A stretch of 52,155 nucleotides of DNA from an uncultured Methylobacter sp. Its GTDB lineage: Bacteria > Pseudomonadota > Gammaproteobacteria > Methylococcales > Methylomonadaceae. The notes under the pieces were generated by a model. The model had not been told where the DNA came from and made no database searches. It saw nothing but the letters and a program-made list of their open reading frames with translations. Of this stretch, positions 1-52,155 are shown piece after piece. The position numbers and the translations under genes were made by a program. The stretch lies in assembly GCA_903832775.1 (NCBI GenBank), contig CAILCX010000034.1, positions 1-52,155 of the forward strand, read 5' to 3'. The first letter of the stretch is position 1; each line of letters starts with the position of its first letter.

Positions 1-333
1 AGACTTTTGACTGGGCAGGGTGAGCAAGCGGTGCCGGGGGCTTTTGGTAAGGTTTTTAAGGCGATGTTGGGCGGTGATTTAACGGTTTTAGCCGAGGGAT
101 TTGAATTAATTGGCACCGTTCAAAAACAAACCTGGCAACTAGAGCTAACACCACGGGATGAGTTGTTAAGAAAAGTGATAGGCAAGATGGTGTTGTCGGG
201 CGACACAGAGCTGCGCGACCTGGAAATGCGTGAAACAGGCGGTAATAGCACCCATATCAGTTTTAAAAACATTACTCACCCACAACATTTAACAGCAGAA
301 CAGGACGTTGATTTTGACCGTTTATCACCCTAA
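1..333 (+). CDS. LolA-like outer-membrane lipoprotein carrier protein, 5' truncated
   Basis: The reading frame is open from the first base of the window and ends at the TAA at 331-333, so the N-terminus lies outside. About 110 residues of a small soluble periplasmic-type domain are visible (LTPRDELLRKVIGKMVLSG, then ISFKNITHPQHL near the end), which resembles the C-terminal half of the LolA/LolA-related carrier fold. In aryl-polyene clusters a LolA-like protein sits next to the MMPL exporter and is thought to help move the polyene lipid across the periplasm. The next gene starts inside its last 26 bases, which indicates translational coupling. Family assignment rests mainly on context and general character, so it is moderate. 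Confidence 0.6.
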   Translation, partial: RLLTGQGEQAVPGAFGKVFKAMLGGDLTVLAEGFELIGTVQKQTWQLELTPRDELLRKVIGKMVLSGDTELRDLEMRETGGNSTHISFKNITHPQHLTAEQDVDFDRLSP

Positions 334-2635
334 GTTTACGGCAGGGTTGTGGCTGTTGGGGATGGTGATTATCTGCATTCTCGGTAGTCAGGCCTTGACT
401 AAAGACTGGCTGGAAACAAGCTTTCTTGCGTTATTGCCCACTGACGAACAACAGCCGCAAGTAGCCAAAGCTATTCGGCAACATAATGAGCTAATCAATC
501 GTAAAGTTATCTGGCTGGCCGGAGCGAGCAGTTCTCAAGTGGCAATTTCTCACGCGCAAAAACTTAAACAGCAACTGGAACAAAGCCAGCTGTTCAATAA
601 AGTGGTTTTGGAACTTCCGCAACAACACTATATTCAGCAATATCAGCAGCTAATTCCTTATCGGTATCAGTTGTTGGATAGTCAAACCCAAGCAATATTG
701 GCTAAAAATCCCGAAGAGCTACTCCGGCAAAATCTGGAGATATTGCATAGTCCGCTAGGTCAGCTTCAAGCGGCGGATCTTGAGCATGACCCGGTCTTAA
801 TATTTAGCCGCTATTTAAATACGCAAAACCCCATCAAGTTAAATCTAGAGCAGGGCATTGTCGTTGTGTCCGACCAAGAGCACTTTTGGGCATTGTTATT
901 GACAGATTTGCACGATGAAAAATTGCAGCTGGATAAGCTGGAAACCTTGGCAAGCCTGGTTCAAACCGTATCTGAACAAGTCAAAATGGCAGGTGGCGAG
1001 TTGCTTGTTTCGGGTATGCCCTTATTTACAGCACAAGGTGCGCAGTCTGCAAAACAGGAAATATCTACGGTAGGGATAGGTTCCAGTCTCGGCATTGTGT
1101 TTTTACTTTGGATAACCTTTCGCAGTTTCAGACCTTTGCTGTTATCGGCTTTGGCAATAGGAGCCGGTTTGTTTGCGGCGCTGGTTGTCTGCGTACTGTT
1201 TTTTGGCAAAATACATATTCTGACTTTAGTGTTTGGTGCCAGTTTAATCGGTGTCGCTGATGACTATGCCCAGCATTTTCTTTGCGACAGTTTGGGGGAA
1301 AAGGACTGGAATCCCCGGAAAGGTCTGGCTTTTATCCTGCCCGGACTGACGTTTGGCCTGTTGAGTAATCTGTTAAGTTATGCAGGACTTGGTTTTTCTC
1401 CGTTTCCTGGCTTGCAGGAGGTTGCGTTATTTTCTGCCATGGGTTTGTTAGTTGCGTGGTTGACGGTGGTACTATTGTTTCCGGTGTTGCTGACAGGATT
1501 TACCTTTGCACATCAACCCGGAATACTTAAATTAACCCGCTATTGGGAACAGCATTGGCCGCGTTGCTTATTAAAAAATTGGCTAAGCTTAAGTCTATTG
1601 TTGCTTGTGTTTATAGTAGCGGGTCTTTGGAAACTAACGCCACAAGATGACATTCGCTTGTTGCAATCGGCACCGGCTGAATTGATGAGTGCCGCCGATA
1701 AAATCCGGTCGTTATTTCCTGTGAGCCCGGATAGTCAGTTTTTTATGGTGTCGGGCAAAGATCAAGCTGACTGGTATCAAAATGAACAACGTTTGCTTAA
1801 TCGTCTGGAAACATTAAAACAGCAAAAAGTAATCGCTCAGTTTGAAGGATTAAGCCACTATTGGCCTGATCCCAGGCAACAGCAACAAAACTATGCTTTG
1901 GTAAAGCATGAACTGGTTGACTCGGGCTTGCTTGAGCGATACATGATTGAACTGGGTTTTGAACAAAAGGCTGTCAGTCATGAGTTGGACGAGTTTGTAA
2001 GGGCTGAGAATAAATCGCTAAATTTGCCAGAGTGGTTGGCGATCGCTGATGAAATCAAACAGAAATTGTGGCTGGGTTGTCAAGCCGGTATTTGCCGAAG
2101 CACGGTTACTTTAACAGGCATTACTGATATTAAGGCATTAACGGCCCTGCAAGGCTTGCCAAATGTTATTTGGGTGGATCAGGTTCAGCAGTTATCATCG
2201 TTATTTGAACGCTATAGAGTCAGGGCCAGTGTTTTGTTGTTAAGCGCATTTTGTTTGGCTACAGTTGGCCTGGGTTTCAGGTTTGGTTGGCGCAACAGTG
2301 GCACTATCATGTCGGTACCGGTTGTTGCGCTGGCGGTTGCTCTGGCCATGTTGGGCTGGTTTAACCAGTTGTTTAGTTTGTTTAATCTGTTTGCCTTGTT
2401 GTTGGTGTTGGGTATAGGCGTTGATTATGGCCTGTTCTTTTTTATGGCGGGTGACAGACGGGCTAGTACTTCGCTGGGCGTTACGCTGTCGGCCCTAACG
2501 ACTTTATTGGCGTTTGGTTTGTTGGCGACAAGTTCCACGGAAATCGTCCATGCTTTTGGTTTTACGGTAACTGCCGGTATTGTTACGGCGATGCTTTTTG
2601 CGCCCTTGGTTGGGCTTAAGAAATTCAAAAAATAA
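308..2635 (+). CDS. MMPL/RND-family exporter of the aryl-polyene cluster
   Basis: This 775-residue inner-membrane protein has the RND-like two-repeat plan. There is one N-terminal helix (about 10-28), a periplasmic loop, a block of five to six helices (about 250-410), a helix near 425-440, a second periplasmic loop, and a final helix block (about 640-770). LIGVADDYAQHF in the first block and LGIGVDYGLFFF in the second match the paired acidic transmembrane motifs of MMPL transporters. The start is a TTG at 308 inside the preceding gene; no ATG is usable without losing the first helix. Aryl-polyene clusters use such a protein to export the lipid-linked pigment. The next gene begins 2 bp after the stop. 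Confidence 0.85.
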   Translation: MILTVYHPKFTAGLWLLGMVIICILGSQALTKDWLETSFLALLPTDEQQPQVAKAIRQHNELINRKVIWLAGASSSQVAISHAQKLKQQLEQSQLFNKVVLELPQQHYIQQYQQLIPYRYQLLDSQTQAILAKNPEELLRQNLEILHSPLGQLQAADLEHDPVLIFSRYLNTQNPIKLNLEQGIVVVSDQEHFWALLLTDLHDEKLQLDKLETLASLVQTVSEQVKMAGGELLVSGMPLFTAQGAQSAKQEISTVGIGSSLGIVFLLWITFRSFRPLLLSALAIGAGLFAALVVCVLFFGKIHILTLVFGASLIGVADDYAQHFLCDSLGEKDWNPRKGLAFILPGLTFGLLSNLLSYAGLGFSPFPGLQEVALFSAMGLLVAWLTVVLLFPVLLTGFTFAHQPGILKLTRYWEQHWPRCLLKNWLSLSLLLLVFIVAGLWKLTPQDDIRLLQSAPAELMSAADKIRSLFPVSPDSQFFMVSGKDQADWYQNEQRLLNRLETLKQQKVIAQFEGLSHYWPDPRQQQQNYALVKHELVDSGLLERYMIELGFEQKAVSHELDEFVRAENKSLNLPEWLAIADEIKQKLWLGCQAGICRSTVTLTGITDIKALTALQGLPNVIWVDQVQQLSSLFERYRVRASVLLLSAFCLATVGLGFRFGWRNSGTIMSVPVVALAVALAMLGWFNQLFSLFNLFALLLVLGIGVDYGLFFFMAGDRRASTSLGVTLSALTTLLAFGLLATSSTEIVHAFGFTVTAGIVTAMLFAPLVGLKKFKK

Positions 2636-2637
2636 TA

Positions 2638-3861
2638 ATGAAAAACAATAAAGCCAAAATTATCATTATCGGCGCGGGGCCTTCAGGAAGTATTGCCGGT
2701 GCCTTGCTGCAAAACCAGGGCTTTCAGGTGACAATTCTGGAGCGCCAAGTGTTTCCTAGATTTAGTATCGGTGAAAGTCTGTTGCCGCAATGTATGGAAT
2801 TCATCAAGCAGGCCGGTATGTTGGAGGCAGTCGTCAAGGCCGGATTTCAGTTTAAAAATGGCGCGTCTTTTGTGTGCCGGGATCAGCAAACCGAGTTTTC
2901 TTTTGAAGATAAATTTAGTCCGGGTATCGGTACGACGTTTCAGGTGCAAAGAGGTGACTTTGATAAGTTGCTGGCAGACGAAGCGGTGCGCATGGGCGTT
3001 GAAATACAATGGCAGGTCGAGGTTGTCGCAGTTAATTTTTCAGCTGACAAACCTGAGTTGACAGTGCGTAATAGTCAAGGTCAAATTACCACTCAGTATG
3101 CGGATTTTGTCTTGGATGCCAGTGGTTTTGGTCGTATTTTGCCGAAGTTGCTGGATTTGGAATCGCCTTCAGGTTTTCCGGTCAGGCAGGCGCTGTTTGG
3201 TCATATTGAAGATCGTATTAGCGACAGCCACTTTGATAGAAACAAAATACGCATTACGGTGCATCCTGAACATAAAGACGTCTGGTATTGGCTGATCCCG
3301 TTCAGTAATGGTCGGAGCAGTGTTGGCGTAGTCACGGAGCCTGAGTTTTTTCAAGCTTGGGATGATTTTGATCAGGCTTTGCAAGCTATTATTAACCAAG
3401 ATCCAAATTTAAAAATCTTGCTTGAGAATGCGGTGTTTGATCAAACAATCAACACGATCAGCGGGTATTCGGCTAACGTAAAAAGTCTGTACGGTAAAGG
3501 CTATGCTCTGTTGGGCAATGCCGGTGAGTTTCTGGATCCGGTGTTTTCCTCCGGCGTTACGATTGCCATGAAATCAGCCAGCTTGGCCGCCGATATTTTG
3601 ATCCGGCAATTTAACGATGAACCTGTAGATTGGCAAAAGGATTATGCCGCGCCCTTGCAGCGTGGCGTGAATACTTTTCGGGTATTTGTTGACGCCTGGT
3701 ATGACGGTCGATTTCAGAATGTTATTTTTCACACCAAACAGCAACCCGAAATTAAGGCAATGATCAGTTCCATTTTGGCGGGCTATGCCTGGGATGAAAA
3801 TAATCCCTACGTCAAAAATGCCCGTTCCAGGTTGGATACCCTGGTTGAGTTATGCCGGTAA
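2638..3861 (+). CDS. FAD-dependent oxidoreductase (halogenase/geranylgeranyl-reductase-like) of the aryl-polyene cluster
   Basis: The protein has 407 residues. Residues 9-17 carry the N-terminal dinucleotide-binding GAGPSG motif after a hydrophobic strand. FPRFSIGESLLPQ follows near 42-54 and GNAGEFLDPVFSSGV near 297-311 supplies the second FAD-contacting GD-type motif. This is the tryptophan-halogenase/geranylgeranyl-reductase flavoprotein fold. The lysine-containing motifs of true halogenases are not obvious, so a redox step on the polyene or its head group is more likely than halogenation; this is inference. It sits between the exporter and the DUF3261 lipoprotein, overlapping the latter by 10 bp, so it is clearly part of the same operon. 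Confidence 0.8.
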   Translation: MKNNKAKIIIIGAGPSGSIAGALLQNQGFQVTILERQVFPRFSIGESLLPQCMEFIKQAGMLEAVVKAGFQFKNGASFVCRDQQTEFSFEDKFSPGIGTTFQVQRGDFDKLLADEAVRMGVEIQWQVEVVAVNFSADKPELTVRNSQGQITTQYADFVLDASGFGRILPKLLDLESPSGFPVRQALFGHIEDRISDSHFDRNKIRITVHPEHKDVWYWLIPFSNGRSSVGVVTEPEFFQAWDDFDQALQAIINQDPNLKILLENAVFDQTINTISGYSANVKSLYGKGYALLGNAGEFLDPVFSSGVTIAMKSASLAADILIRQFNDEPVDWQKDYAAPLQRGVNTFRVFVDAWYDGRFQNVIFHTKQQPEIKAMISSILAGYAWDENNPYVKNARSRLDTLVELCR

Positions 3862-4424
3862 AGATCAATAATTACGTTTTTGTACTTTTATTGATGTTGT
3901 CAGCTTGTGCTTTAAATCCGTTGGAAGAAAATATTGATAACGTCGGGCTTATGCCGATAGCCCAGCCTTTGGAACCCTCCAGGCGGATAGTGCAACAAAT
4001 CAATGCCTTTTGGTCTGATCGTGAGGAATCTTTGTTGGCTGTTCTGGAATTGGATAAGCAGCATATTGCAATGGCAGGACTCAGCAATGACGGCCTGAGT
4101 CTGTTTAATATAACTTATGACGGTAAAACCGTATTGTCTGATAAAAGTCCGTTAATGCCGGCAACCGTTAAACCTGAATTTATGCTGGCTGATATGCAAT
4201 TGGTTTATTGGCCGCTGACTACTTTACAAACAATACTGCCTGTTGGCTGGCGTTTGGAAACACTTAAAAACAAACGCTTTTTATATATCAACGATAAAAA
4301 ACAGATGGAGATTAATTATTTATCGCCCGAAACCGACTGGCCTAAAGTCGTTGAACTGGTTAATTTTCAGTATCATTACCGCCTGCGTATTAAAACCTTA
4401 AATTATGAACTTATACCTCAATGA
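3852..4424 (+). CDS. DUF3261 outer-membrane-type lipoprotein
   Basis: This 190-residue protein has a short hydrophobic signal ending in LMLSAC, a lipobox with the acylated cysteine at residue 19. It is therefore predicted to be a lipoprotein anchored in an envelope membrane. The rest is a small beta-rich domain (for example LPVGWRLETLKNKRFLYIND) characteristic of DUF3261 proteins, which recur in aryl-polyene clusters beside the MMPL exporter. A role in polyene-lipid transport or anchoring is inferred from context only. The ATG at 3852 overlaps the upstream gene by 10 bp, and the next gene overlaps its end by 20 bp. Confidence 0.75.
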   Translation: MPVKINNYVFVLLLMLSACALNPLEENIDNVGLMPIAQPLEPSRRIVQQINAFWSDREESLLAVLELDKQHIAMAGLSNDGLSLFNITYDGKTVLSDKSPLMPATVKPEFMLADMQLVYWPLTTLQTILPVGWRLETLKNKRFLYINDKKQMEINYLSPETDWPKVVELVNFQYHYRLRIKTLNYELIPQ

Positions 4425-5574
4425 TCTAGGTTTGTTATGCGCGCTAGGCAACGGCAAAGTTGAGGTATTAAAGCGTTTGTTGGCTGGTGACCGTTCGGGA
4501 CTGGAGCTAAGCGCCGAGTTTGGGATGATAGTCGGCGCTGTTGTTGGGGATCTTCCGGAAATCCCTGAACAATACAGTATTTACAATTGCCGCAACAATC
4601 GCCTGTTGCTGGCAGCGGTCAGTCAGATTGAGCACTCGGTGAAGGCTATGATCAAGCGTTTTGGCGCTGATCGAATTGGTATTGTGCTGGGGACCAGTAC
4701 CTCAGGTGTCCGTAACACTGAGCTTGCGCTGGCTTATTGGGCCGAGCATGGCGAATTGCCGGAAACCTTTCATTACAAACAGCAACAAATGGGTGCTGGA
4801 GCGGATTTTCTGGCGGAATTTTTAGGTGTTAAAGGTCCGGCCTACACGATTTCTACAGCTTGTTCTTCCAGTGGTAAAGCCTTTGCTTCAGCTCGACGCT
4901 TAATCAACCAGGGAGTTTGCGACGCAGTTATCGTGGGTGGCGCAGACAGTTTGTGCGGCTTAACTCTTAACGGTTTTGCGGCGCTTGAATCGATCAGTTC
5001 CGGATTCTGTAAACCGTTTGGCTTGCATCGTGACGGTATCAATATTGGCGAGGCAGCCAGTTTATTTATACTAAGTAAAGAGCCGGGACCGGTAGTTCTG
5101 GAGGGCATAGGCGCGACTAGCGATGCCTATCATTTTGCTGCGCCTGATCCTGAGGCGACTCAGGTAATTCGGGCTATGCAGCTTGCGCTGGATCAGGCGG
5201 GTAAAAAACCGGACCAAATTGATTATATTAACTTGCATGGTACGGCTACCGTTTTGAATGACGCCATGGAAAGTAAAGCAGTAAATTCTTTATTTGGAGC
5301 AACGGTAGCTGCAAGTTCCAGTAAAGGGATGAGCGGACATACGTTGGGCGCTGCTGCTGCGTTGGAACTTGCTTTTTGCTGGTTAGTACTGACTAACAAT
5401 GATGAATCAGGTGTACTGATCCCCAATAGTTGTGATGATGAGGTTGATCCTAATTTGCCCCGTGTATTGTTGTTAAAACAGGGTGACATGCTCGGCCGTA
5501 AAATTAATACCTGTTTAAGCAATTCATTTGCTTTTGGTGGCAATAATTTATCTATTATTGTGGGACGGGCATGA
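4405..5574 (+). CDS. Beta-ketoacyl-ACP synthase of the aryl-polyene pathway (ApeO-like position)
   Basis: A 389-residue thiolase-fold condensing enzyme. The full catalytic set is present: Cys153 in STACSSSGKAF, His278 in LHGTATV, Lys307 and His312 in SKGMSGHTLG. It is therefore an active ketosynthase and not a chain-length factor lacking the cysteine. The order KS-dehydratase-ketoreductase-KS matches apeO-P-Q-R of known aryl-polyene clusters, where ApeO pairs with the chain-length partner ApeC. That partner and the carrier proteins are not in this window and probably lie upstream. The ATG at 4405 overlaps the lipoprotein gene by 20 bp and the dehydratase start overlaps its stop (ATGA). Confidence 0.88.
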   Translation: MNLYLNDLGLLCALGNGKVEVLKRLLAGDRSGLELSAEFGMIVGAVVGDLPEIPEQYSIYNCRNNRLLLAAVSQIEHSVKAMIKRFGADRIGIVLGTSTSGVRNTELALAYWAEHGELPETFHYKQQQMGAGADFLAEFLGVKGPAYTISTACSSSGKAFASARRLINQGVCDAVIVGGADSLCGLTLNGFAALESISSGFCKPFGLHRDGINIGEAASLFILSKEPGPVVLEGIGATSDAYHFAAPDPEATQVIRAMQLALDQAGKKPDQIDYINLHGTATVLNDAMESKAVNSLFGATVAASSSKGMSGHTLGAAAALELAFCWLVLTNNDESGVLIPNSCDDEVDPNLPRVLLLKQGDMLGRKINTCLSNSFAFGGNNLSIIVGRA

Positions 5575-5999
5575 ACGATATAGATGATTTGATTCCGCAC
5601 AGTGGCTGCATGGTGTTGCTGGACCGTGTTATTGCCCATGACAATAAGAGTTTGACAGCTGAATTGGTGGTACGTGACGATGGCTTGTTTGGTGATCATG
5701 AAACTGTTCCTGCCTGGGTCGGTATTGAATATATGGCACAAACGATAGCGGCCTATGTCGGTGTTATGGCACGCCAGGTGAATGATCCTGTACGACTTGG
5801 TTTTTTACTGGGAACCCGGCGCTATCTAAGTAATGTGGGAGTATTTAAAGTGGGGGCAAGATTAACAATACAGGTAGAGAAAATTTTTCAGAATGAGGGT
5901 TTGGGCGTTTTTGATTGTCAGATTCTAGGCGTAGATGTCGACGTTTCAGCCAAGCTCAACGTTTATCAGCCACCGCTAAACAATATGAGTGTAATATGA
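5571..5999 (+). CDS. Hotdog-fold 3-hydroxyacyl-ACP dehydratase of the aryl-polyene pathway (ApeP-like)
   Basis: A 142-residue single hotdog domain. It begins with the FabZ/FabA-like element LIPHSGCMVLLDRV and continues through WVGIEYMAQTIAAYVGV, the central hotdog helix. The likely catalytic His is in IPHSG, with Glu in the central helix. It removes water from the 3-hydroxyacyl-ACP intermediate so that conjugated double bonds build up. In characterised systems ApeP acts with a second dehydratase subunit (ApeI), which is not visible here. The start and stop both use 4-base ATGA overlaps with the flanking genes. Confidence 0.85.
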   Translation: MNDIDDLIPHSGCMVLLDRVIAHDNKSLTAELVVRDDGLFGDHETVPAWVGIEYMAQTIAAYVGVMARQVNDPVRLGFLLGTRRYLSNVGVFKVGARLTIQVEKIFQNEGLGVFDCQILGVDVDVSAKLNVYQPPLNNMSVI

Positions 6000-6721
6000 A
6001 AAATACAGTTTTAGTGACCGGTTCCAGTCGTGGCATTGGTAAAGCGATTGCGTTGTATCTGGCTAAGCAAGGCTTTGACCTGGTTGTGCATTGCCGCAGT
6101 CAGCTGAATCAGGCAGAAGAAGTTGTGGCTGAAATTAAGCAGTTAGGTCAACAAGCCCGTATTTTGCAATTCGACATTGCCGACCGTGGACAATGCAATG
6201 AACAAATCAATCAGGATATAGAAAACCACGGTGCTTATTACGGCGTGGTCTGTAATGCTGGGATTACGGCTGATAACGCCTTTCCATCTCTGACAGGTGA
6301 ACAGTGGGACAGCGTCATACACAGTAATCTGGATGGCTTTTATAATGTCTTGCAACCGGTGGTAATGCCGATGGTCAGACGACGAAAGCCTGGGCGTATT
6401 GTGACCTTATCTTCGGTTTCAGGCTTAATGGGCAACCGTGGCCAAGTCAATTACAGCGCCGCAAAAGCGGGAATTATCGGTGCGACTAAAGCGCTGGCTT
6501 TGGAGTTGGCAAAACGCGATATTACCGTAAACTGCGTGGCACCGGGACTTATCGAAACTGATATGCTCAGTGACTTGCCATTGGAAGATATTAAAAAAAT
6601 GATTCCGGCACGTAGAATAGGTCGTCCCAAAGAGGTTGCCGCCGCAGTGGCTTTTTTAATGTCTGAAGATGCCGCTTATATTACCCGGCAGGTTATTTCG
6701 GTCAACGGTGGTTTATGTTGA
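5996..6721 (+). CDS. 3-ketoacyl-ACP reductase, FabG/SDR family, of the aryl-polyene pathway (ApeQ-like)
   Basis: With the ATG at 5996, which overlaps the dehydratase stop as ATGA, the protein is 241 residues, the usual FabG length. A longer frame back to 5915 exists but would only add residues lying inside the dehydratase gene. TGSSRGIG (8-15) is the NADPH-binding motif, NAG is at 87-89, and Ser140, Tyr153 and Lys157 form the catalytic triad. The C-terminus ITRQVISVNGGLC is typical of FabG. It reduces the 3-keto group after each condensation. Confidence 0.92.
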   Translation: MKNTVLVTGSSRGIGKAIALYLAKQGFDLVVHCRSQLNQAEEVVAEIKQLGQQARILQFDIADRGQCNEQINQDIENHGAYYGVVCNAGITADNAFPSLTGEQWDSVIHSNLDGFYNVLQPVVMPMVRRRKPGRIVTLSSVSGLMGNRGQVNYSAAKAGIIGATKALALELAKRDITVNCVAPGLIETDMLSDLPLEDIKKMIPARRIGRPKEVAAAVAFLMSEDAAYITRQVISVNGGLC

Positions 6722-7944
6722 AACGTGTCGTGGTGACGGGCATGGCGGGAATTTCGCCAATAGGCAATGACTGGCAACAGGTAGCCGAGCGGCTCACAGC
6801 CAAACAGACCGGCATTCAGTACATGCAGGACTGGGAAAAATATCAGGGTTTGAATACTCGTTTGGGTGCGCCAGCCGAGTTTGTAAAGCCAGAACATTAT
6901 TCCCGTAAACAAGTTCGTAGCATGGGTCGAATCGCTTTAATGGCAACTCGTGCAACGGAACTGGCACTGATCGATGCCGGATTGCTAAATGATCCGTGTC
7001 TTAACAGTGGTCAGATGGGTATTGCTTATGGGAGTTCTTCGGGCAGTCCTGATGCTATCGCTGATTTTGGTCATATGTTGATTAATCATACAACCGACGG
7101 TTTGAATGCGACTTCCTATATCAGAATGATGGGCCATACCACGCCGGTTAATATCGGTTTGTTCTTTGGGATTAACGGCCGCATTTATACAACCTCAAGC
7201 GCCTGTACATCTGGAAGTCAAGGCATAGGCTATGCTTATGAGGCCATTAAATTCGGTCAACAAAAGCTGATGGTCGCAGGTGGTGCAGAAGAATTGTCGG
7301 CTTCTCAGGCGGCAGTATTCGATACGCTTTTCGCAACCAGTTTGCGTAATGACACTCCCGATAAAAGTCCGCGACCCTTTGATCGGGATCGGGATGGTCT
7401 GGTGATTGGTGAAGGCGCTGGTACTTTGATTCTTGAAGAACTTGACCATGCCCTGGCAAGAAATGCCACTATTCATGCCGAAGTAGCAGGTTTTGGCACC
7501 AATTCTGACGGCGTGCATGTCACTCAGCCCAACAGTATCAGTATGCAGCAGGCGATGCGACTAGCTCTGCAAGCGGCAAAGCTGGAGGCGTTTGCTATCG
7601 GCTATATTAGTGCGCATGGTACGGCAACAGGCCACGGTGACATTGCTGAAAGCCATGCAACCGCTGCATTGTTTGGTGTCAAGACGCCAATCAGTTCATT
7701 AAAAAGTTTTACAGGGCACACTCTTGGCGCTTGCGGAGCGCTTGAAGCCTGGGTTGCGATCAATATGATGAATGAAGGCTGGTTTCATGCTACGGCCAAT
7801 CTTGACAGCATTGACCCTGAATGTGCCGAGCTGGATTACATTAAAGAAGAGGTTCGTAAACTGGATTGCGATTATGTGATGAGCAATAATTTTGCTTTTG
7901 GCGGTATCAATACGTCTTTGATTTTTAAGCGTTGGAAGCAATAG
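6715..7944 (+). CDS. Beta-ketoacyl-ACP synthase, FabF-like, of the aryl-polyene pathway (ApeR-like)
   Basis: A 409-residue condensing enzyme with Cys164 in SSACTSGSQG, His301 in SAHGTATG, and Lys330/His335 in LKSFTGHTLG, so it is catalytically complete. Having a second active ketosynthase after FabG fits the apeR slot, proposed to act in chain initiation or as a second elongating KS. The start overlaps FabG by 7 bp. This is the last gene of the operon; the next genes are on the opposite strand, and an inverted repeat follows at 7962-8015. Confidence 0.9.
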   Translation: MLKRVVVTGMAGISPIGNDWQQVAERLTAKQTGIQYMQDWEKYQGLNTRLGAPAEFVKPEHYSRKQVRSMGRIALMATRATELALIDAGLLNDPCLNSGQMGIAYGSSSGSPDAIADFGHMLINHTTDGLNATSYIRMMGHTTPVNIGLFFGINGRIYTTSSACTSGSQGIGYAYEAIKFGQQKLMVAGGAEELSASQAAVFDTLFATSLRNDTPDKSPRPFDRDRDGLVIGEGAGTLILEELDHALARNATIHAEVAGFGTNSDGVHVTQPNSISMQQAMRLALQAAKLEAFAIGYISAHGTATGHGDIAESHATAALFGVKTPISSLKSFTGHTLGACGALEAWVAINMMNEGWFHATANLDSIDPECAELDYIKEEVRKLDCDYVMSNNFAFGGINTSLIFKRWKQ

Positions 7945-7961
7945 ACTTGAAAAGCAAAGAG

Positions 7962-8015
7962 GGTGAGCTGGTAATAAATGCACATTTACCAAAAAAGGAA
8001 TTTATATCGCTCACC
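7962..8015. terminator. Nested inverted repeats between convergent genes, possible transcription terminator
   Basis: GGTGAGC at 7962-7968 pairs with GCTCACC at 8009-8015. Inside it, TGGTAA at 7969-7974 pairs with TTACCA at 7986-7991, followed by six A residues. The element lies in the 114-bp gap between the ends of the aryl-polyene operon and the ybiB-like gene, where a two-way terminator is expected. There is no long T-run on the + strand, so termination is inferred from position and pairing. Confidence 0.4.
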
Positions 8016-8058
8016 AAACAATCTGTTGGTTCTAAGCACAACTCCAACTTGTAATTAA

Positions 8059-9075
8059 TCAGTATTTTGTCTTGTCCCGACCTGCCCAGTATTCTGTCGC
8101 CAATTGTTGCGCTTGTTCTTGCGTGTCAACTTTGCCTAATAATTTAAGAGCGATTGCAGCTGTGCCAAGGATAGAGGCGGTTGCAAAGTCGTCTTCTGTT
8201 TTCCCTTGCCAGATTAGTGCAAGTTGTTGCGGATCAAGCAAATCCGGTTTGACATGACGATGCCTGAATAAAGCAGGCCAGTTTTCGTCGGATAATTCAC
8301 CGTTATGCACGCTTTGCACCAGACATTCCATATCGGGATTCCGTTCGGTTTCGCCCCCTTCGCCTTTTAGAACTGCCATGTGTGGCTGCTTGACCAAAGC
8401 CGCAGCTTGCTGGTGGACAGGTCGATAGCCGGGATGAAAGATGCCCTGAATGCTGTAGTCCGCATTGAAGGGGTTTAATAAACGCACGAGTGTATGAACC
8501 GGGGAACGCAAACCCAGTATCGGGCGTAGTTCTATAATTTCGTGCAGCTTGGGACAAAAATGTTCCAACGATAAATAGCAAAAATGCTGTTGTTCAAGTT
8601 GCTGTCCGGCTTCTGAAATTGAGGTTGCGGATTTAAGCCCCAAATATTCCAGCATATTTTCTGTGTACAACCGTCCCTCGGAATGGCCGCTAGCGCCATG
8701 CATAAAAACGGTGATGCTGTTTTCTGCCAGTAATAAAGCCGACAGTAAAAACCAGGGTAAATGTCGACGTTTTCCCGCGTAAGAGGACCAGTCTAAATCG
8801 ACTTTAGCGGTAGTATCAAGTCGCTTGAACGACTCGCGGGCTGCCAGTGCAAAACCGGCCAATTCTTCGGGCGTTTCTTCCTTGACGCGCATCAACATTA
8901 AAAAAGCACCTAACTGAACTGGCAGTACCTGATCAGATAAAATCATGTACATTGCTTGATAGGCTTCATCCTGAGTTAAAGGTCTTGAGCCTTTTTTGCC
9001 TTTGCCCAGGATACGTACAATTTCTGCGAACGGATGTTCCGCGTGTGGGGTTTGTTGGTGATGAGTCAATGTCAT
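8059..9075 (-). CDS. ybiB: Anthranilate-phosphoribosyltransferase-like protein, YbiB/TrpD2 family
   Basis: A 338-residue protein with the TrpD fold. The N-terminal helical part includes AEIVRILGKGKKGSRPLTQ and the MLMRVKEETPEELAGF segment, followed by HGASGHSEGR where TrpD binds its pyrophosphate substrate. The E. coli relative YbiB binds nucleic acid non-specifically and belongs to the LexA regulon; it is not a tryptophan biosynthesis enzyme. Here it overlaps the end of the heme O synthase gene (ATGA at 9072-9075), so the two are co-translated, for which I see no functional reason. The gene name is by family resemblance. Confidence 0.8.
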   Translation of the reverse strand: MTLTHHQQTPHAEHPFAEIVRILGKGKKGSRPLTQDEAYQAMYMILSDQVLPVQLGAFLMLMRVKEETPEELAGFALAARESFKRLDTTAKVDLDWSSYAGKRRHLPWFLLSALLLAENSITVFMHGASGHSEGRLYTENMLEYLGLKSATSISEAGQQLEQQHFCYLSLEHFCPKLHEIIELRPILGLRSPVHTLVRLLNPFNADYSIQGIFHPGYRPVHQQAAALVKQPHMAVLKGEGGETERNPDMECLVQSVHNGELSDENWPALFRHRHVKPDLLDPQQLALIWQGKTEDDFATASILGTAAIALKLLGKVDTQEQAQQLATEYWAGRDKTKY

Positions 9076-9959
9076 AAGGTAAATTTAATATAATGGTCGA
9101 CTAACAGAGCGACAAACACAATGGTTAGATAAAACAGAGAATAAAAGAACGTTCTCATCGCGGTTTTATCGTCCTTTCTGCACATCATTAGAATTGCGAA
9201 ATAAATAAAACCAAAGCCTAAAGGTACAACGGCGGCTAAATAGATCAGGCCGCTCATACCGGTTAAATAAGGCAATAGCGTGACAATCAGCAATAAAAAT
9301 GAATAAAGTAAAATTTGTAGACGGGTGAATTCTACGCCGTGGGTAACTGGTAACATTGGGATGCCGACTTTGGCAAATTCCTTGCGTTTGGCGATAGATA
9401 GCGGCCAGAAATGAGGCGGCGTCCAAACAAAGATAATTAAAAACAACAACAAGGAGTAGGGATGTACTTCACCGGTCATTGCGCACCATCCCAGTAATGG
9501 TGGTGTTGCTCCAAAAGCACCGGCAATAACGATATTCTGCGGGGTCATCCGTTTAAGATAAACCGTATAAATAATCGCGTAACCCAATCCAGATAAAAAA
9601 GTAAGAATTGCGGTTAGGGCGTTCACCAGTGTAAACAGTAACACCATGGAAATGGCAGCTAGCAGCAAGGCAAACATTAAGACATTATTTGCGCTTAATT
9701 CGCCTTTGGGTAAAGGACGATTTTTGTTGCGCTCCATCTGCGCATCGGCTTCACGATCAATAAAATGATTAATCGCGGCGGCTGAAGCGGCGGCGAGAGC
9801 AATGCCTATACTGCTGTAAACAAAGAGGTCAACTGGAGGCAGTCCTGGAACGGCCAATAACATTCCTGCAATCGCAGTAAAAACGATCAGGGCGACTACT
9901 TTTGGTTTGCATAATTCAAGATAACTTTTCCAGGAAGGGCGGCGTAATTCGCTAGTCAT
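9072..9959 (-). CDS. cyoE: Protoheme IX farnesyltransferase (heme O synthase)
   Basis: This 295-residue polytopic membrane protein of the UbiA prenyltransferase family joins a farnesyl chain to heme b to make heme O for terminal oxidases. The signature NHFIDREADAQMERNKNRP (about 64-82) supplies the aspartate-rich prenyl-diphosphate/Mg site. A second conserved region is WTPPHFWPLSI near 179-189. About eight to nine hydrophobic helices are visible. No cytochrome oxidase gene adjoins it here. It is the first gene of a two-gene unit with ybiB and has an 810-bp upstream region shared divergently with frmA. Confidence 0.93.
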   Translation of the reverse strand: MTSELRRPSWKSYLELCKPKVVALIVFTAIAGMLLAVPGLPPVDLFVYSSIGIALAAASAAAINHFIDREADAQMERNKNRPLPKGELSANNVLMFALLLAAISMVLLFTLVNALTAILTFLSGLGYAIIYTVYLKRMTPQNIVIAGAFGATPPLLGWCAMTGEVHPYSLLLFLIIFVWTPPHFWPLSIAKRKEFAKVGIPMLPVTHGVEFTRLQILLYSFLLLIVTLLPYLTGMSGLIYLAAVVPLGFGFIYFAILMMCRKDDKTAMRTFFYSLFYLTIVFVALLVDHYIKFTL

Positions 9960-11879
<1,920 letters not shown>

Positions 11880-11891
11880 GATTTATACATA

Positions 11892-12755
11892 ATGAACATT
11901 GTTAACATTGAATTAATAAAAAAAGCCAAGTGTTTTGGTGGATGGGTGGAATACTATACTCACACCTCGGTATCGACCCAAACTTCGATGACCTTTTCAA
12001 TTTTTGTACCTGAAAGCGCCGCAGCCAAAGCCAATAAACCGGCTATGATCTGGCTTTCAGGTCTGACCTGTACCGAAGAAAACTTTATCACTAAAGCTGG
12101 AGTATTTCCTTGGGCCAGTGAGCACGGCATTACCGTCATCTGTCCTGATACCTCGCCCCGAGGAACTGATTTGCCGGGCGAACATGACAGCTACGACTTT
12201 GGTTCGGGCGCCGGCTTTTATCTGAATGCAACAGAAAAACTCTGGTCAGAAAATTACCGCATGTATGATTATGTGGTTAATGAAATCACCGAAATTCTGT
12301 TTTCCAATTTTTCAATCGCACTTGATTGCCTGTCTATTTCCGGTCATTCCATGGGCGGGCATGGCGCATTAATCATGGCTTTGAAAAACAGAGACAAGTT
12401 CAAATCGGTTTCTGCCTTTTCACCTATCATCAATCCAATGAACTGCCCCTGGGGTCAGAAGGCTTTTTCTCTGTATCTGGGAGAAAATCAAGCGGATTGG
12501 GAGCAGTACGATAGTCTTATGCTCGTTGATAAAACGGCGTCAATTCCGCCTATGTTGATAGATCAGGGTTTAGCTGATGATTTTCTTGAAGTCCAGTTAA
12601 AAACAGATGTTTTTACAAAAAAAATCAACGACAAGGGATTCACCGACAGCTGCACGATTCGGATGCAGGAAGGCTATGATCACAGCTATTTTTTCATCGC
12701 CAGCTTCATCAAAGATCATATCGACTTCCACGCCGCCCATATTTGTCGTGACTGA
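11892..12755 (+). CDS. fghA: S-formylglutathione hydrolase
   Basis: This 287-residue alpha/beta-hydrolase of the esterase-D family splits S-formylglutathione into formate and glutathione. The nucleophile Ser153 sits in SGHSMGGHGA. His263 in GYDHSYFF and an aspartate at 228 or 229 (GLADDF) complete the triad. LSGLTCTEENF (55-65) is the conserved oxyanion-region motif with Cys60. It follows frmA by 12 bp and is almost certainly co-transcribed. Together they convert formaldehyde to formate, either as detoxification or as a dissimilatory route in a methylotroph. Confidence 0.95.
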   Translation: MNIVNIELIKKAKCFGGWVEYYTHTSVSTQTSMTFSIFVPESAAAKANKPAMIWLSGLTCTEENFITKAGVFPWASEHGITVICPDTSPRGTDLPGEHDSYDFGSGAGFYLNATEKLWSENYRMYDYVVNEITEILFSNFSIALDCLSISGHSMGGHGALIMALKNRDKFKSVSAFSPIINPMNCPWGQKAFSLYLGENQADWEQYDSLMLVDKTASIPPMLIDQGLADDFLEVQLKTDVFTKKINDKGFTDSCTIRMQEGYDHSYFFIASFIKDHIDFHAAHICRD

Positions 12756-13640
12756 TTTTTAAGCGGCATTCATTTGAAGTTCAGTCGGGTAAACCGGAAT
12801 ATGGCTTTTTCGAGCGAAAGCGAGAACAAGTGATTTCAGGAAATATTGCCAGAATCGCCAACCCTCGCTACGTTTGGGTGGCCTTATTCCGACCTACCCG
12901 GGTCTTAATGCGCTTATTGAACCAGTTGAAAAAAACATTATTTTTTTATGAGTGGAATTACAGCATCTTTACCTGTTTTTCGGGGAATGGGAATTGATGC
13001 TGAATTGCGAGAGCTGATGCACTGATGTGTTGCAACTGAAAAAAGCGCAATGATAGATTCAGAACTGGCTGTCAGGTTATAACATTTACACATCCCCATT
13101 TGGCAGCACAAATTTGATGTCCAAGGTTCTCAAATACGTTTGTAAACCTGCGTCTTGCAGTGGTATTAAATGGGCTTCAGTAACATAAGGCCCACCTGCC
13201 AAGTCAAACTAGGCTTTTGTGCATCAAAATGGCGTTTATTACAACTCAATTCGAATCGTTTATGTCGAGTTTGCGCAGCTCATTTCTGTAGCAAGCAGGG
13301 TAAATGGAGGGCCCATTTTCGACATTGGGAATGGATTCAAGCTTCCCGATTCGGGTGAATGATGAATCAAAGAGCTTTTACAGTTTCGCATCAACAAAAC
13401 CCATGCCGATTATAATTATAAGGTTGGGCATAAACAGTATTCCTGACCGAACTCAGGCAACGAACCAAGAAATGGCAGCTCACCTCGCAGAAGTACATCA
13501 ATAGTCATGAACGCTTTGTATAGGTTCAAACGTTCTACATACCAGGTACTTAGGTTGTGTGCGACAACCGGTTAAGTACACTTGAATCTTGCTCTATAAT
13601 AAAGTCTAATTTAATTTATAACCTAACCCTATCACCCCCT
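12756..13640. other. Gene-free stretch with decayed coding sequence
   Basis: These 885 bp contain no supported intact gene. After the inverted-repeat element, two short coding-like patches appear. On the minus strand, ending at the TAA at 13086-13088, a frame reads GGPYVTEAHLIPLQDAG and runs on to PNGDV. On the plus strand near 13290-13440 a frame broken by stops reads NGGPIFDIGNGFKLPDSG and then RINKTHADYNYKVGHK. Neither can be named. I take the stretch as remnants of lost genes plus the promoter of the moxR operon. Confidence 0.4.
12786..12910. repeat. Imperfect inverted-repeat element (REP/MITE-like)
   Basis: The arm CGGGTAAACCGGAATATGGC (12786-12805) is matched on the other strand by CGGGTAGGTCGGAATAAGGC (12910-12891), 16 of 20 positions. 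Inner sequences (AGCGAAAGCGAG and CCTCGCT) can extend the pairing. The arms lie just after fghA and could also fold in the transcript and stop it. Short palindromes with a CGGAATA core are a common type of interspersed repeat in such genomes, from memory. No target-site duplication is obvious. Confidence 0.5.
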
Positions 13641-14546
13641 ATGCACAATGCAATCGATCAGCTTTTAGAGTCAGCCAATCAAGTCATACTTGGCAAACCA
13701 CGGCAAGTTAAGCTTGCGCTTTGTTGCCTGCTGGCTCACGGTCATTTGCTGATAGAAGATATTCCTGGTGTCGGCAAAACTACACTGGCGCACACATTGG
13801 CAAAACTGCTTGGATTAAATTACCAGCGGATTCAATTTACCAGCGATATTCTCCCAGCCGACATCATAGGCGCTTCAGTTTTTGATGCTAAAAATCACGA
13901 GTTCAAATTTCATCCCGGCCCGGTTTTTAACCAAATGGTGCTTGCCGATGAAATCAATCGCGCTACGCCCAAGGCCCAAAGCGCAATGCTGGAAGCCATG
14001 GAAGAGCGTCAAGTGACGATCGAAGGAAAAACCTATCCGCTGCCGCTGCCTTTTTTTGTAATCGCCACGCAAAACCCGTCCCATCAAATTGGCACGTTTC
14101 CGCTACCAGAATCGCAATTGGATCGTTTTTTAATGCGCATCGAACTGGGCTATCCCGATCATCAGGCAGAAAGACAGTTGCTGATGGGGAAAAACAGGCA
14201 TCAACTTTGTGAATCGCTTCCAGTACAACTACCGTCGCTACAGTTGCAGCGCATACAGCTGGCGGTTACTGAGGTTCATGTATCGGCCGCCCTGCTGGAT
14301 TATTGCCAGGCCATCATCAAATATACTCGCGAGTCGCCTGACTATCACTGCGGTCTGTCGCCTAGAGCCGGTCTGGCATTGCTGACTGCGGCCAAAGCTT
14401 GGTCGTTTATGGATCGGCGCGATGCGGTGATTCCAGAAGATATTCAAGCCGTATTGGCGGCAGTCACAGGCCATCGCTTACGGGCAGGTAGCACTCAATC
14501 GGAAGCCATCGTCGCACCGATTTTAGCCAACGTTGCCGTCCATTGA
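13641..14546 (+). CDS. MoxR-family AAA+ ATPase
   Basis: With the ATG at 13641 the protein is 301 residues, the normal MoxR length; an upstream GTG at 13557 would add 28 residues with no conserved features. Walker A is GVGKTT at 43-48 and Walker B MVLADEINR places Asp103/Glu104. Sensor 1 is ATQNPSHQIG, followed by LPESQLDRF. MoxR ATPases act as chaperones with partner proteins encoded next to them. Here the partners are the DUF58 protein (4-bp overlap) and the transglutaminase-like membrane protein. Despite the name, no methanol dehydrogenase gene is nearby, so a moxR link to methanol oxidation is not supported. Confidence 0.9.
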   Translation: MHNAIDQLLESANQVILGKPRQVKLALCCLLAHGHLLIEDIPGVGKTTLAHTLAKLLGLNYQRIQFTSDILPADIIGASVFDAKNHEFKFHPGPVFNQMVLADEINRATPKAQSAMLEAMEERQVTIEGKTYPLPLPFFVIATQNPSHQIGTFPLPESQLDRFLMRIELGYPDHQAERQLLMGKNRHQLCESLPVQLPSLQLQRIQLAVTEVHVSAALLDYCQAIIKYTRESPDYHCGLSPRAGLALLTAAKAWSFMDRRDAVIPEDIQAVLAAVTGHRLRAGSTQSEAIVAPILANVAVH

Positions 14547-15481
14547 AGTTAACAGAACGTTTTCGGCTCAGCCGGTTTGTTGCGGGTGAAAAAGCCATTG
14601 ATACGCCGGTCACCTTAAATCACCGGCGCATCTTTATCTTGCCTACCTTGCGGGGCTTGGGCTTTGTCTTGTTGATTGCGCTGTTGTTGCTGATTGCTTT
14701 TGTCTATAACAATAACTTAACCTACATGCTGGCTTTTTTACTCGCGAGTGTGTTTTTTGTCACCATCTTACATAGCTACAAAGCCTTAGCCGGTCTGGTG
14801 GTACAAAAGGGCCGGAGCAAAGCCGTGTTTGCAGGAGAGGCAGCTGGCTTCGACATCCATATCAACAACCCGACCGATTTGCAGCGCCAACAATTGCAGG
14901 TTACCCAGCAAGACAGTCAACGCTTGGTCATTCAAGCCCAAGGCGCTGCGCATATCACCCTGTATTCTATCACCCAAAAAAGAGGCTGGCACACAGCCGG
15001 AACGGTCACGCTATCCAGCACTTATCCGCTGGGCTTGTTTCGCGCCTGGTCTCCAATCCGTTTTGGCCTAAAGGCCCTGGTTTATCCAAAACCGGCGCTT
15101 ATCGAAATACCATTTCCTCAAATATCACTGGCAGGAGCGCAACAGGGATTTAACCAAAAGCGCGGCGACGATTTTCAAGGGTTGCAAGCATACCAATCCG
15201 GAGATTCGATCAAACACATACATTGGAAAGCCTTCGCCAAAGGCTTGGGCGTGTTCAGCAAACAATACGCCGGCGAACAGTCAATTGAGGAAATCCGCTT
15301 GGATTACGATCAAGCGCCAGGGCATAGCATCGAAGAGCGCTTAAGCCAGTTATGCCGCTGGGTAGTCGATGCGGAGCAAGCCGGAATCACTTATAGCTTT
15401 GCTTTGCCGGGATTAAAATTGCCGCCCGATAACGGCTTGGCGCATTATCAAAAATGCCTTGAAGCGCTGGCGCTATTTTGA
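14543..15481 (+). CDS. DUF58 membrane-associated protein, MoxR partner
   Basis: A 312-residue protein starting at a TTG that overlaps the moxR stop (TTGA). Two hydrophobic helices near 35-75 anchor it in the inner membrane. The DUF58 signature comes late: GDDFQGLQAYQSGDSIKHIH followed by WKAFAKG, about 211-238. DUF58 proteins nearly always accompany MoxR ATPases and have a von Willebrand-like fold related to metal-dependent assembly. The specific substrate is unknown. The downstream gene begins on the last base of its stop codon. Confidence 0.85.
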   Translation: MKLTERFRLSRFVAGEKAIDTPVTLNHRRIFILPTLRGLGFVLLIALLLLIAFVYNNNLTYMLAFLLASVFFVTILHSYKALAGLVVQKGRSKAVFAGEAAGFDIHINNPTDLQRQQLQVTQQDSQRLVIQAQGAAHITLYSITQKRGWHTAGTVTLSSTYPLGLFRAWSPIRFGLKALVYPKPALIEIPFPQISLAGAQQGFNQKRGDDFQGLQAYQSGDSIKHIHWKAFAKGLGVFSKQYAGEQSIEEIRLDYDQAPGHSIEERLSQLCRWVVDAEQAGITYSFALPGLKLPPDNGLAHYQKCLEALALF

Positions 15482-17409
15482 TGAAACCGGAACTCGACAA
15501 AAACATTTTAATCTTTTTACTATCGTCTGTCGGGCTGATAGTTCTCCCACATATCTACCATATCCCTGCAGCAGTTTTCGGCTTTTTTGGTCTACTGTTT
15601 AGTTGGCGGTTTATCGGTATCTGGAAACAAAAGTGGCTACCCAATAAGCCGGTTATTTTTATAGCTGTGGTCTGCGGAATTGCCCTGCTTTATAACCAGC
15701 ATCAAGGCCTGTTTGGGCGCGATGCAGGAACCCAGTTGTTTATCATCGCGCTCGGACTCAAATTAATGGAGATTAAAACCGAACGCGATCTTTACCTGAT
15801 CACCTACTTTGCTTTTATCGTCGCCGCCTCCCAGTTTTTATACGAACAAAGCATCCTGATGACAGCCTATATTCTGTTGATTTGCTGTGTGCTGTTGGCA
15901 ACGCTGGTTTATATCAACAGCGGCAAGGCGCAAACACTTTCCGCGATTAAAACAGCCGTTATTATTACTGTCCAGGCGCTGCCGATTGCGCTGGCTTTGT
16001 TTATTTTATTTCCCAGAATCGATGCGCCAAAATGGATGCTGCTCAATGATCCGCATCAAGCCAGGGCCGGTTTAAGCGACAGTATGGAGCCGGGCTCCAT
16101 TAGCGACCTGGGCGGGTCTGACGAATTGGTGTTCCGCGTCAAATTTGCCAGTGCCATTCCGCCACCGCGACTACGCTATTGGCGCGGCCCGGTTCTAACG
16201 TATACCGATGGCAAGCGCTGGACTCAGATTGCTTTCCAAAAGCCCATGCGTTCTCCAGTCGTTACCGGTAGAGCTTATCAATACAAGTTGCTGATGGAGC
16301 CGCAAGATAAAAATTGGATATTTGCACTGGATATGCCAGTAGAAATTCCTTCACCTTTAACTATAAGTTCCGCCTACCAGCTGTCAGCGGTAGACCGTTC
16401 CGACAATCGTACTGAATATGATCTGATCTCTTATACCGATTACAACACAGGCCCAATCAATCTTGGCGAATATAAAACCGCAACTCAGTTGCCCAGTGAG
16501 CCCTCGGATAAAATCAAACAGCTGGTTGCCCAGTTGCATGGTTTTGACAGCGCCCCCGACAACTTTATCAATCGGCTGCTAAACCATTTCAGAGTTGAAG
16601 ACTTTCATTACACCTTGACCCCGCCGCTCATTGAAGAAAATCCGATTGAAAACTTTCTGTTCAAAACCCGTTACGGATTTTGTAGTCATTACGCTTCTGC
16701 CTTCGTATATCTAATGCGCGTAGCGCATATTCCGGCGCGTGTCGTAACCGGTTATCAGGGCGGCGAGCTGAACAAAGCTGGCGACTTTCTGGAAATACGG
16801 CAAGCCGATGCTCATGCCTGGGCCGAAGTGTGGCTAAATGATAAGGGCTGGGTTCGGGTTGATCCCACGGCTGCGATAGCGCCGGAAAGGATCGAGCAGA
16901 GTAGTAGCATAGATTGGCATACCACTTACGGTATCGCAGCGGCAAACGTACCTGCATACAACTGGCTAAAACAGGCGCGGCAGTTGTGGGGCAAAGTCGA
17001 TTACAACTGGCAGCGCTGGGTCATCAATTATGATAACAAGAGTCAAGCCAACTTCCTGTCGTCGTTCGGCATCAACGACCTTAAGACCCTGACTTACTGG
17101 ATGATCGCCGTAATAGCCTCGATAACAGCCGTGCTTTGCTGGTTTCTTTTGTATCATAAATCGAAATCCGCCGATAAAGTCTTGTCTAGTTATAATCGGT
17201 TTTGTAAAAAACTTGTCAAACATGGGCTGATCAGAAATGCCGGTGAAGGCGCTAAAGATTATGCAGAACGGGTCAAGACGAAGCTGCCCGCGCAGACAGC
17301 GGATATTGATCAAATTACCGCCGTATTTATCAAGCTGCGCTTCGGGCGGATTGTAACCGGCGAAGACTTGCAGTCGCTTAAAAGACTAGTGGATTTGTTC
17401 AGGGCCTGA
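15481..17409 (+). CDS. DUF3488/transglutaminase-like membrane protein (TgpA-type)
   Basis: The ATG at 15481 gives 642 residues. About six N-terminal helices (to roughly residue 180) are followed by a periplasmic domain with a transglutaminase core: Cys401 in YGFCSHYAS, His445 in ADAHAWAEVW, Asp461 in VDPTAAI. A further helix near 540-560 precedes a C-terminal cytosolic DUF4129-like tail. Pseudomonas aeruginosa TgpA, of the same type, is essential and linked to envelope integrity; the target protein is not known. The gene overlaps DUF58 by one base and closes the MoxR-DUF58-TgpA operon. Confidence 0.9.
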   Translation: MKPELDKNILIFLLSSVGLIVLPHIYHIPAAVFGFFGLLFSWRFIGIWKQKWLPNKPVIFIAVVCGIALLYNQHQGLFGRDAGTQLFIIALGLKLMEIKTERDLYLITYFAFIVAASQFLYEQSILMTAYILLICCVLLATLVYINSGKAQTLSAIKTAVIITVQALPIALALFILFPRIDAPKWMLLNDPHQARAGLSDSMEPGSISDLGGSDELVFRVKFASAIPPPRLRYWRGPVLTYTDGKRWTQIAFQKPMRSPVVTGRAYQYKLLMEPQDKNWIFALDMPVEIPSPLTISSAYQLSAVDRSDNRTEYDLISYTDYNTGPINLGEYKTATQLPSEPSDKIKQLVAQLHGFDSAPDNFINRLLNHFRVEDFHYTLTPPLIEENPIENFLFKTRYGFCSHYASAFVYLMRVAHIPARVVTGYQGGELNKAGDFLEIRQADAHAWAEVWLNDKGWVRVDPTAAIAPERIEQSSSIDWHTTYGIAAANVPAYNWLKQARQLWGKVDYNWQRWVINYDNKSQANFLSSFGINDLKTLTYWMIAVIASITAVLCWFLLYHKSKSADKVLSSYNRFCKKLVKHGLIRNAGEGAKDYAERVKTKLPAQTADIDQITAVFIKLRFGRIVTGEDLQSLKRLVDLFRA

Positions 17410-17695
17410 TTGTTCTGAGCCATAGTTGCGTACGCAGTAAAAGTAAGACCTTCTTAATTTAATTGATGTGCAAAAGGGGCTTCGCAGAGGAATAATGCTT
17501 TTTTGATATTCACTTGTATCAAGCCTAGTGTCCACTTTGCAGATGGGTTCAATATTTGGATATGCTCGCCTCTGGCTTCCGGTAAACCTCAAGGCATTGG
17601 CGTTAACATCAGTACAAAACCAATCCATAAGCTACGCATTCGGGCTTCATTTAAATTCAACTCGCCTGGATCAAGTAATGTTATCAAACGACAGT

Positions 17696-18745
17696 TCATT
17701 CTGGTAATAATTCTTGTGCGATATTTAATTCGAAAATCTCTCGAAAACGCTCGTTACATCGTTTGAATATGTTGAGTACCGCCGGATCAAAATGTGAGGG
17801 CAATGTACGCTGATCGCCTGTGGTAATGATTTCCACACTACGTTCATGACTTAATGCCCCTTTGTAAGCGCGAGGAGATCTTAACGCATCATAAATATCA
17901 CAAATCTGAACAATTCGTGCTGCTAGTGGAATTTCGTTGTCCTTAAGTTCGGATGGATAGCCACTCCCATCCCAGTTTTCATGATGGGCGGCTGCTATTT
18001 CAGCACCCATTACAAGATAGGGTGAATTATTACCGCTCAGCATCTTTGCACCAACCTCACAATGGGTTTGCATGATCCTCCATTCCTCTGGCTCAAATCC
18101 GCCAGGCTTATGAAGAATTGCGTCTGGTATGGCCATTTTTCCGATATCATGCATCGGACTGGCATAGCGGATAAGATCAGTAAACTCAGCATCCATTCCT
18201 AATTCTTTCGAAATTTCAGTGCAATAGAAGCTGATGCGCGCAATATGGCAACCCGTCGACTCGTCTTTGAAGGATGCTGCACGGGTCATCGTCACAATCG
18301 TTTCGCGATGACTTGAGAGCAATTGATTCGTTCGCTCTACAACCAATTCTTCAAGATGATGGTTTAAGCGATTCAACTCCAGATGGGTACGCACTCTGGC
18401 AAACAACTCATTACGCTGGTAAGGTTTAGTAATGAAGTCGATGGCGCCAAGCTCGAAACCATGTACCTTATCTTCTGTTTCAGATGCCGCGCTAACAAAG
18501 ATTATCGGTATATTTTGTGTGGCCGGATTGGCCTTGAGACGTCTGCACACTTCGTAACCGTCCATCACTGGCATACGAATATCAAGCAAGACAATGTCGG
18601 GTGGATGTGTGGTGGCCAATTTAAGTGCCGTTTCACCATTGATAGCCGAGTGTACCCGGTATCCCTCCAACTTCAGGAGGTCAGTTAACAGCTTCAATGA
18701 GGCGGGCGTGTCATCAACCGCGAGTATTTTGGCTTTTTCTATCAT
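17696..18745 (-). CDS. Response regulator with HD-GYP c-di-GMP phosphodiesterase domain
   Basis: A 349-residue protein with an N-terminal receiver (1-122), phospho-acceptor Asp55 in IVLLDIRMPVMDG and conserved DD near 11-12. A short coiled linker leads to an HD-GYP domain. Metal-ligand and catalytic motifs are intact: HD at 199-200 (MHDIGK), HHE at 254-256, GYP at 262-264 in DGSGYP. It should degrade c-di-GMP when phosphorylated, as RpfG-type regulators do. It starts 1 bp after the hybrid kinase gene, which is the obvious partner, and is the last gene of the five-gene operon. Confidence 0.92.
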   Translation of the reverse strand: MIEKAKILAVDDTPASLKLLTDLLKLEGYRVHSAINGETALKLATTHPPDIVLLDIRMPVMDGYEVCRRLKANPATQNIPIIFVSAASETEDKVHGFELGAIDFITKPYQRNELFARVRTHLELNRLNHHLEELVVERTNQLLSSHRETIVTMTRAASFKDESTGCHIARISFYCTEISKELGMDAEFTDLIRYASPMHDIGKMAIPDAILHKPGGFEPEEWRIMQTHCEVGAKMLSGNNSPYLVMGAEIAAAHHENWDGSGYPSELKDNEIPLAARIVQICDIYDALRSPRAYKGALSHERSVEIITTGDQRTLPSHFDPAVLNIFKRCNERFREIFELNIAQELLPE

Positions 18746-18746
18746 G

Positions 18747-21710
18747 TCAATTCACCTCTTGGTTGGGCGGCAAGGCTTTCAGGATGGCCGAGTAATCAAA
18801 ACGATCAGCTAGATGAATGAGCGCCTTATGTAGCGTCAAGTCATAAACGGCGACTTTAAGAATAATCCCATTGATAAAGTCACTATCCAGACTGTCCAGC
18901 GCATCGGCCAATTCCTTGCATAATGCCGGCGGAAGTACTGCAAACATTTGCGTTTTCAATTGAGCAGGTTCTAAGTCCTCAGCTATTACCACATCGGTGT
19001 AGATGAATTTCACATTCAGTTGCTTGGTCAGGCATTCGTAAATCTCATTGAATCGGTAGGGCTTACGCACAAAATCATCCATACCCACTTTTAATATTTC
19101 AGCTCGTTGCTCCATAAATGCGGAGGCGGTAACAGCAACAATTTTAACCTCCTTACCTCCAGGGAGTGACCGAATAATTTTTGTTGCTTCTAAGCCGTCC
19201 ATAACAGGCATACACCTATCCATCCAGATGAGATGCGGCTGCCAGCTTTTAAACAGTTTCACGCCTTGTTTGCCGTTGTCAGCCAGTTTGACAGAAAGGC
19301 CCACACGTTGCATTAACTGCAATAGCAACATCTGGTTTTCCGGTTGGTCTTCGATGATCAAAATGCGATATTCCGGCTGTCCAGGAGCAAGGCCAACAAC
19401 CTCAGCTTTATCTGACTTTTTAGGCAGAATAACATCTTCGTCTTTAACTTCATTAAGCGGTAAATCAATCCGGAACAGTGAACCTTTATTCAATACACTT
19501 TCGATGCTGATACTGCCACCCATCAATTGCACGAATTGACGCGTAATCGACAACCCCAGTCCTGTCCCTTTGTTATCCCCACCCTGTTTGCCCAGTTGAA
19601 CAAATGGCTGAAAAAGTCGTTTTTGATCTTCCGTTGATATTCCACGTCCAGAGTCTTCAACTTCAATTATTAAGTGTGAATTTGAATTCTGTCTTGAAGC
19701 CAAGCGAAGAGTTATAACGCCGTGGTCTGTGAATTTAACGGCATTTCCAATCAGATTGATGAGTATCTGACGCAAACGTGCTTCGTCACCTTTGATAAAA
19801 CGTGGAAATGCGGACGACTGGTCGAGAAGAAGTTGTAGTCCTTTATCACGGGAACGATTCTCCATCATGTCGGTGACATCACGCACCATGGCACCCAAAT
19901 CGAATGCGGTAATTTCTAGTTGTGTTCTTCCTGCTTCAATTTTGGCCATTTCCAATACATCATTGATTAGAGTCAGCAAATGTGTACCACTGCGGTTGAT
20001 GATATCGAGATTTTTACGTTGCTCGGAATTTAAGTGTTCGTCTCTTTGCATCAATCCGGAAAAACCGAGGATTGCATTCAAAGGGGTGCGCAGTTCATGG
20101 CTCATGCTAGACAGGAAGATACTTTTGGAAATACTCGCTTCTTCAGCTGCATCGCGTGCCAGTACCAAGTCGGCGGTACGTTGCTGAATCTCTTCTTCCA
20201 GGTGATCCTTGTATTTTTGAAGTTCTGCTAAGGTTTGCTTAACATCGGTGATGTCAAAATTGGTACCTATCATCCGAATTGGCGTCCCCTTTGAATCAAA
20301 ATTGGTTTTGGAAGACACCTTGATATTTCGTACTGTGCCATCGGGTCGAAGTACACGAAACTCGGTGGCAAGATCTCTCTCGCCTCCTAGCGCTGCCTGT
20401 ATTTCACTTTCGACAAACTCACGGTCATCTGGATGCAGCGTGCGGGTCCAGGTATCAAAAGCACCGTCAAAATTATCGCTACAAATACCGTAAAGCGCAT
20501 ACATGCTTTCGTCCCAGACCAGTGTATTTGATGTAATATCCCAATCCCAAATACCTACCCCTCCAGCACGGGTTGCAAGCTTTAAGCGTTCTTCATTGAT
20601 ACGTAACTCAACCTCCATTCGTTTGCGCGCGGTAATGTCCTGAACCATGGCTATGACGTAATCTATTTGGCAATTTTCCTTACGAACGCATCGAACGACC
20701 AATTGAGAATGAATAATTTTTCCGGTACGGCAGATAAAGCGTTTTTCAAGACTATAACCTTCAATTTCATATGCTAACATGCGATTAAATTGCTTAACAT
20801 CGGCAGCCAAATCATCAGGATGAGTTAATTCTGCCCAAGTCATTCCTAGTAGTTCCTGCTCTGAATATTCGAGCATAGTGCACAGGCATGAATTGACACT
20901 TAACCAGCCTGTCTCTGGTGAAGTTATCGCCAAGCCAACAAGGTCAAGCTCATAAAATGCGCGCAAACGTTCATCGCTAAAGCGTTTTTCCTGTTCAGCT
21001 TGAAGTCGTTCTGTTGTTTCTGTTAACAGATTTTCATTGCTCTGGATTAGGCAGGACTCTCGACTGGCAATGACCTCCATCATCATTTTGAATCGGGTAA
21101 GAATTGGAGAGAATTCTGAATAAGTATCAGCAATTGGCATTGATTGGTATTTATCTTCCACCACCTCATCAATCACACCAATCAGTGTATCGATAGGCTT
21201 TTTCAATAACCTGGCCAACAACCATCGTAATGCTGCTAGCAGACTGACAATCAGCAACAAAGTCGAGAGAAGCCCATTAAGCAATAACTCCCGATACTTT
21301 GTTTCATAGGCACTCAGCGACAAGCCAATTTCGGCACTTCCAATCGGAGCGCCTTCATGTTCAATCACGATCAATCGTTTGGTCTGATTCTCATTTGGTT
21401 TGAAATGGTCGTAGATGACATGTTTCTGATCATCAAGAATTATCAAAGAAGCGATGTCGGTATTACTTGAAAAAGCGGTTCCGATTTTACTTACCAATTC
21501 ATCGTCAACATTCCATAGTGGCCATTCGAGCGAATCACGAAGGCTGTCAGAATAGACCAAGACTTTGCTTTCAAACGTTGCTTCAGATTCATGCGAGGAA
21601 TAAAGTACATTTAATAAACTTACAATGAATGAAACGATAGTGACCAAAACGATCAAAGCGATCAAGAGCTGTCGATAAAGTGACTTGACTGATCCTAAGG
21701 GTGAATTCAT
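18747..21710 (-). CDS. Membrane hybrid histidine kinase with two PAS domains and a receiver
   Basis: 987 residues. Helix 1 (about 13-37), a roughly 105-residue periplasmic domain (EWPLWNVDDEL), helix 2 (about 143-166) and a HAMP-like stretch come first. PAS 1 (about 245-360) and PAS/PAC 2 (about 368-490) follow, then a coiled coil. The HisKA domain has His538 in SMSHELRTPLNAILGFSG, the ATPase N-box Asn656, DSGRGIS at 686-692 and GTGLGLS. The receiver has Asp831 in WMDRCMPVMDG. The last ~90 residues are helical but show no clear HPt histidine motif, so phosphotransfer to the adjacent HD-GYP regulator may be direct. The start overlaps the upstream solute-binding gene (ATGA). Confidence 0.93.
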   Translation of the reverse strand: MNSPLGSVKSLYRQLLIALIVLVTIVSFIVSLLNVLYSSHESEATFESKVLVYSDSLRDSLEWPLWNVDDELVSKIGTAFSSNTDIASLIILDDQKHVIYDHFKPNENQTKRLIVIEHEGAPIGSAEIGLSLSAYETKYRELLLNGLLSTLLLIVSLLAALRWLLARLLKKPIDTLIGVIDEVVEDKYQSMPIADTYSEFSPILTRFKMMMEVIASRESCLIQSNENLLTETTERLQAEQEKRFSDERLRAFYELDLVGLAITSPETGWLSVNSCLCTMLEYSEQELLGMTWAELTHPDDLAADVKQFNRMLAYEIEGYSLEKRFICRTGKIIHSQLVVRCVRKENCQIDYVIAMVQDITARKRMEVELRINEERLKLATRAGGVGIWDWDITSNTLVWDESMYALYGICSDNFDGAFDTWTRTLHPDDREFVESEIQAALGGERDLATEFRVLRPDGTVRNIKVSSKTNFDSKGTPIRMIGTNFDITDVKQTLAELQKYKDHLEEEIQQRTADLVLARDAAEEASISKSIFLSSMSHELRTPLNAILGFSGLMQRDEHLNSEQRKNLDIINRSGTHLLTLINDVLEMAKIEAGRTQLEITAFDLGAMVRDVTDMMENRSRDKGLQLLLDQSSAFPRFIKGDEARLRQILINLIGNAVKFTDHGVITLRLASRQNSNSHLIIEVEDSGRGISTEDQKRLFQPFVQLGKQGGDNKGTGLGLSITRQFVQLMGGSISIESVLNKGSLFRIDLPLNEVKDEDVILPKKSDKAEVVGLAPGQPEYRILIIEDQPENQMLLLQLMQRVGLSVKLADNGKQGVKLFKSWQPHLIWMDRCMPVMDGLEATKIIRSLPGGKEVKIVAVTASAFMEQRAEILKVGMDDFVRKPYRFNEIYECLTKQLNVKFIYTDVVIAEDLEPAQLKTQMFAVLPPALCKELADALDSLDSDFINGIILKVAVYDLTLHKALIHLADRFDYSAILKALPPNQEVN

Positions 21711-22522
21711 TTTTTTTCAGTCCAAGTGTTTGCGTAATACTTTATGAATTTGTCCAGCTTTGCATTCCGATTAACCGGGATATAATCTTTATCATAAAAT
21801 CCTTCCATGATGGATTGATAGTTTTTGCTATGCAGAGTCTTGGACAACACCTGCCGATAACGTTGTGCAATCATTCTACCCTCAGTGTCATGCATATCAA
21901 TCATGATGGTTATGGGCCGAGTTAAGGCCGGTATGATTTCTTGAGAAAAACTCTCCTGTTCATCTGGAAATAACTGTTGAATCATGTAGCGACCTGAACC
22001 AGCGACCAGAATACAAAAATCAATTCGGCCCTTTTTTAACTTTTTTAGGAGTGATTCGACTGAATCATTTTCCTCCACCTTGACACCTTGACGAACAAAC
22101 TCTGCTTTATCCTCGATTGATCCTCTTAAGACACCAAGCGTATGCCCCTTCATGTCTTTCATGCTATGTACTTTAATCACTTCATGATGAGGTCTGTAAA
22201 AGAAAAAAGCAGAATAAAATACCCCTATGGGAAAGATGGCTCGATCTTTCTGATTGGTTAGCAAATCAGGATCTCCAACGATAAAAGGAGCGACACTTGT
22301 ACTGTAACGTTTTACAGGCAAATATTTAATTGCATAGGTCACGTCGGCGGCTGCTGAAATCAAATGCAAAATAGAGCCGCCGAAGCCATTTTCCGGTAAC
22401 TTCGAAGACCAGTATGGAGGCGTATCGGTAGAGACAAACTCCATTGACTTCGCCTCAACAGGCAAGGTCAACAACAAAGCAACCCCAATCGAAATAACAC
22501 CAATTAGGGGCGCAGGTTTCAT
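21707..22522 (-). CDS. Periplasmic solute-binding-like protein (SBP_bac_3 type), probable sensor-associated
   Basis: The ATG at 22522, overlapping the upstream stop (ATGA), gives 271 residues; a TTG two codons earlier is also possible. A signal peptide (LIGVISIGVALLLTLPVEAKS) leads into a two-lobed binding-protein domain. Recognisable parts are DTPPYWSSKLPENGFGGSIL, GVLRGSIEDKAEFVRQGV and SLLKKLKKGRIDFCI, typical of the family-3 fold. No permease or ATPase gene adjoins it. Instead it overlaps the start of the histidine kinase gene, which suggests that it presents a ligand to the kinase and is not part of a transporter; this is inference from context. Confidence 0.8.
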   Translation of the reverse strand: MKPAPLIGVISIGVALLLTLPVEAKSMEFVSTDTPPYWSSKLPENGFGGSILHLISAAADVTYAIKYLPVKRYSTSVAPFIVGDPDLLTNQKDRAIFPIGVFYSAFFFYRPHHEVIKVHSMKDMKGHTLGVLRGSIEDKAEFVRQGVKVEENDSVESLLKKLKKGRIDFCILVAGSGRYMIQQLFPDEQESFSQEIIPALTRPITIMIDMHDTEGRMIAQRYRQVLSKTLHSKNYQSIMEGFYDKDYIPVNRNAKLDKFIKYYANTWTEKK

Positions 22523-23088
22523 TTCCAACCCGGATTTAGTCGTTTCAAGCGGCCGAGATATTCAGGGGGTAATTTGCCGCGAGATTTTTCGATCAGTTGC
22601 AGATACTTGCCACTCTTGATGATTTTCTGCATTCCAGCGACGAAGTCATTACGCAATGCTTTTGCATGCTCATTGTTAAAGATAATCACAACTGGTTCGT
22701 CATCTACGCTTTTTAGATAAAAGGTCACTATGCTGTATTGCTTTTTATCTTGATTGGCTAAATCCTGCAAGCTACCAATTAACGCGGCAGCATCATGGTT
22801 AAACAGGGCGTAGGTCGCTAATTTCTTGGATGGCAATAAATCAATGATGGGTGTTTTTTCTGATGCATTGAACGCCTCAGTCACAATGGCTTGTGTTAAT
22901 TCAGATTCGGATTTGGTCTCCGATGATACAGACTGATAAGCCACAATATCCGCCTTCTTTTCATCGCCGAACATTTTTGCGGTAAGGCGTGGTGCTGTTG
23001 CTTGAGCACTAAATGAACATGCTATCAATAGTAGCGCAGTTATCCGCGCTACTATGCTCCATACTGAATTATTCCTATAAGTTTTCAT
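22519..23088 (-). CDS. Small secreted solute-binding-like protein
   Basis: The ATG at 23088 is preceded by AGGAG seven bases upstream and gives 189 residues; the frame extends to 23112 but that start lacks such a site. A signal peptide ends near QATA (about residue 31). The remainder resembles the C-terminal lobe of family-3 solute-binding proteins, with the ending FVAGMQKIIKSGKYLQLIEK. It is shorter than a full two-lobed binding protein, so it may be a reduced or single-lobe version. It lies 13 bp after the serine hydrolase gene and overlaps the next binding protein by 4 bp. Confidence 0.65.
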   Translation of the reverse strand: MKTYRNNSVWSIVARITALLLIACSFSAQATAPRLTAKMFGDEKKADIVAYQSVSSETKSESELTQAIVTEAFNASEKTPIIDLLPSKKLATYALFNHDAAALIGSLQDLANQDKKQYSIVTFYLKSVDDEPVVIIFNNEHAKALRNDFVAGMQKIIKSGKYLQLIEKSRGKLPPEYLGRLKRLNPGWK

Positions 23089-23101
23089 TTTATTACTCCT
23101 A

Positions 23102-24424
23102 TCAATCTGCAATACTTGAAGTGGATAGTACTAACAACTTATCCCATAAATCAAAGTGGTAATTAAAGGGGTGGGTCTGCGACATGAAGATGGTGATCTT
23201 CTCTTCTTTAGGGTCAACACTGAAGCGTGTGGAGTAAAGACCGGCCCATTCGAATGTCCCTACATCGCCGGCATCGACATTGTGTTCGCGATCTGCTTGA
23301 ATCCCAAGGCCCAATCCGAACTTCCATCCCTCGTCATGCAAGGTGATTTCAGAATGCTTGCCAATTTGATTGGTGGTCATCAATTCGATCGTCTTTCTGC
23401 TAACTAAACGTACACCATCCAACTCTCCTTTGTTTAACAACATCTGAGCAAAACGGAAATAATCGTAGGCTGTAGTGACCATTCCAACGCCGCCCGATAG
23501 AAAGGTTTTAGGACCTTGGGTCTGAAAAGTCGGAGAATACACATAGTCGCCTTCGCGGTGTGCACCGTCTGATACCTTCTCCAATTTACCGTGCCAGTCG
23601 CTCTTCCATAAAGCAGAGAGCCGGTCTTGTTTGATTTCCGGAACAAAGAAATAACTGTCGTTCATCTTTAATGGATTAAATATTTTTTCCCGGATATAGT
23701 CATCTAACTTCAATCCGGAGACTACTTCGACCAGATATCCCTGCACATCAGCCGCCAAACCGTATATAAATGCTTCCCCAGGTTGGCTGGCCAGCGGCAG
23801 GCGTGCTAACCGCTTGACCATGTCGCCTATCGTACCTTCGGTCTCGTACATCCCGCTGCTAATACCAGCTTCTTCATACAGCACATGCATCTGATGCAAC
23901 AAGTGGTCTTTTGGATACCACTCAGATGCAAACGGATAAGGCATCCCTGCAGTGTGAGTAAGTAGATCCTTAATCGTGATGTCGCGTTTGGCTGGAACCA
24001 ACCTGAAAGAAGGATTGGAACCGGGCGGCAGCATCTCAATCACTTTGGGATGTGAAAATTCGGGAATATATTTTGCGATCGGGTCGGATAGTAGAAGTTT
24101 GCCTTCTTCGTACAACTGAAGAACAGCCAATGTTACTACTGGTTTGGTCATTGAGCAGATACGGAACATCGTGTCTCGCTGCATTGGCTTATCTATGTCA
24201 GACTGACCGAACGTTTCGAAGTAGGCGATCTTGCCGTGTCGGGCAACAAGCACAACCACTCCCGCCATCTTTTTCTCGTCGATATTGTCGTGCATCATAT
24301 TGCTGATTATCTGGAGGCGAGGAGTCGATAAACCAACCTCTTCGGGTTTAACGATTTTGACTTCATCTGCCGAAACTGAAAATACAAATAAGGTGAGTAC
24401 AAAAAGAATTGTGAAGGCTTTCAT
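23102..24424 (-). CDS. Secreted serine hydrolase, class C beta-lactamase / penicillin-binding-protein fold
   Basis: A 440-residue protein with a clear signal peptide (FTILFVLTLFVFSVSADE). The SxxK nucleophile motif is SMTK in FRICSMTKPVVTL (about residue 93). YGLAADVQG near 222 occupies the YxN position in the form typical of the esterase-like branch. GGVGMVTTAYDYFRF is a conserved late motif. Members of this branch are usually esterases or D-amino-acid peptidases and rarely true beta-lactamases. A strong ribosome-binding site (AAGGAG) precedes the ATG. As first gene of an operon with two binding proteins, a sensor kinase and an HD-GYP regulator, it may process a peptidoglycan- or ester-type signal. 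Confidence 0.85.
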   Translation of the reverse strand: MKAFTILFVLTLFVFSVSADEVKIVKPEEVGLSTPRLQIISNMMHDNIDEKKMAGVVVLVARHGKIAYFETFGQSDIDKPMQRDTMFRICSMTKPVVTLAVLQLYEEGKLLLSDPIAKYIPEFSHPKVIEMLPPGSNPSFRLVPAKRDITIKDLLTHTAGMPYPFASEWYPKDHLLHQMHVLYEEAGISSGMYETEGTIGDMVKRLARLPLASQPGEAFIYGLAADVQGYLVEVVSGLKLDDYIREKIFNPLKMNDSYFFVPEIKQDRLSALWKSDWHGKLEKVSDGAHREGDYVYSPTFQTQGPKTFLSGGVGMVTTAYDYFRFAQMLLNKGELDGVRLVSRKTIELMTTNQIGKHSEITLHDEGWKFGLGLGIQADREHNVDAGDVGTFEWAGLYSTRFSVDPKEEKITIFMSQTHPFNYHFDLWDKLLVLSTSSIAD

Positions 24425-25072
24425 GTTTGACTCCTTTGGATCGACCTTGTAATTAATAGGACGATACTAAAAATAATTTTTAAATATGAAATGGTATCGC
24501 TGTTATCAGACTACGTGTTTTCTGTGATAAGTTGGCAATAAGATCAAACAACTTGCGGCCAATTTGACTTGATTACGCGATGCATTCTTGGCCATGTCAA
24601 AGCGCACAAATTATTCTAATTTAAAATTCGGTCGACTTGCCTATTAAAACAGAGCAAATCATTGGTTATAGAATCAACTTATTCAATAAAAATCTGATGG
24701 TTATCTCTGCCAGTGTTGTTAAATTTTCGTTTTTACAAGGCCTGGGTCGCTAACAGACACAAACACCTTTCAAAAAGATATAAACCCGATAATGCTTTCA
24801 AACTTCTGGGTAAAACAATAACAGTTAAAACTTATAAAGCTATACGTACAAACACCTATGGGCACCTTAAGTATAGGGTCGGAAATTATCAATGTAGTTG
24901 TCGCTTCGATGATTAAAACTTGAAGGACTGTTGACGATGAACTGAAGTCGGTTGTTACGCCAAATCAACGTCTGCAATATTTGTGATTGCTGTCGTTCAA
25001 GCTAATATAGTAGAAGCCAGAAACTATTGAACAAACTAATGCCCTATTTTTATCGAACCTAAAGACGCTAGC

Positions 25073-25320
25073 CTATGATAGATTCTGTTTTAATAATACT
25101 TCAAATGATTCTCTTAGTAATGGCTTGCTAAAGAGATAACCCTGCATCTGATCACATCACTGTTCGCAAAGAAATGCCGGTTGGTCAGCCGTTTCCACAC
25201 CTTCAGCAATAGTCTGCATACCAAGATTTTTCGCCAAATTTATAATGGCACTGACGATAGCCTTGTCTTCAGGATTAGTACTCCATAGCGACCCGAAACT
25301 GACGGTTGCATCAGGATAAC
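25073..25320 (-). pseudogene. Remnant of an EAL-domain c-di-GMP phosphodiesterase gene with an in-frame stop
   Basis: On the minus strand the sequence translates as NPEDKAIVSAIINLAKNLGM, then QTIAEGVETADQPAFLCEQ, stop, CDQMQGYLFSKPLLRESFEV and ends at the TAG at 25073-25075. This is the classic C-terminal end of an EAL domain (AEGVET and QGYLFSKP motifs). The in-frame TGA at 25157-25159 stands where the family has a glycine, consistent with GGA to TGA. Homology fades upstream of about 25281, and the catalytic EAL motif itself is missing. It is therefore a truncated, mutated remnant. Confidence 0.8.
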
Positions 25321-25401
25321 CATGAAAAGTTAAGTGCCTTCAAGCTAATCTAACAGGGTCGAGTTTCCAGATCCCAGAGTTATAAAGATATTTATAAATA
25401 A

Positions 25402-25557
25402 GAGGTCGCCAAACAGAAATTCCAAAAAGATATTTTTAAAGAGCTACAAGCTGACAAAGTTAAGCTTATACAATCCATGGAATTAAATGGTCCTCAGGAA
25501 AAGATTGCGGAACTTAGAAAAAATCATTACAACAAAATCGTCACAATTATTCAATAA
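25402..25557 (+). pseudogene. Coding-like C-terminal fragment of unknown protein
   Basis: The frame after the TAA at 25399-25401 encodes a charged, helical 51-residue peptide (AKQKFQKDIFKELQADKVKL, later QEKIAELRKNHYNKIVTIIQ) before a TAA at 25555-25557. No start codon with a ribosome-binding site is present, apart from an internal ATG that would leave only about 27 residues. The composition is protein-like, unlike the flanking AT-rich DNA. I cannot name the parent gene. Confidence 0.3.
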
Positions 25558-25984
25558 ACACAAGATAGTGTGTTAAAATAACCAATTATTCACTATATAT
25601 AGTATTTTATAATATTGTTCTTTGGTACAATAATTTCGTCAAATTTAAAAGCTAATTTAACAGCTACTTGAAATAAATATTGAGAGTGTGTTGAATTTGA
25701 AAATCGTTCTAAGAAATTAAAAATTTGTACATCAGATTATTAGTTCACTTGGGATAAATCCCCAATAATTTTTAATCGTCAAGCAAATTTTCGAGATTTC
25801 TGCGATTGCTAGGTTTTAGGTCAGTACTGCCTGAGTTTTGATGAAGACATTGTATCTTGATGAGCACAATACCGATTGATTACACAAGATATAGGCAAAA
25901 ATACGTTCTCTGTAGAAACTTACAATCGTATTGAATACATTGAGGTAAACTTAAACTACGGTAAATACCGATTAAGGCAAAAAT

Positions 25985-26662
25985 ATGACACATAAAATAA
26001 ACAAAAAAATTATCAGCTACAAAGTCCTGACTAAAGATGATCTTGAACCGGTTAAGCAAGAGCTGGTCGAGCCCTCGCTGGAAAGCATGAACGAAAACCT
26101 TACGCGCCCTGAAGTTTTGCTCGGCTCCACTTATAAAATTAAAACCCCACAGTCTGAGCATGCGTTGTACATTACCATCAATGATATGATTCTTAACGAA
26201 GGCACGGTCCACCAAGAACGTAGGCCTTATGAAATCTTTATCAATTCAAAAAATATGGAGCATTTTCAGTGGGTGTTGGCCTTGACCCGATTGATTTCGG
26301 CAGTATTTCGCAAAGGAGGAGACGCTTGTTTTCTGGTTGAAGAAATGAAAGCAGTATTCGATCCGCATGGTGGTTATTTCAAAAAAGGGGGTGTTTTTAT
26401 GCCGTCGCTAGTCGCCGAAATTGGTTACGCAATCGAATCGCACTTAAAACATATCGGCATGATTAAGCCCGTAGCGATGACCGATCATCAAAAAAAGTTT
26501 CTTGATGAAAAACGCCGAGAATTTGAAGTGCAACATGGTGAATCTGAAGGACAATCCTTTCCGGAAAAAGCGGTATTGTGCAACAAATGCAGCACCAAAG
26601 CCATGGTATTGATGGATGGTTGCATGACCTGTTTGAATTGTGGTGAGAGTAAATGTGGGTAA
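25985..26662 (+). CDS. nrdJb: NrdJb, C-terminal subunit of split adenosylcobalamin-dependent (class II) ribonucleotide reductase
   Basis: 225 residues corresponding to the C-terminal portion of class II ribonucleotide reductases. It carries RPEVLLGSTYKIKT, the conserved TINDMILNEGTVHQERRPYE, INSKNMEHFQWVLALTRLIS and VFRKGGDACFLVEEMKAVFD. It ends in the cysteine-rich tail CNKCSTKAMVLMDGCMTCLN with final CGESKCG, which supplies the thiols that re-reduce the active site and may bind zinc. In Pseudomonas aeruginosa the enzyme is split into NrdJa and NrdJb encoded side by side. Here no nrdJa lies next to it; upstream is a gene-poor stretch and downstream a chemoreceptor gene. Confidence 0.85.
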   Translation: MTHKINKKIISYKVLTKDDLEPVKQELVEPSLESMNENLTRPEVLLGSTYKIKTPQSEHALYITINDMILNEGTVHQERRPYEIFINSKNMEHFQWVLALTRLISAVFRKGGDACFLVEEMKAVFDPHGGYFKKGGVFMPSLVAEIGYAIESHLKHIGMIKPVAMTDHQKKFLDEKRREFEVQHGESEGQSFPEKAVLCNKCSTKAMVLMDGCMTCLNCGESKCG

Positions 26663-26748
26663 AAAAGCCAAATTAATGATGGGAGTTTCTATCGCAGTAT
26701 ACTGAAAAGATCTCAGTCACTCATAAAATAAAAGCAGAGAGTTGCCTT

Positions 26749-28998
26749 ATGCTAAATAAGATGAAAAGTTCCGGTCAGGTGACTATCAAAATGCGTTTTA
26801 CGATAATTTTGAGCACATTGGTCATCGGGTTTACGATGTTTGGTTTCGCAACATTCAAGGCTATGAATACTTTGAGTGTTAATGGGCCCATTTATCAGCG
26901 TATCGTCCAGGGTAAAGACATAATTGCTGATGTCCTGCCGCCTCCAGAATATATCATCGAATCCTATCTGGTTGCACTGCAATTAACACAGACCAACGAT
27001 TCCGCTGAAATCAGTACGCTACTATCGCGTTTTCAAGTGTTAAAAACGGAATATGAGTCCCGCCATCAATATTGGACAGAGCAACCTTTGGAACAAGAGC
27101 TTCAGAATTCTTTACTTGAACGCTCTTACCGTCCGGCCCAAACCTTTTACAATGAAGCCAGTCAACGGTTTCTGCCAAGTATTCAGTCTGGTAATCACGA
27201 TGGTTCACAGGCAAGTCTCTTGGCAATGCGCCATGCCTATGAAGAGCATCGTGCTGTTATAGATGATGTCGTGAAATTTACAACTGCTCACAACCAGGAA
27301 GTTGAGACGCAAACCCACATTACTATATATTGGTACAAAGTCATCTTGGCTTGTATCTTTTTCTTTAGTGTTGCACTTGCCGTCATATTAACCATAGTGA
27401 TCAGTCGTGGTATTTTACGTTCACTGAAAACTATCCAGCAGGTTGCAGGAGACATTGCAGAGGGCAATCTGAACTCCAGAATTGACATTGATCAAGGAGA
27501 TGAAATTGGTGATCTTTTACGTTCAATGAAAACCATGCAGGACGTTATTAACGGTTTTGTCTCTGGCCTGGAAATTATGTCGAAAAAGCACGCTGAAGGT
27601 TGGGTTAAAGAGCAGTTGGATGTTTCAAAATACGCCGGTATCTTTGGCACTATAGCTCATGATGTTAATGAATTGATTCAATCTCGAATCACTATAAATA
27701 GAAGATTAATTTCTATCATTACTGAATATGCTAAAGGTGACTTTTCTGTTGACATGGATGTTCTGCCAGGTGAAACCATTGTTATTACAGAAGCTATGAG
27801 CAGTGTTAAAAAGTCTTTTCTTGATGTTAACAATGAAATAAAAATGCTCGCAGAAGCGGGCGCTAAAGGTGATTTTTCAAAGCGTAGTGATATAGATAGA
27901 TTTGAGTTCATGTTCAAGGAAATTCTATCTAATTTCAATAACTTGATGGAAACTTGCGATATTAGCTTTCACGATGTATTACGTGTTGCTAACGCTATGG
28001 CTCAAGGCGATCTGACCCAAACCATCACTAAAGACTATCTCGGTTTGTTTGGTCGAACCAAGGATGGTATCAATGGTACCGTTGAAAACCTCAAAGTTCT
28101 GGTTGGTGAAATTAAGGAAGCAACTGATACCATTAGTACTGCTGCAAAGGAAATTGCTGCTGGCAACAATGATTTATCTCATCGTACTGAAGAGCAAGCG
28201 GCCAGTTTGGAAGAAACTGCGGCGAGCATGGAAGAGCTAACCTCTACTGTGCAGCACAATGCCGCAAACGCCAAACAAGCAAACCAACTTGCGGTAGATG
28301 CCTCCGAAATAGCCAGCAAAGGTGTTGACGTGGTCGGGCAAGTGGTGCTGACCATGAATGATATTAACGATTCTTCGCGCCGGATCGGTGACATTATTTC
28401 GGTGATTGACGATATCGCGTTTCAAACCAATATTCTTGCCCTTAATGCCGCAGTTGAAGCAGCCCGTGCTGGCGAACAAGGCCGAGGTTTTGCTGTGGTG
28501 GCTGTAGAAGTTCGCAACCTTGCACAGCGAGCCGCTATGGCAGCTGGAGAAATTAAACATTTGATTGATGACTCAGTTACAAAAGTTTCAGAGGGTAGTA
28601 AATTGGTAGCAAAAGCAGGTCAAACCATGGAAGAGATAGTTAATTCCATTCATGGAGTTACTGTAATGATGAATGAAATCAGTGATGCTTCAGCAGAACA
28701 AACAGCTGGTATCCAACAAGTCAATCAAGCTATAGGTCAGATGGATGATGTGACTCAGCAAAATGCCGCACTAGTTGAGCAAGCCGCTGCCGCAGCAGAA
28801 TCACTGGAAGACCAAGCCCAGAAACTATCTGGGACAATGTCGCAATTTAAAGTAGTTGGTCACTCTAATAATGCGCCTAGTGATCTATTTGAAAGTAAGT
28901 CTGTCGATGCTTTTTATTCAGGTTCACCACAAAAAAAGTCAGTAGTTATGCCTGAATTTATTGAACAATCCTCCAGTGACGAATGGGAAGAGTTCTAA
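26749..28998 (+). CDS. Methyl-accepting chemotaxis protein with poly-HAMP linker and C-terminal WxxF tether
   Basis: 749 residues. Helix 1 (about 16-37), a periplasmic helical sensor domain, helix 2 (about 192-216) and a HAMP domain (about 217-265) come first. At least two more HAMP-like units follow ([39 protein letters not shown]). The signalling tip [20 protein letters not shown] (about 561-580) is classic. The protein ends in EWEEF, closely matching the NWETF-type pentapeptide that tethers CheR/CheB to high-abundance receptors. A flexible linker of about 60 residues precedes it. No che genes are nearby. The ligand is unknown. Confidence 0.92.
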
Positions 28999-29291
28999 CA
29001 AGGTCAACTGTGCAAAGAACACAAATTCTATTTTTACTTCAAACACATGTGTCCCGCAGGATAGTTGGGGTGCTATTTTGCGTTGTGTAAGCTTAGATTG
29101 TATTAGTAATATGTTTTATGAAGGGCATGCTGGGTCATTCGGAATTAGCAAATCATCTAACATTCACTGCTATTAATTTGCCAGTCGAGTTCTGCCTCTT
29201 GATGTAGCATCCCGTTATTAAGAATTGCAGGTGTAATTCAGCTTATATCGATATAAACTGCTCTCATGTAAAAAATCTATGGAGTTTAAAA

Positions 29292-29642
29292 ATGAAAACG
29301 TCAAAGTTAATCCTAATCGTTACAATGCTGATGTCAATTTCAGCTAACGCTGGTCTCAATGCTTTTATAAATGGCCAGAAACTTCATGACAAGTCAGCCG
29401 CCTATAAAAGCGGTGATATAGATAATGCGGAGCTCTATGATGCCGGAGCTTATCTTTATTATGTTATGGGGGTTGTGGACGCAACTATGGGAGCTGGCAT
29501 ATTTTGTCCACTAAATATCACTTCAGATCAAGTTGCAAATGTTGTTTCTAAATACTTAAATGAACATCAAGAATTATGGAGTAAAAGTGCCGAGTCACTT
29601 GTTAAGGCTGCACTCATGAACGAATGGCCTTGCCCGAAGTAA
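29292..29642 (+). CDS. Small secreted Rap1a/Tai-like protein (T6SS amidase-immunity family fold)
   Basis: 116 residues with a signal peptide cleaved after SANA (residue 20) and a good ribosome-binding site (GGAG). The mature part fits the Rap1a/Tai pattern: YYVMGVVDATM, then a first cysteine (Cys72, FCPLNITSDQ), VVSKYLNEHQELW, and KAALMNEWPCP with Cys114, which should form a disulphide with Cys72. Known members are periplasmic immunity proteins against T6SS peptidoglycan amidases, but many family members stand alone with unknown roles. No effector gene lies beside it. It is monocistronic here. Confidence 0.65.
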   Translation: MKTSKLILIVTMLMSISANAGLNAFINGQKLHDKSAAYKSGDIDNAELYDAGAYLYYVMGVVDATMGAGIFCPLNITSDQVANVVSKYLNEHQELWSKSAESLVKAALMNEWPCPK

Positions 29643-29932
29643 TATAAAAAACAAGTTTGGTTTGGGCACCAATTAAAACGCTTAATATTTAATTCTACTT
29701 TGTCTGATTATATAAATCCTTGAAACAGGAAATTGGATTGGCCATTGCCAAACCAATACTTGTGGTCAAGATGGCTTGCGTGTGATCTGGGAAATAGCGG
29801 CTGCGAAGGGCAAAAAAAAGCTAAAGCCTTGCGTATTTTTTTTAAAAGTTAAGCGGCAGGTAAGCGCAGAGTTTTCTTATAACTTGTGTAGATGTCTATG
29901 CGCATACGTAATGCTTCAATAAGGCTAATTGC

Positions 29933-30205
29933 TTATTTTATTTCAAAGGTCGTCAAGGATTCTTCGTGTTCCAGTTCGGTGATTTCAACCTTATCGACTC
30001 GAGCGGTGATCGGGCCTCTGTTACACCATTTGATGAATTTTTCAATAGCCAGATTTTCGGCTTCGGCAATAATTTCAACACGACCATCAGACAAGTTTCT
30101 GACGCTCCCTTTGATAGCAAAATGTTTGGCTTTATTCTGGGTAAAAAGTCGAAAATAAACACCTTGTACTCGACCTGAAACCAGAATTTTAACTTTACGA
30201 ATCAC
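29933..30205 (-). CDS. Acylphosphatase
   Basis: A 90-residue cytosolic enzyme that hydrolyses acyl phosphates. The signature VSGRVQGVYFR ends in the substrate-binding Arg19, and the catalytic Asn is Asn37 in GSVRNLSDGRVEI. The length is standard. It starts with GTG, overlapping the rlmKL stop as GTGA, with GGAG about 11 bases upstream, so it is translationally coupled to rlmKL. Confidence 0.92.
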   Translation of the reverse strand: MIRKVKILVSGRVQGVYFRLFTQNKAKHFAIKGSVRNLSDGRVEIIAEAENLAIEKFIKWCNRGPITARVDKVEITELEHEESLTTFEIK

Positions 30206-32535
30206 TCTTTAATTCTCCAGCAGTAATGAATTTTTGGATTGCGGGCAAAATCTTCCGGGATCGTTGCCGCGCTGATGTCTTCTACAATGTAATCGGACAA
30301 AGCCGTCTTGTCTATTTTAAAGCGCCTGAAATTCGTAGAAAAGTATAGAACACCACCCGGCGATAACAAAGAAACTGCATTATTAATCAGTTGCACATGG
30401 TCAATTTGTATATCGAAGACACCTTCCATTCGTTTTGAATTGGAAAATGTCGGTGGATCAAGAAAAATCAAATCGTATTGTCTGTTAGCTTGTTCCGCTT
30501 CAGTGCTTAACCATTCGAGACAATCTGCTTGAATAAACTCATGTTCGCCTTTGTTTTCATTCAGCGCCATGTTCTTTTTGGCCCAGTTGAGATAGGTGTT
30601 GGACATGTCAACTGTCGTGGTTGATCTGGCGCCACCCATCGCAGCATGAACTGTTGCGCTGCCGGTATAGGCAAACAGGTTTAAAAAGCTTTTACCTTGG
30701 GCTTGTTTTTGAATCATCAGCCGAATCGGACGGTGATCCAGGAATAGGCCGGTATCCAGATAATCCTCAAAATTGACCAGCAATTTACAACCGCCTTCTT
30801 GAACGATTTGAAAACGGCCCTGATCATCATGTTTTTCGTATTGATCTGTGCTTTTTTGTTTACGGCGTATTTTTAGCAACACTTGTTCGCGGTTGACGCC
30901 CAGCACCCGGGGAATTTCAACCAATAGCGCGGCCAGTCTTTGGTCAGCTTTATGTTGATCGATGGTTTTAGGCGGTTCGTATTCCTGGACATTAACCCAG
31001 GTTTGTTCGCCCTGATAAATATCGACAGCGACCGCATATTCCGGCAAGTCGGCATCATAAACACGGTAGCAAGTAATCTGGTTTTGTTTGACCCAGGCCG
31101 ACAGCTTTTTTAAATTCTTTTTTAATCTGTTAGCAAACATCTCTGCATTTAGAGAGGGGCTATCGGCTAGAGCTATGGTTTGGGAATGATCTGGAGTTAC
31201 GCTATCATGAAAATTCTCAACCAAAGGCAAAACGGGGGTAGTCAGTGCGATCTTAGCCTTTTCCAGAGGACTATTTGTTTGGATGTCATTAGCAATACGT
31301 TGTTCCTGCGCTTTACTGATCTCAGTCACTTGCGCAATACGCTCGTCCTGTGTTCTGGCTTTGGGAATAAAAAAATTGCTTTCTTTAATATCAAACCGCA
31401 ACAGCTTACATTCCAGTGCTCCGTTAAACAGGGTAATCGGTTTTTGTGATCTTAGTCCCAGGCGAAAACCCAATTCAGGATTACTGATAATCATGGCGGA
31501 TTTCCAACCAACAAAATGATTTTTGAGCGTGGCGCCAAATTTTTTATACAACTCGGCAGTTTCCTGCTCATCGCCCAAGCGTTCGCCATAAGGAGGATTA
31601 CAAATCACAAGACCGGGATTCCAGCTTTCGGCGGGTTCGGCATCTTCAATGTCGCGGCGTTCTATATGAATTTTATTTTGCAGGCCGGCATTGGCGACAT
31701 GCGCCAAGGCAGTATGAACCGTGTTGCGATTTTGATCGAAACCCACGATAACCGGCAGATTTTTCAAACCGATTTGTTTGCGTTGTTCGGCTTCGGCTTT
31801 TAATTTTTTCCAGCATTGTGCGTCGTGCTTTTTCCAGCCGATAAAGCCGAAATATTCGCGTAATAAACCGGGCGCATAATCAGCTGCAATCATCGCAGCT
31901 TCCAGTAACAGTGTTCCGGAACCGCACATCGGATCGATTAATGCGCCCTGTCGTTTTGCGATGTCAGGCCAACCGCTACGCAGTAACATGGCGGCGGCAA
32001 GGTTCTCTTTCATCGGCGCTTGAATACTGACATCACGATAACCCCGTCGATGCAGGCTTTCACCGGAAAGATCGAGGCTCAGTTGTGCGGATTCGCCATT
32101 TAAATAAACATTAATGCGAATATTGGGTTGTTCGGTATTGATGCTGGGTCTTGTTTTGAATTTGTCGCGCATCTGATCGACGATGGCATCCTTAACTTTT
32201 AAGGCGCCAAAGTGGGTATTGTTAATAGCCTCAGAGTTTTTTGCACTGAAGGAGACGGCAAAACTGTCTTCAGGATTGATATGATCAAACCAGTCAATTT
32301 TTTGAACACCGTTATAAAGGTCTTCCTGACTTTTTACCTCGAAAGAACTTAGAACCAGTAAAATCCGATTGGCGGTTCTAGACCATAAACAGGCCCGGTA
32401 GGCGGTTTCCAGATCGCCTTGAAAGGCTACTCCGGCGAGGGTGGCTTTGATGTTTTTGATGCCGAGCGCGTGGAGTTCATCGGTCAGGATGGTTTCCATC
32501 GCTTTGGGGGTGGTAGCAAAGAGTTGGTAAGTCAA
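30202..32535 (-). CDS. rlmL: Bifunctional 23S rRNA methyltransferase RlmKL (m2G2445 / m7G2069)
   Basis: I place the start at the TTG at 32535, giving TYQLFATTPKAMETILTDEL after the initiator Met, which aligns with the known N-terminus of RlmL (777 residues). The frame stays open to 32610 but that extension covers a low-complexity repeat. Domains: THUMP-like N-terminal part (to about 150), first methyltransferase with DPMCGSGTLLLEAAMIAADY and NPPYGERLGD (RlmL), then a second with NLFAYTGSATVHAAMGGA and FLDPPTFSNSKRM (RlmK). It modifies two guanines in 23S rRNA. Upstream lies the FKBP gene and a hairpin-forming repeat. Confidence 0.92.
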   Translation of the reverse strand: MTYQLFATTPKAMETILTDELHALGIKNIKATLAGVAFQGDLETAYRACLWSRTANRILLVLSSFEVKSQEDLYNGVQKIDWFDHINPEDSFAVSFSAKNSEAINNTHFGALKVKDAIVDQMRDKFKTRPSINTEQPNIRINVYLNGESAQLSLDLSGESLHRRGYRDVSIQAPMKENLAAAMLLRSGWPDIAKRQGALIDPMCGSGTLLLEAAMIAADYAPGLLREYFGFIGWKKHDAQCWKKLKAEAEQRKQIGLKNLPVIVGFDQNRNTVHTALAHVANAGLQNKIHIERRDIEDAEPAESWNPGLVICNPPYGERLGDEQETAELYKKFGATLKNHFVGWKSAMIISNPELGFRLGLRSQKPITLFNGALECKLLRFDIKESNFFIPKARTQDERIAQVTEISKAQEQRIANDIQTNSPLEKAKIALTTPVLPLVENFHDSVTPDHSQTIALADSPSLNAEMFANRLKKNLKKLSAWVKQNQITCYRVYDADLPEYAVAVDIYQGEQTWVNVQEYEPPKTIDQHKADQRLAALLVEIPRVLGVNREQVLLKIRRKQKSTDQYEKHDDQGRFQIVQEGGCKLLVNFEDYLDTGLFLDHRPIRLMIQKQAQGKSFLNLFAYTGSATVHAAMGGARSTTTVDMSNTYLNWAKKNMALNENKGEHEFIQADCLEWLSTEAEQANRQYDLIFLDPPTFSNSKRMEGVFDIQIDHVQLINNAVSLLSPGGVLYFSTNFRRFKIDKTALSDYIVEDISAATIPEDFARNPKIHYCWRIKE

Positions 32536-32559
32536 GGTATGAAGAATAAAGTGGAAAGA

Positions 32560-32623
32560 TGAAAGGGCCAAGATGAAAGGCGAAGGGTGATAGCATGTTT
32601 TGCCTTTCACCTTTCACCTTTCA
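32560..32623. repeat. TGAAAGG/CCTTTCA inverted tandem repeats forming a hairpin
   Basis: Three exact tandem copies of CCTTTCA occupy 32603-32623. Two copies of the reverse complement TGAAAGG lie at 32560-32566 and 32574-32580, with further near-copies between. Transcribed from the minus strand, this folds as a hairpin between the FKBP stop (32633) and the rlmL start (32535). It could attenuate read-through or stabilise the FKBP message, or be an interspersed repeat. Confidence 0.6.
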
Positions 32624-32632
32624 GCTGCTTTT

Positions 32633-33115
32633 TTACTGGATTTTGATTAATTCAACATCAAAAATCAAAGCGGCATTCGGACCAATGTCACGGCCAGCAC
32701 CTTGTTCGCCATAAGCTAATTCTGACGGAATGTAAAAGCGATATTTTGCGCCTTCTTTCATTAATTGTACGCCTTCAGTCCAACCGGCTATAACACGGTT
32801 TAAAGGGAAAGTGGCGGGCTCGCCCCGGCTGTAAGAACTGTCAAACTCTTTGCCATCAAGCGTAGTCCCTTTGTAATGAACCGTAACATTACTGGTTGCT
32901 GTTGGATTAGTTGTACCTGTACCCGGGGTTAATACTTCATATTGCAAACCGCTAGCCGTAGTTACGATATTGGCTTTTTTTGCATTAGTTGCAAGAAAGG
33001 CAGTGCCTGCGGCTTTATTTTCTGCAGGGGTAGTGGCATTGGCCATTGAAAACATATTAAATCCTATAAGTAAAACTGAGACGATTAAAAGAGCTTGAGT
33101 AATTAGTTTTCTCAC
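32633..33115 (-). CDS. FKBP-type peptidyl-prolyl cis-trans isomerase, exported
   Basis: 160 residues with a signal peptide (LLIVSVLLIGFNMFSMANA) and a short helical lead (about 30-50). A single FKBP domain follows, with TVHYKGTTLDGKEFDSSYSR and VIAGWTEGVQLMKEGAKYRF, the usual active-site segments. ELAYGEQGAGRDIGPNAALI closes the domain. It resembles a shortened FkpA/MIP, without the long dimerisation helix, so it is probably a periplasmic folding helper. It is followed by a hairpin repeat and then rlmL on the same strand. Confidence 0.92.
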   Translation of the reverse strand: MRKLITQALLIVSVLLIGFNMFSMANATTPAENKAAGTAFLATNAKKANIVTTASGLQYEVLTPGTGTTNPTATSNVTVHYKGTTLDGKEFDSSYSRGEPATFPLNRVIAGWTEGVQLMKEGAKYRFYIPSELAYGEQGAGRDIGPNAALIFDVELIKIQ

Positions 33116-33154
33116 AAATGATCCTCTGTTATTAGATTGGAGTGATATATTCTA

Positions 33155-33751
33155 TCAAAAAAACCAGCCTTTGTTTTCTAAATCATGTCGGCATTCACCC
33201 AATTGACTTTCGAATAGCTTTGCCCGTCTGGCAACTTTATCGGCAATCTGAACCAAACCGGGTTTTTGTAAGTAACTTTTCCTCTGAAAACCACCATGTC
33301 CTTCATGGTAGGCCAGGTATAGATTTTTGGTGTCCAGTTTTGAGATGCCCAGGCGATTGTAGCTAATATTGCAATACCAGCCGATAAAATCAGTAGCATC
33401 CGAAAACTTATCACGATCCGCGCCCCAGCAGCCTGCTTTATCCTTATAATTATCCCAGGTCTCATCTTTAGCCTGGGCATATCCATAGGCGCTGCTCTCT
33501 CTCGGCAGTGGAATAAAGCCTAGCAGCCAGGGGCGTGGCGGTTGTGCATCAGCGACAAAATGGGATTCTTGATGCATGATGGCCATTTGTACCGGAATAG
33601 GCACACCCCATTTTTGAAATGAATTTTTAACGTCGTCATACCAACCACCTTTTTCCCTGAAAGTAGAACAAATATTGTCACTATTTTTAGGGGGAAGTGT
33701 GGTACAGGCGGACTGAACAAGTAATAAAAGCAAGAGTAGTGATTTGTTCAT
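33155..33751 (-). CDS. Lipoprotein with lysozyme/SLT-like transglycosylase domain
   Basis: 198 residues. The signal ends in LVQSAC, a lipobox with Cys16. MAIMHQESHF contains the Glu-Ser pair of soluble lytic transglycosylases (catalytic Glu about residue 62). SSAYGYAQAKDETWDNYK matches the second SLT motif (GYAQ), and LYLAYHEGHGGF the third. It probably cleaves peptidoglycan glycan strands from an envelope-membrane anchor. Length is short, with nothing beyond the catalytic domain. It lies 39 bp upstream of the FKBP gene on the same strand. Confidence 0.82.
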   Translation of the reverse strand: MNKSLLLLLLLVQSACTTLPPKNSDNICSTFREKGGWYDDVKNSFQKWGVPIPVQMAIMHQESHFVADAQPPRPWLLGFIPLPRESSAYGYAQAKDETWDNYKDKAGCWGADRDKFSDATDFIGWYCNISYNRLGISKLDTKNLYLAYHEGHGGFQRKSYLQKPGLVQIADKVARRAKLFESQLGECRHDLENKGWFF

Positions 33752-33901
33752 TGCTGCTTAAGAAGTAGGCTTTGGATTATCTAAAGTATAAAAAAAATTG
33801 CTTTTGAAAAGAAAAAATATAACACTCACACTATAATGGCTGTTGGTAGCCTTGTATAGTTCTTGAATGGCAAGATAAACGGATAATTAGAGAGACAATA
33901 A

Positions 33902-34519
33902 ATGAATTCAAATATAGACAGGTCTTATCGAAAAAACTTGACCACACATGGCCTGATTTATATTGGTGGCGAAGAGCTGGCAATTACGGTTAAAGACTTA
34001 TCTTTAACCGGTGTCTTTGCCCATTTGGAATGTGGCAGTAACATAAGAGATGCCAAAGACATTTTTAACATGTTGTCTGGGTCCGCCATTATAGATTTCT
34101 TTCTTCCGGAAATGAATCTGGCGGGAGAAGCTGAAGTAGTCAGAGTTGATATTGCTAATGAAAATATTATGCTGGCCTTTGAGTTTAAAAATATCTCTTA
34201 TGATATCGATAATCAGCTTTATAAAAGAAAAGTCTATAGAAAAAATCTGACTGCTCCCGGTAAAATTCTTCTTGATGGCGAATATCGGGAATTCATTACC
34301 CTAAATGTTTCAGTAGACGGGCTGATGATAAATGTACCTGACTCTGTATCCGTTAAAGCGGGCGATATAACCATCTTCGAGTTTGAATTGCTGGAGCTGG
34401 AAGGGGAAATAAAGGTCGTATGGGTTGAACATAAAGCAGAAGCAGGAACAGTGCTTGGCTTGCATTATTTACATATGGAAAAAATGGCTGTCAAAGGAAT
34501 ACCCCGATTTGGTTTATAA
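33902..34519 (+). CDS. Tandem PilZ-domain protein, probable c-di-GMP receptor
   Basis: 205 residues made of two similar halves. The first begins DRSYRKNLTTHG with DLSLTG at 32-37. The second begins KRKVYRKNLTAPG with Arg109/Arg113 and NVSVDG at 135-140. These are the two signature elements of PilZ domains (RxxxR and D/NxSxxG). The second half keeps the exact arginine spacing; the first has Arg7, Arg10 and Lys11, so binding there may be weaker. The halves share YRKNLT, which points to internal duplication. Alone in its transcript, with GAGAGA as ribosome-binding site. Confidence 0.82.
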   Translation: MNSNIDRSYRKNLTTHGLIYIGGEELAITVKDLSLTGVFAHLECGSNIRDAKDIFNMLSGSAIIDFFLPEMNLAGEAEVVRVDIANENIMLAFEFKNISYDIDNQLYKRKVYRKNLTAPGKILLDGEYREFITLNVSVDGLMINVPDSVSVKAGDITIFEFELLELEGEIKVVWVEHKAEAGTVLGLHYLHMEKMAVKGIPRFGL

Positions 34520-34598
34520 GTGTTGAGTGGACTTCTTTAAGTAATACTTGGAAGATCCACCATTGACTTACAAGCCCCATAAAGACAAAGTTGTTTTG

Positions 34599-34619
34599 AC
34601 ACTCTAACTCATAGAGTGT
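34599..34619. terminator. Perfect 7-bp hairpin downstream of the PilZ gene
   Basis: ACACTCT (34599-34605) and AGAGTGT (34613-34619) pair perfectly around a 7-base loop in the 190-bp gap after the PilZ gene. There is no T-run immediately after it. It could be a weak terminator or an operator for the DUF2231 gene. An 8-bp direct repeat (AGTCGGCT at 34648-34655 and 34678-34685) follows. Confidence 0.3.
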
Positions 34620-34709
34620 ATGGATTTAACAGTTACGCTTTATTCAGAGTCGGCTTTGACTTGATCTTTAGGTCAACAGTCGGCTAAATTATTTTATTAA
34701 ATAATAACA

Positions 34710-35342
34710 ATGGTTAGTATGAACAACTTTTTGTCTTTTCAAATCCATGGTGGCGCAGACCACGGTGGCGGTATTTTAGAAGCGCTTACCGGTCTTTTGT
34801 CATTATTTGAAGGGCTTTCTACAATGAGTTCCGGTGATCTATTTTCAACACTATTACCGGGCATCGCAGGACTAAATAACATACATCCCTTGCTGGTGCA
34901 TTTTCCAATAGCTTTTTTCACGGCTTTTTTCTTATTGGATTTACTGGGTACGCTAGCAAAAAAACCACAGTGGCGTAATGCTGCCAGTTATTTTCTTTAC
35001 CTTGGAACTGTAGGTGCCGCCTTTACTGTAGCAGCTGGTTTTATTGCCGCCGATTCGGTAGCGCATGGTGAAGAAGTCCACGATTTTATGGAAAACCATG
35101 AACATTTTGGTGTCGCCGTGCTTGCGTTGTCAGGCTTGTTATCCTTATGGCGGATGAAAAGTGGTTACTTACTTCGGGGGGGAAGTAATATTTTGTTTTT
35201 ACTTTTGGCCGGGGTACTTTGCGTATTACTGACACTGGGTGCCGATTTAGGTGGTCTGATGGTTTATCATTATGGGGTTTCTGTTAATGCGGCGGCAGCT
35301 CCGGAAGATGGCTATATGCACCATCATTCAGGTTCGGATTAA
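34710..35342 (+). CDS. DUF2231 integral membrane protein, histidine-rich
   Basis: 210 residues. An N-terminal soluble part of about 55 residues includes [10 protein letters not shown]. Four hydrophobic helices follow, at about 63-85, 92-112, 131-147 and 158-178. [14 protein letters not shown] (57-70) is the HPxxVHFP signature of the DUF2231 family, some members of which are linked to metal or heme chemistry. The tail ends in YMHHHSGSD, so metal binding is possible. Function is not established. It stands alone between the PilZ gene and the two-partner secretion operon. Confidence 0.78.
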
Positions 35343-35667
35343 CAATTTTGATTTTGTTAATCAATCGAATTATTGAGCGTAAAGTATAAATTTCGATTAA
35401 TAGGTTAATAATTGATTTATACATTCAGTTCAAATGCTTGATTCTAACCGATTGAATTACATATAAAAATATTAGTTAAGGCCTGTTAAATTCCTCTCGA
35501 TTTATCAAATTAACCATAACAAATGAAGTCAATATAGTAGGCAGTGTAAGTATTTTCTTACTCAATGCTTTTGACAATATTTAGTTATGTGATGATATAA
35601 GTTTAGTGCTGTTGATTTGTGATCAATCTGCTAATATTGGGTATGAAAAAATTTATAGAGATGCTAA
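35343..35667. other. AT-rich upstream region of the two-partner secretion operon
   Basis: 325 bp with no open frame of note, separating the DUF2231 gene from tpsA on the same strand. It contains a good sigma70-type promoter candidate at 35571-35601, listed separately. The high AT content would suit silencing by a nucleoid protein, which is inference. Confidence 0.5.
35571..35601 (+). promoter_or_regulatory. Sigma70-type promoter candidate for the TpsA-TpsB-CHAT operon
   Basis: A perfect -35 box TTGACA lies at 35571-35576. A -10 candidate TATAAG lies at 35596-35601 (19-bp spacer), with an overlapping weaker GATATA at 35594-35599 (17-bp spacer). The tpsA ATG follows at 35668, leaving a leader of about 60 bases. 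Identified by eye only. Confidence 0.45.
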
Positions 35668-36567
35668 ATGAATATAAAGTTGATGCGGTTTTTTAATAAG
35701 TTGGTATTTACAGTATTGGCTATGACTTTGATATTCAAAGTTTGTGTTGTTAATGCTCAGTCACCTATAGCTATGGATGGGTCTACCGGTACCGGTAGTG
35801 GGACAAATCAAAACTTTAATGTTCCCGGCGCTCATCAAGTCATTACTATTAATGGCGACGGGCCAAATGCCAATGGCACGCAAGTAGGATCCAATCTGTT
35901 TTTTAGTTTCAGCCAGTTTGGTATAGCGGCTGGTGATACTGCGCTGTTTCAATGTCCCGGCGGGTGTGCGGGGGTTACTAATGTGATCAGTGGTGTTACG
36001 GGTGGAACTGGCTCTGTGCTTGATGGATCTCTAGTGTCTATAATTGGCAATGCAAATTTCTGGTTTTTCAATCCCGCTGGTGTCACTGTTAATGGGGCAA
36101 TTAATATTCCGTTGGGGGCAACTTATCATATCAGTAATGCTTTTGGTGTTGTTGATTCAAATGGGTTAAGTATTTTAAGTAACTCTTCAACCCAAGGATC
36201 AACGTTAACGGCTACCCCAGTTGGATTTAGTTTTTTTAGTGATACATTAAATCCTATTACCATTACTGGCACCAACATAAACCCCGAAAACACCATCAGC
36301 AACGTCGCAATAAAAACCGTTACAGAATCCGTCAAACCGGTTATTGATATTGCCCAGATGAATAGTAGCTCTTTGCTACCCTTACCAAAAAGTCCTTGCG
36401 ATAATCGCAGTCAAAGCTCCCTGATTTCCAAAGGCGTTGCCAATTATATCCCCGACTTAAGTTCCCAGGTGGCTACTTCAGTTTTGACGGCTAGAAGTTC
36501 CGGCGCTTCATCGTCGGTAGAGCAAGCACAGTCATTGAAGTTGGCTGAAGAGGAAGGTTGTCAATGA
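35668..36567 (+). CDS. Very short two-partner-secretion exoprotein (TpsA, filamentous-haemagglutinin N-terminal domain)
   Basis: 299 residues with a long signal peptide ending near VVNAQS (about 31). The TPS domain follows: INGDGPNANGTQVGSNLFFS, the NPAGVTVNG motif (135-143, the usual NPxGI element) and IPLGATYHISNAFG. After it there is only a tail of about 90 residues, whereas normal TpsA proteins run to thousands. Cysteines form two pairs, C96/C100 in the TPS domain and C244/C298 in the tail, the last next to the C-terminus. The stop overlaps the TpsB start (ATGA). No frameshift is visible, so the short form seems real. Confidence 0.85.
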   Translation: MNIKLMRFFNKLVFTVLAMTLIFKVCVVNAQSPIAMDGSTGTGSGTNQNFNVPGAHQVITINGDGPNANGTQVGSNLFFSFSQFGIAAGDTALFQCPGGCAGVTNVISGVTGGTGSVLDGSLVSIIGNANFWFFNPAGVTVNGAINIPLGATYHISNAFGVVDSNGLSILSNSSTQGSTLTATPVGFSFFSDTLNPITITGTNINPENTISNVAIKTVTESVKPVIDIAQMNSSSLLPLPKSPCDNRSQSSLISKGVANYIPDLSSQVATSVLTARSSGASSSVEQAQSLKLAEEEGCQ

Positions 36568-38348
36568 GCATTACAAACATGAAATTATCATTTAAAAGTT
36601 ATTCCCCTCAGCACTTTACTCCAGTTTATAAACGCCGACTAAGCGCGGCTTTACTTGGTTGCAGTCTTTCAGCACTGGCTTTTGGCGCACCGGTTACGTC
36701 TTTTGATACCAATAATATATCCAATGCAACCGGCGTTACTCCTAATCAAAAGCCTTTGCAATTACCTGAATTTCGGAAGCAGGATGATAAAGAGACTTTT
36801 GTTTTGCCTCCGGCTCCCAAATCATCGCCTTTGGCAGAACAGGAAAAAGTGCAGGTAAAACAGATAACGTTCACCGGCAATACCGTGATTAATAATGACG
36901 AGTTGCAGAAAATTGCTTTGTCTTTTTTAAATCGCCCTTTATCGGTTCGTGATCTTGAAGAGTTGCGCAGTAGGGTTACAGCAATCTATGTTGATGCCGG
37001 TTATATTAATTCTGGAGCAATGATCCCTCCACAATCCGTTGCCAATGGCGTTTTACAGATCAAGATTATCGAAGGCCAGTTAACTGACGTTAAATTGGAA
37101 GGAATGGGTCGACTTAGAGAAGCTTATGTGCGTGATCGTTTAATCATCGGAGCCGGTTCGCCGCTTAATTTTAAAAATTTGCAGGACAGATATCAGGTTA
37201 TGCTGGCTGATCCTTTAATTGATCGTTTAAACGGAAGTTTGCAGCCGGGAACACATCCGGGAGATGGCGTTTTGTCGGTAAAAGTCACCCGGGCGCGGCC
37301 TTATCAGCTTTATGCGGGGGCAGATGACTACACCACGCCGATAGTCGGCGGCTACACCGGGCGCCTTGGTGGTTGGGTAGATAATCTATCCGGTTTTGGT
37401 GAACGTATCGATGCCAATTTTATGGCGACAGGTGGTTCGCTAGGTGTTAATACCGGTATAGAAATTCCGCTGAACGCCTACGACACCCATGCTACTTTTC
37501 GTTACAGCAACAGCAGTTCTTCGCTGGTAGAAAAACCGATTAATCAGTTGGATATAAGAACTAACGTCATCGGTTATGAAGGCGGTTTAAGCCAACCTCT
37601 GTATCGGACGCCTGACTTGACTTTAAAAGCGGGTATTAATTTGTCCGTACGCGAAAGTCATTCCACTCTGCTCGGACAACCCTTTTCTTTTACCGAAGGT
37701 TTGCCCAGTAATCACGGAACAACGCAAGTCACCGTACTTCGTCTCTGGCAGCAATTTGTAAAACAGGGTGCTCGAGATGCTTTTGTCGCAAGGTCGACTT
37801 TTAATACTGGCATGAATTCGCTGGGTTCTACCATTCAAAACGATAGTTTATTGCCTAGCGGCGATTTTTTTAGTTGGCTAGGACAATCGCAGTACAGTCA
37901 TCGCGTTATGGATAACGGTGCGCAAATCGTTTGGAAAGGTGTTTTACAGCAGTCCGCTGATCCCTTGTTGCCTTTGGAGCGTTTTGCCCTGGGTGGTGTT
38001 TATAGCGTGCGGGGTTATCGTGAAAATTATTATGTCAGGGACAATGGTTTTAGTACCGGTCTGGAATTTCGTTATCCGATGTTTGGCGGTGAACCGGCGG
38101 CTAAACACAGTCTGTTTTTTATCCCGTTCATGGATTATGGCGGTGCCTGGAATAACTCGACACATGCCGATTTAAATCCTAAAAAAGATTATCTGCATTC
38201 AATAGGTATCGGCTTTGACTGGCACTACAAACAGATGAATACCGAGTTTTACTGGGCGCATAGCATTACCAATGTCAAGGCGATTTCTGGTGAACGAAAT
38301 ATTCAAGACGACGGCATACATTTTAAAGTTGGCTTCGTTGCATTTTAA
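36564..38348 (+). CDS. TpsB outer-membrane transporter (ShlB/FhaC/HecB family)
   Basis: The ATG at 36564 overlaps the tpsA stop and gives 594 residues; a further ATG at 36579 is possible. After a signal region (LSAALLGCSLSALAFGAP) and a proline-rich stretch comes the POTRA region from about 95 (VKQITFTGNTVINNDEL; then AIYVDAGYINSGAMIP). A C-terminal 16-strand barrel includes ALGGVYSVRGYRENYYVRD, the VRGY motif near residue 480 that sits in the pore loop, and the end ends in HFKVGFVAF with a terminal aromatic residue for outer-membrane assembly. It should secrete the adjacent TpsA. Confidence 0.92.
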   Translation: MSITNMKLSFKSYSPQHFTPVYKRRLSAALLGCSLSALAFGAPVTSFDTNNISNATGVTPNQKPLQLPEFRKQDDKETFVLPPAPKSSPLAEQEKVQVKQITFTGNTVINNDELQKIALSFLNRPLSVRDLEELRSRVTAIYVDAGYINSGAMIPPQSVANGVLQIKIIEGQLTDVKLEGMGRLREAYVRDRLIIGAGSPLNFKNLQDRYQVMLADPLIDRLNGSLQPGTHPGDGVLSVKVTRARPYQLYAGADDYTTPIVGGYTGRLGGWVDNLSGFGERIDANFMATGGSLGVNTGIEIPLNAYDTHATFRYSNSSSSLVEKPINQLDIRTNVIGYEGGLSQPLYRTPDLTLKAGINLSVRESHSTLLGQPFSFTEGLPSNHGTTQVTVLRLWQQFVKQGARDAFVARSTFNTGMNSLGSTIQNDSLLPSGDFFSWLGQSQYSHRVMDNGAQIVWKGVLQQSADPLLPLERFALGGVYSVRGYRENYYVRDNGFSTGLEFRYPMFGGEPAAKHSLFFIPFMDYGGAWNNSTHADLNPKKDYLHSIGIGFDWHYKQMNTEFYWAHSITNVKAISGERNIQDDGIHFKVGFVAF

Positions 38349-38364
38349 TTTAGGAGTCACACGC

Positions 38365-40683
38365 ATGGAAAAATTATTGCCTGTAGTCACGCTGGTTTTT
38401 TTAACGCTAAATACATCGTTAGCGTTAGCTTTACCTTCTGAGAGCACACCTCTTCTTGAATCCCAAGTAGCTACCGACCTGAATGCCAAACTGGCTTTAG
38501 GCGAAAATTATCGTAATAAAGGTAATTATGCCCTGGCCGCAACCGAGTTTCAGACAGTTCTGGGACTAGCCGAAAAGTCGGGTGATCAGCAAACCCAAGC
38601 AATGGCTTTGGCCGCTTTAGGTTATAACCATTATTTGGCCAGAGATAATACCAAGTCACAAGCATTGTTGGAGCGGGCCAGTGTGCTGGCTAAAGCACTT
38701 AAGTCTCCGGCACTCGAAGCACTTGTTGATGATTATTCAGGTTTGTTATATCGCAGTTTACAACATCCCGATAAAGCCGCAGCAAGTTTTGCATCAGCCT
38801 TAAAGAATGCCCAGTTAACTGCCAATAAATCCTTAATAATCGGTATTAAGCTTAATCAGGCCAGTTTGGAGACGATTGCAAGCGGCCATTTAGGTTTAGT
38901 CGAAAAGATAACGACTGAGGTATTAGCGCTTCCTGATGATGCTAACAAAATAAAGCATTTGCTGACTATCGGTGAACAACTGTTGGCAAATTCCACAACT
39001 GATCTCAAAGCTGAGCAACAACGTCAGTTAAAAGTAACTTATCAAGTGCTTAATAGCGCCTATCAATTGGCAGATAGCCAAAATAAAGTTCGCTTGCGGT
39101 CACAGGCAGAAGGTTATTTGGGACGTTTGTATGCTGCACAAAAACGTAATCAGGACGCTTTATTATGGCTGGATAAGGCGATATTTGATGCCCAGCAAGT
39201 GAATGCCAGCGATTTATTATTGCAATGGGAATTGCAAAGCGGGCAGTTGTTTCATGCTAATGGTAGCAACAATGCCGCATTGGAAGCCTATCAACATGCC
39301 GCCAAACATCTGACTGACATTCGTTATGGAATGCCTGTTACTTTACATAATGGTCAATCATCTATCAAACAGGTTATTGATCCAGTTTATCGTGGCCTGG
39401 CGGATATGTTGTTATTACAGGCTAGCCAGACTTCATCTAACGAAACAAAACAAAACTTGATAAAACAAGCCATTGACGCAATGGAAATCATTAAAAAAAC
39501 TGAACTTGAAGATTTTTTTAATGATCGTTGTTTAGTTAACGATGATTCGACGATTAATTTAAGAGTTGCGCAACTGCCGGGAACCGGTGTTCTTTATCCG
39601 GTCATCTTACCTGATCGTGTAGAGTTGTTATTTCGAGCGGGAGATAGTATGCAATTTGAGCAACAATCAGTGCCTGTTCCATCGGCTGAGGTTGTGGAAA
39701 CTGCCCTGCAAATGACGCAATATTTACGCGAGGGTGAGGGCAATTACCGCCCTGCGTCGCGTAAACTTTATGGCTGGTTGCTTAAAGCTTACGACGACAA
39801 GTTAAAAAGCAAAGGCTTGACTACCGTTCTTTATGTGCCCGATGGCCCGTTGCGTCAGGTGCCTTTTTCGGCGTTGCTTAATGGCAAAAAATTTGCCGTT
39901 GAAGATTATACCGTTGTAACCCTGCCAGGCTTGATTCTGAAGAAAAAGGGACAAGAGAACATTAAAAATTCTCGTGTATTAATCGCCGCATTGAGCAAAC
40001 CTGATGGCGCTTCAATTGATGAGTTAATGCAAAGTCCCGTCGAAGGCGTATTGGGAGAGCGCGGTATCGTTGAGATGCCCGAGACGACTGTAGCTGAGAG
40101 CCAACCCCCCAAATTGACACGCGCTCTTTTGGTTGAAAGACTGAGTCTCCCAAGTATTAATGAAGAAGTATCGCAGTTACAGAGCAATCGCCTTAATACG
40201 ACTTTGCTTAATCAGGCATTTACATACGATGGCATTAAACAATCCTTTGGTTCAGGCGATTATTCAATTGTTCATATCGCGTCCCATGGCTATTTTGGCA
40301 AGAATGCCGCAGACAGTTTTGTGATGACTTATGATCGTAATCTCAAGCTGGGGGATTTCCAGTCAATGCTGAGTAATGACAAGATTAAAAAATCGCCCAT
40401 TGATTTATTAACATTAAGTGCCTGTCAAACGGCTGCCGGAGATGATCGTGCCCTGTTGGGTTTCAGTGGTATGGCTATTAAAACCAACGCGCTTAGCGCC
40501 ATTGGTTCTTTGTGGTCAGTGAATGATGAGGCTACCGCCAGCTTGATGAAAGCCTTTTATGCCGATTTATCGACGCATCCCAAAGCACAGGCTTTACGAC
40601 AGGCACAATTGACTTTATTGGCCGATAAAGAATTAAAACATCCCCATTATTGGTCGCCGTTTATTTTGGTGGGTCAATGGTAA
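38365..40683 (+). CDS. Secreted TPR-CHAT protease
   Basis: The ATG at 38365 has a good ribosome-binding site (TAGGAG) and opens a signal peptide (LLPVVTLVFLTLNTSLALA); the frame upstream overlaps tpsB and is not needed. 772 residues: TPR-like helical repeats from about 35 to 380 (NYALAATEFQTVLGLAEKSG; ALLWLDKAIFDAQ), then a caspase-like CHAT domain from about 480. Catalytic His641 (HIASHGYFG) and Cys687 (LSACQTAAGD) are both present, so an active cysteine protease is expected. It lies 16 bp after tpsB and 32 bp before tagH. CHAT proteins beside TPS pairs are known from genome surveys, but their substrate is unclear; the exoprotein itself is the obvious candidate. Confidence 0.9.
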   Translation: MEKLLPVVTLVFLTLNTSLALALPSESTPLLESQVATDLNAKLALGENYRNKGNYALAATEFQTVLGLAEKSGDQQTQAMALAALGYNHYLARDNTKSQALLERASVLAKALKSPALEALVDDYSGLLYRSLQHPDKAAASFASALKNAQLTANKSLIIGIKLNQASLETIASGHLGLVEKITTEVLALPDDANKIKHLLTIGEQLLANSTTDLKAEQQRQLKVTYQVLNSAYQLADSQNKVRLRSQAEGYLGRLYAAQKRNQDALLWLDKAIFDAQQVNASDLLLQWELQSGQLFHANGSNNAALEAYQHAAKHLTDIRYGMPVTLHNGQSSIKQVIDPVYRGLADMLLLQASQTSSNETKQNLIKQAIDAMEIIKKTELEDFFNDRCLVNDDSTINLRVAQLPGTGVLYPVILPDRVELLFRAGDSMQFEQQSVPVPSAEVVETALQMTQYLREGEGNYRPASRKLYGWLLKAYDDKLKSKGLTTVLYVPDGPLRQVPFSALLNGKKFAVEDYTVVTLPGLILKKKGQENIKNSRVLIAALSKPDGASIDELMQSPVEGVLGERGIVEMPETTVAESQPPKLTRALLVERLSLPSINEEVSQLQSNRLNTTLLNQAFTYDGIKQSFGSGDYSIVHIASHGYFGKNAADSFVMTYDRNLKLGDFQSMLSNDKIKKSPIDLLTLSACQTAAGDDRALLGFSGMAIKTNALSAIGSLWSVNDEATASLMKAFYADLSTHPKAQALRQAQLTLLADKELKHPHYWSPFILVGQW

Positions 40684-40715
40684 CCCGTTATTTTCTATAC
40701 GCAGTGTAATCGATT

Positions 40716-42467
40716 ATGAGTGTAACCTTAAGTGTATTATCATTTAAAAATCAGCCTATTACTGAAATAAATTCAGTTTCCATTGGTATTAATGGTGGCG
40801 GCATTGGTCGCTCTGATGATAATGCACTGGTACTTCCCGATACTGAAAAATTTGTCTCAAGACATCATGCTTCCATCAGCTATGAAAATGGCGCTTATTT
40901 TTTGTCGGATTCCAGTTTGGGAGGCGTATTCATTAATAATCGGGAATCTCCGTTACATAATGCGACAGAACGTCTTGCAAACGGAATGACTATAAAGGTT
41001 GGTGAATACGAAATTGCCGTCTCTGTGGTTGAAGAGCAGGTCACCGACGACTTTCTGTTTGTACCTGAACCTGAAATCAACTCTTTTCTTCAGGTTGATG
41101 AGCCTTGGATAGTGGCGGAAGATGTCAGTTTAAACAGTTTGATGAACGACAACTTTCCCAGTCATGATGAACTGGTTCAAAGCAGATCAGACGCAAGTCC
41201 CACTGGATTTGAAAGTGCTTTACCAGTCAATCAGTCACCACTTTTTGATAGCTATATTGCTCCAAATATTACTACATCATCTTCATCAGCCCATGAAGAA
41301 ATCCCGGATAACTTTAGTTTTGATGATTTTTTTTCAGACAGTATTTCAGGTATTTCAGAGACACAATCTACCTCAGTCGTGCTGACGAAAGCCACTGTAG
41401 ATAACGAGTTTGAAGATTTCTTTGGTGCTGCTCTCGGCGATATGGCTGGTGAACTTGAGCAACCTTCACTATCTTTAAGTGAAGAGTTTCCGGTAGTTCT
41501 TATCCCTGAACTGGAAAACGCTAAAGAAGAGAAGTTAACTGTCGAGCCCTTTGGTGACTTGACAGGTAAGGAACAGATTAATGAAAATTCCGAGATTTTT
41601 TCTTTCGATGATGAACTAAACCAACATGAATCTGACTCGGAATCAGTCAATTCATTATTTGAAAGTGAGCCCTCTTTATTTTCAAGTGTGGAGCAACCTG
41701 CTAGTTCAATCCCGGAAACAGAAACAAATATGAGTTCTGTTGTAAATGACTCAGTAGTTAGCTCCCCAGATACGAACCAAGACTTTGAGATTTTAGTTCC
41801 TGACAGACAATTTCCACATACGCCTTTTCACAGTGAAGAAATAGCCACAAAGAAACCCATTGAGACCATTAATACCAAGCAGGCTGTCATTGCTGATACC
41901 AGATTATTTAATGCTTTTTTGCAAGGTGCTGCGGTAGAATGCAACGAAATTGGTCCCGAGCAACAAACAGAAACCCTGCATAGAATTGGGCTGATGTTTA
42001 GAAAACTGATTGACGGTACGGTTGCTGTCTTAAGGAGTCGGGCAGAATTTAAAAGTTTATGTCGCGTCAATATGACAGTTATCAGATCAGCCAACAATAA
42101 TCCTCTTAAATTTACCGTATCGACGGATGATGTATTAAGGCAGTTAATCGAAAATAAAACCGATGGTTTTTTGGCTTCGACGACTGCTATTGAAGAGTCT
42201 TTTAACGATATTATGAATCACCAATTAGCCATGCAAGCTGGTATTCAGGCTTCTTTAACCGATTTATTAAAGACTTTCGATCCCAAAATTATTGAAAAGC
42301 AGTTTGAACAGGGACTTGTCCTGCAAAAAAAATCTAAATGTTGGGATAAGTACGAAGAAACCTATCGAAATACGGTTGATGAGGCCGTTGAAAATTTCTT
42401 CGGTGAAGAGTTCGTCAAAGCTTATGAAAAACAAATGAGTCAGCTTACGAATGCACGGCGAAACTAA
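40716..42467 (+). CDS. tagH: T6SS-associated FHA-domain protein TagH
   Basis: 583 residues. An N-terminal FHA domain (about 5-105) has GRSDDN at 31-36, SRHH at 48-51 and the NN pair at 74-75, the residues that read phospho-threonine. A long acidic, Ser/Thr-rich, disordered middle (about 110-385) follows. The C-terminal domain (about 390-583) has LFNAFLQGAAVECNEIGPEQ and ends in EEFVKAYEKQM, typical of T6SS FHA proteins. It recruits phosphorylated T6SS components (TssL in Agrobacterium) to trigger assembly. First gene of the visible T6SS set. Confidence 0.88.
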   Translation: MSVTLSVLSFKNQPITEINSVSIGINGGGIGRSDDNALVLPDTEKFVSRHHASISYENGAYFLSDSSLGGVFINNRESPLHNATERLANGMTIKVGEYEIAVSVVEEQVTDDFLFVPEPEINSFLQVDEPWIVAEDVSLNSLMNDNFPSHDELVQSRSDASPTGFESALPVNQSPLFDSYIAPNITTSSSSAHEEIPDNFSFDDFFSDSISGISETQSTSVVLTKATVDNEFEDFFGAALGDMAGELEQPSLSLSEEFPVVLIPELENAKEEKLTVEPFGDLTGKEQINENSEIFSFDDELNQHESDSESVNSLFESEPSLFSSVEQPASSIPETETNMSSVVNDSVVSSPDTNQDFEILVPDRQFPHTPFHSEEIATKKPIETINTKQAVIADTRLFNAFLQGAAVECNEIGPEQQTETLHRIGLMFRKLIDGTVAVLRSRAEFKSLCRVNMTVIRSANNNPLKFTVSTDDVLRQLIENKTDGFLASTTAIEESFNDIMNHQLAMQAGIQASLTDLLKTFDPKIIEKQFEQGLVLQKKSKCWDKYEETYRNTVDEAVENFFGEEFVKAYEKQMSQLTNARRN

Positions 42468-42506
42468 CTAACATTAACTCAACAGACCAGAGTGCAATCA
42501 TAAAAA

Positions 42507-43844
42507 ATGTCAGAAAATAATAAGACAGTATGGTCGGAAGGCATGTTTCTCAGGCCGCAACACTTTCAGCAACATGATCGTTACATAGAAAATTTATTGC
42601 GCGAACGTTGTGGCGGGTTGCAACCTTACGATTGGGGGATTAAAACGCTCAAAATTGATGTCAAACATTTAACAATGGGCAAGTTTTCATTGGCAGAATG
42701 CAGTGGCATCTTTCCTGACGGCACACCTTTTAATCTGCCTGTAGATGATGCTTTGCCGCTGCCTATCGATATTCCAATCGATGTGCAAAACAACATTATC
42801 TATCTATCTCTACCTTTGCAACAACCCGGTGGCGTTGAAGTTGATACCGATGAAAACCCTAATAATCTGGCTAGATACCATGCTGCAGAACTTGAAGTCA
42901 GGGATGCGAACGTAGCAACCAATGCCACGTCTCCGGTCATGATTGCCAGGCTGCACACCACTTTAATGCTGGAAAGACAGGAGCGGGCAGGGCATGTGTG
43001 TATTGGAATCGCACGGGTGATTGAATCGCGTATTGATAAAAATATTATTCTCGATGAGTACTATATTCCGCCGAATTTGGATTGTAATGCAATATCCCAT
43101 ACCAGAGGTTATATCAAAGAGTTGTATGGCTTGTTGCATACAAGGGGTGTAGCCTTAGGCGGACGTGCTTCTGAAGCGGGGAGAGGCGGCGTTGCAGAAA
43201 TATCCGATTATCTGTTATTGCAATTGGTTAATCGTGTAGAACCCTTATTTGAACATCTACAAAATATACCTGCATTACATCCTGAAAGCTTTTATCGAAC
43301 TGCAATTCAACTTGCCGGTGAGTTATCAACTTTTTGCAAAGCCAATAAAAGACCCATCAGTTTTTTGCCCTATGTTCATGATGATTTGCAAAAAACCTTT
43401 AAGCAGGTTATGGACGAACTGCGAGATTTGCTCAGTTCGGTTCTGGAACAAAACGCTATATTCATTCCCCTGACCGCTGCAAAATTTGGCATTCGCGGTG
43501 CCAAAGTGCCTGATCCCAATCTGCTAAAAGATGCTGTATTTGTCTTGGCGGTCAGCGCGCAAGTCTCGATTGAGCAATTGCGTAGCGGTTTTCCTACCCA
43601 GGTTAAAATCGGGCCTGTTGAACAAATAAATCTTTTAATTCGCAACGCTTTGCCGGGTATTACTATTCAAGCCTTACCCGTTGCGCCACGGCAAATTCCC
43701 TATCATGCGGGCTTTGCTTATTTTGAATTGAATAAACAAAGTGAGTTGTGGAAACAAATGCTGCAATCGGGTGGTTTTGCCATTCACATTGCCGGCGAGT
43801 TTCCGGGGCTTGAATTAGAATTCTGGGCAATCAAAAACGGATAA
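42507..43844 (+). CDS. tssK: T6SS baseplate subunit TssK
   Basis: 445 residues. The N-terminus VWSEGMFLRPQHFQQHDRY is the family signature and the length is standard. TssK links the TssEFG baseplate wedge to the TssJLM membrane complex. LRSGFPTQVKIGPVEQINLL and GLELEFWAIKNG near the C-terminus belong to the domain that binds the TssL/TssM cytosolic parts. It follows tagH by 39 bp and precedes tssL by 4 bp. Confidence 0.95.
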   Translation: MSENNKTVWSEGMFLRPQHFQQHDRYIENLLRERCGGLQPYDWGIKTLKIDVKHLTMGKFSLAECSGIFPDGTPFNLPVDDALPLPIDIPIDVQNNIIYLSLPLQQPGGVEVDTDENPNNLARYHAAELEVRDANVATNATSPVMIARLHTTLMLERQERAGHVCIGIARVIESRIDKNIILDEYYIPPNLDCNAISHTRGYIKELYGLLHTRGVALGGRASEAGRGGVAEISDYLLLQLVNRVEPLFEHLQNIPALHPESFYRTAIQLAGELSTFCKANKRPISFLPYVHDDLQKTFKQVMDELRDLLSSVLEQNAIFIPLTAAKFGIRGAKVPDPNLLKDAVFVLAVSAQVSIEQLRSGFPTQVKIGPVEQINLLIRNALPGITIQALPVAPRQIPYHAGFAYFELNKQSELWKQMLQSGGFAIHIAGEFPGLELEFWAIKNG

Positions 43845-43848
43845 CACC

Positions 43849-45213
43849 ATGAGCAAAGACGATCCTTTTGGCAATAACTATATTGATGATGATAAAACCA
43901 TTCTCAGACCAATGCCGGGAGGACGAAAGCCTCAAGCGCAAGTATCTACATCTCAAATACCGCCAAGTAGCAATCACGCGGACACCGTTGCGGGTATCTC
44001 AGAAAATCTGCGACTTGCATGCGCACAGGGTAAACGTAATCCTATAACGGGAGCTGCGATTTCTTTGTTGTCGATTGTTGCGCAATTACGTAATACCTCG
44101 TCACATCCTGATGTACCTGGCCTTAGAGTCAGTATTATTGAAGAAATAAAACAATTCGAACTTAAGATTAAAAATCAGGGTGTATCGGGTGAACAGGTGC
44201 AAGCGGCACGCTATGCTTTATGTACTTTGCTGGATGAAACAGTGCTTAACACGCCGTGGGGTTGCAATAGTATCTGGAGCACACAAAGTTTGCTCATCTT
44301 CTTTCATAAAGAAGCCTGGGGTGGCGAGAAGTTTTTTCTTATTTTAAAGAACTGCATGCAGCAACCGGGCACGCATCTGGATTTGCTGGAATTGCTGTAT
44401 TTTTGTTTGTGTCTGGGCTTTGAAGGTAGATATCGCGTTGAAGACCATGGTTTAAGTAAACTTGAGGAAATCCGGGAAAACGCTTATCAAATTATTCAGA
44501 GACAGCATGGCGATGTTGAAAGAACTTTGTCGCTACATTGGCAGGGCATTAAAGACAAACGCAATGTGCTTGCCAAATTTGTTCCTTTATGGGTGATTGG
44601 TTCGGTTGCCGCTTTGCTGTTAATGTTCAGTTTTTTAGGCTTTTTGTATTTTATCAACTCTGCGTCCAATCCGCTTTTGTCCAGATTGTATGTACTGAAA
44701 GATAGTTTTGATGTGCAACCTGTCGTTGCCGCCGAAATTATTCCCTCAATCGAAACACCTCCTGTTGCTCCGACTCCTGCTCAACCTGCATTACTTGATG
44801 ACTTAAACGCCTTTCTTGAACCTGAAGTTCGTAGTGGCGAAGTCATGCTGCTTAAAATAAATGGTAAAACAGTTATTCGTATTATGAGTAAAGGATTTTT
44901 TGCTTCGGGCAGCGATAAAATCATGACCCAATATTATCCCTTGCTCGATAAAATTGGCCAGGCTCTCGCAAAAGTTTCGGAACGAATCATGATTGTTGGA
45001 CACACTGATAGTTCGCCGATTTTCTCGGCAAAATTTCCGTCCAATTGGGATTTGTCCAAAGCTCGCGCTTTATCAGTTGCCGAGCTGTTAACGGGCAACA
45101 AAAAAATCAGTGCCACAATTGTTTCTGAAGGTCGGGCCGATACGCAGCCGATGGTGGCTAACGATAGCCCGGAGCATAAAGCAATGAATCGCCGCGTAGA
45201 AATAATTATATAG
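43849..45213 (+). CDS. tssL: T6SS membrane subunit TssL (DotU/IcmH) with C-terminal OmpA-like domain
   Basis: 454 residues. A disordered N-tail with DDDKTILRPMPGGR places Thr17 in the context seen for the phosphorylated Thr of Agrobacterium TssL. The DotU domain (about 55-235) contains ARYALCTLLDETVLNTPWG. One helix (about 247-270) crosses the inner membrane. A periplasmic linker and a peptidoglycan-binding OmpA-like domain (about 340-454) with GHTDSS and NWDLSKARALSV finish it, so this is an extended TssL of the TagL-fused type. Confidence 0.95.
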   Translation: MSKDDPFGNNYIDDDKTILRPMPGGRKPQAQVSTSQIPPSSNHADTVAGISENLRLACAQGKRNPITGAAISLLSIVAQLRNTSSHPDVPGLRVSIIEEIKQFELKIKNQGVSGEQVQAARYALCTLLDETVLNTPWGCNSIWSTQSLLIFFHKEAWGGEKFFLILKNCMQQPGTHLDLLELLYFCLCLGFEGRYRVEDHGLSKLEEIRENAYQIIQRQHGDVERTLSLHWQGIKDKRNVLAKFVPLWVIGSVAALLLMFSFLGFLYFINSASNPLLSRLYVLKDSFDVQPVVAAEIIPSIETPPVAPTPAQPALLDDLNAFLEPEVRSGEVMLLKINGKTVIRIMSKGFFASGSDKIMTQYYPLLDKIGQALAKVSERIMIVGHTDSSPIFSAKFPSNWDLSKARALSVAELLTGNKKISATIVSEGRADTQPMVANDSPEHKAMNRRVEIII

Positions 45214-45229
45214 CCGCAAAGGAATAGCC

Positions 45230-48200
45230 ATGAACAGTGTGATCGAGTTTTTCAAAAAGAAATGGGTTATTCAGCTGCTGGGGATTATTGCCGTAAGTTT
45301 ATTGATTTGGTTTTTCGGGCCGCTGATTGCTATTGCAGGACATGTGCCGCTGGAATCCGATATGGTCAGATTATTAGTGATCATGTTACTGGTGGTGTTA
45401 TGGGGACTGAATAATCTTCGGATTCAACTCAGTGCAAATCGTGCGAACGCCCAAATGGCCAGTGATTTAGTTGCACCTGGAAGTGATGATAATTCTCAGC
45501 TTGCCCAACAAGCCGATGCTGAAATCGGAACTATCGCCAATAATTTTGATGAGGCACTGCAAACCCTTAAAAAAGGTGCAAAAAACGCCCAAGGCAAAAA
45601 CTATCTTTACGATTTGCCCTGGTACATCATCATCGGTCCTCCAGGTTCGGGCAAAACCACCGCTTTGATTAATTCCGGTCTGGAATTTCCCTTGGCAGAC
45701 AAGTTTGGGAAGGGTGCTGTGCGTGGCGTTGGCGGCACGCGTAATTGTGATTGGTGGTTTACTGATCAAGCGGTATTACTCGATACGGCAGGACGCTATG
45801 TTACGCAGGACAGTCATGAAGCCGTTGATAAAGCCGCCTGGCTGGGTTTTTTGGAGTTGCTTAAAAAACATCGACCAAGAAGGCCGGTTAATGGTGTGAT
45901 TATCACCATGAGTTTGTCAGATCTACTTAAGCAAACAGAAGAAGAGCGAAGTTTGCATGCCCAATCAATTCGTCAGCGTATTGAAGAATTACACAGCCAG
46001 TTTGGGATTCGTTTTCCTATTTACATGTTGTTTACCAAAGCGGACTTAATTGCCGGTTTTAATGATTTCTTTGCTAATTTAAGCAAAGAAGAAAGAGCAC
46101 AGGTTTGGGGGGTTACTTTCCCGGAAGAAGATTCTGAAAATCCTGTGGATGTAATAACCCGCGTTGGCAAAGATTTTGATGATTTATTGACGCGGTTAAA
46201 TGAGCATCTGCCAAGACGTCTGCAAGAAGAACGGGATTTGCAACGCCGCAATCTGATTTTTGGTTTTCCACAACGTATGGCGTTGCTTAGAGAAGGTTTG
46301 CTGGGTTTTTTACAGGAATGTTACGGGACCAATCGTTTTCAAAAAGCACCCTGTTTGCGTGGTGTCTATTTGACCAGCGGAACGCAGGAAGGCACGCCTA
46401 TTGACCGTTTAATGGGTATGCTCGCCAATACTTTTAAACTGGATAGGGTTTCCGCACCGTTATTTAGCGGCAAAGGCAAAAGCTTTTTTTTAACGCGTCT
46501 GTTGAAGGAAGTGATTTTTGAAGAAGCGTTGATCGTCGGGGTTAATCCGCGTCTTGAACGAGTCCAGACTTTATTGCGCAACGGTGTTTATGCGGGCGCA
46601 GTTGCCATCCTTGTGTTACTGTCGGTGTTATGGTTGACCAGTTATAATAAAAATCAAACAGCGATTGCTGAAACTTTGAGCAAAATTGAACAATACGACA
46701 AAGTAGTTGCAGCAACACCTACTTGGCAAAATGATTTTGCGGCTTTGTTAAAGCGTATGAATGCCATGCAGGCCATTACCCAAGTTTATGTTGAAGACGT
46801 GCCAAGCTTAATGACTTTTGGGCTTTATCAAGGCGATAAACTACAACCTGTTATCAAAGAAACTTATAACGAACTTTTACAAAAACAATTCTTGCCGTTG
46901 ATCAAAACACGTTTGGAACAACGTATTAAAGACAAGACCGATAATCCGGATATTTTATATTCCTTGCTGGAAGTCTATTTGATGTTGGGCGACAGCAAGC
47001 GATTCAATCCGGAATTGTTGAAACCCTGGATTGCCGTTGACTGGGAAAATACCTATTCGACTGATACCGAAACCCAGGCGCAATTACTTGCACATTTAGA
47101 TAATCTACTTAAACTGCCGCCAGAAATACAAACGCTTAATCAACGATTAATATCTGCCGCACGGCAAATCCTTAATCGTATTCCTGTGGCGCAACAAATT
47201 TATATGCGCATTAAGAATGATTCTTTGCAAAGCAAAACGCAAGATTTCAAATTACTCGATGCGCTGGGTATTAATGCTGAGCGGGTTTTTGCGACTAAAA
47301 GCGGTACTCTAGCGCAACAAAGCATTCCTTATCTTTATACCTATGATGGATTTTATTCAGTATTTTTAAAGCAAAGCAACGAACAGGTAGCCGAGTCGGT
47401 AACTGGAAGTTGGGTGCTTGGTGATGCCGCCAAGACTGAGACGGTTGATAGCGATAAACTGGAAGAGGCAATTCGGAACTACTACTATCAGGATTACATA
47501 AAATACTGGGATGCCCTGCTAGATAACGTAAAAATCAAAGCAACTGGTAATGCCGCCCAGGCCACTGAAGTCCTTGAGTTTGCTTCCAGTCCGGATTCGC
47601 CGCTGCGTAAATTACTCGAAGCCTTAAACAGGGAAACTTCGCTGACCAACAAACCGCCCAGTCCGGAAGATGCCGCAAACAAGCTGCAACAAGCCGGTGC
47701 AGTAAAACCGGCTGATAGTCGTCTGACCAAGCTTTTAGATGCTGCCAAATCGGCAGGACTGACTGGACAACCAGCCAAACCTTTGGGCAGCGATGTCGAA
47801 GAGCATTTCAAGAGTTTAACGTCCTTGGTAAGAGGTTCAGGCGGCCCTGTTCCGCTAGATCGTACCATAGAAGTTTTGGGGCAACTTTATGGTTATATGA
47901 TAGACCTGAGCGGAACTTCGAATGTGGGCGGTGTGGCCATTGAAAAAGCTAAACAAAGTGGTGGCGGTGATGCGGTCGCGAAAATGAAAATGGAAGCGGC
48001 TCATTTGCCGGAACCACTGAAAAGTATGACGCAGGTTTTGGCCGCCGGTAATCAGGATCTTATTTTGGATAGTAGTAAATCCCAGTTGAACCGGCTTTGG
48101 CAAAGCGAGGTTATGCCGCTGTATCAATCCGCAATTCAGGGGCGTTATCCTTTTTCCAGAGCCAGTAGCAAAGATATTACTCTGGAAGATTTTAGCCGGT

Positions 48201-48781
48201 TTTTTGCCCAGGGCGGCACTCTGGATCAATTTTTTAATAACAATCTGAAAGCGTTTGTCGATACCAGTGGAAAAAATTGGCGCATGATTAGCCAGGATAA
48301 TCAGGCTATCAGTGTTTCCGCCGCTACGTTGACCCAGCTTCAGGCGGCCGCCAAGATTCGTCAGATATTTTTTGCTGGCGGTGGCAGTTTACCATTAGTG
48401 AAATTTACGCTTAAGCCTTTATCACTAGGAACTAATGCCACTTCGTTTTGGTTGAATATTGAAGGTCAGCAAACTGCTTACAATCAAACTGACACAGGCA
48501 AAAACGCTGCGTTTCAATGGCCGGGAACCGATGGCAGTCGCTTGGTGAGTTTCGGTTTTGAAACCAAAGACGGAAAAAAACTGCATAAAGACACCGAAGG
48601 GCAATGGGCCTGGTTCAGGGTTTTGGAGTTGGCGCAGATACAAAGAACTGACCAGGATAAATACCTACTTACCTTCGATATTGATGGAGTTCAAGCGCGT
48701 TATGAACTCAGCGCAAGTAGTGTGGATAATCCTTTCTCGCTGAAAGAGTTTGATAATATTCGCTTTGCGGGAAGTCTGTAA
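45230..48781 (+). CDS. tssM: T6SS membrane subunit TssM (IcmF family)
   Basis: 1183 residues. Helices lie at about 12-37 and 45-63, followed by a cytosolic NTPase-like domain with intact Walker A GPPGSGKT (136-143) and VLLDTAGRYVTQD as the second motif. A third helix lies near 450-470. A large periplasmic region with ImcF-related and C-terminal TssM domains follows (PFSRASSKDITLEDFSRFF near 970). It forms the trans-envelope channel with TssL and TssJ; no tssJ gene is visible in the window. AAGGAA serves as ribosome-binding site. Confidence 0.95.
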   Translation: MNSVIEFFKKKWVIQLLGIIAVSLLIWFFGPLIAIAGHVPLESDMVRLLVIMLLVVLWGLNNLRIQLSANRANAQMASDLVAPGSDDNSQLAQQADAEIGTIANNFDEALQTLKKGAKNAQGKNYLYDLPWYIIIGPPGSGKTTALINSGLEFPLADKFGKGAVRGVGGTRNCDWWFTDQAVLLDTAGRYVTQDSHEAVDKAAWLGFLELLKKHRPRRPVNGVIITMSLSDLLKQTEEERSLHAQSIRQRIEELHSQFGIRFPIYMLFTKADLIAGFNDFFANLSKEERAQVWGVTFPEEDSENPVDVITRVGKDFDDLLTRLNEHLPRRLQEERDLQRRNLIFGFPQRMALLREGLLGFLQECYGTNRFQKAPCLRGVYLTSGTQEGTPIDRLMGMLANTFKLDRVSAPLFSGKGKSFFLTRLLKEVIFEEALIVGVNPRLERVQTLLRNGVYAGAVAILVLLSVLWLTSYNKNQTAIAETLSKIEQYDKVVAATPTWQNDFAALLKRMNAMQAITQVYVEDVPSLMTFGLYQGDKLQPVIKETYNELLQKQFLPLIKTRLEQRIKDKTDNPDILYSLLEVYLMLGDSKRFNPELLKPWIAVDWENTYSTDTETQAQLLAHLDNLLKLPPEIQTLNQRLISAARQILNRIPVAQQIYMRIKNDSLQSKTQDFKLLDALGINAERVFATKSGTLAQQSIPYLYTYDGFYSVFLKQSNEQVAESVTGSWVLGDAAKTETVDSDKLEEAIRNYYYQDYIKYWDALLDNVKIKATGNAAQATEVLEFASSPDSPLRKLLEALNRETSLTNKPPSPEDAANKLQQAGAVKPADSRLTKLLDAAKSAGLTGQPAKPLGSDVEEHFKSLTSLVRGSGGPVPLDRTIEVLGQLYGYMIDLSGTSNVGGVAIEKAKQSGGGDAVAKMKMEAAHLPEPLKSMTQVLAAGNQDLILDSSKSQLNRLWQSEVMPLYQSAIQGRYPFSRASSKDITLEDFSRFFAQGGTLDQFFNNNLKAFVDTSGKNWRMISQDNQAISVSAATLTQLQAAAKIRQIFFAGGGSLPLVKFTLKPLSLGTNATSFWLNIEGQQTAYNQTDTGKNAAFQWPGTDGSRLVSFGFETKDGKKLHKDTEGQWAWFRVLELAQIQRTDQDKYLLTFDIDGVQARYELSASSVDNPFSLKEFDNIRFAGSL

Positions 48782-48783
48782 CT

Positions 48784-50283
48784 GTGGATTCAATAACAAG
48801 TGTCGGTTTTTACGGTAAGTTACCCATGGTTGGGGATTTTGTGTCCAGGCGTTTACCGAATGACTTTATCAGTTCCTGGGATAGCTGGCTGCAAAGCGCT
48901 ATCGCCGCCAGCCGGGAAGAATTGGGTGATGACTGGTTGAAAAATTATCTGACCAGTCCGATTTGGCGTTTTTTGCTAAGCCCCGGCCTTTGTGGCAATC
49001 AGGCAGTAGCCGGTATTATGATGCCTAGTGTTGACAGGGTAGGGCGTTACTATCCATTGACTGTAGCGGTGCAAATTAATCAATCGTCTCAGCTTCCCTT
49101 CTTGTTTACCTCAGGAAATGCCTGGTTTGAACAGTTGGAGGATGCGGCTTTTATGGCTCTGGAAGGTAATCTTGATATTAATGCCTTTGATGAGCTTATT
49201 CAAACTATTCCTCCATTTTCTTTACCTGCCAGTGCATCCTTAGGTCAACAGCCATTGGAGGATAAAAAGTCCTTTCATATAACCCTGAGTGATTCCCAGC
49301 AAGTTGGCGATGCTTTTATAGAGCTAAACGCGAACTTATTGGCTAGCTTTATGCCAGGTTTTAGTTTGTGGAACAGCACAGGGTCAGAAAATGTCAGGTC
49401 TGAGTTGATTGCCTGTCAAGGATTACCCCCTATAGCTAGTTTTTCCGGATTTTTAAAGACTAAAGATTGGCCTATGCATTTTGCGGAGACGTCTAATAGC
49501 AGTGATATAACTCTTCAAGTTCCAGAGCCGGAACATGCAAGTTTAAGTAGCATACTGGGCGGTAACAATTCTTCTGAAGCTAAGCTGGGTTGGCGTTCCT
49601 GGGCAGTTACTGATACCGGCAAGAAACGTAAGCACAATGAAGACTCTTTTCTAGACAGACCAGAAGCCGGTTTATGGGTAGTTGCTGACGGTATGGGGGG
49701 GCACAAAGCTGGCGATGTTGCGAGTCAGATGATTGTTAATACACTTAAAGAATTAGTGCCTATCAATCCACTAGAAAATTTAATTAAAGAGGTGGTTAAT
49801 TGCTTACAAAGTGTTAATATCCGGCTACGCCAGTTGGCAGCTAAAGAATATGGCAATCATCTGGTTGGTAGCACCGTAGTCGGCTTGGTTTGTGACCCAG
49901 AACGTTGCGGATTTTTATGGGCTGGTGACAGCCGTTTATATCGATTTAGACATAATCGACTAGAGCAACTTACTAAAGACCATTGTGCTGATGAAGACGC
50001 CTCTTCCGATTGGTCAGTTAAAAGTTCGAATATTATTACCCGAGCGGTTGGTGCCTACGATGATTTGGAGTTAGAAATACAGATTACTGATATTTTTGAG
50101 GGAGATCTGTTTTTATTAAGCAGCGATGGCTTGGATAAAGAAATAAGTATTAGGGAAATTGAGGCAATGATTCAAAAAACTCAACCACACGAACTTGCCA
50201 ATGCTTTAATCAATGAGACCTTGTCCCGCGGTGCCAGAGATAATGTCACCGTTGTTGTGGTAAGCATAGAAACCATTTTGTAA
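48784..50283 (+). CDS. TagF-PP2C fusion: T6SS repressor domain joined to a Ser/Thr phosphatase (PppA-like)
   Basis: 499 residues from a GTG start 2 bp after tssM. Residues 1 to about 240 are TagF (VGFYGKLPMVGDFVSRRLP; IMMPSVDRVGRYYPLTVA). Residues about 270-499 are a PP2C phosphatase with NED (285-287), DGMGGHKAGD (302-311), GDSRLYRF and RGARDNVTVV, so the metal-binding aspartates are present. TagF represses T6SS assembly and PppA removes the phosphate that activates it; a fused form is known from Agrobacterium. The matching kinase PpkA is not in this window. Confidence 0.92.
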   Translation: MDSITSVGFYGKLPMVGDFVSRRLPNDFISSWDSWLQSAIAASREELGDDWLKNYLTSPIWRFLLSPGLCGNQAVAGIMMPSVDRVGRYYPLTVAVQINQSSQLPFLFTSGNAWFEQLEDAAFMALEGNLDINAFDELIQTIPPFSLPASASLGQQPLEDKKSFHITLSDSQQVGDAFIELNANLLASFMPGFSLWNSTGSENVRSELIACQGLPPIASFSGFLKTKDWPMHFAETSNSSDITLQVPEPEHASLSSILGGNNSSEAKLGWRSWAVTDTGKKRKHNEDSFLDRPEAGLWVVADGMGGHKAGDVASQMIVNTLKELVPINPLENLIKEVVNCLQSVNIRLRQLAAKEYGNHLVGSTVVGLVCDPERCGFLWAGDSRLYRFRHNRLEQLTKDHCADEDASSDWSVKSSNIITRAVGAYDDLELEIQITDIFEGDLFLLSSDGLDKEISIREIEAMIQKTQPHELANALINETLSRGARDNVTVVVVSIETIL

Positions 50284-50298
50284 CGAAAGGAAAGACCC

Positions 50299-51342
50299 TT
50301 GGCTATCGATATTGAAGAATTTTTAAAAGACATCGTCCCCGATAATGTATGTGGCGATGATTTGCAATATGACCCCGCTTTTATTGAGCTTGAACAAGCA
50401 ATTAAAGGTAAGCCCGAACAGCAAATGGGCGATACCGTCGTCGAAGCCGAGCCGCCCAACTGGCGTGAGATTAAAAAAACCTCCGAAGCGTTATTGGCAA
50501 GAACCACTGATTTACGTGTATTGATGTGTTATTTACGCGCTCTGATAGCTCAAGAGGGGTTTTCAGGGTTACAAGATGGTTTAGCGCTACTTAAAGTCGC
50601 AGTAGAAAACCGTTGGGATAACCTGCATCCCCAGCTTGATCCCGATGATGACAACGACCCTACTGAAAGAATTAATGTGTTATTGTCGTTATGTGATCAG
50701 GATACTATTCTCAAGTCATTAGTTAAAACCCCTCTTGTTGAATCCAAGTTGCTGGGTCGTTTTAATTTTAGGGACATCACTATTGCGTCTGGAAAATCCA
50801 CAGCAACCAGCAATGAAACAGAGGTTAGCCAGAGTACCATAGATGGAGCGATTCAGGATGTTGATTTAGAGCAATTACAACAAACCTTTCTGGCAATTAA
50901 TACAAGTCTTGACGACCTAAATCAATTAGAAGCATTGGTAACCGATTATGTTGGTGTTAGCGATGCACCCAGCTTTGCTGATTTACGTGTTTTTCTAAAG
51001 GAGAGTAAAAGCTTTTTATCAGCAGCGTTGGAGAAGCGAGGTGTCGGTGATGAAGTAATTGAAGAAGAAGATGTTATTGAAGGCGCTTCTGGAGAAACTT
51101 CGGTAGCAGCACAAAAATCAATTTCAGGTGCTATTAATAACAATCAGGATGTCACCAAGACCTTGAATCTGGTTTGCGAATATTATCGTAAAAATGAACC
51201 CTCAAGTCCCGTTCCTATGTTGATTGAGCGAGCAATACGACTGGTTGGAAAAAGCTTCATGGATGCACTTAAGGATATTGCACCGGGGGGTATTGATGAG
51301 GCGAAAATAATTTCAGGTCATCAAAATGATGAATATGAATAA
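50299..51342 (+). CDS. tssA: T6SS cap/baseplate-associated protein TssA (ImpA N-terminal family)
   Basis: 347 residues from a TTG start with ribosome-binding sequence AAGGAAAG. The ImpA-N domain (about 10-130) shows CGDDLQYDPAFIELEQAIKG and PPNWREIKK, and ENRWDNLHPQLDPDDDNDPT is the other conserved element. The C-terminal part (about 270-347), with LVCEYYRKNEPSSPVPMLIE, is the short-type ending. TssA primes sheath and tube assembly at the baseplate and can follow the distal end. It follows tagF-PP2C by 15 bp. Confidence 0.93.
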   Translation: MAIDIEEFLKDIVPDNVCGDDLQYDPAFIELEQAIKGKPEQQMGDTVVEAEPPNWREIKKTSEALLARTTDLRVLMCYLRALIAQEGFSGLQDGLALLKVAVENRWDNLHPQLDPDDDNDPTERINVLLSLCDQDTILKSLVKTPLVESKLLGRFNFRDITIASGKSTATSNETEVSQSTIDGAIQDVDLEQLQQTFLAINTSLDDLNQLEALVTDYVGVSDAPSFADLRVFLKESKSFLSAALEKRGVGDEVIEEEDVIEGASGETSVAAQKSISGAINNNQDVTKTLNLVCEYYRKNEPSSPVPMLIERAIRLVGKSFMDALKDIAPGGIDEAKIISGHQNDEYE

Positions 51343-51376
51343 ATCAATTTTAACAACAACAATGAAGAGGTGTTAA

Positions 51377-51901
51377 ATGGCACAAAGTAGTCAAAAATTT
51401 ATTGCACGTAATCGTGCTCCCCGGGTTCAAATTGAATATGACGTTGAATTATATGGAGCGCAAAAGAAAGTACAACTTCCTTTTGTAATGGGCGTTTTAG
51501 CCGATTTATCGGGTAATCCAACCGATCCTCTTGCGCCGGTCGGTGAACGTAAGTTGTTGGAAATTGATGTAGACAATTTTGATGACCGTTTGAAAGCCAT
51601 GAAACCTCGCGTTGCGTTTAATGTGCCTAATGCACTGACCGGAGAAGGTAATCTGAATGTTGATATTACTTTTCAAAGTATGGATGACTTTTCCCCTGCC
51701 GCCATAGCAAAAAAAGTCGCCGGTTTGGATAAATTAATGGAAGCAAGAACGCAACTATCTAACTTATTGACCTATATGGATGGTAAAGAGGGTGCGGAAG
51801 ATTTGATTGCCAATGTACTTAAAGATCCTGCTTTGTTGCAATCTTTGGTAGCGGCTCCCAAACCTGCCGATGCAACCGAAACTAAAGAGGGAGGAGAGTA
51901 A
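51377..51901 (+). CDS. tssB: T6SS contractile sheath small subunit TssB (VipA)
   Basis: 174 residues, standard length. The N-terminus RNRAPRVQIEYDVELYGAQK and LPFVMGVLADLSG are the family signature; NVDITFQSMDDFSPAAIAKK matches the second conserved region. It builds the contractile sheath with TssC, whose gene begins 3 bp after the TssB stop. The ATG has AGAGG upstream. Confidence 0.97.
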   Translation: MAQSSQKFIARNRAPRVQIEYDVELYGAQKKVQLPFVMGVLADLSGNPTDPLAPVGERKLLEIDVDNFDDRLKAMKPRVAFNVPNALTGEGNLNVDITFQSMDDFSPAAIAKKVAGLDKLMEARTQLSNLLTYMDGKEGAEDLIANVLKDPALLQSLVAAPKPADATETKEGGE

Positions 51902-51904
51902 GTC

Positions 51905-52155
51905 ATGGCTGAATTAGAAAATGCAACGGCGAGCCAGGCTACAGAACAAGTAACTGAAGCCAGTGATTTTTCCCTTTTACTTAACAAAGAATTTAAACCA
52001 ACCTCAGATAGAGCCAAAGCTGAAGTAGAAAATGCCGTTCAAACGCTGGCTGCCTATGTTCTGAAAGATACTTCAGTTATTTCCGATGATACGATTGCTT
52101 CTATTCAATCGATTATTGCGCAGATAGACAAAAAGTTAACAGATCAAGTTAATCT
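51905..52155 (+). CDS. tssC: T6SS contractile sheath large subunit TssC (VipB), 3' truncated by window end
   Basis: The ATG at 51905 follows a strong GGGAGGAG ribosome-binding site located in the end of tssB. The visible 83 residues (ATASQATEQVTEASDFSLLL, then NKEFKPTSDRAKAEVENAVQ and TLAAYVLKD) match the N-terminal strand and helix region of TssC, where the handshake with TssB and neighbouring subunits forms. The rest lies beyond the window. Confidence 0.92.
   Translation, partial: MAELENATASQATEQVTEASDFSLLLNKEFKPTSDRAKAEVENAVQTLAAYVLKDTSVISDDTIASIQSIIAQIDKKLTDQVN

Follow-up and report, generated by a model that had tools for sequence, protein, structure and literature searches.

The window, i.e., the whole 52,155-nucleotide stretch of DNA analysed here, from an uncultured Methylobacter sp., contains one tight gene row in the order TpsA-TpsB-TPR-CHAT, all on the plus strand and followed by T6SS genes. 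The features are the following:

35668..36567, plus strand: TpsA, a small TPS exoprotein of 299 aa (Pfam and NCBIfam matches)
36394..36453, plus strand: core of the variant tag in TpsA, PCDNRSQSSLISKGVANYIP, residues 243-262 (A5 profile)
36564..38348, plus strand: TpsB, a ShlB/FhaC-type outer-membrane transporter with POTRA_2 (Pfam)
38365..40683, plus strand: export-type TPR-CHAT protein of 772 aa (Pfam CHAT, dyad, predicted fold)
40667..40690, plus strand: weak terminator-like stem of 8 pairs, 3 of them G-C, at the end of the CHAT gene
40716..42467, plus strand: TagH, FHA protein of the T6SS and first T6SS gene, 32 bp past the CHAT gene
42507..51901, plus strand: T6SS genes TssK to TssB (Pfam, NCBIfam), starting at 42507 (TssK), 43849 (TssL), 45230 (TssM), 48784 (TagF-PP2C), 50299 (TssA), and 51377 (TssB, 51377-51901)

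A DUF2231 gene and a PilZ gene are located upstream of TpsA. The trio described in the earlier note, namely a TpsA gene, an overlapping TpsB gene, and a CHAT gene 16 bp further on, is present as stated; the note mentions neither the T6SS genes beside it nor the C-terminal tag treated below. TpsA matches the TPS domain of Pfam (PF05860; E 2.6e-11, 44.3 bits vs. a cut-off of 33.5) and adhes_NPXG of NCBIfam (E 1.5e-9); its start looks signal-peptide-like by eye, and the TPS secretion domain match covers residues 66-212, followed by a short tail. The open frame of TpsB starts with a TTG at 36558, the likely start being the ATG at 36564, which shares 4 bases with the TpsA stop; its matches are POTRA_2 (E 3.9e-21) and ShlB (E 7.9e-22; Pfam models PF03865 and PF08479). 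By their domains, TpsA and TpsB are a two-partner secretion pair, for which export of TpsA by TpsB is predicted. The pair resembles FhaB/FhaC and HMW1A/HMW1B (type Vb) in its TPS domain, its ShlB/FhaC-type transporter with POTRA_2, and its TpsA-TpsB pairing but, unlike in these systems, an exported TPR-CHAT peptidase is found alongside, together with a C-terminal tag that goes with it. For FhaB, trimming is done by general periplasmic proteases; HMW1 is retained by a two-Cys loop at its C-terminus.

The CHAT gene starts with an ATG at 38365, 16 bp past the TpsB stop and preceded by AGGAG. Its product has a signal-peptide-like N-terminus (by eye) and matches CHAT (PF12770) over residues 463-771 (E 2.5e-48, 165 bits vs. 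a cut-off of 24; Pfam). The catalytic dyad that had been claimed for it, His641 and Cys687, was confirmed by residue number, and the feared loss of these residues in relatives did not occur, both being kept in 109/109 unfused full-length CHAT ORFs; a hydrophobic N-terminus is found in 101 of these 109. By domain, dyad, and fold, the protein is a CHAT peptidase (clan CD) with predicted proteolytic activity. The predicted model has a Csx29/separase-like fold, with 12% identity to Csx29 in structural alignment. A sequence search of solved structures gave nothing meaningful for the CHAT part (12 matches, the best at E 0.8); with a profile of the whole protein, the 60 matches listed out of 88 were all TPR, other helical-repeat, or designed proteins. 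The kinship of TPR-CHAT to Csx29 and separase is drawn from the predicted fold alone. No NCBIfam model matched the window CHAT protein at E 0.001, and a defence-system identity was rejected, PADLOC giving only a weak TPR match (E 4e-4). Unlike Csx29 of Craspase (type III-E CRISPR), the protein has an export-type N-terminus and TPS gene neighbours, and no Cas7-11/gRAMP was found beside it, the annotated neighbours being PilZ, DUF2231, TpsA, TpsB, and T6SS genes. It also differs from separase, TPR-CHAT being bacterial, exported, and presumably directed at another substrate.

The neighbourhood can be found well beyond the window. In the order sample, 201 genomes were searched with the window CHAT protein, giving matches (E up to 1e-10) in 46; 40 places were fetched from the upper part of the match list, making 42 loci with the window and a second locus of its own genome. 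From a GTDB scan with the CHAT protein, the best 80 of 555 loci, holding 81 CHAT ORFs, were considered; at least four contigs seem common to both sets. The nearest named relatives among these best 80 of 555 belong to Methylococcaceae, including Methylobacter. With fused partners counted as adjacent, TpsB adjoins CHAT in 30 of the 42 order loci and lies within the fetched stretch in 34; in the best 80 of 555 GTDB loci, a TpsA or tag ORF is adjacent to 33/81 CHAT ORFs and present for 54/81, and TpsB is present for 33/81. CHAT relatives accompanied by TpsB and/or TpsA are found in Methylococcales, Betaproteobacteria, Desulfobacterota, Nitrospirota, Verrucomicrobia, SAR324, and Cyanobacteria (mostly TpsA only). 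The order TpsA-TpsB-CHAT occurs in the window and in Nitrospira, and TpsB-CHAT-TpsA in many Methylococcales. Cyanobacteria mostly display TpsA-CHAT without TpsB nearby (TpsB at 1/16 CHAT ORFs), and in cyanobacterial annotations CHAT genes are often near filamentous-haemagglutinin-like genes. The TPS-CHAT gene unit is thus old, and the conservation of the trio on which the earlier note had made its proposal depend is borne out across other genomes and phyla.

One further CHAT-family match is found in the source genome (3.86 Mb in 215 contigs), on contig C85 directly behind TpsB. Because this second CHAT gene also follows TpsB and other genomes show the arrangement too, the window trio is more than chance. 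The second cassette (genome G000) may be split, TpsB-CHAT ending C85 and a tagged TpsA-like frame starting C124; the join of the two contigs is a guess. In another locus (L044, 1-603), located at a contig start, the beginning of TpsB runs in frame into the final portion of CHAT, either left over from a deletion or produced by faulty assembly.

The exoproteins of the CHAT loci range from 299 to over 2,000 aa. A small exoprotein is not a general feature of the cassette, most other loci carrying exoproteins of 800-2,000 aa. In L035 (11868-17299, minus strand), a single TpsB-CHAT is preceded by two TpsA genes in tandem, of 1,452 and 334 aa, both of which carry the same variant tag. Lengths and sequences differ among these TpsA, and a C-terminal element is common to them. 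In this tag, roughly C-x(3-10)-S-[ST]-[LF]-x(3)-G-[KR]-[GD]-G with variants, the Cys comes after the last helix rungs of the exoprotein; the distance from the tag to the protein end varies among exoproteins. The invariant columns of the tag alignment A4 are two Gly, a Cys, and a Gly. An invariant Arg after Gly had been expected as a cut site, but the Arg/Lys of GKGG/GRDG is replaced in several tags (GYGA, GQGA, GHGG); no cut site is proposed here, since several tags have no Arg after Gly. The tag profile, which was iterated on these same ORFs, matches 60 of the 67 TpsA ORFs whose ends are complete; 5 others match the loose pattern only, and 2 match neither, one of them looking frameshifted and the other truncated.

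In the window lineage and a sister lineage, the tag takes a variant form (11/11 rows), namely P-C followed by S-[ST]-L, and a further Cys close to the end (Cys298 in the window TpsA). The variant-tag profile A5, of which the window is itself one row, matches the window at 36367-36564 (E 2.5e-21). Compared by hhalign, the general and variant tag profiles give a weak match, in register (probability 31, P 5e-4). The window TpsA is little more than the secretion domain plus the variant tag. The tag is covered by no Pfam model in two fusions, two TpsA, four ORFs upstream of TpsB, and the window TpsA, nor by any NCBIfam model in the window TpsA, three other TpsA, and an ORF preceding TpsB. A HMW1-type two-Cys loop was considered for the tag; it fits the variant tags but not many general ones and was not adopted because many general tags have one Cys.

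In several natural fusions, the tag is found between exoprotein and protease. A TPS domain, a long body, the tag, TPRs, and CHAT are joined in one frame in L104 (2,090 aa), L119 (2,664 aa), L134 (1,924 aa), and L138 (1,793 aa), both TPS and CHAT being confirmed by Pfam for L138 and L119. In L088 and L139, tag, TPR, and CHAT share one frame in which no TPS domain was detected. The L119 and L088 fusions stem from a complete genome, that of Desulfonema magnum. Finally, L123 displays TpsB joined to TPR-CHAT (1,366 aa); since both ends of Omp85-type barrels face the periplasm, this fusion would put the protease in the periplasm.

The tag is rare in genomes without the protease, and co-occurrence of the two is near one-to-one. 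It was followed with the general (A1) and variant (A5) tag profiles, the sensitivity of which is partly by construction because both were built from CHAT loci; the Fisher values given assume independent genomes, an assumption that does not hold. The TPS domain alone is found in 121/201 order genomes and in 141/398 genomes of a phylum sample. In the order sample, the A1 tag is found in 30/201 genomes, 28 of which are among the 46 CHAT genomes (Fisher 7e-20); within the 121 TPS genomes, CHAT is carried by 27/29 A1-tag genomes (Fisher 1e-13). Fifteen order genomes had supplied rows to A1, and among tag genomes that gave no row, 13/15 carry CHAT (5e-10). The variant tag was found in 16/200 order genomes, 15 of them with CHAT; two A5 matches are weak, i.e., those of G074 (with CHAT; E 0.005, internal stop) and G133 (without CHAT; E 0.0017). 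Five A5 genomes with CHAT gave no row of their own, of which G090, G052, and G093 are near copies of A5 rows, leaving G099 and G103 as fair tests. With A1 and A5 together, 37/40 tag genomes of the order samples have the protease and, conversely, 37/38 order genomes with a CHAT match over 130 bits have the tag. In the phylum sample, where some genomes may be among the A4 sources, the tag is found in 10 genomes, full-length CHAT in 10, and both in 9, or in 8 when the source genome is left aside (6e-15). Among the 11 genomes of the window's genus, 5 have both tag and CHAT and 6 have neither, a TPS domain being present in 3 of these 6.

The exceptions include no clean counterexample, though each may be one. 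The tag is found without the protease in G077, G085, and G133 (order samples) and in G357 (phylum sample). In G077 and on one of two G085 contigs, the tagged frame reaches the contig end; on the other G085 contig (L164, a short frame), the tag was not recovered by the local profile. The G133 match (E 0.0017) lies in a 50-aa frame near which no partner gene was found, and in G357 the CHAT end is cut by the contig edge. The protease is found without the tag in G010, where CHAT lies at a contig end, and in G389, which is 57% complete with CHAT close to a contig end. Eight genomes with a weak CHAT match (<100 bits; G024, G060, G063, G102, G104, G107, G113, and G195) gave no tag match and were counted as other or broken CHAT types.

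The conserved neighbourhood, the natural fusions, and the tag/protease co-occurrence support the three-gene functional unit put forward in the earlier note. That the genes are neighbours without a functional link would agree with the CHAT ORFs having neither TpsA nor TpsB in the stretch (6/42 in the order and 20/81 in GTDB, i.e., 26/123), contig fragments limiting some of these counts (2 of the 6 and 13 of the 20, i.e., 15 of 26, are near a contig end); L062, a partnerless locus away from a contig end, has a weak variant tag. Such a reading is hardly credible in view of the recurrent order across phyla, the fusions, and the co-occurrence, on which grounds chance neighbourhood was rejected.

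Probably, the cassette is a two-partner secretion system equipped with a dedicated protease for C-terminal processing, in which the exported TPR-CHAT recognises the tag and cuts there. TpsB would export TpsA across the outer membrane and, since TPS export proceeds N-terminus first, the tag would arrive last and stay longest in the periplasm, where TPR-CHAT would bind it via its TPR groove. The CHAT domain would then cut within or beside the tag, and the cut would free the exoprotein from the transporter or mature its end; in the fused forms, it would separate exoprotein from protease because the tag lies between both. The periplasmic site, tag recognition, cleavage, and its consequence are what we infer; recognition with cleavage is the simplest account because the protease is exported and looks active, the tag sits at the end of the exported partner and co-occurs with the protease almost one-to-one, and in the fusions it lies between the two. 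Recognition by way of a C-terminal part has a precedent in Csx29 (PMC10028731). Against this account, no invariant tag residue marks a cut site, the predicted model does not show the tag at the active site, cyanobacterial TpsB is rarely near, the 26/123 CHAT ORFs are partnerless, and general and variant tags are only weakly alike.

Placed beside it is the view that TPR-CHAT is a holder rather than a cutter, binding the tag so that the exoprotein stays anchored at TpsB or lodged in it, with the dyad serving another use or a rare release. TPR arrays are a peptide-binding fold, the tag has an invariant Cys, a TpsB-CHAT fusion exists, and the CHAT N-terminus is lipoprotein-like in one Methylococcales clade (L061-L064), all of which suit a holder. 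It is nevertheless rather unlikely, His and Cys being kept in 109/109 ORFs when, to our knowledge, nothing except catalysis demands both. In L061 (9103-10239), L063, and L064, a second, shorter lipoprotein-like protein (378-396 aa), matching the iterated CHAT profile without the dyad, is encoded 3' of the CHAT gene.

The short conserved C-terminal tag beside a cysteine enzyme also calls to mind a sorting enzyme, i.e., a transpeptidase joining the cut C-terminus to a surface acceptor like PorU or sortases, and clan CD enzymes are able to ligate. However, the tag stands at no fixed distance from the protein end, and this possibility is considered quite remote. PorU with the type IX CTD, sortase, and PEP-CTERM share one logic, in which many secreted proteins carry one C-terminal tag for one dedicated processing enzyme; TPR-CHAT is likened to them in logic only, by analogy.

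The putative tag-plus-protease finishing of surface proteins would be widespread and is apparently undescribed. Searches combining the CHAT domain with two-partner secretion, TpsA-TpsB, hemagglutinin, or adhesin terms, or the GRGGLPP motif with the CHAT setting, found no paper, which is no proof of absence, most subscription journals lying outside their scope. TPR-CHAT genes are mentioned in Maribeggiatoa, in a paper whose available part contains no hemagglutin/haemagglutin words (PMC5108060). A TPS pair is described in Methylococcus capsulatus, with CHAT not mentioned in the accessible text, where "chat" matches an author name only (PMC4257694), and the HetF layout is given in another source (PMC8406250).

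With regard to the window lineage, T6SS genes directly follow CHAT in 9/122 loci (T6SS-query search): TagH in five (window, L034, L035, L036, L074) and TssA-TssB-TssC in four (L037-L040; L038 and L039 are near copies). A lone T6SS-query match of doubtful meaning is found in each of L068 (TssL-like) and L103. These nine CHATs fall into one 11-row clade (SH-aLRT 99), the other two rows of which, L041 and L076, are not T6SS-linked. With a weak terminator-like stem at the CHAT end and promoter-like sites not in excess (13 found vs. 12.8 expected), CHAT and the T6SS genes likely share one transcript across the 32-bp gap. The stem at 40667-40690 may dampen transcription from CHAT into the T6SS genes, or it may be there by chance (8 such stems found in the region vs. 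5.3 expected). In G040, G066, and G153, three of the genomes with TssA-TssB-TssC behind CHAT, the upstream side reads TagH-TssK-TssL-TssM-TagF/PP2C-OmpA-kinase-exoprotein, so that the cassette sits between two groups of T6SS genes; OmpA and a kinase are likewise found ahead of TpsA in G124. The kinase has Pkinase, PKD, and DUF4384 domains (Pfam on G066 and G153) as well as one likely membrane helix, and is here named PpkA-like from its layout. TagQRST/PpkA/PppA is the T6SS threonine phosphorylation pathway, and the T6SS-linked cassettes resemble its setting in lying near TagH and TagF-PP2C, with a PpkA-like kinase in four genomes and a TagQ-like lipoprotein in one (G130, upstream of the cassette). 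In G130 (L034, 13785-16913, minus strand), a 1,042-aa WD40-caspase protein (Peptidase_C14, EACC1 type) is also encoded upstream of the T6SS-linked TpsA-TpsB-CHAT. In L155-L158 (e.g., L156, 9101-11727), OmpA and a PpkA-like PKD-DUF4384 kinase adjoin an exoprotein gene in T6SS clusters, three of these kinases having an N-terminal D[DE]DKT motif resembling one in TssL.

This setting bears on the idea of a sensor protease, in which the exoprotein serves as an antenna at the surface and its state switches on CHAT, which then cuts another protein, in the window lineage perhaps one of the T6SS phosphorylation pathway. The OmpA and PpkA-like kinase with its PKD-DUF4384 part next to the T6SS-linked cassette are in keeping with it, as is RNA-activated Craspase, which cuts a separate regulator (PMC10028731). 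It is nonetheless unlikely, 33/42 order loci having no T6SS-query match in the stretch read, save the lone one of L068, and no common third gene having been noticed across loci on a casual look. Returning to the processing protease, the window holds a minimal version of the system, with the secretion domain, the variant tag, and almost no body; because its TpsA is so minimal, it may be speculated that in this lineage the event itself matters rather than a long adhesin. There is a small chance that the whole forms a cross-phylum tag-protease system finishing TPS exoproteins, with TPR-CHATs as periplasmic Csx29/separase relatives each reading a C-terminal tag, and that one methanotroph lineage wired it to the T6SS, OmpA, PpkA-like kinase, and TagH, the release of a surface protein thereby becoming one step of the envelope sensing by which the T6SS is triggered.

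Few large surface proteins of Gram-negative bacteria are as common as TPS exoproteins, and the release of their last part is understood only in a handful of models. A sequence-readable tag paired with one protease would make exoprotein release directly testable in non-pathogens, and unannotated exoproteins could be classified by the tag, used as a sequence mark. The CHAT/separase family would be extended to the outside of the cytoplasm. We know of no T6SS of which TPS-CHAT genes are part; should the link to the T6SS prove functional, it would be the first known tie between the TPS and T6SS secretion routes.
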